Assembly: GCA_018831055.1 (NCBI GenBank)
Contig: JAHJRE010000206.1
Span: forward strand, 1 to 39,153
Length of the DNA: 39,153 nt
From: Bacteroidota bacterium
GTDB lineage: Bacteria > Bacteroidota > Bacteroidia > Bacteroidales > B18-G4
Reading direction: 5' to 3'
Position numbers and translations under genes: made by a program
Notes under the pieces: generated by a model
Seen by the model: the letters and a program-made list of their open reading frames with translations, nothing else
Databases searched by the model: none
Told to the model about the DNA's origin: nothing
Shown here: piece after piece, positions 1 through 39,153 of the stretch
Layout: each line of letters begins with the position of its first letter
Numbering within the stretch: position 1 is the stretch's first letter

Positions 1-98
1 CCCAGTCCCCAGCACCCAGTCCCCAGCACCCAGTCCCCAGTCCCCAGCACCCAGTCCCCAGTCCCCAGCACCCAGTCCCCAGCACCCAGTCCCCAGCA
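1..98. repeat. Heptamer tandem array, CCCAGTC/CCCAGCA type
   Basis: Fourteen consecutive 7-base units fill this stretch without a break. Each unit is either CCCAGTC or CCCAGCA, mixed irregularly. The array starts at the window edge, so its true length is unknown. It ends about 30 bases before the terminator of the HMG-CoA lyase-type gene and does not appear to be coding. The unit, rotated to CCCCAGT, resembles the heptamer class known in cyanobacteria as STRR1. That resemblance is from memory and does not imply common origin. Confidence 0.95.
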
Positions 99-123
99 AC
101 CTTTTATTTCCCTTTCCCGATAC

Positions 124-163
124 CAAAAAAACAAACCCCGGGAAAAATCCCGGGGTTTGTTTT
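124..163 (-). terminator. Strong bidirectional intrinsic terminator
   Basis: A perfect 11-bp inverted repeat (132-142 and 149-159) is built around CCCCGGG/CCCGGGG with a 6-base A-rich loop. It is followed by a T run on either strand (TTTT at 160-163 on the plus strand; A run at 125-131, read as T on the minus strand). It lies about 75 bases past the stop of the minus-strand gene ending at 238 and should end that transcript. It would also stop transcription coming from the repeat side. Confidence 0.9.
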
Positions 164-237
164 AAAAGATGGTTTATAGAATTCTGTATGTAAAAATCCG
201 GCTTCTGATCTCCGGATTTCGCTATTCCCCTTATGCA

Positions 238-1098
238 TTAAGTATGCACTGATTCCAATAGCTCTGCTGATAGTTCCCTTGCTTTTTTGAGTTCCTTTTT
301 GTTCAATTTGCTTGAAATTCCGTTTTGTTCGAGGAAATCCTGGATGCATGCAGTACTAAGATTTCCTATCATTTCATATCCGGTGAACTGGCAGCCTCCC
401 AAGCCGTTAACGGTGCCGTCGAATACCTTGCAGCCACTAATATAGGCAGCTTCCAGTTTGTCGTACCAGCAGTCTTTCTGTGTATGCATGTGTAGCCCAA
501 ATTTAACCAGAGGGAACCCATCTGATAATATTTTGTATACCTCACGTATCTGAGCCGGCTTTGAATGCCCCATGGTATCTGCCAGGGTAATGCGGTGGAC
601 TCCCATATTGTCGAGTTCGTAACACTCACGGATCAGCTTGTCAAGCGACCATTCTTCTTCATATGGATTTCCGAATGCCATGGAAAGATAAACAATGGTT
701 TTTTTATCCCGTTTATCTGCCATATTAAGGATTTCGGCTAAAATAGCCCTTGATTTGTCGAGAGATGAATTGAGATTCAACTCAAGAAATTTTCCTGAAA
801 GAGCGTGTGGGTAAGAAATATAGGATATCTCATCATAATGTACGGCTTCCAGGGCACCTCTGACATTACCGACGAGGGCGGCTAAACGTGTGCCATTGCC
901 TTGTAGATTTAGTTTACGAACCACTTCACCACTGTCTTTTAATTGAGGCACAGCTCTGGGTGAAACAAAGCTTCCAAACTCCAGAATGTCAAATCCGACT
1001 TTTAATAATGAATTCAGGTATTCGACTTTGGAGGCTGTCGGAATGAATTCCATGATACCCTGCATGGCATCACGGGAAGTTTCCACGATCTGTATCAT
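238..1098 (-). CDS. mvaB: Hydroxymethylglutaryl-CoA lyase family protein
   Basis: TIM-barrel acyltransferase/lyase of the HMGL-like family, 286 aa. HMG-CoA lyases split HMG-CoA into acetoacetate and acetyl-CoA, the last step of leucine breakdown, in the cytoplasm. The N-terminal RDAMQG motif carries the catalytic Arg-Asp. A metal-binding HMH lies before the C-terminal third, and the GLGGC loop holds the catalytic Cys at about residue 236. The residue after that Cys is Gln where most family members have Pro. The RDAMQG start and KCD/KxW-type segment after the HxH match the version I know from Flavobacteria and relatives. I chose the ATG at 1098; an in-frame TTG at 1122 is less likely. A good -7 element lies 38 bases upstream and a strong terminator follows. 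The substrate could be another acyl-CoA, because this family is broad. Confidence 0.8.
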   Translation of the reverse strand: MIQIVETSRDAMQGIMEFIPTASKVEYLNSLLKVGFDILEFGSFVSPRAVPQLKDSGEVVRKLNLQGNGTRLAALVGNVRGALEAVHYDEISYISYPHALSGKFLELNLNSSLDKSRAILAEILNMADKRDKKTIVYLSMAFGNPYEEEWSLDKLIRECYELDNMGVHRITLADTMGHSKPAQIREVYKILSDGFPLVKFGLHMHTQKDCWYDKLEAAYISGCKVFDGTVNGLGGCQFTGYEMIGNLSTACIQDFLEQNGISSKLNKKELKKARELSAELLESVHT

Positions 1099-1135
1099 CT
1101 TTCTTGGCTTTTTGATTAACAAGTTTATTTACTTA

Positions 1136-1143
1136 CAAAGGTA
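1136..1143 (-). promoter_or_regulatory. Bacteroidetes -7 element (TACCTTTG) for mvaB
   Basis: On the minus strand this reads TACCTTTG, a perfect match to TAnnTTTG, 38 bases upstream of the chosen start. I see no clean TTTG at the -33 position. A small perfect inverted repeat GTAAC-N5-GTTAC (1141-1155) overlaps the upstream side and could be an operator, though it is short enough to be chance. Confidence 0.6.
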
Positions 1144-1291
1144 ACGGAATGTTACGCGAAATGGTGCTAAAAATGCAGGAAATCAACCGTTAAGATTCAA
1201 TTTTCAGTGTATTATGTCGCCCCCTACGTATTTTCCTCAAATTGTGTATACCAGAATTCTGATGCACTTGTGTGGGGAGCACCGAAGAGGA

Positions 1292-4200
1292 TTATTGGAT
1301 GATTATTTTACGAGTAGCGATACCCTGCTTAGTGGTTATTTGGACCAGAAAAATTCCTCCGGGTAAATGAGAAGTACTGATCCTTGTGCTCTTTGTTAAA
1401 TCGTTGCTGTGGTATATAATTTGGCCCACCGGGCTGAATAGTTTTATGAAGAGGATATCTTCTTCCGACCGGATCATCAGATAATCATCAGCAGGATTTG
1501 GGAATATGAACAATCCATCATCATTTTTTTCTTCTATCCCAACAGGAACATTCACAGCTAACGTGTCGCTGTAATACGATTCGCAATCCTCATAAGTGGC
1601 CGTAACATTAATGTCAAATTCCCCGCCCATCTGTGGAACCCAGTAATAAAAAGTGTCTGTAGTATATTCGAGGAAAGCTTGATCAATGTATACGTTGTAA
1701 CCCAGTAATTCACGGTTTTGTGAATAATCCGGTGCATGCCATGTAAGCAGGTAGTCGTGCCAGGAAATCTCCTCAGATTCCAAATTGTATGGAGCCGGGC
1801 AGAGCCTGTATACCTTAATGTTGTCGATTAACCAGGATGCGATGTTGGCAGAAGATATCCCGCTACAGGAAAACTGTATCTGGAACAGATCAACACCCCA
1901 TGCACAAGTACTGATGTTATATTTCCGGTGCAACCAGCCGAAACTTCCCTCGGAGTTATCAAAAGTAGTAATGGTATCCCATCCCTCTCCACACCATGCC
2001 CTAACGGTCAATTTCTCCTGTCCTGTCGGATTTAAGTCATCCAGTCTGATGTCAAATTCAAACCAGATTTCCCCATCAATGTATGGTTGGTTTACGCCCA
2101 GACAATTAATATACCAGGAAGTGAGAGATGTTGAGTAATTAGAAAGTGCAGGTTCGCCTGTGAATTTTGCAGCCGGGGCAGGATTCCCTCCGTTTCCGTC
2201 AATAGTCCAGTTGGTATCATGATACCACTCATTCAACTCGAAAGTGCCGGATGCCCAGGGTTCATTAAAGGGTAATACAAAATTTGAGTTGTTATAGAGA
2301 AATATTGGGCCATCCATGGCGGATTCCCCGGTGTCGCCAGGTTGGCCATACGGCCCCAAATCGTATAAAGCGCTTACATCATACCTGTACAAACCGGGGA
2401 TCAATCCGAAATCGAAATATTCTGCTGTGGTATCGCCTGGATTATGTTCTATAAAATCATATTCCTCATTGTCCCGGTGTATATTATACCCCAATAGGTT
2501 TGCAGGTACAATTCCGCCCTGTCCGGGATAGTACGGCCATGTAGTCAGTTCAAGCCCAAAGATCCATTCATCCTGTAAGACTCCCCCAATGGTCCAGAAA
2601 TCTCCTGACATCCAGTGTGTGAACAAGCCACCCGATGGAGCCGACCCAGTTCCAAGGATACTGTAAACATCAATGTTGAAGATTTCCTGACCTGATGTGA
2701 GGTCGATCTGCACCAGATTGGCTTCAGCACCATCACTGGTAAATCCCCAGAGGACGGGAGTCCCGAAGGTATGATTGTCGTACGCAAAACCAGTATAATT
2801 ATTGAAGGTACCTGTTTGAAAGCTTTGCAGCAAATTCCCCTGCTTATCGAATAGCACGATATCTGTGTTCCAGTTATAAGTCCACAACCCATCCTGATCA
2901 TCATCGTAAGCAATGGCCCGTATGTTGACCGGAGCTATGAATGTCCTGACAAGTGTTGCCGAATTGAAATCCATGACATAGCAGGTATTACCACCGTCAC
3001 CTCCGTACATCCATCCCTCATCAGGATCATAGGCCAGGTCTTTCAGCCCGCTAACTCCCGGAATGGAAAACCCAAATAGAAAAGTCCCGTCTTCTTCATA
3101 TTTATTGATCAGATTTCCGGTCGACTGGCTCGTATAAATGAAATTCCCGTCCGTTTCGATTCCGTATTCCGGGCTTACTCCTGTAACCGGATAGAGGAAG
3201 CGGACATCCCACATGTCCCTGCTTTTGCTTGTTGTATCCGGTATCCTGGGTGCATCCCACCAGATATGAATGATATCATCCAATGGCTCTCCTTCCAGAT
3301 TTTCCGGTTTGGCCAGATAGCCGGAAGTGAACTCAACATCAATGGTGTCACTGTTTCCTGTGGTGTATGCTGCATAGATGCCGGCAATATGTTCTGTGCC
3401 ATAATCCATGTAAGGTAGTTGCACTGATGTCATATTGCCTGATTCGATCATAGTATCATCCAGGAATATAAAGTAGCTCAGAATCTCCCTGCTGCATTCC
3501 CTAAGGAAAGGAGGATCCCATGACATTACCGAGATCTGTGTATCAACCGCTACATTCACCGGCGCAAGGTACAACTCATCCATCACCCAGTTGAAAACCG
3601 TGTCGCTGAAAACAGGAACATTCAGGACTGAAATACTGTCATACCCGGGTTTATACGCATAAATATCATAATGGCCATGGTAAACCGAATCTTCTGTTGC
3701 AGAGCCGTCCGGACCGGTAAACAAAGTGTAATCCGAATTCATGCAGTCCAGAGAATACAGATCAATCCGTACGTTGTTGATGGGATCCCCATTGATCATT
3801 TCCATGTTGAAGGTGATCGGGGATGTGGTGTTATTGCCGGTAAGATTGGAAAAGAACCATCCTGAAGAACCGGACGACTGATAAACGATTTGAATTGCAT
3901 ATCTTAAAAATCCGCCGGTTTGTCCGTATAAAATATCAGTGAATTCATTTTCTGTAGTTGATCCTATTACGGTGAGGGTTCCGGTGAGGGGGTCGCAGGA
4001 TTGCATATCTTCGACCCAGGCAACTGAATAATAAGAAATGCCGGGATCTTCAGAAACAAAGGCACGTATCATCAAATCCTGATAAACATTTAATTGCCAG
4101 TCGTTACCCTGTAGTCTGCAATAACCATAATTGTAGGTAGGACCTGAATAATCCACACCAAGAGGAGGGGAGTTGGGTACATTTGATAGCTGGCGCATGG

Positions 4201-4771
4201 AAAGGTAAAAATTCCCGGCGCTGATCAGTGCATTTAATCCCCAAAACTCAACCCATCCATAATTGTTTACGGTAACTGTAACGGAATCCAGAGCTGTACC
4301 GGGCATTTCCCCGGGGCCGTCATCATCATACACGATCATCCTGAAATCAGTGCCAAACCAGTTGCCTGCCGGGAAACTTCCGTCACCGACATAAATCATT
4401 CCTCCGCTAACAAGAGTAGGAGAACCTCCTGTATTAAACTTTACCGCATTTTCATTGCCGGCATTAGCCCACACAATAAGCTCTTCTGCAGAGCCGTCGT
4501 CAAATTTATATTCCTCATAGCTTCCCGGAATGAAATCCCATTTTATATAACATTGGCCAGATGATGGAGTAGCTGCTACAATTAAAGAGTCTTCGCCGGT
4601 TTGAAGAGGAGAGGGGTTAGGGGATAGGGATTGGGGATTAGGGATTAGGGGTTGGGGCTTGGGGATTAGGGATTGGTGGTTAAGGGGTGAGGGGGTGATA
4701 ATATCCTGGGAAAAATGTAAAAGGGGCGTGACCAACAGTATGACGATAAGAAAGCTTCTGGAATGAAACAT
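1292..4771 (-). CDS. Large secreted T9SS type A cargo protein with coding heptamer tract
   Basis: 1159-aa secreted protein of unknown function. Residues 1-22 form a signal peptide ending near HFSQ. Residues 27-57 are a proline-rich linker with a 7-residue period (LIPKPQP, LIPNPQS, LSPNPSP) encoded by a heptamer DNA repeat. The middle holds beta-sandwich and fibronectin-III-like segments, and about residues 540-760 look like a WD/NHL-type propeller (repeated YDDD, FDKQGN and DLTSGQ elements). The last 85 residues are a T9SS type A sorting domain with FPNPADDYL, SPVGQIIY and LPGGIFLVQI, which directs outer-membrane translocation and surface attachment. No catalytic motif was recognised. It lies downstream of, and in the same direction as, another T9SS cargo gene, separated by a long hairpin. 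A surface adhesin or secreted polymer-binding role is possible but unproven. Confidence 0.85.
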   Translation of the reverse strand: MFHSRSFLIVILLVTPLLHFSQDIITPSPLNHQSLIPKPQPLIPNPQSLSPNPSPLQTGEDSLIVAATPSSGQCYIKWDFIPGSYEEYKFDDGSAEELIVWANAGNENAVKFNTGGSPTLVSGGMIYVGDGSFPAGNWFGTDFRMIVYDDDGPGEMPGTALDSVTVTVNNYGWVEFWGLNALISAGNFYLSMRQLSNVPNSPPLGVDYSGPTYNYGYCRLQGNDWQLNVYQDLMIRAFVSEDPGISYYSVAWVEDMQSCDPLTGTLTVIGSTTENEFTDILYGQTGGFLRYAIQIVYQSSGSSGWFFSNLTGNNTTSPITFNMEMINGDPINNVRIDLYSLDCMNSDYTLFTGPDGSATEDSVYHGHYDIYAYKPGYDSISVLNVPVFSDTVFNWVMDELYLAPVNVAVDTQISVMSWDPPFLRECSREILSYFIFLDDTMIESGNMTSVQLPYMDYGTEHIAGIYAAYTTGNSDTIDVEFTSGYLAKPENLEGEPLDDIIHIWWDAPRIPDTTSKSRDMWDVRFLYPVTGVSPEYGIETDGNFIYTSQSTGNLINKYEEDGTFLFGFSIPGVSGLKDLAYDPDEGWMYGGDGGNTCYVMDFNSATLVRTFIAPVNIRAIAYDDDQDGLWTYNWNTDIVLFDKQGNLLQSFQTGTFNNYTGFAYDNHTFGTPVLWGFTSDGAEANLVQIDLTSGQEIFNIDVYSILGTGSAPSGGLFTHWMSGDFWTIGGVLQDEWIFGLELTTWPYYPGQGGIVPANLLGYNIHRDNEEYDFIEHNPGDTTAEYFDFGLIPGLYRYDVSALYDLGPYGQPGDTGESAMDGPIFLYNNSNFVLPFNEPWASGTFELNEWYHDTNWTIDGNGGNPAPAAKFTGEPALSNYSTSLTSWYINCLGVNQPYIDGEIWFEFDIRLDDLNPTGQEKLTVRAWCGEGWDTITTFDNSEGSFGWLHRKYNISTCAWGVDLFQIQFSCSGISSANIASWLIDNIKVYRLCPAPYNLESEEISWHDYLLTWHAPDYSQNRELLGYNVYIDQAFLEYTTDTFYYWVPQMGGEFDINVTATYEDCESYYSDTLAVNVPVGIEEKNDDGLFIFPNPADDYLMIRSEEDILFIKLFSPVGQIIYHSNDLTKSTRISTSHLPGGIFLVQITTKQGIATRKIIIQ
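4613..4689. repeat. Heptamer array inside a coding region (GGGATTA type)
   Basis: Eleven tandem heptamers in register on the plus strand: GGGGTTA, GGGGATA, GGGATTG, GGGATTA (twice), GGGGTTG, GGGCTTG, GGGATTA, GGGATTG, GTGGTTA, AGGGGTG. The complementary strand codes for a proline-rich linker just behind the signal peptide of the 1159-aa T9SS protein. Three heptamers make seven codons, so the peptide also repeats every seven residues. Read on the coding strand the units (CCCAATC, CCCTAAT) are close to the CCCAGTC units at 1-98. The runs of G could form quadruplexes. Confidence 0.93.
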
Positions 4772-4853
4772 TGTCTTTGGTTTTGGGTTTTAAAGGGATT
4801 TTTAATATGAGACAAGGTCTGTTATGTTACCGTTGCATTGCAAGGGGGATTTT

Positions 4854-4926
4854 ACCACAATAGTCACAATAGCTCACAATAGATGAATGGAGAAATTCTA
4901 CTGTGAACTATTGTGACTATTGTGGT
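4854..4926. repeat. 29-bp near-perfect inverted repeat (long hairpin)
   Basis: Arms 4854-4882 and 4898-4926 pair over 29 bp with two mismatches around a 15-base loop. Each arm is itself built from three copies of CACAATAG spaced 9-10 bases apart. It lies between two minus-strand T9SS genes, just past the stop of the upstream one. There is no T run on either side, so it is not a normal intrinsic terminator. It could stabilise mRNA ends, block read-through or be a mobile palindromic repeat of the REP/BIME kind. Confidence 0.9.
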
Positions 4927-4969
4927 GTTTAAATCCACCACGTTTATTCAGGATTACAAAGAAATCCTT

Positions 4970-7639
4970 TTACCGGATGATCACTTTATGGGTGATATTG
5001 CCCTGATTGGTTGAGAGTTTTACCAGGTAAACACCGGTTGCAAAGGATGAGGTGTTGATTTTCAGGATATTTCCTGGTTGTGCCTGGTAAAAGACCTGCT
5101 GACCGAAATGGTTATAAATAGTCACTTCGGAGTTACCCGGAGCCGATTCAATGATCAGGTGATCCCTGGCCGGGTTGGGGTAGATCAACACCTGTTCACC
5201 GTCAATTTCCTCAACACCCACGTTGGTCCAGTTAACGTTGACCGGGCCGGCTGCTGCGGATTCTCCTTCATCATAAAAAGCAGTGACCTCATAGTCGTAA
5301 GAACCATAAGCAGGCAGGAAGTCCTCATATCCTGTATTCAGGGTAATTCCTATGTTTGTTCCGTTACGGTAGATCTTGTAGTATTGAAATGCCCTGCTAG
5401 CGGAGGTAGTATGTTGCCATGTTAAAACAACGCGCCCTGTGGCAGGGGTAAGATTGGCCTGCAGGTTAGTGGGAGGAGGAGGCACCCACCCGCCAAGTAA
5501 AGCATAAGCCATATTTGCACCAAGATTATCAAGGGATATTCCGTTCCACTGGTATGCCGTATTGCAACCATCAGGTGATGTGTTCCAAAGGAACCAGCAG
5601 TCGGGCGTGCCAACGCTGATCCCCTGTACAGAAACCCAGCCATTAGCAAGGTCTACAGGATCCGGTAGGTAATAGCGGTATTCATATGCAGGAAAGTCAT
5701 CGCCTAAATTATAATTCATCCCGGTTTCAATCCGGTTGATTTCGGCAGTAAATGAAGCAACCTCAGTGCCCGGCAAGCCGGCATTATCTTCATAAAACTT
5801 TATTTCAAAGGTCATAGGGTCTTCATTGTTGCAGGTGAACCAACCACTGGAAAATTCGGCATTGATCCCGATAAACGTTATTCCATTGATCAATTCTGTA
5901 AGCCCGGTAAAGCAATCATAAACAAGATAATGTTCCGGCGGGCCATAATCGCTGGTGTATCCTCCCCATGAGTCATTTGGACCGTAGGGAATCTGTGTAT
6001 AAATGGGTTGATCCAACCACCATAGCATTTCATGGTTGGTGCTGTTGGATTCTCCTTCAATATATTGTGCTGTCACGTTAAATCCGTATAATCCGAAATC
6101 CGGAAGTGTCAGTGAATAATTGGGAATGGAAGGTGTTGCGGTAACATTGTCCCACAGGTAAACATTAAAATTCTGAAATGCATTTTTTGAATAATGAGTA
6201 TAAGGATTCTCAACCGGGGCCGGAGCAGGTTCTATAGTATAGTTTTCGTTGCGGCACGTATTGCAGTCAGAATAATCTGTTGAAGTATTAAATCTTTTCA
6301 GGAAAAGATCGGGTGGAACGGGATGGAAAGTAAAACCATCTGCAACCGGATCGATGGTGATATATTCGAAAGCGGCGGAACCGCTTCCAATGTTATCATC
6401 GTATAATTTCAACCCGATTTTTCCTGATAAGTATGTAGGATCATACCAGGTTCCCTGATAAAAACCATTGAAATAGGCTTCTATGTTTCCACCCGAACGG
6501 ACTATCCTGACAGTATTGTAACTTCCAATTCCTGAGTTCAGATTGGGACTTGTAGTCCAGTCCTGTATGAAAGTAGCGCTGCCGTTATCATAACGGGCTA
6601 TGTTATACGATTGATTGTCGCAGTAAACCAGGTGGTATCCATTCAGCCATCCCCCGTTGGGTCCTATTGAAGATGGATCCCCGCAAAAATATATTCCAAC
6701 ATTACAGGAACTTCCTGCAGTTTTTGCGAAATGCACTTCCAGGTCAAACTCATTAAAGGTATAATTATAAAATGAGGAAGCTATTTTGAAATCAGTATTC
6801 TCAGCAAGGTATTTACCGTTACTTTCATTCCAATAGCCGGTGACCGGGATCCAGTTTTGTGCATTGCCATCTTCAAAGTCCTCATAAACGCCATTTATAG
6901 GGGCATAATACCAGGATAGATCCGTGTTTCCGTTACCAGGATCCACAGTTGCTTCCAGATTGTCGGGAGCCAGATATGTGTCGAAAACCATATCATCAAG
7001 CACCAAAAAGTTTCCTGAAAACTGAATGGTAACCTTTGCAATTCGCTCAGCGGAAACCGAAATGACCTGCATGGGGTCTGTGGCTGTAATCTGGGTATAA
7101 TCTATTATGTTATCTTGTTCATCATAGGCGAACATATCTATTGTTCCTGCTGCTGCACAACCGGCCTTGATTTCCATGTACGATACCGGTGGATTGAAGT
7201 AGATGTCTTCCGGTCCCGTTGCCAAACCACCGGACATCAGGTTGCCTCCCGTGTTGAACGCTAAAAAATTGGGTGGAGAATATCCGGTTGCAGGAAAGGT
7301 TGAACACTCATCCAGTATTGCTCCTCCGTCAAGCATTGAAGGACCGGCAAAAACAACGCCATAACCTTCGTAATCATATTGAAGGGGGTAAACGCTTCCG
7401 AAACTGCATGGTAACCCAAAACTATCATCAAAATTAATTTCTGTCATTACCCGGTTAGGGTTCCGATGAGTCCCGGTTCCTGTGATAAAGGAATTAGGTG
7501 AGGGAGAAGCAGCAGGTGTTATCACTTCATTTGTGATTTCACCGGCGATAACATTAAACTGATAATCCTGGGAAACGACAACAGATGTCGCCAACAGAAG
7601 GATCAGGCTGGTTAACATTCTTAATTTGAGCTTTTTCAT
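4970..7639 (-). CDS. Large secreted T9SS type A cargo protein with FN3 domain
   Basis: 889-aa secreted protein of unknown function. Residues 1-23 are a signal peptide (MKKLKLRM followed by a hydrophobic stretch, cleavage near VVSQ). About residues 60-215 resemble a beta-sandwich seen in secreted Bacteroidetes proteins. Residues 245-425 look like a concanavalin-type (LamG/DUF1080-like) jelly roll starting YEDFEDGNAQNW. About residues 715-805 form a fibronectin type III domain beginning after a PPPPTNLQA linker. The final 80 residues are a T9SS type A sorting domain (IYPNPARDHLIIES, TGVYLVKLS). No catalytic residues were recognised. The gene points the same way as the next T9SS gene and may be co-transcribed across the 29-bp hairpin. 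A lectin-like binding role is plausible from the fold only. Confidence 0.85.
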   Translation of the reverse strand: MKKLKLRMLTSLILLLATSVVVSQDYQFNVIAGEITNEVITPAASPSPNSFITGTGTHRNPNRVMTEINFDDSFGLPCSFGSVYPLQYDYEGYGVVFAGPSMLDGGAILDECSTFPATGYSPPNFLAFNTGGNLMSGGLATGPEDIYFNPPVSYMEIKAGCAAAGTIDMFAYDEQDNIIDYTQITATDPMQVISVSAERIAKVTIQFSGNFLVLDDMVFDTYLAPDNLEATVDPGNGNTDLSWYYAPINGVYEDFEDGNAQNWIPVTGYWNESNGKYLAENTDFKIASSFYNYTFNEFDLEVHFAKTAGSSCNVGIYFCGDPSSIGPNGGWLNGYHLVYCDNQSYNIARYDNGSATFIQDWTTSPNLNSGIGSYNTVRIVRSGGNIEAYFNGFYQGTWYDPTYLSGKIGLKLYDDNIGSGSAAFEYITIDPVADGFTFHPVPPDLFLKRFNTSTDYSDCNTCRNENYTIEPAPAPVENPYTHYSKNAFQNFNVYLWDNVTATPSIPNYSLTLPDFGLYGFNVTAQYIEGESNSTNHEMLWWLDQPIYTQIPYGPNDSWGGYTSDYGPPEHYLVYDCFTGLTELINGITFIGINAEFSSGWFTCNNEDPMTFEIKFYEDNAGLPGTEVASFTAEINRIETGMNYNLGDDFPAYEYRYYLPDPVDLANGWVSVQGISVGTPDCWFLWNTSPDGCNTAYQWNGISLDNLGANMAYALLGGWVPPPPTNLQANLTPATGRVVLTWQHTTSASRAFQYYKIYRNGTNIGITLNTGYEDFLPAYGSYDYEVTAFYDEGESAAAGPVNVNWTNVGVEEIDGEQVLIYPNPARDHLIIESAPGNSEVTIYNHFGQQVFYQAQPGNILKINTSSFATGVYLVKLSTNQGNITHKVIIR

Positions 7640-7867
7640 AATCTAATTATTTGGTTTGGTAAATAGTAATTTCAGATATCAGGATTTGGGTTTCCAAAAA
7701 AATGACTTATAAAAGTGGGTAGAGTTGAAAATGGAAGCCTGTTTTTGATCATGTCCGGGTCATCGGCTTGGTCTTGAGCAAAGATAATGAAATGAGAAGA
7801 TAAATACAATACTTTTTATATGAAATGTTTATTAATTTAACATTATATTACAGGTTTCATCGATTTG
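7640..7867. other. Divergent intergenic region, left part
   Basis: This 228-base stretch separates the minus-strand T9SS gene from the ffh side. It is AT-rich and holds no open frame that looks coding. I see no full TAnnTTTG element for the T9SS gene. The right part of the gap (to 8017) holds the heptamer tract and the ffh promoter. Confidence 0.6.
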
Positions 7868-7953
7868 GCTGCAGGTTGCTGGTTACAAGTTACAACCTCA
7901 TTACTCAATACCCTCACCCAAACTACCTGCAGCCTGCAACCTGCATCCTGTAA
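7868..7953. repeat. Heptamer tract with opposed halves (GTTACAA / CCTGCAA)
   Basis: Left block: GCTGCAG, GTTGCTG, GTTACAA, GTTACAA at 7868-7895. Right block: CCTGCAG, CCTGCAA, CCTGCAT, CCTGTAA at 7926-7953. The right units are roughly the reverse complement of the left ones, so the two blocks face each other across about 30 bases of less regular sequence and could pair imperfectly. The tract ends 36 bases before the ffh -7 element, in a divergent promoter region. Confidence 0.85.
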
Positions 7954-7988
7954 CTTTTCGTTAATGCTTCCCGATACTCATATTTTAT

Positions 7989-7996
7989 TAATTTTG
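7989..7996 (+). promoter_or_regulatory. Bacteroidetes -7 element (TAATTTTG) for ffh
   Basis: TAATTTTG matches TAnnTTTG exactly and lies 21 bases before the ffh ATG. That predicts a short leader of about 15 bases. No clear TTTG is seen at the expected -33 position. The gene downstream (folD, 12 bases after ffh) probably shares this promoter. Confidence 0.65.
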
Positions 7997-8017
7997 CACT
8001 CGAAAAAATAGAGGAAA

Positions 8018-9361
8018 ATGTTTGAAGGATTAAGTGAAAAACTGGAACGTTCGTTTCAGATACTAAAAGGCCGTGGACACATCACGGAGATCAATATTGC
8101 GGAGACCGTAAAGGATATCCGCCGGGCCTTGATTGATGCCGACGTCAGTTACAAGATAGCCAAGCAGTTTACCGATGATGTCAAGGAAAAGGCCATGGGG
8201 CAGAATGTTCTCACAGCCGTTTCGCCCGGACAGCTCATGATAAAAATCGTCAGGGATGAGATGGCTGCTCTTATGGGCGGCGACAAGGTAGATTTAAATC
8301 TTAAAGGCAGCCCGGCCGTTATATTGATAGCAGGTCTTCAGGGGTCGGGAAAAACCACATTTTCAGCCAAGCTGGCGAATTATCTGAAGAAAAAGAACAA
8401 TCGCAATCCCTTACTGGTTGCCGGTGACGTATACAGGCCTGCTGCCATCGAGCAGTTGAAGGTCCTTGGTGGGCAAATCGAGACAGAAGTCTATACGGAA
8501 GAAGGGAATACAGATCCTGTGAGCATTGCAAAAAAGTCCATCTCCTATGCAAAAGAGAAGGGATACAATGTGGTGATCGTGGATACGGCAGGGCGCCTTG
8601 CGGTTGATGAAGAGATGATGAACGAGATATCATCCATTAAGAAAAACATCAATCCTCATGAAATTCTTTTTGTGGTGGATTCCATGACCGGCCAGGATGC
8701 TGTAAACACAGCAAAAGCCTTTAACGAAAGGCTTGATTTTGACGGAGTCGTGCTGACAAAACTCGATGGCGATACCCGCGGTGGTGCTGCTCTTTCCATA
8801 AAATCAGTGGTCAATAAACCCATTAAGTTTGTGGGTATTGGAGAAAAAATGGACGCCATTGACATTTTCTATCCTGCCAGGATGGCTGACAGGATATTGG
8901 GCATGGGTGATATTGTATCTCTGGTAGAGAAAGCCCAGGAGCAGTTTGACGTTCAGGAAGCACAGCGTCTGCAGAGAAAGCTGGCCAAAAACCAGTTTGA
9001 TTTCAACGATTTCCTGGGGCAGATCAAGCAAATCAAAAAAATGGGTAATGTCAAGGATCTGATGAGCATGATACCCGGTATGGGCAAGGCTCTTAAAAAT
9101 CTCGACATCGACGATGATGCTTTCAAAGGGATAGAAGCGATAATATACTCAATGACCCCGGAAGAAAGGAGCAATCCCAAGATACTGAACGGAAGCCGCC
9201 GAAAAAGGATTTCGCAGGGCAGCGGGCAGGATATCCAGGAGGTGAACAAACTGATCAAGCAGTTTGATGAGACCAGCAAAATGATGCGTGCCATGACTGG
9301 GGGAGGGGGAAAGAATATGATGCGTATGATGAGGAATATGAAGAATATGCCAAAAAATTAA
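8018..9361 (+). CDS. ffh: Signal recognition particle protein Ffh (SRP54)
   Basis: GTPase subunit of the signal recognition particle. It binds signal sequences on nascent membrane proteins and, with 4.5S RNA and FtsY, delivers ribosomes to the translocon. The protein is 447 aa, the normal length. Residues 1-90 are the N helical bundle. The G domain (about 100-295) shows the P-loop GLQGSGKTT, the DTAGR switch and the TKLDGDTRGG motif. The rest is the M domain with its methionine-rich C-terminus (MMRMMRNMKNM), which grips signal peptides and RNA. The ATG at 8018 fits the conserved MFEGLSEKL start. folD follows after 12 bases. The SRP RNA gene is not in this window. Confidence 0.97.
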   Translation: MFEGLSEKLERSFQILKGRGHITEINIAETVKDIRRALIDADVSYKIAKQFTDDVKEKAMGQNVLTAVSPGQLMIKIVRDEMAALMGGDKVDLNLKGSPAVILIAGLQGSGKTTFSAKLANYLKKKNNRNPLLVAGDVYRPAAIEQLKVLGGQIETEVYTEEGNTDPVSIAKKSISYAKEKGYNVVIVDTAGRLAVDEEMMNEISSIKKNINPHEILFVVDSMTGQDAVNTAKAFNERLDFDGVVLTKLDGDTRGGAALSIKSVVNKPIKFVGIGEKMDAIDIFYPARMADRILGMGDIVSLVEKAQEQFDVQEAQRLQRKLAKNQFDFNDFLGQIKQIKKMGNVKDLMSMIPGMGKALKNLDIDDDAFKGIEAIIYSMTPEERSNPKILNGSRRKRISQGSGQDIQEVNKLIKQFDETSKMMRAMTGGGGKNMMRMMRNMKNMPKN

Positions 9362-9373
9362 TCGTGAGTATTA

Positions 9374-10255
9374 ATGAAAATAATTGACGGAAAAGCTATC
9401 GCGGCTGAAATTCGGAATGAGATCAAGAAGGAGGTTGCGGCTATGATCGATGCAGGATTGGAAGCTCCTCACCTTGCCGCCATCCTGATAGGCGATGATC
9501 CTGCCAGTCATACATATGTAAACAACAAAGAGAAAGCATGCCGTGAGGTGGGTATTACTTCTTCGGTTTATCGTCAAAGTGATAAAATATCGGAGAAAGA
9601 GCTGCTTGATATGGTTGATTTTCTAAACAACGATGATGATATCGACGGCTTTATTGTTCAGTTGCCTTTACCTGCTCATATTCGCGAAGACCGCATTCTG
9701 GAGCGTATAAAACCTTCCAAGGATGTCGACGGTTTTCATCCGGTGAATCTGGGAAGGATGATCCAGGGTTTACCTTCTTTTATTTCAGCTACTCCGATGG
9801 GAATTGTAGAACTTATAAAACGTGCCGGGATCGAAACGGAAGGTAAACACTGCGTGGTTGCCGGAAGAAGCAATATCGTTGGAACACCTGTTTCTATCCT
9901 GCTTTCCCGTAAATCTCAACCGGGTGATTGCACGGTTACTTTATGCCACAGCCGTACGAAAAACCTTGAAAAATTTACTTCTCAAGCCGATATCCTGATA
10001 GCTGCAATCGGTAAACCACAATTTTTTACGGGTGAAATGGTAAAAAAGGATGCCGTGGTGATCGATGTTGGTATACATAGAGTTGAATCGGAATCAAGCC
10101 CTACAGGGTATAAAATGGTCGGGGATGTGAACTTCGAAGAAGTTTCAAAGAAAGCTTCCTTTATTACCCCGGTTCCGGGCGGAGTAGGGCCTATGACAAT
10201 AGTATCCCTGTTGATGAATACGCTTAAAGCAGCCAGAAAGGAGATCTATGGATAG
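9374..10255 (+). CDS. folD: Bifunctional methylenetetrahydrofolate dehydrogenase/cyclohydrolase
   Basis: FolD converts 5,10-methylene-THF to 10-formyl-THF in two steps, using NAD(P)+ and water, in cytoplasmic one-carbon metabolism. At 293 aa it has the usual length. The catalytic YVNNKEKAC segment (Tyr and Lys of the YxxxK motif) lies near residues 50-60. The QLPLP loop follows near 95-100, the Rossmann-type GRSNIVGTPV segment near 165-175 and the signature PGGVGPMT near the C-terminus. It is 12 bases downstream of ffh, so the two are probably co-transcribed. Its last 8 bases overlap the start of a secreted T9SS protein gene, which suggests coupled translation without an obvious functional link. 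Confidence 0.97.
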   Translation: MKIIDGKAIAAEIRNEIKKEVAAMIDAGLEAPHLAAILIGDDPASHTYVNNKEKACREVGITSSVYRQSDKISEKELLDMVDFLNNDDDIDGFIVQLPLPAHIREDRILERIKPSKDVDGFHPVNLGRMIQGLPSFISATPMGIVELIKRAGIETEGKHCVVAGRSNIVGTPVSILLSRKSQPGDCTVTLCHSRTKNLEKFTSQADILIAAIGKPQFFTGEMVKKDAVVIDVGIHRVESESSPTGYKMVGDVNFEEVSKKASFITPVPGGVGPMTIVSLLMNTLKAARKEIYG

Positions 10256-11522
10256 CAGGGGAGCCGGCCATAATATTCTGATTGTCATTATTCTCTTCGG
10301 TATAATGATTGTTTATACCCTGCCTGTAATGGGTCAGATTTATGGCTGCACCGATCCTCAGGCCACTAATTACGACCCTGCCGCTTCTTTAAACGATGGT
10401 TCCTGTTTATATGATCCCACTTCATTGGATACTCCTGTTTTCATGTCTTTGCCCGGTCTTGTCAATGAGACTTCAGGATTAATATTCTGGAATGAAGGTT
10501 TATGGACACATAACGACTCCGGCGGGGATGCAGCTATTTACAAAATTGATACTGCAACGGGTGAAATCATTCAATGGGTTTTTATTGATAATGCGGATAA
10601 TACCGATTGGGAAGATATTGATCAGGATGAGTATAATATTTATATAGGCGATTTTGGAAATAATTCCGGCAGCCGTCAGGATCTGCATATTCTTGTTATT
10701 TCGAAGGAGGATATTTTAACATCGTTAACGGACACGATATATGTTAATGCGAATGTAATCTGGTTTTCTTTTGCCGACCAGCAGGTTTTTACTCCTAATC
10801 ACAACAATCATAATTACGACTGCGAAGCAATGATTTCGGTAGGGGATAGTCTCTATCTCTTCTCGAAGAACTGGTTAAACAAGTATTCCAGGATATACAG
10901 GGTTCCCAAAATACCAGGTACATATCAGGCAGAGGTACTTGATAGTCTTAATGCCGGATGCCTGGTAACTGGCGCTTCCTGCTATCCTGAGACCGGGTTT
11001 ATTGCTCTCACAGGATATAGCACTTTTATCCCAATGTTTTGGATGTTATGGGATTACCAGGGGACAGATTTTCTTTCCGGCAATAAACGATTAATTACAA
11101 TGCCATACATCCTGGGAGCCCAGACTGAGGGGGCTTGCGTGATCAGTCAGGATGGAATTCTAATTTCAGCGGAGGCAAGCCAGTTTTTTAATCAACAGGT
11201 TTATTATGCTGAATATGGGCAGTATACTGGCAATTATACCGGCAATGTTGAGTCGGCAATAAAGGATATTGACATTCAGATTACTCCGAATCCTGTCAAC
11301 AACAGGATTATAATAGAAATTCCCGATGCCCGGGGTTTTGAACCGGAAGTAAGCATCCTTAATCAGGTAGGATCCCCTTGTGATGTATTATACAGTATTT
11401 TTACCAAGACCGGGAACGGATACAGAATTATTGTGGATGCAGATCAGTTAAAGGATGGGTTTTATGCCGTTAAAGTAGGATGTGGTCCCATAGTTAAAAC
11501 AGGCAAGCTTATCAAGAATTAA
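10248..11522 (+). CDS. Secreted T9SS cargo protein with propeller-like core
   Basis: 424-aa secreted protein of unknown function. The N-terminus has a hydrophobic signal segment (about residues 9-30, ending VMGQ). Next comes a short Cys-containing repeat of the kind GCTDPxATNYDPxAxxxDGSC, common in T9SS cargo of Flavobacteria and relatives. Residues 65-340 contain repeated strand elements (SGLIFWNEGLWTHNDSG, AIYKIDTATGEI, IYRVPKI) that suggest a beta-propeller. The C-terminal 85 residues (ITPNPVNNRIIIEI, GFYAVKVG) are a T9SS type A sorting domain, somewhat divergent. The ATG overlaps the folD stop by 8 bases. No catalytic residues were recognised. Confidence 0.8.
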   Translation: MDSRGAGHNILIVIILFGIMIVYTLPVMGQIYGCTDPQATNYDPAASLNDGSCLYDPTSLDTPVFMSLPGLVNETSGLIFWNEGLWTHNDSGGDAAIYKIDTATGEIIQWVFIDNADNTDWEDIDQDEYNIYIGDFGNNSGSRQDLHILVISKEDILTSLTDTIYVNANVIWFSFADQQVFTPNHNNHNYDCEAMISVGDSLYLFSKNWLNKYSRIYRVPKIPGTYQAEVLDSLNAGCLVTGASCYPETGFIALTGYSTFIPMFWMLWDYQGTDFLSGNKRLITMPYILGAQTEGACVISQDGILISAEASQFFNQQVYYAEYGQYTGNYTGNVESAIKDIDIQITPNPVNNRIIIEIPDARGFEPEVSILNQVGSPCDVLYSIFTKTGNGYRIIVDADQLKDGFYAVKVGCGPIVKTGKLIKN

Positions 11523-11532
11523 AACCATATCA

Positions 11533-12147
11533 ATGGATATTGCTTCAGGAAAGTACCTGCCGGTGATGGAAGAGTTTTACAGTCTTCAGGGAGAGGGATT
11601 TCATACCGGAAAAGCGGCATATTTTATAAGGATAGGCGGCTGTGATGTTGGTTGTCATTGGTGCGATGTAAAAGAAGCCTGGGATGCTTCTCTATGGGCT
11701 CCAAAATCCGTGGAAGATGTTGTTTGTCAAGCTATGCAATTCAAAGCCAGGTCGGTGGTAGTCACCGGAGGTGAGCCATTGATGTACAATCTTGATTTTC
11801 TGTGTGCTAAGTTTAAAGAGAAGGGATTTGAGATTTTCCTGGAAACATCCGGGGCATATCCGTTATCGGGACAATTTGACTGGGTGTGTCTTTCGCCAAA
11901 GCGAAATCATCCTCCGGAAGAAAGCATTTTTCCTATAGCAAACGAATTAAAGGTGATTGTTGAGAATGAGAAGGATTTTTTATGGGCTGAGATGCATGCA
12001 GAAAAGGTAGGGGATGCTTGCCTCCTATTACTTCAACCCGAATGGAGCCGTTCGAAACAAATGATGCCTGTTATCGTTGATTATATTCTGGATCATCCCC
12101 AATGGAGAATATCACTTCAAAGTCACAAATACATGCATATTCCATGA
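11533..12147 (+). CDS. queE: 7-carboxy-7-deazaguanine synthase QueE (radical SAM)
   Basis: QueE converts 6-carboxy-tetrahydropterin to 7-carboxy-7-deazaguanine, a step toward preQ0 and queuosine in tRNA. It uses a [4Fe-4S] cluster, SAM and Mg2+. The protein is 204 aa, in the usual range. The family opening EEFYSLQGEGFHTGKAAYF is followed by the cluster ligands Cys37, Cys41 and Cys44 (CDVGCHWC). This CxxxCxxC spacing holds the cluster. TGGEP follows at about residue 78 and is a SAM-contact motif. No other queuosine genes are nearby. It is 10 bases downstream of a T9SS gene and its stop overlaps the next start in an ATGA arrangement. Confidence 0.93.
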   Translation: MDIASGKYLPVMEEFYSLQGEGFHTGKAAYFIRIGGCDVGCHWCDVKEAWDASLWAPKSVEDVVCQAMQFKARSVVVTGGEPLMYNLDFLCAKFKEKGFEIFLETSGAYPLSGQFDWVCLSPKRNHPPEESIFPIANELKVIVENEKDFLWAEMHAEKVGDACLLLLQPEWSRSKQMMPVIVDYILDHPQWRISLQSHKYMHIP

Positions 12148-14105
12148 TGCTAATACGTCATATTTCATCTTTAGGAATGGGGCTATGTCTTATTCTTAGT
12201 TTGAGCCTGACATTGCCCGTTTTTTCACAGGATTTTGAAGAGCAGGATTACACCAAATCGAAAAAAGCATGGTCTTTCATGGAGAAAGCCAGAAAGGCCT
12301 TTGAAGAGAAGCAGTTGAACGATGCGCTGGGTTTTGCTTTAAAGTCTATCAGAGAAGATTCCAATTTCGTTTTACCCTATATTATTTCAGCTGATATTCA
12401 CTCTGATTTACAGGAATGGGATGCAGCGGTAAAATATTACAGGAAGGCTGTTTCTATAGATCCTGATTTTGATCCTTTTATTTGGTTCGTATACGCTAAT
12501 GCCGAGTTTAACCGGGAGGAATACAGAAAAGCCAGGCAATTGTATGAAGTTTACCTGGAGAACGCAGAACTTGATCCTATACAGGATGCAAGGGTAAGAA
12601 AGTTGATGAATACCTGTCTTTTCCGGGCCCGATCGCTTGAAAACCCCTTTGATATCTCTCCTTTGCGGTTGGGAGGCGGGATCAATACCGATGCTGATGA
12701 ATATGTTAATACTGTAGGGACAGACCAGCGTGAACTGATCTTTACCCGCAAGGAAACCGATTCTCTGAGATCTGGATTATTCAGGGAAAGGGTTTTTATT
12801 TCCGTTAAGGAAGATAGTTTATGGATGAAAGCGGCAGAGATGGACGTTTTTCTGAATGAATTCGGGAACATTGGTGCAGCAACTTTTTCTCCCGACGGGC
12901 AATATTTGTTTTTCACCGGGTGCAATGCTCCGGGTGGATATGGGAGTTGTGACCTTTATTATACACGAAGAAGGGGAAGGGGTTGGACATTGCCTGCCAA
13001 TCTCGGTCCTGTTGTTAACACATCCACATGGGAATCCCAGCCATGCTTGTCGTCTGATGGACGAACTTTGTATTTTGCCAGTCGCAGGCCAGGGGGCAAA
13101 GGCAGTTCTGACATCTGGACATCCAGCCTTCAATCTGACGGAAGCTGGAGCCGCCCTGTCAATATGGGAGATCTGGTTAACTCACAGGATGCCGAAATGG
13201 CCCCGTTTATCCATCAGGATGGCAAAACACTTTATTTCTCATCGAAAGGGCATACGGGTATGGGCGGATATGACCTTTTTGTTTGCAGGAAAGATGAAAA
13301 TGACATATGGTCGGCACCCCGGAACCTGGGTTATCCGATAAATTCAGGATCGGATGAAATCAACCTGATTGTCAGTGCTGATGGGCAAACCGGTTATATA
13401 AGTTCCGGCAATTATGGCGAAACAGGTAGATATGATATCTTTAGGATAGATATTCCGGAAGAATTCCGGCCACTTCCGGTTACTTATCTGCAAGGATTGG
13501 TTTACGACGCGAAAACCATGGATAAACTGGAAGCATCTTTTGAATTGATTGCACTGAATTCGGGGAAGGTTATCGTCCGCTCCGTCTCAAATCCGTTAAC
13601 CGGGGAATTCCTCCTTTGTTTGCCTTCTGACCGGGAATATGCCCTTAATGTCAGTAAACCGGAATATCTTTTTTACTCCGATCATTTCAACTTAAACCGA
13701 ATGATGCAAAACCAGGGAGAGCCTTTCCGTATTGATGTGCCACTGATGCCCATTGAACCGGGAAGTAAAGTCATCCTGAAAAATATTTTCTTTGACCATG
13801 ATAATTATCAGTTAAAAGAAGAATCATATACCGAACTGGAAAAATTACTGGACTTTTTGAGGCAAAATCCTGAAATCAGGATTGAAATCGGAGGACATAC
13901 AGATAATACCGGAAGCTTTGAATACAATAAATCGTTGTCTGAAAACCGTGCCAGGGCTGTTTATCTATACCTGATTGAAAAGGGGATTAATGATAATCGA
14001 CTGAATTACATGGGTTATTCTTACAGCAATCCGGTTGCATCAAATGATACCGAAGAAGGAAGAGCCCTGAACCGGCGAACAGAGTTTATAATCCTTGATT
14101 ATTAG
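12144..14105 (+). CDS. OmpA-family protein with TPR, PD40 and CRD domains (PorE-like)
   Basis: 653-aa cell-envelope protein with the domain order of PorE, a T9SS component that tethers the machine to peptidoglycan. Order: signal peptide (1-29, ending PVFSQ), TPR region (about 35-160), four PD40/WD40-like blades (about 225-430, each with a DGxxLYF-type core and GxxDI/L ending), a carboxypeptidase-regulatory-like beta domain (about 440-520), and an OmpA C-terminal domain (about 535-653). The OmpA domain carries GHTDNTG and NKSLSENRARAVYLYL, the usual peptidoglycan-binding helix. I chose ATG 12144, which overlaps the queE stop as ATGA and puts the signal peptide at the very start. An ATG at 12102 would add 14 polar residues. 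It lacks a lipobox, unlike P. gingivalis PorE as I recall it. Many Bacteroidetes carry several paralogs, so a direct T9SS role is inference. Confidence 0.82.
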   Translation: MMLIRHISSLGMGLCLILSLSLTLPVFSQDFEEQDYTKSKKAWSFMEKARKAFEEKQLNDALGFALKSIREDSNFVLPYIISADIHSDLQEWDAAVKYYRKAVSIDPDFDPFIWFVYANAEFNREEYRKARQLYEVYLENAELDPIQDARVRKLMNTCLFRARSLENPFDISPLRLGGGINTDADEYVNTVGTDQRELIFTRKETDSLRSGLFRERVFISVKEDSLWMKAAEMDVFLNEFGNIGAATFSPDGQYLFFTGCNAPGGYGSCDLYYTRRRGRGWTLPANLGPVVNTSTWESQPCLSSDGRTLYFASRRPGGKGSSDIWTSSLQSDGSWSRPVNMGDLVNSQDAEMAPFIHQDGKTLYFSSKGHTGMGGYDLFVCRKDENDIWSAPRNLGYPINSGSDEINLIVSADGQTGYISSGNYGETGRYDIFRIDIPEEFRPLPVTYLQGLVYDAKTMDKLEASFELIALNSGKVIVRSVSNPLTGEFLLCLPSDREYALNVSKPEYLFYSDHFNLNRMMQNQGEPFRIDVPLMPIEPGSKVILKNIFFDHDNYQLKEESYTELEKLLDFLRQNPEIRIEIGGHTDNTGSFEYNKSLSENRARAVYLYLIEKGINDNRLNYMGYSYSNPVASNDTEEGRALNRRTEFIILDY

Positions 14106-14297
14106 GGGTTGATAGGACTTTTCCGGTAATCCATCCTTAATATAAGATTTCCTTACACCTGGAACCTGCGTAAAACTCTGATAATCTGTCTTCAGTGAAT
14201 CAATACAGGGAAATAAATCCGCATCAGATAAAAAGTAGATGATTTCATCATATTCTTTGATAATTCCGTTATTTTTGCCTACCTTTATTTGAGTTAT
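14040..14297 (-). other. Start-less open frame of 85 codons antisense to an intergenic region
   Basis: On the minus strand one frame stays open from just after a TAA at 14298-14300 to a TGA at 14040-14042. It crosses the whole gap between the OmpA-family gene and the arginine decarboxylase gene. It has no ATG, GTG or TTG. The middle reads like protein (for example KEYDEIIYFLSDADLF and VRKSYIKDGLPEKSYQ), while the last 20 or so codons are antisense to the OmpA gene. I do not recognise it. It may be a truncated gene remnant or chance. The plus strand of this 200-base gap has stops in every frame. Confidence 0.3.
14270..14277 (+). promoter_or_regulatory. Bacteroidetes -7 element (TATTTTTG) for the polyamine operon
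   Basis: TATTTTTG matches TAnnTTTG exactly and lies 28 bases before the ATG of the arginine decarboxylase gene. A TTTG occurs at 14256-14259, but only 10 bases upstream, which is too close for a standard -33 element. A short palindrome ATGAT-TTC-ATCAT is centred about 27 bases upstream and could be an operator. Confidence 0.6.
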
Positions 14298-14305
14298 TTA
14301 ATACG

Positions 14306-15697
14306 ATGAAAAACAAGTACATTGACCTGATCGGGCAGACTTTTGATTTTCCGCAGGAAGAATTCCACGTGGAGGATAATGAACTTTATTTCCATGACAT
14401 ACCGCTGATGGATATCATTAAGCAGTATGGCACACCGCTGAAAATAACTTATCTTCCCAAGATCTCTGAACAGATACAAAAGGCAAAAAGGTGGTTTAAT
14501 GTGGCTATGGCCAAGGCCGATTACGAAGGTGAATATCATTACAGTTATTGCACCAAGAGTTCTCACTTCTCCTTTGTATTGGAAGAAGTATTGAAGAATG
14601 AAGCCAATATTGAGACATCCTCAGCTTTTGATATCCATATCATTCAGGAACTTTTTCAAACCGGAAAAATAACCAAGGAAAAATTCATTATCTGCAATGG
14701 CTTTAAAAGGCCACAGTACCGTGAGAACATAGTTGAACTCATCAATTCCGATTTTGTGAATACTATCCCTATTCTTGATAATATGCAGGAGATTGAGACA
14801 TATAAACAGGGAATCAAGAAAAAGACAAAACTTGGGATTCGTATTGCCTCAGAGGAGGAGCCTAAATTTGATTTTTACACTTCCCGTTTGGGTATCCGAT
14901 ACAACGATATTGTGCCTTTTTATATTCGTGAAATCAAGGATAATCCACTCTTTGAGCTAAAAATGCTTCATTTTTTCATCAATACAGGAATAAAGGATAC
15001 TGCGTACTACTGGAATGAGCTTAGTAAGAGTGTGAATGTTTACTGCGAATTGAAAAAGATTTGTCCTGAACTCGATTCCCTGAATATAGGCGGTGGTTTC
15101 CCGATTAAGAATTCACTTTCGTTTGACTATGATTATGAATATATGACGGAGGAGATCATTGCTCAGATAAAAAATATCTGCGACCGGAACGGGGTGAAGG
15201 AACCGGATATTTTTACAGAGTTTGGCTCTTTCACGGTAGGCGAAGCCGGTGCAGTACTGTACTCGATTGTAGATCAGAAGCGCCAGAACGACCGTGAGGT
15301 CTGGAACATGATCGACAGTTCATTCATGACCACGCTTCCGGATACATGGGCTATGAGTCAGCGCTTCATTTTACTTGCCGTAAATCATTGGGATAAAGAG
15401 TATGAGAGAATTTTTCTAGGAGGACTTACATGCGACAGTATGGATTACTATAACGCGGAAGCTCATGCGAACGCGATATTTCTACCCAAACTTGGCCATG
15501 AGGAACCATTGTATATTGGTTTCTTTCATACCGGAGCCTACCAGGAATCCATCGGTGGGTATGGCGGAATACAACATTGCCTGATTCCTGCACCCAAACA
15601 TATCATTATTGATGTTGATGACGAAGGAGAATATAGTACCAAGCTATTTGCCAAAGAACAAACATACAAGCCCATGCTGAAAATCCTTGGATTTTAA
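14306..15697 (+). CDS. speA: Arginine decarboxylase, alanine-racemase-fold (Bacteroidetes type)
   Basis: PLP enzyme of fold type III, 463 aa, predicted to convert arginine to agmatine, the first step of polyamine synthesis in the cytoplasm. The PLP lysine is probably Lys84 in YCTKSSH, in the position of the YAxKAN motif of ornithine decarboxylases. GGGFPIKNS is the glycine loop that contacts phosphate. EFGSFTVGEAG and GGLTCDSMD fit the C-terminal barrel, the latter with the Cys-Asp pair that completes the active site across the dimer. It is shorter than E. coli SpeA (about 650 aa) and matches the compact Bacteroidetes form. Substrate assignment rests largely on the next gene being agmatinase. 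Carboxynorspermidine or diaminopimelate decarboxylase are alternatives. First gene of a seven-gene operon. Confidence 0.82.
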   Translation: MKNKYIDLIGQTFDFPQEEFHVEDNELYFHDIPLMDIIKQYGTPLKITYLPKISEQIQKAKRWFNVAMAKADYEGEYHYSYCTKSSHFSFVLEEVLKNEANIETSSAFDIHIIQELFQTGKITKEKFIICNGFKRPQYRENIVELINSDFVNTIPILDNMQEIETYKQGIKKKTKLGIRIASEEEPKFDFYTSRLGIRYNDIVPFYIREIKDNPLFELKMLHFFINTGIKDTAYYWNELSKSVNVYCELKKICPELDSLNIGGGFPIKNSLSFDYDYEYMTEEIIAQIKNICDRNGVKEPDIFTEFGSFTVGEAGAVLYSIVDQKRQNDREVWNMIDSSFMTTLPDTWAMSQRFILLAVNHWDKEYERIFLGGLTCDSMDYYNAEAHANAIFLPKLGHEEPLYIGFFHTGAYQESIGGYGGIQHCLIPAPKHIIIDVDDEGEYSTKLFAKEQTYKPMLKILGF

Positions 15698-15718
15698 TAA
15701 AACATAGGAGACCAGATC

Positions 15719-16588
15719 ATGAGAAAAATTCATTACGGGGGAATACCAAAAGAATTCAGGAGCCCGGAAACGGCATCGGTGGTCATTCTGCCGGTTCCTT
15801 ACGATGGCACCAGTACCTGGGTAAAGGGTGCGGATAAAGGACCTGAAGCTATCCTTGAAGCCTCGGAAAATATGGAGCTGTATGACATTGACCTGGATGC
15901 GGAAAATTTTCGCGTTGGGATTTATACGGATGACTACATAACAGAAGATGCCACTCCCAAAAAGATGAGTCAGGCAGTGTTCAGGAAAGTAAAAAAATGG
16001 CTCGATCAGGGCAAATTCATTGTTACTATTGGTGGAGAACATTCGGTAAGTATTGGAGCTATCCAGGCATGCCACGAGCATTATCCTGATTTACAGGTGC
16101 TTCAGATCGATGCCCATACGGATCTCCGGCCGGAATATGAAGGAAGCAAATACAACCATGCCTGTGTAATGGCACGTGTAAGGGAATGGTGTCCTTTTGT
16201 CCAGGTAGGCATAAGAAGCATGGATATTATTGAAAAACAATTTGTTCCGGAAGGAAAGGTTTTTTATGCCTCCGGAATCAGAAATGGCCGTTATGGGGAT
16301 TGGATATCAGAAGTAACTGAAAAGCTGGGAGGAAAGGTTTATGTCACGATAGACCTGGATGGCCTGGATCCGTCAATATTGCCATCAACCGGAACTCCGG
16401 AGCCTTCCGGACTACTTTATCATGAAGTCGTCAACCTTATCCGGGCTGTGAATGAAAAACATGAAATCATTGGATTTGATGTAGTGGAACTATGTCCAAA
16501 TCCGAATGAAAAATCATCAAATTTTTTAGCATCCAAGTTATTATACCAAATCATCGGCTTTGTCTTTAAAAAGAATGGGAAATTATAA
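15719..16588 (+). CDS. speB: Agmatinase (ureohydrolase family)
   Basis: Binuclear Mn enzyme that hydrolyses agmatine to putrescine and urea, 289 aa. The family's metal-binding motifs are in order: GGEHS near residue 108, DAHTD near 130 and the C-terminal DLDGLDPS near 215. Substrate could in principle be arginine or another guanidino compound, as ureohydrolases are hard to separate by motif. The preceding arginine decarboxylase and the following deoxyhypusine synthase-like gene favour agmatine. It starts 21 bases after the decarboxylase stop. The ATG at 15719 gives the usual short N-terminus (MRKIHYGG). Confidence 0.92.
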   Translation: MRKIHYGGIPKEFRSPETASVVILPVPYDGTSTWVKGADKGPEAILEASENMELYDIDLDAENFRVGIYTDDYITEDATPKKMSQAVFRKVKKWLDQGKFIVTIGGEHSVSIGAIQACHEHYPDLQVLQIDAHTDLRPEYEGSKYNHACVMARVREWCPFVQVGIRSMDIIEKQFVPEGKVFYASGIRNGRYGDWISEVTEKLGGKVYVTIDLDGLDPSILPSTGTPEPSGLLYHEVVNLIRAVNEKHEIIGFDVVELCPNPNEKSSNFLASKLLYQIIGFVFKKNGKL

Positions 16589-16607
16589 ATAACCAAAAAA
16601 TAAAATC

Positions 16608-17630
16608 ATGAACAAGAAAGATGTTTTAAAGGATACGATCAAACATATCGATATTAAATCGTTCGACAGCACACCCATCATCAACGCAATGCGTGACATG
16701 TCGTTTACGTCGCGGGAAGTTGCTTCAGCTACCGATATATACATGCGTATGCTGAACGATCCTGATTGTTCGGTGATCCTGACCATGGCAGGTAGTACCA
16801 GTGCAGGCGGATGTATGCAGGTTTATGTTGATATGGTTAAAAGCAATATGATTGATGCCGTTGTGGCAACCGGTGCATCCATCGTCGACATGGACTTCCT
16901 GGAAGCCCTTGGATATAAGCATTATAAAGGGACTCCCTATGCTGACGACAAGGTATTGCGGGATCTGTATATCGACAGAATTTACGATACCTACATCGAT
17001 GAAGAAGAATTGCAGGCATGCGATATGACAATCAAGGAAATTGCCGATACCCTTGAACGCAGGCCCTGGTCATCCCGCGAATTTATTGCCAGGATGGGCG
17101 AATATCTTGTAAAAAACTCAAAAAAGAAGGATTCACTTATACAGGTTTGCTATGAGCATGGTGTTCCGATATTCTGTCCGGCCTTTTCCGATAGCAGTGC
17201 CGGATTTGGGCTGGTAAAACACCAATGGGAAAATCCAGATAAGCATGTATCCATTGACTCTGTGAAAGACTTCCTGGAACTTACGATGATAAAGATGGAA
17301 GCCAATACAACCGGGTTGTTTATGATCGGCGGTGGTGTTCCGAAGAATTTTACTCAGGATACGGTAATATGTGCAGAGATCCTGGGTAAAGATGTGCCTA
17401 TGCACAAATATGCTATCCAGATAACCGTAGCGGATGTCCGCGATGGTGCTTGTTCCAGTTCGACGCTCAGGGAAGCAGCTTCCTGGGGAAAGGTAGACAC
17501 GGTTTATGAGCAAATGGTTTATGCAGAAGCTACCTCGGTTCTTCCGCTCATAGCCAGCTATCTTTATCATAACGCGGATTGGAAAAACCGTGAGCCCAGA
17601 AATTTTTCGAACATATTCAGGAAGAAATAG
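16608..17630 (+). CDS. Deoxyhypusine synthase-like protein (probable homospermidine synthase)
   Basis: 340-aa NAD-dependent enzyme of the deoxyhypusine synthase family. In eukaryotes and archaea this family moves an aminobutyl group from spermidine to eIF5A. Bacteria have EF-P instead, and some bacterial members make homospermidine or related polyamines. The catalytic lysine is present in SWGKV at about residue 295, matching the SWGKI of the human enzyme. NAD-binding glycine motifs (MAGSTSAGG near 60, GGGVPKNF near 240) and the PIFCPAFSDSSAG segment are also present. It follows agmatinase by 19 bases, which puts putrescine directly upstream. Homospermidine synthase is therefore my inference. 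The exact product is open. Confidence 0.8.
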   Translation: MNKKDVLKDTIKHIDIKSFDSTPIINAMRDMSFTSREVASATDIYMRMLNDPDCSVILTMAGSTSAGGCMQVYVDMVKSNMIDAVVATGASIVDMDFLEALGYKHYKGTPYADDKVLRDLYIDRIYDTYIDEEELQACDMTIKEIADTLERRPWSSREFIARMGEYLVKNSKKKDSLIQVCYEHGVPIFCPAFSDSSAGFGLVKHQWENPDKHVSIDSVKDFLELTMIKMEANTTGLFMIGGGVPKNFTQDTVICAEILGKDVPMHKYAIQITVADVRDGACSSSTLREAASWGKVDTVYEQMVYAEATSVLPLIASYLYHNADWKNREPRNFSNIFRKK

Positions 17631-17647
17631 AATAAAAACACCTCATT

Positions 17648-18226
17648 ATGAGTGTCGAGTTATTTTCCTGGGTAGTTCTTCCCCTGATCATTTTCGTTGC
17701 AAGGATATTTGACCAGACTGTTGGAACCATACGATTGATCTTTGCTGCCAAAGGTTTTAAGTCTATTGTTCCGGTTCTGGGTTTTTTTGAAGTGCTGATA
17801 TGGATTGTTGTAGTGGCCCAGGTGATGCAGCATCTTGACAATGTCCTTTGTTATATTGCATATGCCGGAGGATTTGCCATGGGTAATTACATCGGTATGA
17901 TTGTGGAAGAAAGGCTATCTCTCGGTACGGTACTGATCAGGGTGATACCGAAAAAAGATACGACAGAGCTGATAGGATACCTGCGTTCCAATAATTACGG
18001 TGTAACGGCAGTAGATGTGGAAGGCAGATCGGGGAAAATTAAAATGCTGTTTTCTATAATCAAAAGAAAACAGGCACGTGAAGTGATAGATATCATTAAC
18101 CGGTATAATCCCAATGCTTTTTATACGATCGAAGAAATCAGGGCCGTGAAGGATGGTTATTTCAAGCCATTGTCGAGTGCCTCAGTTTTCAGTCTTCTGA
18201 ATCCGTTTCACCGTTCGGGAAAATAA
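17648..18226 (+). CDS. UPF0316 membrane protein (DUF5698/DUF2179)
   Basis: 192-aa predicted inner-membrane protein. Residues 1-90 contain about three hydrophobic segments (WVVLPLIIFVARI, VLGFFEVLIWIVVVAQV, and a weaker one before NYIGMIVEERL), matching the DUF5698 part of UPF0316. Residues 95-180 form a soluble DUF2179-type domain (VLIRVIPKKD, LRSNNYGVTAVDVEG, KRKQAREVIDIINRYNPNAFYTIEEI). The family has no known function. It lies 17 bases after the deoxyhypusine synthase-like gene and 18 before the ATP-grasp gene. An operon role in sensing or transporting polyamine-derived compounds is only a guess. Confidence 0.88.
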   Translation: MSVELFSWVVLPLIIFVARIFDQTVGTIRLIFAAKGFKSIVPVLGFFEVLIWIVVVAQVMQHLDNVLCYIAYAGGFAMGNYIGMIVEERLSLGTVLIRVIPKKDTTELIGYLRSNNYGVTAVDVEGRSGKIKMLFSIIKRKQAREVIDIINRYNPNAFYTIEEIRAVKDGYFKPLSSASVFSLLNPFHRSGK

Positions 18227-18244
18227 TAAAAATAACCAGATCTT

Positions 18245-19276
18245 ATGAATATATTATTTATTATGGATCCATGGCATGAGGTGGATCCGGAAACAGATTC
18301 AACACTGCGTCTTGTTCATGAGGCAGCTATACGAGGTCACATAGTTGCCATTGTTTATCCGAACAACCTAACTATCCGGGATAGTATTACCAGTGGGTTT
18401 TGCAGGGTGATCAGAAAAAGTTCACCGGTTTCGAAAAACATTTCACTTTTTCATAAAAGGGTTGAATTCAGAGAAGAAATGTTTCCACTTGCTGGATTTG
18501 ATGTGATCTTCATAAGAACAAATCCCCCGATTGATAACATCATGCTTAACTTTCTCGATTCAGTTAAAAATGATACCTTTATCGTTAACAATATCGAAGG
18601 GTTACGCGAAGCAAATAATAAGCTATACACGGCTGTTTTTCATGATCCCGACAATGAGATCATTCCAGGAACGTATGTTTCGAAAAATAAAGAGTATCTT
18701 AAACGGATTATTTCAGAATCGCCAAATCAAAGAATGATATTAAAGCCATTGAATGGATTTGGTGGGAGCGGCGTTATTGTTATTGAAAAGAATGCCATGC
18801 AGAATATCAATTCTTTACTTGACTTTTATATTGGAGGGAATGAGAGGCCATCAAATTACGTAATACTCCAGGAATATGTTGAGGGAGCTGAAAATGGTGA
18901 TGTCAGAATCCTAATGCTCAATGGAGAACCTATTGGGGCCATGAGAAGGATCCCATCAAATGACGATGTACGTTCTAATGTTCATGCAGGTGGCAGCGTT
19001 GCCAAACATACTCTTACCAGGAAAGAAAAGCTGCTGTGCAAGAAAATAGGTCCAAAACTTGTCGCGGATGGCCTGTATTTTGTCGGACTGGATGTGATTA
19101 GTGGAAAACTTATAGAAGTTAATGTTTGCAGCCCGGGAGGAATTACCCGTATAAACCGGCTTAATAAGGTAAAAATTCAGCAATTAGTGCTTGATTTTGT
19201 TGAAGGTGTCGCACGTGAGAAATTCATGGTAGCCAGCAGGAAAAGTGAACTTCGTAAAACAGTGTTTAATGACTGA
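18245..19276 (+). CDS. gshB: Glutathione synthase-type ATP-grasp ligase
   Basis: 343-aa ATP-grasp ligase of the GshB family, which joins a glycine to gamma-glutamylcysteine using ATP. The N-terminal MNILFIMDP strand is the family's opening. The ATP-grasp core shows the K-P-L-N-G-F-G-G-S-G loop at about residues 166-175, the GDVRILMLNGEPIGAMRRIP stretch near 220-240, NVHAGGS near 245 and EVNVCSPGG near 300 for Mg binding. The C-terminal half is strikingly close to E. coli GshB. No gamma-glutamylcysteine ligase lies in the window, and many Bacteroidetes do not make glutathione. The real substrate pair may therefore differ. It sits directly before the amidohydrolase/QEGLA fusion, overlapping it by 8 bases. 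Confidence 0.82.
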   Translation: MNILFIMDPWHEVDPETDSTLRLVHEAAIRGHIVAIVYPNNLTIRDSITSGFCRVIRKSSPVSKNISLFHKRVEFREEMFPLAGFDVIFIRTNPPIDNIMLNFLDSVKNDTFIVNNIEGLREANNKLYTAVFHDPDNEIIPGTYVSKNKEYLKRIISESPNQRMILKPLNGFGGSGVIVIEKNAMQNINSLLDFYIGGNERPSNYVILQEYVEGAENGDVRILMLNGEPIGAMRRIPSNDDVRSNVHAGGSVAKHTLTRKEKLLCKKIGPKLVADGLYFVGLDVISGKLIEVNVCSPGGITRINRLNKVKIQQLVLDFVEGVAREKFMVASRKSELRKTVFND

Positions 19277-21275
19277 TCCAGTTCTGTCAAGGGAGGAAAT
19301 CCTTAGAAATATTGAGATTGGGCAATGCTTTGAGGCTTATACACCCGATAGGTCATTATACATTAAGCTGGAGAAAATTGAACCTTATGCGTGTTTTGCT
19401 ATTCATCACGGACATCAGTTGCGTCCCTCACTGCGTCGCTTGATCGCTCTGAATGATCATGAACGGAAATATGAAGAAGACCCTTTGACCGGTGATCTTA
19501 TATCCTCCTTCCCGATGGTGGTTATTGCTCAGGATTCGAGATATGAGTATGATCTGAACAGGGATGAAGCCGGGTGTATTTATGATGTGGCCTGGGGAAA
19601 GACAGTATGGAGGTCTCCTGTTTCGGATGAAGAGCGGGAAATATCGCTCAATAAACACCGTTTTTTTTTCCGTTTGGTAGATGCTCTCTTGGCTCTGATG
19701 AAAAATCGATATGGAAATGCCTTGATCTATGATATTCATTCTTATAATTACCAGCGATATAATGAAGAATATCCGGTTTTTAATCTGGGCACGGGGAGTA
19801 TCAATAGAAAACGTTTCTCTGGAAGCATAAGAAACTGGCTTACTGAACTTTCCAGGATAGAATTGCCGAATCTTGAAACTTCTGTCGGAGAAAATACCCT
19901 ATTCAAAGGAAATGGTTATTTCTTAAAATATGTTACGAAGAGTTTTCCGGATGCCCTTGTCTTTGCGACGGAAATAAAGAAAGTTTACATGGATGAAGCC
20001 AGTGGTGAAGTTTTTCCGATGGTCATGGAAGCATTGAAGAACGGCTTGAAAACTGCTATAATCAATAATGTAAGCTATTATATCAGAAATAACACAAAGT
20101 TGAAAAGTATTTCTCCGGGAAAGCTGTTATCCGATGAAATCCGGCCGGAGTTGAAAACCTTAGATCAGGAATTATTTCGTCTGGTGAAAAATTTTGAAAT
20201 ATTGAATTTTGTAAATCCTGTCAATATAGAACAGGAAAAGAAAAAGTTCTTCAAATCTGGCTACCGTTATGAACCTTCATTCCGGTATTCACAACTGGCA
20301 GTGGACCCGTTTTCCTTCAGAAGAAAGCTTTATGAACTTCCTGTTGATCGTATTCAGGATGTGAGCCTGCAAAAGCTTTACAAGGATGTAATCAATTCGT
20401 ATGCCGATAAAGTTGATATCATCAATTCTATCGGCACCGAAAGGTTCCTCTATAATACTCTTCGCTATTATGGGGAACCGGACCATACAGATATTGAGAA
20501 TGCTGAATATGTTTTGGCTTTACCCAATTTTTCATCAAATGAAGATGAGGGGGATTTAGTATTTAATTCTTCTGAAGCGGCTGAGTTTTTCAGAGAGAAA
20601 ATGAAGGCATACGGTTTTCAGTGCAAAATAGAATTATCCTCGAAAATCATAGCCAGAGCAATTGTAATAAATCATAAGCAACTGCTGATAATTAAAAAAG
20701 ATGCTTTGTTTTCACGGCAAACCCTTGAAGCACTTTTTCATCATGAAATTGGAGTTCATATGCTCACAACTATGAATTCACTTGAACAACCTTTAAGGAT
20801 ATTAAATATTGGATTTCCACTAAATGATCTAACTCAGGAAGGACTGGCTATTCTTAGCGAATATTTTTCAGGAAACATTGACCTGAGGAGAATGAAAGAA
20901 TTGGCGATCAGGGTGAAAGCAACGAAATTTATGGTAAAAGGGTATTCGTTTTCCAAAGTTTTCAGGTTGGTCACGGAAGAATATAAGCTTGAACATGATC
21001 ATGCTTTTTATCTGACATCACGAATATTCAGAGGGGGAGGGTTTACGAAGGATTATCTTTATCTGAAGGGGTTCCGTGATCTGTTTCGCTATCAATTGGC
21101 AGACAATGATTTAAGCCCATTGCTTATCGGAAAGGTCTCGCTTCCGTATGTGGATGTTATAAAGGAGATGATTGATCGTGGCATAATGAGGGGGCCAAAG
21201 TATCAGACATTGTCTTTTAAGAATCCTGAAACTCTTGATCCTATTTTACAGTATATTATATCAGGAATCAAATAA
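19269..21275 (+). CDS. N-formylglutamate amidohydrolase-like / QEGLA metallopeptidase fusion
   Basis: 668-aa two-domain protein. Residues 1-235 match the N-formylglutamate amidohydrolase (FGase) fold: HHGHQLRP near 45, DSRYEYDLNR near 95 and Asp155-Ile-His157-Ser. The rest is the DUF1704 'QEGLA' family, with HEIGVH at 492-497 and TQEGLA at 522-527. HExxxH plus the downstream Glu is the zinc site of the related MATCAP tyrosine carboxypeptidases. Databases often call DUF1704 'flavohemoglobin expression-modulating', which says little about mechanism. I chose ATG 19269, overlapping the GshB-like stop as ATGACTGA; ATG 19245 is an alternative. Both halves are predicted hydrolases of amide or peptide bonds with acidic or C-terminal residues. 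They may trim or recycle the product of the ligase encoded just upstream. Confidence 0.82.
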   Translation: MTDPVLSREEILRNIEIGQCFEAYTPDRSLYIKLEKIEPYACFAIHHGHQLRPSLRRLIALNDHERKYEEDPLTGDLISSFPMVVIAQDSRYEYDLNRDEAGCIYDVAWGKTVWRSPVSDEEREISLNKHRFFFRLVDALLALMKNRYGNALIYDIHSYNYQRYNEEYPVFNLGTGSINRKRFSGSIRNWLTELSRIELPNLETSVGENTLFKGNGYFLKYVTKSFPDALVFATEIKKVYMDEASGEVFPMVMEALKNGLKTAIINNVSYYIRNNTKLKSISPGKLLSDEIRPELKTLDQELFRLVKNFEILNFVNPVNIEQEKKKFFKSGYRYEPSFRYSQLAVDPFSFRRKLYELPVDRIQDVSLQKLYKDVINSYADKVDIINSIGTERFLYNTLRYYGEPDHTDIENAEYVLALPNFSSNEDEGDLVFNSSEAAEFFREKMKAYGFQCKIELSSKIIARAIVINHKQLLIIKKDALFSRQTLEALFHHEIGVHMLTTMNSLEQPLRILNIGFPLNDLTQEGLAILSEYFSGNIDLRRMKELAIRVKATKFMVKGYSFSKVFRLVTEEYKLEHDHAFYLTSRIFRGGGFTKDYLYLKGFRDLFRYQLADNDLSPLLIGKVSLPYVDVIKEMIDRGIMRGPKYQTLSFKNPETLDPILQYIISGIK

Positions 21276-21281
21276 TCTATC

Positions 21282-22583
21282 ATGTCCAGAGTAAGAATCA
21301 ACAAACCCTATGTCAATTTGAATTTAAATGTCAGGGGGTTACCGACTTCTGCCACTTTGGCTATCAATGAGAAATGTAATGAACTGATTGCACGTGGAAG
21401 GAAGATTTATAAATTAGGGCTAGGCCAGTCTCCTTTCCCTGTTCCGGAAACAGTGGTGGAAGCGCTCAGGAGGAATGCGCATCAGAAGGATTATCTTCCG
21501 GTCAGGGGTTTGAAAGCATTACGTGAGTCGGTGGCGGAATACAATCATAGAGTACATAAGTTTCACACCTTTCCGGAAGATGTGATGGTTGGTCCGGGAT
21601 CCAAGGAGCTAATATTTATTATGCAGCTCGTGTATTACGGTGATCTTATCATTCCCACACCGAGTTGGGTCTCTTATTCTCCACAAGCCAGGATCATAGG
21701 CCGCAATGTGCATTGGGTCCCCACGAATAAGGAAAATGACTATCGCTTAAGTCCGGAAAAGCTGGAAATGATCTGCCGGACGGATCCCGACCGGCCCAGG
21801 ATAGTGATACTGAATTACCCATCCAATCCGACGGGGAGCACTTACCCATTGGAAAGACTAAAATTACTTGCCAAAGTAGCCCGTGAATATCGGGTGGTGC
21901 TTATCTCTGATGAGATTTACGGTATGATACATCATCAGGGGCAGCATATTTCCATTGCACGCTTTTATCCTGAAGGAACCATTGTAAGCAGTGGTTTGAG
22001 CAAATGGTGCGGGGCAGGAGGATGGAGGCTGGGGACCTTTTCATTTCCATCCAATCTTCATTGGTTACGGGATGCCATGGCTACCGTTGCCAGTGAAACA
22101 TTCACAGCTACTTCGGCCCCCATTCAATATGCTGCCGTAGAAGCTTTTCGGGGCGGTCCTGAAATAGACCATTATCTCATGCATAGCCGGAAGGTTTTAC
22201 GTTTCCTGGCAAAATGCATTAGTGAAAAGCTTGATGAGATGCATGTGACCTATCCTACTCCAAAGGGTGCATTTTACTTTTTTCCTGATTTTGATTTTTA
22301 CCGTGAAAAGCTGGAAAGAAAAGGAATCTATACATCTGTTGAGTTTTGCAATTCATTGCTGGAAGAAACAGGGATAGCTATGCTGCCTGGTAGCGATTTC
22401 GGGCGGCAACCCGAAGAACTCACGGCACGATTTGCCTATGTGGATTTTAATGGGAGGGAAGCTCTATACGCTTCTATGAATGAATACGGAGAACAGAGCC
22501 TGGATAAGCAGTTTCTGATGCAACATTGTGGTAACATGGCGGAGGCTATTGATTTGTTAGGGGACTGGCTGAATAAACTTTGA
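21282..22583 (+). CDS. Class I/II PLP aminotransferase
   Basis: 433-aa fold-type-I aminotransferase of the aspartate aminotransferase superfamily. PLP-binding features: the NYPSNPTGSTYP segment near residue 185, DEIYG near 210 (Asp pairs with the PLP nitrogen) and the Schiff-base lysine Lys241 in SGLSKWCGAGGWRLG. The C-terminal Arg that holds the substrate carboxylate is likely in TARFAYVDF. The N-terminus carries an unusual SRVRINKPYVNLNLN extension. It follows the QEGLA fusion by 6 bases and closes the operon. Substrate is unknown: aspartate, aromatic and other amino acids are all possible for this family. A transcript break follows, since thrS has its own promoter starting 2 bases past the stop. 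Confidence 0.85.
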   Translation: MSRVRINKPYVNLNLNVRGLPTSATLAINEKCNELIARGRKIYKLGLGQSPFPVPETVVEALRRNAHQKDYLPVRGLKALRESVAEYNHRVHKFHTFPEDVMVGPGSKELIFIMQLVYYGDLIIPTPSWVSYSPQARIIGRNVHWVPTNKENDYRLSPEKLEMICRTDPDRPRIVILNYPSNPTGSTYPLERLKLLAKVAREYRVVLISDEIYGMIHHQGQHISIARFYPEGTIVSSGLSKWCGAGGWRLGTFSFPSNLHWLRDAMATVASETFTATSAPIQYAAVEAFRGGPEIDHYLMHSRKVLRFLAKCISEKLDEMHVTYPTPKGAFYFFPDFDFYREKLERKGIYTSVEFCNSLLEETGIAMLPGSDFGRQPEELTARFAYVDFNGREALYASMNEYGEQSLDKQFLMQHCGNMAEAIDLLGDWLNKL

Positions 22584-22584
22584 T

Positions 22585-22615
22585 TTTGTCGGCAAGCCGG
22601 AAATCCATATCTTTG
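22585..22615 (+). promoter_or_regulatory. Full Bacteroidetes promoter (TTTG-N19-TATCTTTG) for thrS
   Basis: TTTG at 22585-22588 and TATCTTTG at 22608-22615 are separated by 19 bases, a textbook match to the Bacteroidetes sigma-A consensus. The start site should fall near 22621, leaving a leader of about 22 bases before the ATG at 22644. That is too short for a T-box or long attenuator. It predicts an independent thrS-infC-rpmI-rplT transcript. Confidence 0.85.
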
Positions 22616-22643
22616 CACCCAATTTTTGAAAGAAAATATTAAT

Positions 22644-24578
22644 ATGATCAATATATCATTACCCGATAATACTGTAAGGCAATTTAATAAAGGCGTTACA
22701 GCCATGGATATCGCGATGGATATCAGCGAAGGTCTGGCACGTAATGTCCTTTCCTCTAAAGTAAATAATGAGGTATGGGATGCTAACCGCCCCATCATGG
22801 CAGACTCTGCTGTAAAGCTTCTCACCTGGAATGACAAGGAAGGTAAAGCGACCATGTGGCATTCATCGGCACATCTGATGGCGGAAGCTATTGAGCAGCT
22901 TTACCCCGGAGCGAAATTTGGGATTGGTCCGGATATTGAAAATGGTTTCTATTACGATGTGGATCTGGGTGAACGTCAGCTTGGGGAAGCCGACCTAAAG
23001 GCCATTGAAGACAGGATGCTGGAACTTGCCCGTGAAAAGCAGACATTTAGGCGCCGGGAGGTATCCAAAAAAGATGCCCTTGAATACTTTGGTAAAAAAG
23101 GTGATGAATACAAGCTGGAGCTGATTTCCGAGTTGCAGGATGGCGAGATTACCTTTTATGAGTCAGGAACATTTACGGATCTTTGCCGTGGCCCACATCT
23201 GCCGGATACAGCTCAGATCAAGGCTGTTAAGCTTTTGAATATTGCGGGGGCTTACTGGAGAGGAGACGAAAAGAGAAAGATGCTGACCCGCATCTATGGG
23301 ATCACTTTTCCGAAGCAAAAGGAATTGAGCGAATACCTCGTGATGCTGGAAGAAGCAAAAAAGAGGGATCATCGTAAACTGGGCAAGGAACTGGATATTT
23401 TTGCCTTTTCCGATGCTGTTGGTTCCGGATTGCCTTTATGGTTACCCAAAGGAGCCGATTTACGTGAAAGACTGGAAACATTTCTGAAGAAAATCCAGAA
23501 AAAAGCAGGGTATCAGCAGGTTATCAGTCCTCACATTGGAAAATCGGAGCTTTACAAGACCTCGGGACATTATCAGAAATATGCCGAAGACAGTTTCCGC
23601 CCGATCAAAACACCGATCGAAGGGGAGGAGTTTTTCCTGAAACCCATGAACTGTCCTCATCACTGCGAAATATACAAAGCAAGGCCCCGCTCTTACCGGG
23701 ATCTGCCCTTGAGATTTGCGGAATTTGGCACTGTTTACCGCTATGAACAAAGCGGCGAATTACATGGTCTCACGCGTGTGCGGGGATTTACCCAGGACGA
23801 CGCCCACATTTTTTGCATGCCTGATCAGCTGAAAGACGAATTCAAAGGAGTGATGGACATTGTAATGACCATTTTTAAAGCCTTGGATTTTAATGAATTC
23901 ACCACACAGATTTCGTTGAGAGATCCGAACAACCGGGAAAAATATATCGGATCGGATGAGAACTGGGAAAAGGCAGAAAAGGTTATCCTTGAAGTTGCTG
24001 AAGAGCGCGGGCTGAAAGCTGTTGTTGAATTGGGGGAAGCCGCTTTTTATGGGCCTAAAATGGATTTTATGGTTAAAGATGCTTTGGGAAGGCAGTGGCA
24101 ATTAGGTACCATACAAGTTGATTATAATTTACCGGAACGATTTGATCTGGAATATACGGGAGCCGACAACGAAAAACACCGTCCGATTATGATACACCGG
24201 GCGCCTTTTGGGTCGATGGAGCGTTTTGTGGCTGTGTTGCTCGAGCATTGTGCGGGTAGGTTTCCTCTTTGGTTAACGCCGGATCAGGCCATCATTCTGC
24301 CTATCAGTGAGAAGTATCATATTTATGCAAAAAAAGTTTTAAATTTGCTAAATAATTACGAAATTCGCGCCCTCGTTGACGAGCGCAGTGAAAAAACAGG
24401 CCGGAAAATCCGCGATGCAGAGATGCAGAAAATCCCATATATGCTGATTGTCGGGGAAAAGGAAGAGAATGACGGAACGGTTTCTGTTCGTAAACAGGGA
24501 CAGGGAGACCTGGGCTCATTCAGTATAAATGATTTTGCAGAGATGGTGAATAACGAGATCAGGGATGCCATTGAATAA
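22644..24578 (+). CDS. thrS: Threonyl-tRNA synthetase
   Basis: Class II aminoacyl-tRNA synthetase that charges tRNA-Thr and edits mis-charged serine. At 644 aa it is full length. Residues 1-60 are the TGS domain. The editing domain shows [11 protein letters not shown] (HxxxH) near residue 75 and CRGPH near 180. The catalytic core carries [10 protein letters not shown] near 335 (zinc-binding Cys), [15 protein letters not shown] (motif 2) and [11 protein letters not shown] (motif 3) near 520. The last 110 residues are the anticodon-binding domain. I chose ATG 22644. An in-frame TTG at 22626 would start almost at the predicted transcription start. It leads the thrS-infC-rpmI-rplT operon, with infC 34 bases downstream. 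Confidence 0.97.
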
Positions 24579-24612
24579 GGCAAAGTATTAACAAAATTTA
24601 GGAGGATTAATT

Positions 24613-25176
24613 ATAGCAGCACAATTCAGAAGGGAAAACTCAGGCGATTTTAGAAAGGGTTTTCGCAAGCCGGACGATCAACACAGGATCAATCAGTATA
24701 TTAAAGCCCCGGTTGTCAGGGTAGTTGGTGAGAATATTGAAACCGGGATCTATAACATTAAGGATGCCCTGAATCTGGCTTTTGAACAGGGGCTTGATCT
24801 TGTGGAGATTTCCCCGACAGCTAATCCACCGGTATGCAGAGTGGTTGATTATAAAAAGTTTCTTTACGAAAAAAAGAAAAAACAAAAAGAAATCAAGGCG
24901 AAAACTGCTAAAATTGTCATAAAAGAGATCCGACTGGGTCCGAATATTGATGACCATGATTTTAATTTCAAGCTGAAGCATGCCATCAAATTTTTGCAGG
25001 AAGGAGCTAAAGTAAAGGTGGACGTGTTTTTTAAAGGCCGAACCATCATTTACAAAGAAAAAGGAGAATTTGTACTGCTGAAATTTGCACAGGAGTTGGA
25101 AGAATACGGGAAGGTGGAAAGATTGCCGCAATTGGAAGGAAAACGAATGATCATGATCATCGCCCCGAAAAAATAG
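24613..25176 (+). CDS. infC: Translation initiation factor IF-3, non-AUG start
   Basis: IF-3 binds the 30S subunit, blocks premature 50S joining and checks the start codon. The frame conserved in IF-3 continues upstream of any ATG, GTG or TTG in a way that gives a full N-domain ([37 protein letters not shown]). The first GTG is at 24802, inside conserved sequence, and would remove about 63 residues. An in-frame TAA lies at 24589-24591. The only start candidates are ATA 24613 (7 bases after an AGGAGG at 24600-24605) or ATT 24610 (4 bases after). A rare start fits the known autoregulation of infC in E. coli, where IF-3 rejects its own AUU start. With ATA the protein is 187 aa, a normal length. 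A strong Shine-Dalgarno is unusual for Bacteroidetes. Confidence 0.9.
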
Positions 25177-25209
25177 AAATGAATAAATAACATCTTAATA
25201 ATCACTATA

Positions 25210-25404
25210 ATGCCTAAAATGAAAACAAAATCCGGAGCAAAAAAACGGTTTTCGCTAACCGGCACCGGAAAGATCAAAAGGAAGCATGCGTACAAAAGCC
25301 ACATCCTGACGAAGAAAACCAAGAAGCAGAAGAGAAACCTGACTTACAAGGCTATCGTTGATCCTACGGATGAAGCAAGAGTACGTGAGATGATCCTTAA
25401 ATAA
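25210..25404 (+). CDS. rpmI: 50S ribosomal protein L35
   Basis: 64-aa basic protein of the large ribosomal subunit. The sequence opens [21 protein letters not shown], the family signature, and is rich in Lys throughout. The length is normal (about 65 aa). It lies 33 bases after infC and 74 bases before rplT, in the classic infC-rpmI-rplT order, so co-expression is expected. In several bacteria L20 represses this operon through an RNA structure; I cannot confirm such a structure here. Confidence 0.97.
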
Positions 25405-25478
25405 AATGAATGTGTAACTTACTATAAGCCGTAAAGTGATTGTTTTGCAATCCGCTTAAGTAATAAAATGAAAGAAAA

Positions 25479-25823
25479 ATGCCAAGATCAGTAAATTCAG
25501 TTGCCTCAAGGCAACGCAGGAAAAAAGTCCTTAACAGGGTTAAAGGACAGTTCGGCAGCAGGAAGAATGTCTGGACTGTCGCGAAAAACGCCGATGAAAG
25601 AGGTTTACAATATGCATACAGAGACAGAAGGACCAAGAAGAGGAACTTCAGGGCTTTGTGGATACAGCGTATCAATGCAGCCGTAAGGGAATTTGACATG
25701 TCATATTCCGTTTTCATGGGGAAGCTTCATAAAAACGATATTCAAATCAGCAGGAAGGTACTTGCCGACCTGGCCATGAATAATCCTGAAGCGTTTAAAG
25801 CCATTGTGGAAAAAGTAAAATAA
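25479..25823 (+). CDS. rplT: 50S ribosomal protein L20
   Basis: 114-aa primary 23S rRNA-binding protein needed for early 50S assembly. The family start [20 protein letters not shown] is intact, and the basic N-terminal tail is followed by the globular part ([20 protein letters not shown]). The length is normal. It ends the thrS operon, and a strong terminator begins 15 bases after the stop. Confidence 0.97.
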
Positions 25824-25837
25824 ATATATAAGGATAC

Positions 25838-25872
25838 AAAAAAAAGCGCAGGAAACCCCTGCGCTTTTTTTT
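25838..25872 (+). terminator. Bidirectional intrinsic terminator between convergent genes
   Basis: A 15-bp perfect stem (25838-25852 with 25858-25872) has a GCGCAGG/CCTGCGC core, A/T tails and a 5-base loop. The A run before it and the T run after it give a U tract on both strands. It ends the rplT transcript and, from the other side, the sigma-54 activator transcript, whose stop codon overlaps its outer edge. Confidence 0.93.
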
Positions 25873-27250
25873 ATATCCCGAATTTTTTCATCCTCCGGTT
25901 CAGTGATTGCCAGGTAATATTAAGCAATGCAGCCGCCTTTGCTTTATTGTAACCGGATTTTTTCAGGGCTCTCAGGATCAATTCTTTTTCGGCTTGTTCA
26001 AGATCCATTTCCTCTGCGGTTGCCGGCTTTTCAGCTTCCTGTTTCTTCATGGCCAGATCGGGTAAGAGGTTTTCAAAGTCAGCCCAGCTAAGCTCGTTCC
26101 CCTCGCTAAGGATCAGTGCCCTCTCCACCAGATTTTTCAATTCCCTCACATTTCCCGGAAAAGCATAACTTTTCAGATTATGAGGTATGTTGGCATCAAT
26201 GGATTGAATATTTTTCCCAAGCTTATCATTGAACATGCCGAGGAAATGGTTAAGCAGCAAAGGAATATCCTCTTTGCGTTCTTTTAAAGGGGGAATATGG
26301 ATAAGGAATGAACTAAGGCGGTGATACAGGTCCAGGCGGAACCGGTTTTCCCTGACCAGTTTAAGGAGATCTTTATTTGAAGCTGCAATCACTCTGACAT
26401 CTACGGATATTTCTTTATGCGAACCTACTTTCTTAACCTTTTTTTCATCCAGGATCCTCAATAACTTAGCCTGCTGATTCATAGGCATATCACCAATCTC
26501 ATCCAGGAATAAAGTTCCATTGTTTGCGATTTCGAACCATCCGCTCCGATCATCGTCGGCACCCGTGAATGATCCTTTTTTATGACCGAAGAATTCACTT
26601 TCGAAAAGAGTTTCCGGAATGGCTGAACAATTTACCGTAAAAAAATACTCATTTCTTCTCTTGCTCATGAAATGTATTCCTCTGGCTACAAGCTCTTTGC
26701 CCGTTCCACTTTCCCCTGTTATCAACACTGTAGTATGATCAGCGGACGCTACTTTCGACATAATGCCTACGATATCACGCATCGCGGGCGTTCGTCCGAT
26801 CAGCTGGTGCCCGATATTCGACTGGAGTTCCTTTGATAACAGTGAGTATTGTTTTTCAACTTTTTTAAGTTTATTCGCCATGTCGACAAACCGTCTTGTG
26901 CGCTCGATGGCGTTATTAATGTCGACCAGGCGAAATGGTTTGGGAAAATAATCTGCAGCTCCAAGCCGCATTGCTTCAATAACAGTATTCATGTCCCCAT
27001 GACCGGAGATCATGATCACTTCCAAATCGTTGAACTGCTGTTTTATTTTCCCCAGGAATTGAAGACCATCCATTTCCGGCAGTTTGATATCCAGGATCAA
27101 AATATCGATTTCCTTTTCGTTCAGGATCCGGTAAGCCTCCGAAGGAACTTCTGCCTTTAATACATTATAAGACCGTTCCAGCAGAAACTCCTCGATTTCG
27201 TTTCTCACCCTTTCTTCATCATCCAGGATTAAAATACTAAGATCTTTCAT
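25871..27250 (-). CDS. Sigma-54-dependent response regulator (NtrC family)
   Basis: 459-aa transcription activator with three domains. Residues 1-120 are a receiver with phospho-acceptor Asp54 in LDIKLPEMDG. Residues 145-385 are an AAA+ domain with Walker A GESGTGKE, the sigma-54 contact loop GSFTGA (GAFTGA in most members) and an FLDEIGDM Walker B. The C-terminal 50 residues form a Fis-type helix-turn-helix (NKAKAAALLNITWQSLNRRMKKF). It remodels sigma-54 polymerase using ATP at enhancer sites. I chose ATG 27250, one base past the kinase stop codon. An ATG at 27286 would overlap the kinase and add 12 polar residues. It probably pairs with the kinase encoded just upstream. No target promoter was identified here. 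Confidence 0.93.
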   Translation of the reverse strand: MKDLSILILDDEERVRNEIEEFLLERSYNVLKAEVPSEAYRILNEKEIDILILDIKLPEMDGLQFLGKIKQQFNDLEVIMISGHGDMNTVIEAMRLGAADYFPKPFRLVDINNAIERTRRFVDMANKLKKVEKQYSLLSKELQSNIGHQLIGRTPAMRDIVGIMSKVASADHTTVLITGESGTGKELVARGIHFMSKRRNEYFFTVNCSAIPETLFESEFFGHKKGSFTGADDDRSGWFEIANNGTLFLDEIGDMPMNQQAKLLRILDEKKVKKVGSHKEISVDVRVIAASNKDLLKLVRENRFRLDLYHRLSSFLIHIPPLKERKEDIPLLLNHFLGMFNDKLGKNIQSIDANIPHNLKSYAFPGNVRELKNLVERALILSEGNELSWADFENLLPDLAMKKQEAEKPATAEEMDLEQAEKELILRALKKSGYNKAKAAALLNITWQSLNRRMKKFGI

Positions 27251-27251
27251 A

Positions 27252-29492
27252 TTACTTTTTACCCTTATATTCCGGTATATCGACAATCATGCGAGTAAAT
27301 TCATTTTCTTTACTCTCGGGATAGATTTCCCCTTTCATCTCCTTAATAATCCCATAGATAATGGATAATCCAAGCCCTGTCCCCATTTCGGCTTTTTTGG
27401 TTGTAAAAAAGGGATCGAAGATATTTCCTATGATTTTTTCAGGGATTCCTGTTCCGTTATCCTCTATGGTTATTATGATCCTGCTGTTCTTTTTTAAAGA
27501 CTTAATGAGTATTTTTTTCTGGTAATCAAGGTCGTTTAGCTTTTCAGCTTTTTCATCTATGGCATGTTTGGCATTTGAAAGGAGATTCAGAATAACTTGC
27601 TCGAGCTTATACATGTTTCCTTCAGCATAGCAATCATTGTCAGCGAGCTGGAGCGACAGAGAAATTTTATGGTTCCGGTATTGATTGGTTATAAGAGAAA
27701 GTGCATTAATAATAACATCGTTAATGGATATCTTTTCAATTTTTTCCGCCTGCTGGTCGCGTGAGAATATCCTGATATGTTCGATAATATTTCTAATTCT
27801 GGCAATATCCTGGAATAATGAGTCAAATTTACGCTCTACATATTCTTTGGAAAGTTCATCCTTGGAAAGTTTATCCAGGATATTGTCGAGTCCCATGGAA
27901 ATGCTTCCCAGTGGCTGGTTTATTTCGTGAGCCATCCCTGCGGCCAGTTCTCCGAGAGATTCCAGTTTGGATTTTTGAATCAGAAGTTGTTGTTGTGTTT
28001 TAATTTTTTCCAGTTCTTCCTTTACCCTGTTTTCAAGGTTTCTGTTCAGTTCTTTGAGAGCTTCGGCAGTTTTCTTTCGTTCTGTTATATCGGTAAGGAA
28101 AGAAAGAACGGCAGGGTCTCCTTCCCAGGTAATAAGATTTGATTTTAATTCAAACCATTTAGCATCACCCTCTTTATCCAGGAACTGAATGTCGTATCTC
28201 TCTTCGACTTTTTCTCCTTTGAGTCGGCGGATATGGTTGTCAAGCACCATTTCCCGGTAGTCGGGATGAAGAAAGTCAACGAAAGGTTTTCCAATAGACT
28301 CTTTGGGAAGGTAACCGGTCATTTCATAAAGCTTGGGGTTGATAAACTTCACCATGCCGTTGACCGAAAGGAGTATGCCGTCGTTGGCATTTTCAAAGAT
28401 TTGCCTGTACTTCTCTTCACTTTCCCTGAGCATCATTTCCATCTGAGCTCTTTCCTGGATTTCGGACTGGAGCGCTTTTGTTCGCTGATTTATCCTGTTT
28501 TCCAGTTCGTTATTCAGCCGTAGAAGCTCCACCTCAACTTTTTTTCTATGAATGGCGGCCCCCATGATATCCGCGGCAGCCATCAGGGCACTGACCTCAG
28601 CTTCTGTCCATTCCCTTTTCTCCATGCACTGATCAAAACCGATAAATCCCCACCAGTTATTATAAACAAATATGGGGACTACAATAAGGCTGATGATCTT
28701 TTGAGCCTGCAAGACATTTTGTTCCGAGTCAGGAAAATCTTCTATATGGCCATAAATGGGTTTTCCCCTGCCCAATACCTTGTACCATCGCCGGAACCCA
28801 TCCTCTTCAAAAGAAACATTCTGCAAGGCAGGATTGTCTATCTGTGGCTCAATATGCTCTGATACCCATTCGTATTGCTGGCTCGTGAATGTCTTTCCAT
28901 CTTCATTGACCTGGTTTTCGAAAATGTATACCCGGCTTACACGGGTAGCGGAACCAAGGCGTTTCAAAACATTTTTTATACTCTGCTTTCCATAATTGAA
29001 TTTCAGAAATTGTTCGGCGGCGTAACTCACAGCCCTCATAATCTCTTCACTATGTTTCAGAGCTTTTTCTATCCTCTTCCTGCGGGCTTCCTGTTCTGAT
29101 GCACGCCGTTCAAGCTGAATTTCACAGGATATGTGCTGCAAAATCTTTTGCAACTTTTCTTCACTGACCGGTTTGATAAGAAACCCTTTGACTCCATATT
29201 CTATGGCTTGAAGAAAATATCGTGACTCCACGAACACCGAGGCGATTATAATACGGGCAAACTTATTCTTTTCACGAATCTTGTGAATCAATTCAAAGCC
29301 ATCTGCATCGGGCAATTTTATGTCTGTTATAATCAAGTCGGGCTGTTCCTTCTCATAAATTTTTATAGCCTCATTATACCCCGATGCCTTGCTGACCTTT
29401 TCCGTTACACGGCAGACTTTATCATAAAGAGCCCATTCTCCCTGTACAGGAGATTCGACAACCAACGCGGAGATTAATTGTTTATGGATCAT
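27252..29492 (-). CDS. Sensor histidine kinase with N-terminal receiver, GAF and PAS domains
   Basis: 746-aa soluble kinase without membrane segments. Order: receiver-like domain (1-125, Asp57 in ITDIKLPDADG), coiled coil (125-155), GAF domain (about 160-320), coiled coil (320-355), PAS domain (about 357-475), coiled coil, HisKA dimerisation domain with His522 in MAHEINQPLGS, and a C-terminal ATPase domain with DNGTGIPE and GTGLGLSI. The receiver lacks the usual acidic pair at its N-terminus (VVESP instead of VVDD-type), so its Mg site may be weak. It likely senses a cytoplasmic signal via GAF/PAS and phosphorylates the sigma-54 activator encoded one base downstream. Signals cannot be read from sequence. 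Confidence 0.92.
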   Translation of the reverse strand: MIHKQLISALVVESPVQGEWALYDKVCRVTEKVSKASGYNEAIKIYEKEQPDLIITDIKLPDADGFELIHKIREKNKFARIIIASVFVESRYFLQAIEYGVKGFLIKPVSEEKLQKILQHISCEIQLERRASEQEARRKRIEKALKHSEEIMRAVSYAAEQFLKFNYGKQSIKNVLKRLGSATRVSRVYIFENQVNEDGKTFTSQQYEWVSEHIEPQIDNPALQNVSFEEDGFRRWYKVLGRGKPIYGHIEDFPDSEQNVLQAQKIISLIVVPIFVYNNWWGFIGFDQCMEKREWTEAEVSALMAAADIMGAAIHRKKVEVELLRLNNELENRINQRTKALQSEIQERAQMEMMLRESEEKYRQIFENANDGILLSVNGMVKFINPKLYEMTGYLPKESIGKPFVDFLHPDYREMVLDNHIRRLKGEKVEERYDIQFLDKEGDAKWFELKSNLITWEGDPAVLSFLTDITERKKTAEALKELNRNLENRVKEELEKIKTQQQLLIQKSKLESLGELAAGMAHEINQPLGSISMGLDNILDKLSKDELSKEYVERKFDSLFQDIARIRNIIEHIRIFSRDQQAEKIEKISINDVIINALSLITNQYRNHKISLSLQLADNDCYAEGNMYKLEQVILNLLSNAKHAIDEKAEKLNDLDYQKKILIKSLKKNSRIIITIEDNGTGIPEKIIGNIFDPFFTTKKAEMGTGLGLSIIYGIIKEMKGEIYPESKENEFTRMIVDIPEYKGKK

Positions 29493-29572
29493 AGAACGGT
29501 GGGATTTATGATTATCCGTTATGCTAAGTTAATATTTTTCGGAAAGCATGCCCGCACAATTGAAAATAAACA

Positions 29573-30217
29573 ATGGACAGGAAAACAATACAGGGCCTTA
29601 GAAACGAGTATCTTTCAGGCATCCTGGAAGAATCCGGTTTGCCGGATAATCCGCAAACGTTATTCGGTCAGTGGTTAAAAGAAGCTATTGGTAAAGGAAT
29701 TCCGGAGGCCAATGCCATGGCGCTTAGTACAGTTTCTTCTGAGGGAAGACCATCGAGCCGTATTGTTTTGATGAAAGATTATCAGGATGGTAGCCCGGTA
29801 TTTTTTACCAATTATAGCAGCCGAAAAGCCGGTGAAATAGAAAATAACTCCGCCGCAAGCCTGCTTTTTTTCTGGAAGGAACTGGATCGGCAGATCCGGA
29901 TTGAGGGTTTTATTCAAAAAACCAAGCCGGAGGTATCCGATGAATATTTCCTGGAAAGACCTGGTGCTAGCAGGGTGGGGGCAATAATTTCACCTCAGAG
30001 TATGGAAATCCCTGACAGAAGCTTCCTGGAAAATCGATTCGATGAATTCATGACACAAAAGGATGTCCTGAAAGAAAAAAGGCCTCAATTTTGGGGTGGT
30101 TATCAGTTAATTCCTGATTATTACGAGTTTTGGCAGGGACGGGAAAACCGTCTTCACGACCGTATATGTTATCGAAAGGCCGGGAAGGCCTGGACCAGAG
30201 CAAGGCTTGCACCCTGA
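29573..30217 (+). CDS. pdxH: Pyridoxine/pyridoxamine 5'-phosphate oxidase
   Basis: FMN enzyme, 214 aa, that oxidises pyridoxine or pyridoxamine phosphate to PLP, the cofactor used by several enzymes in this window. The FMN-binding segment SSRIVLMKDYQDGSPVFFTN, SRKAGEIENN and the C-terminal RENRLHDRICYRK (the RLHDR motif) match the family. Length is normal. It is transcribed away from the sensor kinase, with an 80-base gap between them in which I see no clear promoter. The stop TGA directly abuts the stop of the convergent lipoprotein gene. Confidence 0.96.
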   Translation: MDRKTIQGLRNEYLSGILEESGLPDNPQTLFGQWLKEAIGKGIPEANAMALSTVSSEGRPSSRIVLMKDYQDGSPVFFTNYSSRKAGEIENNSAASLLFFWKELDRQIRIEGFIQKTKPEVSDEYFLERPGASRVGAIISPQSMEIPDRSFLENRFDEFMTQKDVLKEKRPQFWGGYQLIPDYYEFWQGRENRLHDRICYRKAGKAWTRARLAP

Positions 30218-30964
30218 TCAGTCTAGTAAGATCTTCGTTTTGGGCATTAATACCCTAAGACTATCAATCATTTCCCTGGGTATTTCATTTCCTCTGAGAT
30301 ATATGGATCTCAGTTTTTGTAGATCTGTTATCTCATAAGGTAAGGATTTGATTTGATTGTAAGAGATATACAATATTTCGAGGTTCTTGAGATCTGCAAT
30401 GCCTGGGCTGATTTCAGAAATTTGGTTATTATCAATTTTTAATACTTTTAAATTCCTCATTCCGTATAATCTTTCAGGAATCTCCCTGAGATTGTTGTGG
30501 CTCAGATGTAATTCCTCGAGGCTTTGCATTTCCATCAGTTCGGTAGGTATAACTGAAAGCTTATTGTTTTCGATAATAAGCCGTTTCAGATTTGGTAAGC
30601 GGTAAATTACGTCCGGAACCTTGCTGAAGTTGTTAAATCCGAGGTACAGATCCTGAAGGTAAAGCATGTCACCAATATATTGAGGTAGAGATGTGAGATC
30701 GTTCCTGGTTAATTCCAATACATTGAGATAGCGGAACTTGAATAATTTGGGAGGGACAGACTCAAGGTTCTGATTAAAAATGAGAAGTTTATAAACCGAA
30801 TCGGGTGACTCCAAAGCCTCTTCCAATGAACGGTATGTTTTTAACTGATATAGTTCCTGCAAGGAGAATAGTTTTTCAGGCTCAAATTGCTCGTAACGGA
30901 TTCTTCGTTCGCAGGCAACTGAAAGCAATGATAAAACTAAAACTATGGCTGTTATTTTTTTCAT
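30218..30964 (-). CDS. Leucine-rich-repeat lipoprotein
   Basis: 248-aa predicted lipoprotein. The signal peptide ends with a lipobox at LLSVAC (Cys about residue 18). About seven leucine-rich repeats of roughly 23 residues follow from about residue 60 (for example LKVLKIDNNQISEISPGI, LEILYISYNQIKSLPYEI). The repeats match the bacterial plant-type spacing (LxxLxLxxNxLxxIPxxL). The role is likely protein binding in the periplasm or at the cell surface; no enzyme domain is present. It is convergent with pdxH, and no terminator lies between the two. Confidence 0.86.
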   Translation of the reverse strand: MKKITAIVLVLSLLSVACERRIRYEQFEPEKLFSLQELYQLKTYRSLEEALESPDSVYKLLIFNQNLESVPPKLFKFRYLNVLELTRNDLTSLPQYIGDMLYLQDLYLGFNNFSKVPDVIYRLPNLKRLIIENNKLSVIPTELMEMQSLEELHLSHNNLREIPERLYGMRNLKVLKIDNNQISEISPGIADLKNLEILYISYNQIKSLPYEITDLQKLRSIYLRGNEIPREMIDSLRVLMPKTKILLD

Positions 30965-30999
30965 ATCCTAAACGTGTTATATGATTGCAAGTTAAGAAA

Positions 31000-31028
31000 A
31001 ATGCAGGATACTTGTGGAATTCTGCATT
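31000..31028 (-). terminator. Weak terminator-like hairpin after the TonB receptor
   Basis: Arms AATGCAG (31000-31006) and CTGCATT (31022-31028) pair perfectly over 7 bp around a 15-base loop. On the minus strand the stem is followed by a T-rich stretch. It lies about 30 bases past the stop of the TonB-dependent receptor. The stem is short and the loop long, so termination would be partial. Confidence 0.5.
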
Positions 31029-31056
31029 ATAATTTATTTGCTAACCCGGGCTGATT

Positions 31057-33960
31057 TTAAAAGAATGAATACGAGAAGCTGATTTTAAAAGCCGTACCGG
31101 GTGATAGTTTTGTAAAGGGTTGATCCTCGGCTTTGTACGACTTTGAAATCAATTCTTTGTCGTCGTTCAGGATATTATCGATTTTTAATCCGATCTGCAT
31201 CCTGTTGTCCTTGCCGAATTTTTTTGATGAATTGAAGTTTAAGCTATGGAAAGGAACGGTGTAGATATCCGGCCGGTCGACAATACCCACGTACTGGAGG
31301 GTTTGTCCCTGGACGTTGTAATACAGGCCTGCCTCAAATCCGTTCCAGAATCCATTTTCACCGCCGTTATAGGATAATCCGCCATTAACAATATATGGGG
31401 CTTGTCCTGCCATAACCCGGTATTTATCGATATTTTCACCCGTGCGGGCATTTTCAACCCGGGAATTGTATTCCGTTGAGCTGAGTTTAATGCTGGAATG
31501 CGTATAGGTGAAATTGAAAAGAATACTGAAATTTTCTAACGTTTTAGCAATATTGCCAAGGCTTAGTCTCATTTCTGCTTCGGCTCCGTAAACCTGGCCG
31601 TCGCCAACGTTTCTGGGTTGAAATGAACCAACCAGGGTTGCATATTGAACGATCTCAATGGGCCTGATGAATTGTTTGTAAAACGCGCTCAGAGAAAACA
31701 TCTGGCCATTCTCAAAAAACAATTCCCATCGCAGATCATAGTTGTGTATATTGGTACTGGTCAGATTCCCATCCCAATACTCTAAACCCCTTACATCATC
31801 GGCATCGCGAAAAAGACCTCCAATAAAGGTTCTGCCGCTAACAGGGTCGTAAATTTCGGCGTATGACAATTCTTTAAATGAAGGTCTGGCAATTGTTTTT
31901 GAATATCCTGCGCGGAGGTTTTGTTTTTCCGTGAGGTTGTAAATAAGGTTGATTGCCGGGAAGAAATCAATATTGTCGAGTACTACATCATCGTTTAGCA
32001 CAATGTTTCCCAACTGATTCTGACCGGTATAACGCTGGACATAGTTTTCAAACCTAACACCTAGAATGGCACGGAGTTTAGTGAATAGTGAAGCTTCGAA
32101 AGAAACATAACCGGCAATATTATTGACACTGGAGTTGAATTTATTTGGGTTGGTCGGAACAAAGTTGGCATCAAAGGTTGTACCCCGTGTGACATAACTT
32201 GTTGTTCCATCGAAATACGGCCAGATATTATAATCGAAGAATAACTCATCCGGATTTCCGGTTAAGGGGATATCCCGAATATTGAGAGCAAAGGTACGAA
32301 CCTCGAATTCTCGTTGTTTATAGGTATACGCACCACCAAATTCAACTTTAGCTCCCTGGCCCATGATATCAAAGTTTTTGGTTATATGGGCGATACCGGC
32401 CATATTGAACTCTTCCAGGTCACGCCAAAGTCTTTCGGGAAACCCTACCTCGGTTCCTATAGACCATTTTCCATCTCTATCCTCATAGCGTGTAAAACGG
32501 ATATCAGGATCCTGTATTTTTGATAGGGTAGGGGACAGTTTCCACTCCACTTCCCATCTTTTTTCGGGAAAAGCATGTTTCCCATCGAGCAATAGGTTGG
32601 TTAAAGATCTTTCACTATAATCGAGGTTATGCTGGAAACCATAGAAATTGGAACCCTGGTCGGAACCACGGTAATCGAAAATACCGGCTTTGGATTCCCC
32701 GTTTTGAAGGTGCAGCAGGTTCAGGCGATATTTAGAGTTTTTGGTTTTAATGGCTAAGCCGGCAAGTCCGCTCCAAAGGATATTGCTTACGCCGTAATCA
32801 CCTTTTTGAAATTCACGGATTTCCATTTCATAAACGCTCTTATCTCCGGAAAGGCCGTATCTTCCGAATTCGGCATCTTTATAATATTCAGTTTCGTTTT
32901 TGTACGAAAGGGCAAGATTATATCCGAAAGTAAATCTTTTGCCTGGTTTTTGGTTTCCAAAAGAAAATCCAAATCCCCAGTCCATGAAACTCTTTTCTTT
33001 ATAGGCTGCCATATGCGGGTTGAAATCATTGAGGATCTCGCGGTAGCGTTGCCCTTTCGGTCCATCAGGGTTACCAACGGCTTCGGAAAAGAAGGGAATA
33101 TTGCTGGTTGCGGGAATTGCGCGTGTCCCATCATCGAAACCCAGGAAATCGGTTTTGCCACCTTCGTAGGTCAGATAATTGCTGTTGAAGTGCATGGAAG
33201 GATTATAACCAAGGTTTAATGAAACATTACCTTTTTTTTCTTCCGGAAAATCTTTCGTTTCAATATCGATAATACCACCGGTGAAGTCGGCGGGTAGTTT
33301 TGCATTGAAAGATTTATGAACAATGATGTTATCTATAACATTGGTTGGAAACAGGTCCATTTGTAAAGTGTTCCTGTCGGGGTCCAGACCAGGGATATCG
33401 ATTTCATTAAGGACGGTTTTGGTATAGCGGTCGCCGAGGCCTCTAACGTAAACATATTTTCCTCCTTCTACCGATATTCCAGGGACACGTTTCATGGATG
33501 AGGCGGCGTCGGAGTCTCCCATTTTGCGGAATCCTGCGGCGGAAATACCGTCCACGACATTTGCGGATTTCCTTTTAATGGTAAGGAGGGCATTCTCATT
33601 ATTTCTAACGGCCTGAGCAGCAATAACGACTTCAGAAAGCTCGAAGGTAACTTCCTGGAGGCCGATATCATTAACAACGGTAACCTCTCCTGATTTTACC
33701 AAAATGTCTTTTATCGTATAGGCCTGGTAGGAAATATAGGAAATGGATAAATTGCAGTTGCCAGGAGCCACTTTAATGTTGAATTTACCGTCGAGGTCGG
33801 TGATGGTACCGATGGTTGTTCCTTCAATGACCACGGAAACACCGGGTAGTGATTCCCCGTTGGCGGCATCGAACACGGTTCCTCTGATAAACCCATCCTG
33901 GGAAAACGAATTTACTGCAACAACCAGCAAGAAAAGCCAAGTTATAAATATTGAACGCAT
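31057..33960 (-). CDS. TonB-dependent outer-membrane receptor with N-terminal CarboxypepD_reg domain
   Basis: 967-aa outer-membrane transporter. Residues 1-20 are a signal peptide (ending NSFSQ). Residues 25-110 form a CarboxypepD_reg-like domain (GTVFDAANGESLPGVSVVIEG). The plug domain follows (about 125-240, with YVRGLGDRYTKTVLNE and LPADFTGGIIDIE), then a long beta-barrel ending in Phe-Phe as expected for outer-membrane insertion. The DRYT and GLDPDRN segments belong to a distinctive receptor subfamily with a conserved plug. There is no SusD partner, so it is not a standard polysaccharide locus. The gene upstream encodes a beta-helix-type lipoprotein, probably its partner. The pair may import a scarce nutrient; I suspect phosphate or an organic phosphate, but that is inference. 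Confidence 0.92.
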   Translation of the reverse strand: MRSIFITWLFLLVVAVNSFSQDGFIRGTVFDAANGESLPGVSVVIEGTTIGTITDLDGKFNIKVAPGNCNLSISYISYQAYTIKDILVKSGEVTVVNDIGLQEVTFELSEVVIAAQAVRNNENALLTIKRKSANVVDGISAAGFRKMGDSDAASSMKRVPGISVEGGKYVYVRGLGDRYTKTVLNEIDIPGLDPDRNTLQMDLFPTNVIDNIIVHKSFNAKLPADFTGGIIDIETKDFPEEKKGNVSLNLGYNPSMHFNSNYLTYEGGKTDFLGFDDGTRAIPATSNIPFFSEAVGNPDGPKGQRYREILNDFNPHMAAYKEKSFMDWGFGFSFGNQKPGKRFTFGYNLALSYKNETEYYKDAEFGRYGLSGDKSVYEMEIREFQKGDYGVSNILWSGLAGLAIKTKNSKYRLNLLHLQNGESKAGIFDYRGSDQGSNFYGFQHNLDYSERSLTNLLLDGKHAFPEKRWEVEWKLSPTLSKIQDPDIRFTRYEDRDGKWSIGTEVGFPERLWRDLEEFNMAGIAHITKNFDIMGQGAKVEFGGAYTYKQREFEVRTFALNIRDIPLTGNPDELFFDYNIWPYFDGTTSYVTRGTTFDANFVPTNPNKFNSSVNNIAGYVSFEASLFTKLRAILGVRFENYVQRYTGQNQLGNIVLNDDVVLDNIDFFPAINLIYNLTEKQNLRAGYSKTIARPSFKELSYAEIYDPVSGRTFIGGLFRDADDVRGLEYWDGNLTSTNIHNYDLRWELFFENGQMFSLSAFYKQFIRPIEIVQYATLVGSFQPRNVGDGQVYGAEAEMRLSLGNIAKTLENFSILFNFTYTHSSIKLSSTEYNSRVENARTGENIDKYRVMAGQAPYIVNGGLSYNGGENGFWNGFEAGLYYNVQGQTLQYVGIVDRPDIYTVPFHSLNFNSSKKFGKDNRMQIGLKIDNILNDDKELISKSYKAEDQPFTKLSPGTAFKISFSYSFF

Positions 33961-34000
33961 GGTATTTGATATGTTTTGAAATAGGGGTTTTATTAATCAA

Positions 34001-34037
34001 ATAAAACACGCAAGTTGTGATAACCTGCGTGTTTTAT
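34001..34037 (-). terminator. Hairpin between lipoprotein and TonB receptor genes
   Basis: A 12-bp perfect stem (34001-34012 with 34026-34037) has the core AAACACGCA/TGCGTGTTT and a 13-base loop. It lies about 24 bases past the lipoprotein stop and 40 before the receptor start. The AT-rich flanks could allow partial termination, giving more lipoprotein than receptor mRNA. Confidence 0.7.
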
Positions 34038-34060
34038 ATACTATTTAATAAACGCGATTC

Positions 34061-35236
34061 TTAGAAATTGTCGAGAGCGCCGGAGACGGAAGCCCATGAC
34101 CAGTTCTGGAATTTGGTTACATCAGCACCAACGGTATTTGCACCTTCAGCAACTTCGGTGACGATAGCATCGATACCATCTTTAAAGAAATCGGCTTTAG
34201 TAAATCCGGCGGGGATGGTAGCCTGGAAATTAGCGGCAACCAATCCTGTAGGTTTGAGGTCGAAATCCTGTCCATCAGCGAGGCCGAAGAAATAGATTGC
34301 AGACATTTCAACGATGGAGTTATCATCGAGATCAACAAGACCATCTGCACCATCTGCAAATAAAGTTCCGTTAATCAGAAGATGACCGGCTTCCATAGTT
34401 CCTTCCGGGCCGTCGAGTTCGCAGCATTCATCACCAGGATTAACCACGATGAAGTTGTTAAGAGTTCCTGCCCAAGACTGGTCAGTATCTACTGCGTCGT
34501 CACCGGTGTTCCAAATAACGGCGTTGGTAACGTTAACAGTACCGCCAAACCATTCAATACCGTCATCCTGATTGGAAACGATTTCAACATTTTCGATAAT
34601 GGTTTCGGAACCAACACCACCAAGGGTCAGACCGTTGATTTCATTACCTTCACCAATGTTGGTGCCACCGTGACGGATGGAGATATACTTAATAACGCCT
34701 GAGTTGTCAGTAGGAGTGCTGCCACCATAAAGTCCGTTCTGGTCTGAAGGAGGAATACCTTCGATCTGTACAGAAGGAGCATCAGCGGAGATAGGAGCGT
34801 TTCCAAGAACGATAACTCCACCCCAAAGACCGTTCAGGTCAGGGTCAAGATTCGGGCTGGCAATATCACCGGCTTTAATCTCGTCGGCAACAGATGTGAA
34901 AATAATAGGTTGGGTAGCTGTTCCCTGAGCATCGATTTTGCCACCACGGGCAACGAGGAGGGCAGTAGCGTTAGCACCGGTTCCGGCTTCGCCTTTAATA
35001 ATAACACCGGGCTGAATGGTAAGTGTGGCACCGGCGGTCACGGTAACGCGTGAAGCAAGTGTGTAGGTGTTTCCTGTTGCCCAGGTTGTGTTGGATGTAA
35101 TGTTTTGAGCTACTGTAAATTCAGTTGGAGCAGGAGCGGGGGTTTCATCGTTAGCGGCATCTTTCTTACAAGCTGAAATGGTAACCATAATGGCCAGCAT
35201 AAGCATGGCTAAAATCTGGAAATTCTTCTTTTTCAT
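34061..35236 (-). CDS. Beta-helix-like lipoprotein, partner of the TonB receptor
   Basis: 391-aa lipoprotein. The signal peptide ends in a lipobox TISAC (Cys about residue 23), followed by a Pro/Ala-rich linker. From about residue 45 on the sequence has short repeats typical of a right-handed parallel beta-helix (TLTIQPGVIIKGEAG, GVIKYISIRHGG, SETIIENVEIVSNQDDGIEWFGGTVNVTNAVIWNTGDDAVD). The many Asp, Asn and Gly residues fit calcium or ligand binding along a helix. It is encoded directly before a TonB-dependent receptor. Such pairs recur in Bacteroidetes and have been mislabelled 'multidrug transporter'. Direct repeats upstream may bind a PhoB-type regulator. The substrate is unknown. Confidence 0.82.
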   Translation of the reverse strand: MKKKNFQILAMLMLAIMVTISACKKDAANDETPAPAPTEFTVAQNITSNTTWATGNTYTLASRVTVTAGATLTIQPGVIIKGEAGTGANATALLVARGGKIDAQGTATQPIIFTSVADEIKAGDIASPNLDPDLNGLWGGVIVLGNAPISADAPSVQIEGIPPSDQNGLYGGSTPTDNSGVIKYISIRHGGTNIGEGNEINGLTLGGVGSETIIENVEIVSNQDDGIEWFGGTVNVTNAVIWNTGDDAVDTDQSWAGTLNNFIVVNPGDECCELDGPEGTMEAGHLLINGTLFADGADGLVDLDDNSIVEMSAIYFFGLADGQDFDLKPTGLVAANFQATIPAGFTKADFFKDGIDAIVTEVAEGANTVGADVTKFQNWSWASVSGALDNF

Positions 35237-35316
35237 GATGTTAAATGTTTTTGTTATTGATTTAATTAGGGGTAAATCTTTTGGTGCAAAGGAATAAGTT
35301 ATGTAATAATTGAATT

Positions 35317-35342
35317 TTAACCTTTCGTTAATAATTTGTTAA
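35317..35342 (-). promoter_or_regulatory. Candidate PhoB/OmpR-type operator upstream of the lipoprotein gene
   Basis: On the minus strand TTAAC occurs at 35338-35342 and 35327-35331, 11 bases apart, followed by GTTAA at 35317-35321. Eleven-base direct repeats are what winged-helix OmpR/PhoB regulators usually bind. The block lies upstream of a near-match -7 element (TTCCTTTG, at about 35284-35291), where an activator could replace the -33 contact. More TTAAC-like words follow further upstream (35368, 35396). The region is AT-rich, so chance is a real alternative. Confidence 0.4.
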
Positions 35343-35408
35343 GTTATGCTACATTGAATGTTTGAGAGTTAACATTAAATTAATATACATGCATTGTTAA
35401 TCAATCAC

Positions 35409-36098
35409 TTAACTCCCAAGATAGCTATAACCAATACCCTTGTATGTTTTGATATTGTCAATCCCAATTTTTTCACGGATCTTTCTTACATGAACATCAA
35501 TGGTTCTGTCCCCGACCACCACGTCACTTCCCCATACCTTGCTTAGGATATCTTCACGGGTGAATACTTTGTCGGGCTTGGAGGTAAGCAGTGAAAGGAG
35601 TTCAAATTCCTTTTTAGGCAGAATGATTTCTTTTCCGTTTTTAATAACGAGGTATTTGTCTTTATCGATGATGATATCGTTTAATCGGATCACTGAGCTG
35701 TTAGCTGTGCTTCCCGATTGGGATCTTCTGAGTAAAGCGCTGACCCGGCTGCTTAAGACACTGGGTTTAATGGGTTTTTTGATAAAATCGTCGGCACCGG
35801 CTTCGAATCCTGCTATTTGCGTATAATCTTCTCCTATGGCGCTCAGAATAGCAATAATGGTATTTTTAAGTTCAGGGATTTTCCTTATCTCTTCGCAGGT
35901 CTCTATGCCGTCCATCTCCGGCATCATCACATCCAGTATTATTAATGACGGAAGAAATTCCCTGGCATTTTGCAAGGCTTCTTTACCATTGGTTGCAGTA
36001 TAAACCCTGTATCCATTCTTCTTCAGGTTATAACTGATAAACTCCAGGATGTCCGGTTCGTCATCTACAAGTAATATGGTGTTTTCAGATAATGCCAT
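35409..36098 (-). CDS. OmpR/PhoB-family response regulator
   Basis: 229-aa regulator. Residues 1-120 are a receiver with acidic pair VDDEPD and phospho-acceptor Asp56 (LIILDVMMPEMDG), plus a conserved Lys in the IKKPIKP segment near 107. Residues 130-229 form a winged-helix DNA-binding domain (FELLSLLTSKPDKVFTREDI, VVVGDRTIDVHVRKIREK) typical of PhoB and OmpR. I chose ATG 36098; a GTG at 36110 would add MQFP. No histidine kinase lies next to it, so it is an orphan in this window. It points toward the lipoprotein/TonB pair 172 bases downstream and is the obvious candidate to regulate it. Confidence 0.9.
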   Translation of the reverse strand: MALSENTILLVDDEPDILEFISYNLKKNGYRVYTATNGKEALQNAREFLPSLIILDVMMPEMDGIETCEEIRKIPELKNTIIAILSAIGEDYTQIAGFEAGADDFIKKPIKPSVLSSRVSALLRRSQSGSTANSSVIRLNDIIIDKDKYLVIKNGKEIILPKKEFELLSLLTSKPDKVFTREDILSKVWGSDVVVGDRTIDVHVRKIREKIGIDNIKTYKGIGYSYLGS

Positions 36099-36110
36099 AG
36101 GAAATTGCAC

Positions 36111-36133
36111 GGAATTTTACGCTGCAAAATTCC
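36111..36133 (-). promoter_or_regulatory. Leader hairpin near the response regulator start
   Basis: GGAATTTT (36111-36118) and AAAATTCC (36126-36133) pair over 8 bp with a 7-base loop. On the minus strand the hairpin ends 12 bases before the ATG at 36098, so it could cover the ribosome-binding region. It may also be a dyad operator. A near-match -7 element (GAATTTTG) overlaps it. Confidence 0.35.
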
Positions 36134-36226
36134 ATATATCCCTTAAACTGAATGTAAAATATTTGTTAAGGTTATATTAATGTTTGGAAGAAAAGAATGA
36201 GGGAAGTAAGTAATAATTAATGTCAG

Positions 36227-36296
36227 GTTGCAGGCTACATGCTACATGTTGCAAGTTGCAAGTTACAAGTTACAGGTTGTAACCTGTAACCTGCAG
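36227..36296. repeat. Ten-unit degenerate heptamer array with strand switch
   Basis: Units in order: GTTGCAG, GCTACAT, GCTACAT, GTTGCAA, GTTGCAA, GTTACAA, GTTACAG, GTTGTAA, CCTGTAA, CCTGCAG. The register stays at 7 bases throughout while the sequence drifts. Near the end the units turn into the reverse complement of the earlier ones (GTTACAG to CCTGTAA), making a perfect 10-bp inverted repeat at 36269-36278 and 36281-36290. It lies between the DUF4301 gene end and the response regulator start. GTTACAA is shared with the tract at 7868-7953. Confidence 0.92.
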
Positions 36297-36342
36297 CATG
36301 AAACTATTTGTTCATCTATCCTGATGCACACATCAATAACTT

Positions 36343-36370
36343 ATAACTCATAACTCATAACTCATAACTC
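36343..36370. repeat. ATAACTC heptamer array, touching a stop codon
   Basis: Four perfect consecutive copies of ATAACTC, followed by AC. On the minus strand the end of the array supplies the first two bases of the stop codon TGA (36369-36371) of the DUF4301 gene. It is about 46 bases from the array at 36227-36296 and has a different unit but the same 7-base length. Confidence 0.93.
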
Positions 36371-37916
36371 ACACGTGTTGTTCTCTCAGCAGGTCGTTGA
36401 TCGTTTTAACGGGGTTAAAGGTGATAATGGGCACTTCCACAAAAATGGTATTCCAATCGGCCATGGCTCCATTCCAGAGGCCAGGTAGTTCCAGGGCTTT
36501 TAATTCCTTACCGTCTTTCGATTTATAGGAGATAAAACCGGTATTGGGGTCGATATAATTTTTAAGATTGAAGTGTTTGCCCTCGAAGTTATTTGTGGCA
36601 CAAACAAGATCAACGGGATTAAAATGAGTTGAGGCTCTCAGAACATCCATCTGTAAGGGGTTGGCACTGTCAATCTGAGAGGCTTCAACGATTTGCAGTG
36701 TTTTTTCCCCTTTGTCGTTGATCACCCAGAAAGGACCACCTCCCGGCTCTCCTTCGTTTTTAACCATACCGCACACCCGGATGGGGCGGTTTAGTTTGCT
36801 TTCTATGTAGGTGAACTGTTTTCCGATGTCAAGATCGTTAAAGTCTTCCGGAAAATGTATCATGAGTTCATTTTCCATAAAGGCTTTGATGTCTTCAATA
36901 TCGTGCTCATTAAACTGCCCTTTGTCGATCCTTCTCAGATGATCGAAGACCTTTTCCTGTATTTCCAAAAGAATACCGGCCAGTAATTTTTTATATCGGT
37001 AGGTTTCCTGTTTTAATCGGTCTGGAACAATGTTGTCAATATTCTTGATGAAAATTATATCGGCATGGATACTATTCAGGTTTTCGATCAGCGCTCCGTG
37101 GCCTCCCGGACGGAAAACGATCTCCCCATTACGGTCCCTGAAAGGCTGATTGTTTAGGTCGACTGCCAGTGTGTCGGTGGATTCCTTTTGAGTGCTGAAT
37201 TCGATATGGTATTCTACTCCAAATTGTTTCTCATACCTGAGCTTTACCCTGTCGGCTGTTTCCCGGAAAGCATCCATATGTTCCGGAGAAACAGTAAAAT
37301 GAATGTATACCTTATTATTATCATTACGGGCGTAAAACGCTCCCTCAACCATGTGTTCCTCCAAAGCCATGCGATTACCATCGGAATAACGGTGAAACCT
37401 GAGAAGACCCTTCGGCAGACTGCCATAGTTCATTCCATGTTCAAAAAGGATGTGGTGCAGGATGGTTTTGTAATCTTTTTTCCGAATGAGATCTTCAACG
37501 CTTAGTTTGTTTTCCTCCAGGATGGCAGATAAATGCTCGTGAAAAGCAAATTGTCTGAGATTGCTCAGGAAATGGAAGGCTGAATTGAAGGATTGGTCAC
37601 TTTCCAGCTTTCTGAGCATATTTTCTTCACTTTCCGATTCCAGGAGTTCGTAAAGATGTTTGAACATTCGTGTGGCTGCGCCGGAGGCAGGTACAAATTT
37701 AACCAGTTTCTTGCCATTTACGTGATTCTCAAAAAGACGGATGTATTTATCTGTCTCTTCTTCTTCGTAAACTTTAATACCATGACCGGGTATCGCGGGC
37801 GCATAAAGGGTAATAAAGGGGAAACCATGATTAAACTGCCTTATTTGCTTTTCAATCTGCTGCTTGCTGATGCCTTTCTTTTCAAATAACGCCAGATCCT
37901 GTGCTGAAAAATCCAT
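36369..37916 (-). CDS. DUF4301 family protein, nucleotidyltransferase-like
   Basis: 515-aa cytoplasmic protein of unknown function, found mainly in Bacteroidetes. VPASGAATRMF near residue 76 resembles the LxxGxGTR nucleotide-binding loop of sugar-nucleotide pyrophosphorylases. RPGGHGALIENLN near residue 278 resembles the glycine-histidine loop of UDP-sugar pyrophosphorylases. A possible sugar-phosphate binding segment (KNEGEPGGGPFWV) lies near 395. No signal peptide is present. I suggest a nucleotidyltransferase-like enzyme, as inference from motifs only. The ATG at 37916 follows a good -7 element by 19 bases. The stop codon is partly made by the ATAACTC repeat. Confidence 0.85.
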   Translation of the reverse strand: MDFSAQDLALFEKKGISKQQIEKQIRQFNHGFPFITLYAPAIPGHGIKVYEEEETDKYIRLFENHVNGKKLVKFVPASGAATRMFKHLYELLESESEENMLRKLESDQSFNSAFHFLSNLRQFAFHEHLSAILEENKLSVEDLIRKKDYKTILHHILFEHGMNYGSLPKGLLRFHRYSDGNRMALEEHMVEGAFYARNDNNKVYIHFTVSPEHMDAFRETADRVKLRYEKQFGVEYHIEFSTQKESTDTLAVDLNNQPFRDRNGEIVFRPGGHGALIENLNSIHADIIFIKNIDNIVPDRLKQETYRYKKLLAGILLEIQEKVFDHLRRIDKGQFNEHDIEDIKAFMENELMIHFPEDFNDLDIGKQFTYIESKLNRPIRVCGMVKNEGEPGGGPFWVINDKGEKTLQIVEASQIDSANPLQMDVLRASTHFNPVDLVCATNNFEGKHFNLKNYIDPNTGFISYKSKDGKELKALELPGLWNGAMADWNTIFVEVPIITFNPVKTINDLLREQHV

Positions 37917-37935
37917 GCTGCTGATTTATTTTTGA

Positions 37936-37943
37936 CAAAAATA
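37936..37943 (-). promoter_or_regulatory. Bacteroidetes -7 element (TATTTTTG) for DUF4301 gene
   Basis: Minus-strand TATTTTTG matches TAnnTTTG exactly, 19 bases before the ATG. A TTTG on the same strand (37968-37971) is 24 bases upstream, a bit too far for an ideal -33 element. The leader would be very short. Confidence 0.6.
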
Positions 37944-38000
37944 GAAATTCTGTGAATCTGCATTATCCAAAAGTTTATTAAAATAACATTAAAAATATTT

Positions 38001-38028
38001 CCGCGGTTTTGGAAATTTGCTAATTTTG
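38001..38028 (+). promoter_or_regulatory. Promoter of the tRNA-Leu pair
   Basis: TAATTTTG at 38021-38028 matches TAnnTTTG exactly. TTTC at 37998-38001 lies 19 bases upstream, one base off the -33 TTTG. The start site should fall just before the first tRNA at 38040. It is arranged divergently from the DUF4301 promoter. Confidence 0.7.
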
Positions 38029-38039
38029 CAATCCGTTTT

Positions 38040-38126
38040 GCCCAGGTGGCGGAAATGGTAGACGCGCATGGTTGAGGGCCATGTTTCCGATCGGAAGTGC
38101 AAGTTCGATTCTTGTCCTGGGCACCA
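38040..38126 (+). tRNA. tRNA-Leu (anticodon GAG), CCA encoded
   Basis: Class II tRNA of 87 bases including an encoded CCA. The acceptor stem GCCCAGG pairs with CCTGGGC over 7 bp. The anticodon arm CATGG/CCATG encloses the loop TTGAGGG, giving anticodon GAG, which reads CUC and CUU. A long variable arm (TTCCGATCGGAA) follows, as expected for leucine tRNAs, then a T arm with GTTCGATTC. Discriminator A, then CCA at 38124-38126. Confidence 0.96.
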
Positions 38127-38139
38127 GATAGATTGTCAA

Positions 38140-38160
38140 TTCTGTATTCTGTATTCTGTA
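38140..38160. repeat. TTCTGTA heptamer array between two tRNA genes
   Basis: Three perfect copies of TTCTGTA, followed by TTTTC. The 74-base spacer between the two tRNA-Leu genes is otherwise unremarkable. The array would be part of the tRNA precursor if both tRNAs share one transcript. Confidence 0.85.
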
Positions 38161-38200
38161 TTTTCAGAGGATGAATAATGACGGATGACGGTTTTCTCTG

Positions 38201-38284
38201 GCCCAAGTGGCGGAATTGGTAGACGCGCTACATTCAGGGTGTAGTGGGCGAACGCCCGTGAAGGTTCGAGTCCTTTCTTGGGCA
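38201..38284 (+). tRNA. tRNA-Leu (anticodon CAG), no encoded CCA
   Basis: Class II tRNA of 84 bases. GCCCAAG pairs with CTTGGGC. The anticodon arm CTACA/TGTAG encloses TTCAGGG, giving anticodon CAG, which reads CUG. The long variable arm (GGGCGAACGCCC) is followed by a T arm with GGTTCGAGTCC. The bases after the discriminator A are CAAA, so CCA must be added by the nucleotidyltransferase, unlike in the tRNA-Leu(GAG) gene just upstream. Confidence 0.95.
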
Positions 38285-38303
38285 CAAATAATCCAAACTT
38301 TAG

Positions 38304-38339
38304 TCATTGACCGTGCTTGCACGGTCAATGATTTTTTTT
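38304..38339 (+). terminator. Intrinsic terminator of the tRNA-Leu unit
   Basis: Arms TCATTGACCGTGC (38304-38316) and GCACGGTCAATGA (38319-38331) are perfect reverse complements of 13 bp with a minimal loop, followed by eight T. It lies 20 bases past the second tRNA and just before pepE, so pepE probably has its own promoter or depends on read-through. Confidence 0.95.
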
Positions 38340-38352
38340 AATAACAATAAAT

Positions 38353-39087
38353 ATGAACTTACTCTTAATCAGCAATTCTACAAACTACGGGGAAAAGTAT
38401 CTTGAATGGCCTAAGAATCATATTAAAGCATTCATGCAGGGTTTTGACGGGAAAGAGATATTGTTCATTCCCTATGCAGGCGTGGGCATGGATCCGGATA
38501 ACCTGAATAAGTCCTATGATATCTATGAGAAAAAGGTTGCTGATGTGTTCAGTGAATTGGGTTTGATCATTCATTCCATTCATCATTATGACAATCCGGT
38601 AGAAGCAGTTAACCAGGCAAAAGCAATTGCAGTTGGTGGTGGGAATACTTTTCATCTGGTAGCGAAATTGCATGAATACAGGTTGATGGATGCAATAGCA
38701 AATAAAGTCAGATCCGGCATGCCTTACATGGGTTGGAGTGCCGGTTCCAACGTTGCCTGTCCTTCGCTTATGACTACCAACGATATGCCCATCATCCAGC
38801 CGGAAAGCTTTCGTTGCATGAACATTATTCCTTTTCAGATCAATCCGCATTATATTGATGCACATATCCAGGGTCATGCAGGGGAATCACGGAAACAAAG
38901 GCTTGATGAGTTTATGATCATCAATAAGGATATGCCTGTGGTAGGATTAAGGGAAGCCACACTCCTGGAAATTCATCAGGAAGATATTCAGCTTAAGGGC
39001 TCGAGACCTTTGGTCTATTTCAGGTTCGGAAATGAACCGGTCGATTATAACCCCGGCGACGACATTTCCTTCTTACTCAAAGCTTAG
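38353..39087 (+). CDS. pepE: Dipeptidase E (peptidase S51, alpha-aspartyl)
   Basis: 244-aa cytoplasmic serine peptidase that cleaves dipeptides with N-terminal aspartate and is used in peptide recycling. The nucleophile is Ser129 in GWSAGSN. GGGNTFHL lies near residue 97 and NPHYIDAH near 165 carries the His of the catalytic set. The length fits the family (about 230-240 aa). The ATG at 38353 lies 13 bases past the tRNA terminator, and I see no clear promoter in that gap. The last 66 bases of the window after its stop hold nothing I can assign. Confidence 0.94.
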   Translation: MNLLLISNSTNYGEKYLEWPKNHIKAFMQGFDGKEILFIPYAGVGMDPDNLNKSYDIYEKKVADVFSELGLIIHSIHHYDNPVEAVNQAKAIAVGGGNTFHLVAKLHEYRLMDAIANKVRSGMPYMGWSAGSNVACPSLMTTNDMPIIQPESFRCMNIIPFQINPHYIDAHIQGHAGESRKQRLDEFMIINKDMPVVGLREATLLEIHQEDIQLKGSRPLVYFRFGNEPVDYNPGDDISFLLKA

Positions 39088-39153
39088 TATTATACAGCAG
39101 ATCTGATCTAAAACGGATAGTCTGTTATAGAAATCTGAAGGGACTAAGAATGA

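Follow-up and report, generated by a model that had tools for sequence, protein, structure and literature searches.

A degenerate TAATCCC-type heptamer array apparently captured as a coding linker behind the signal peptide of a Bacteroidales T9SS cargo protein

Non-triplet repeats close to the signal peptide of a surface protein are familiar from the leader of the Neisseria opa genes, where they are pure and slip often. Heptamer repeats have been described in other bacteria. Those of Nostoc and Xanthomonas, with the units GGGGA(C/T)T and GGGAATC, are dispersed and mostly intergenic, with an intragenic share of about a third in Anabaena and 7–11% in Xanthomonas; they prefer the antisense strand at most 50 bp upstream of ORFs, and form G-quadruplexes (G4s) in vitro (Rehm et al., 2015, PMC4692102). 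TAACTGA repeats are found in Beggiatoaceae, Cyanobacteria and Bacteroidetes, some of them inside ORFs and mostly near protein ends, from which capture at protein peripheries was proposed, and the stop-bearing orientation was argued to limit coding capture (MacGregor, 2015, PMC4679880). Finally, the Rickettsia palindromic elements are repetitive DNA lying in frame in unrelated genes and translated with them (review PMC10969869). Intragenic heptamer repeats and the in-frame capture of repeats are already known, and the locus described here adds another case. It suggests concretely how simple repeats outside genes can turn into new protein sequence: an array that has stops in its pure form would be tolerated between domains once variants clear one frame.

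The window, that is the whole stretch of DNA analysed, is a contig of 39,153 nucleotides from a member of the Bacteroidales (GCA_018831055.1). Its array lies about 72 nt inside a long ORF (Table 1) and has a core of nine units (63 nt, or 21 codons) that read, on the minus strand, CAATCCC, TAATCCC, CAAGCCC, CAACCCC, TAATCCC, TAATCCC, CAATCCC, TATCCCC and TAACCCC. Identity within the core is 0.80, 0.76, 0.83 and 0.86 at lags of 7, 14, 21 and 28 nt, the first of these values being reached by none of 100,000 shuffles, and TRF scored the array at periods 7, 14, 21 and 28. A weaker 7-nt periodicity extends to both sides, with a lag-7 identity of 0.66 over the whole linker-coding stretch. Rfam gave no match. 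By its DNA unit it belongs to a lineage-specific heptanucleotide tandem-repeat family (TAATCCC/TAACCCC/TAAACCC/CAATCCC class), having both the 7-nt periodicity and dispersed copies of the same class; this family lies mostly between genes (a tendency rather than a property of every copy), and the copy inside the ORF is an exception.

With the Nostoc and Xanthomonas repeats it shares a heptamer unit, runs of G on one strand and dispersed copies. The array is however from another lineage and is analysed here as coding sequence, whereas the relevant part of that paper maps intragenic copies and does not treat a role as protein linker (PMC4692102). The TAACTGA repeats differ in their unit, and the present array is of the stop-bearing type, open through CAA variants. 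Contrary to the Rickettsia elements, which are palindromic, about 150 bp long and encode a conserved peptide of their own, it is a simple tandem repeat and shows no inverted-repeat element of conserved sequence. With the opa repeats it shares a non-triplet unit and the vicinity of a signal peptide, but those are pure and slipping while the array is degenerate.

Table 1. Features of the array, its host gene and other coding arrays.
Feature	Position	Strand	Evidence or remark
T9SS cargo protein gene, 1159 aa (P0001)	1292..4771	-	uninterrupted ORF; Por_Secre_tail PF18962 / TIGR04183 at C-terminus
Signal-peptide-like N-terminus, residues 1-22, MFHSRSFLIVILLVTPLLHFSQ	4706..4771	-	by eye: basic n-region, hydrophobic core, HFS|Q
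Array-encoded proline-rich linker, codons 25-58, ITPSPLNHQSLIPKPQPLIPNPQSLSPNPSPLQT	4598..4699	-	lag-7 identity, low-pLDDT model
Nine-unit heptamer core	4613..4675	-	lag identities, TRF
G-rich strand of array (gene template strand), predicted G-quadruplex motif	4613..4671	+	G3+ runs, loops 1-7
First beta-rich region, residues ~63-421	3509..4585	-	homology to internal regions of long T9SS paralogs; modelled strands
T9SS type A C-terminal sorting domain, residues 1089-1158	1298..1507	-	PF18962 E=5.8e-10, TIGR04183 E=1.4e-10
PurL, Caldilineaceae MAG (L153)	1-2337		arrays in hinge between conserved modules
Histidine kinase, Scytonema (L204)			array after HATPase_c, before apparent receiver
Oxidoreductase, Anaerolineae (L222)			array just before POR domain
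M14 peptidase, WOR-3 (L174)			array downstream of M14 domain, near C-terminus

The initial annotation, made from the sequence alone, had placed the heptamers in frame directly after the signal peptide of a T9SS cargo protein, and this is what the intact ORF displays; the translation agrees too with the peptide given there (LIPKPQP, LIPNPQS, LSPNPSP). The putative Sec signal peptide looks textbook-like when judged by eye, and the C-terminal sorting domain of a type A cargo is recognized above cut-off by both Pfam and NCBIfam. Between the signal-peptide-like N-terminus and the first domain, the linker is rich in Pro, Gln, Asn and Ser and has a periodicity of seven residues. An AlphaFold2 model gives residues 1–60 no secondary structure and a pLDDT below 50, which is weak evidence of disorder because no homologs align there, and its strands start at residue 63. 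A fold search with this model (mean pLDDT 70, pTM 0.45) returned no convincing whole-domain match, the top hits having a query TM-score of 0.2 or less. It is probable, at roughly three chances in four, that an array of the heptamer family was captured in frame between the Sec signal peptide and the first beta-domain, and that its translation yields a flexible linker of Pro, Asn, Gln and Ser.

Which came first, the DNA repeat or the peptide? Secreted proteins commonly have proline-rich linkers, and with this background one could imagine that a proline-rich heptad linker was selected, the repetition of the DNA being a mere consequence. A 7-residue peptide repeat requires only a 21-nt period in the DNA, and that is all such a history predicts. 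When the peptide was back-translated 20,000 times into synonymous codons, following local codon usage, identity reached at most 0.68, 0.69 and 0.71 at lags 7, 14 and 28, vs. 0.80, 0.76 and 0.86 in the array, and not one back-translation attained the observed values. As these values exceed those of all back-translations, the DNA repeat preceded the peptide. A peptide-first origin, already contradicted by this test, is scarcely credible, the more so as the linker peptide is absent from all homologs found. That the DNA repeat came first and was then captured as a coding linker is well supported, and the initial annotation was right on this point; the same units also make up non-coding arrays of the genome. 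Distant orthologs with the same linker in unrelated codons, named at the outset as the result that would speak for the peptide, did not turn up: of 393 genomes of the order, 24 have homologs, and no match extends into the core.

A pure TAATCCC array carries TAA once per 21 nt in all frames, so that the expected stop in every frame within three copies is confirmed. In the captured array, the three in-frame TAA positions of the core are CAA instead, and the claim that variants keep the frame open holds good for these positions. The selection after insertion that had been read into them is not shown: when the nine units were permuted, the array's frame was open in 11.9% of orders and some frame was open in 36%, and an array within an intact ORF is open by survivorship. 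If the units are taken instead from other arrays of the genome, an open frame has a chance of 0.08%. C-first (CAA-type) units account for 4 of 7 in the array vs. 9 of 90 in other arrays of the genome (Fisher p = 0.006, the units within an array not being independent), and other C-rich arrays exist (C168, C225 and C226). The open-frame figures cannot separate an array that was open beforehand from later selection, because an array sitting in an intact gene must be open.

A non-triplet unit within the 5′ part of a gene whose product is a predicted surface protein brings to mind a phase-variation (contingency) element, in which slippage by one unit would shift the frame after the signal peptide and switch the surface protein off or on. 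The protein is indeed truncated at 46–60 residues when one or two units are removed or added. Such an element is nonetheless improbable here. The array is degenerate: exact TAATCCC copies follow one another at most twice (4634-4647), as the initial annotation had also remarked, and since exact tandem repetition extends over 17 nt (about 2.4 units) at most, frequent slippage is unlikely. The long, pure, slippage-prone tract of a phase-variable locus is missing, and the longer and purer arrays of the genome are mostly non-coding. Loss of a tested 21-nt block keeps the frame open, and addition of three pure units brings in a stop.

Elsewhere in the genome, 14 places have arrays of the TAATCCC/CAATCCC class, built from the same variants of the unit. 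They are longer, purer and mostly non-coding, their frames being short or stopped, and when the genome was searched with the array peptide, no second array of this kind was crossed by a long open frame. Period 7 is dominant among tandem arrays in the sampled part of the genome, with 17 strict period-7 arrays vs. two of period 8 once loci L051–L054 are set aside; the census had taken in these loci, picked for their arrays, as well as some contigs masked as N. Heptamer arrays probably break assembly, because 3 of 39 sampled contig starts lie inside arrays; the genome is a draft in 342 contigs, and repeats are liable to assembly errors. Of 295 genomes of the order, 143 matched the array peptide, nearly always in frames that are short or interrupted, and the coding location of such arrays is therefore exceptional in this order. 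Those long frames of this search that were checked turned out to be unrelated repeats or arrays that precede a start codon; three long open frames considered as coding captures (G239:C27, G047:C288 and G228:C2) were rejected, because a plausible start codon follows directly after the array. A search with the peptide of the stop-free CCCAGTC repeat likewise gave almost only short frames, and a single one of 470 aa (G103:C343).

No array of the class was found in two congeners or in five other members of the family, whereas another member has some. This distribution bears on whether the array might be kept for an effect at the nucleic-acid level near the 5′ end of the gene, through a G-quadruplex on the template strand, translation being incidental. 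The antisense strand does carry a predicted motif of this kind, and the Xanthomonas and Nostoc repeats favour antisense sites upstream of ORFs and form G4s in vitro (PMC4692102). The present array, however, is not upstream of the ORF but some 72 nt within it, and the congeners live entirely without such arrays, which would make a role of this sort very unlikely.

A close ortholog of the host protein was not found in GTDB r220, in 60 relatives or in 393 genomes of the order. Homologous matches in the order begin at residue 57–82 (at about residue 57–90 in most relatives), and taken together the homology to other proteins sets in at about residue 60–75. Nearly all homologs inspected are longer proteins that carry the first domain at an internal position, with some 115 to more than 1000 residues ahead of it; this preceding stretch resembles, by eye, a carboxypeptidase-regulatory domain. 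The gene could be chimeric, or part of a longer paralog in decay that was fused to a signal peptide where the array lies, with a product that does not function, and the internal place of the domain and the want of a close ortholog are in keeping with this. The 1159-aa frame is however intact and ends in a good sorting domain, and one homolog of 925 aa (L349, 1105-3882, minus strand) has the same short layout, so that a non-functional chimera is unlikely. L349 is the sole homolog with signal peptide, domain and sorting region in this arrangement. Its spacer is about 20 residues shorter and non-repetitive (lag-7 identity 0.20), which accords, for a homolog that is not a close ortholog, with the expectation that relatives would lack the linker. 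An octamer array (GAACAGGC type, lag-8 identity 0.66) is translated in the C-terminal T9SS sorting region of L349.

How might the captured linker have come about? The array may have arisen by slippage in place, by copying in, or when a signal peptide was joined to a longer-paralog fragment at the array. Capture would have succeeded as the array already carried, or soon gained, CAA for TAA at the three in-frame positions, and its position at a domain boundary, behind the signal peptide, would make the site tolerant. The linker would then act as a spacer, neutral or of slight use, and would have no specific function.

The pattern with CAA at every third unit recurs in at least 120 stretches from many phyla, although it is itself a pattern that favours open frames. 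Among the array matches, 28 ORFs reach 150 aa or more, several of them spurious or touching arrays only at their ends; Pfam left two of six array ORFs without a family. Four in-frame arrays accompany recognizable domains: PurL, a histidine kinase, an oxidoreductase and an M14 peptidase (Table 1). In the PurL hinge the arrays run in both orientations and partly as 21-nt higher-order repeats. In PurL relatives at 55–79% identity, the corresponding hinge is mostly shorter and is not made of arrays, and the alignment with a solved PurL (3viu) has gaps there. It is tempting, and so far tentative, to see in heptamer arrays a recurrent source of inter-domain linkers across phyla, which would open through in-phase TAA-to-CAA changes or 21-nt repeats, settle at domain boundaries even in PurL, and then grow only in 21-nt steps; their recurrence at domain boundaries across phyla is anecdotal. 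The Caldilineaceae PurL offers a hinge with and without array in a housekeeping enzyme, and the rate and limits of capture would be measurable across genomes.

Other repeats were seen in passing. The end of the contig (1-98) is a CCCAGTC/CCCAGCA heptamer array, and two more heptamer arrays, of the GTTGCAA/GTTACAG and ATAACTC types, lie between ORFs at 36229-36378. At L084 (6900-7200), a repeated block of about 16 bp (CCCCTCGACTTCGCTC / CCCCTCGGCTTCGCTC) adjoins a heptamer array. Between the host gene and a second T9SS gene, an inverted repeat spans 4854-4926 (CACAATAGTCACAATAG ... CTATTGTGACTATTGTGG), with related copies on about 12 contigs and 39 matches genome-wide.
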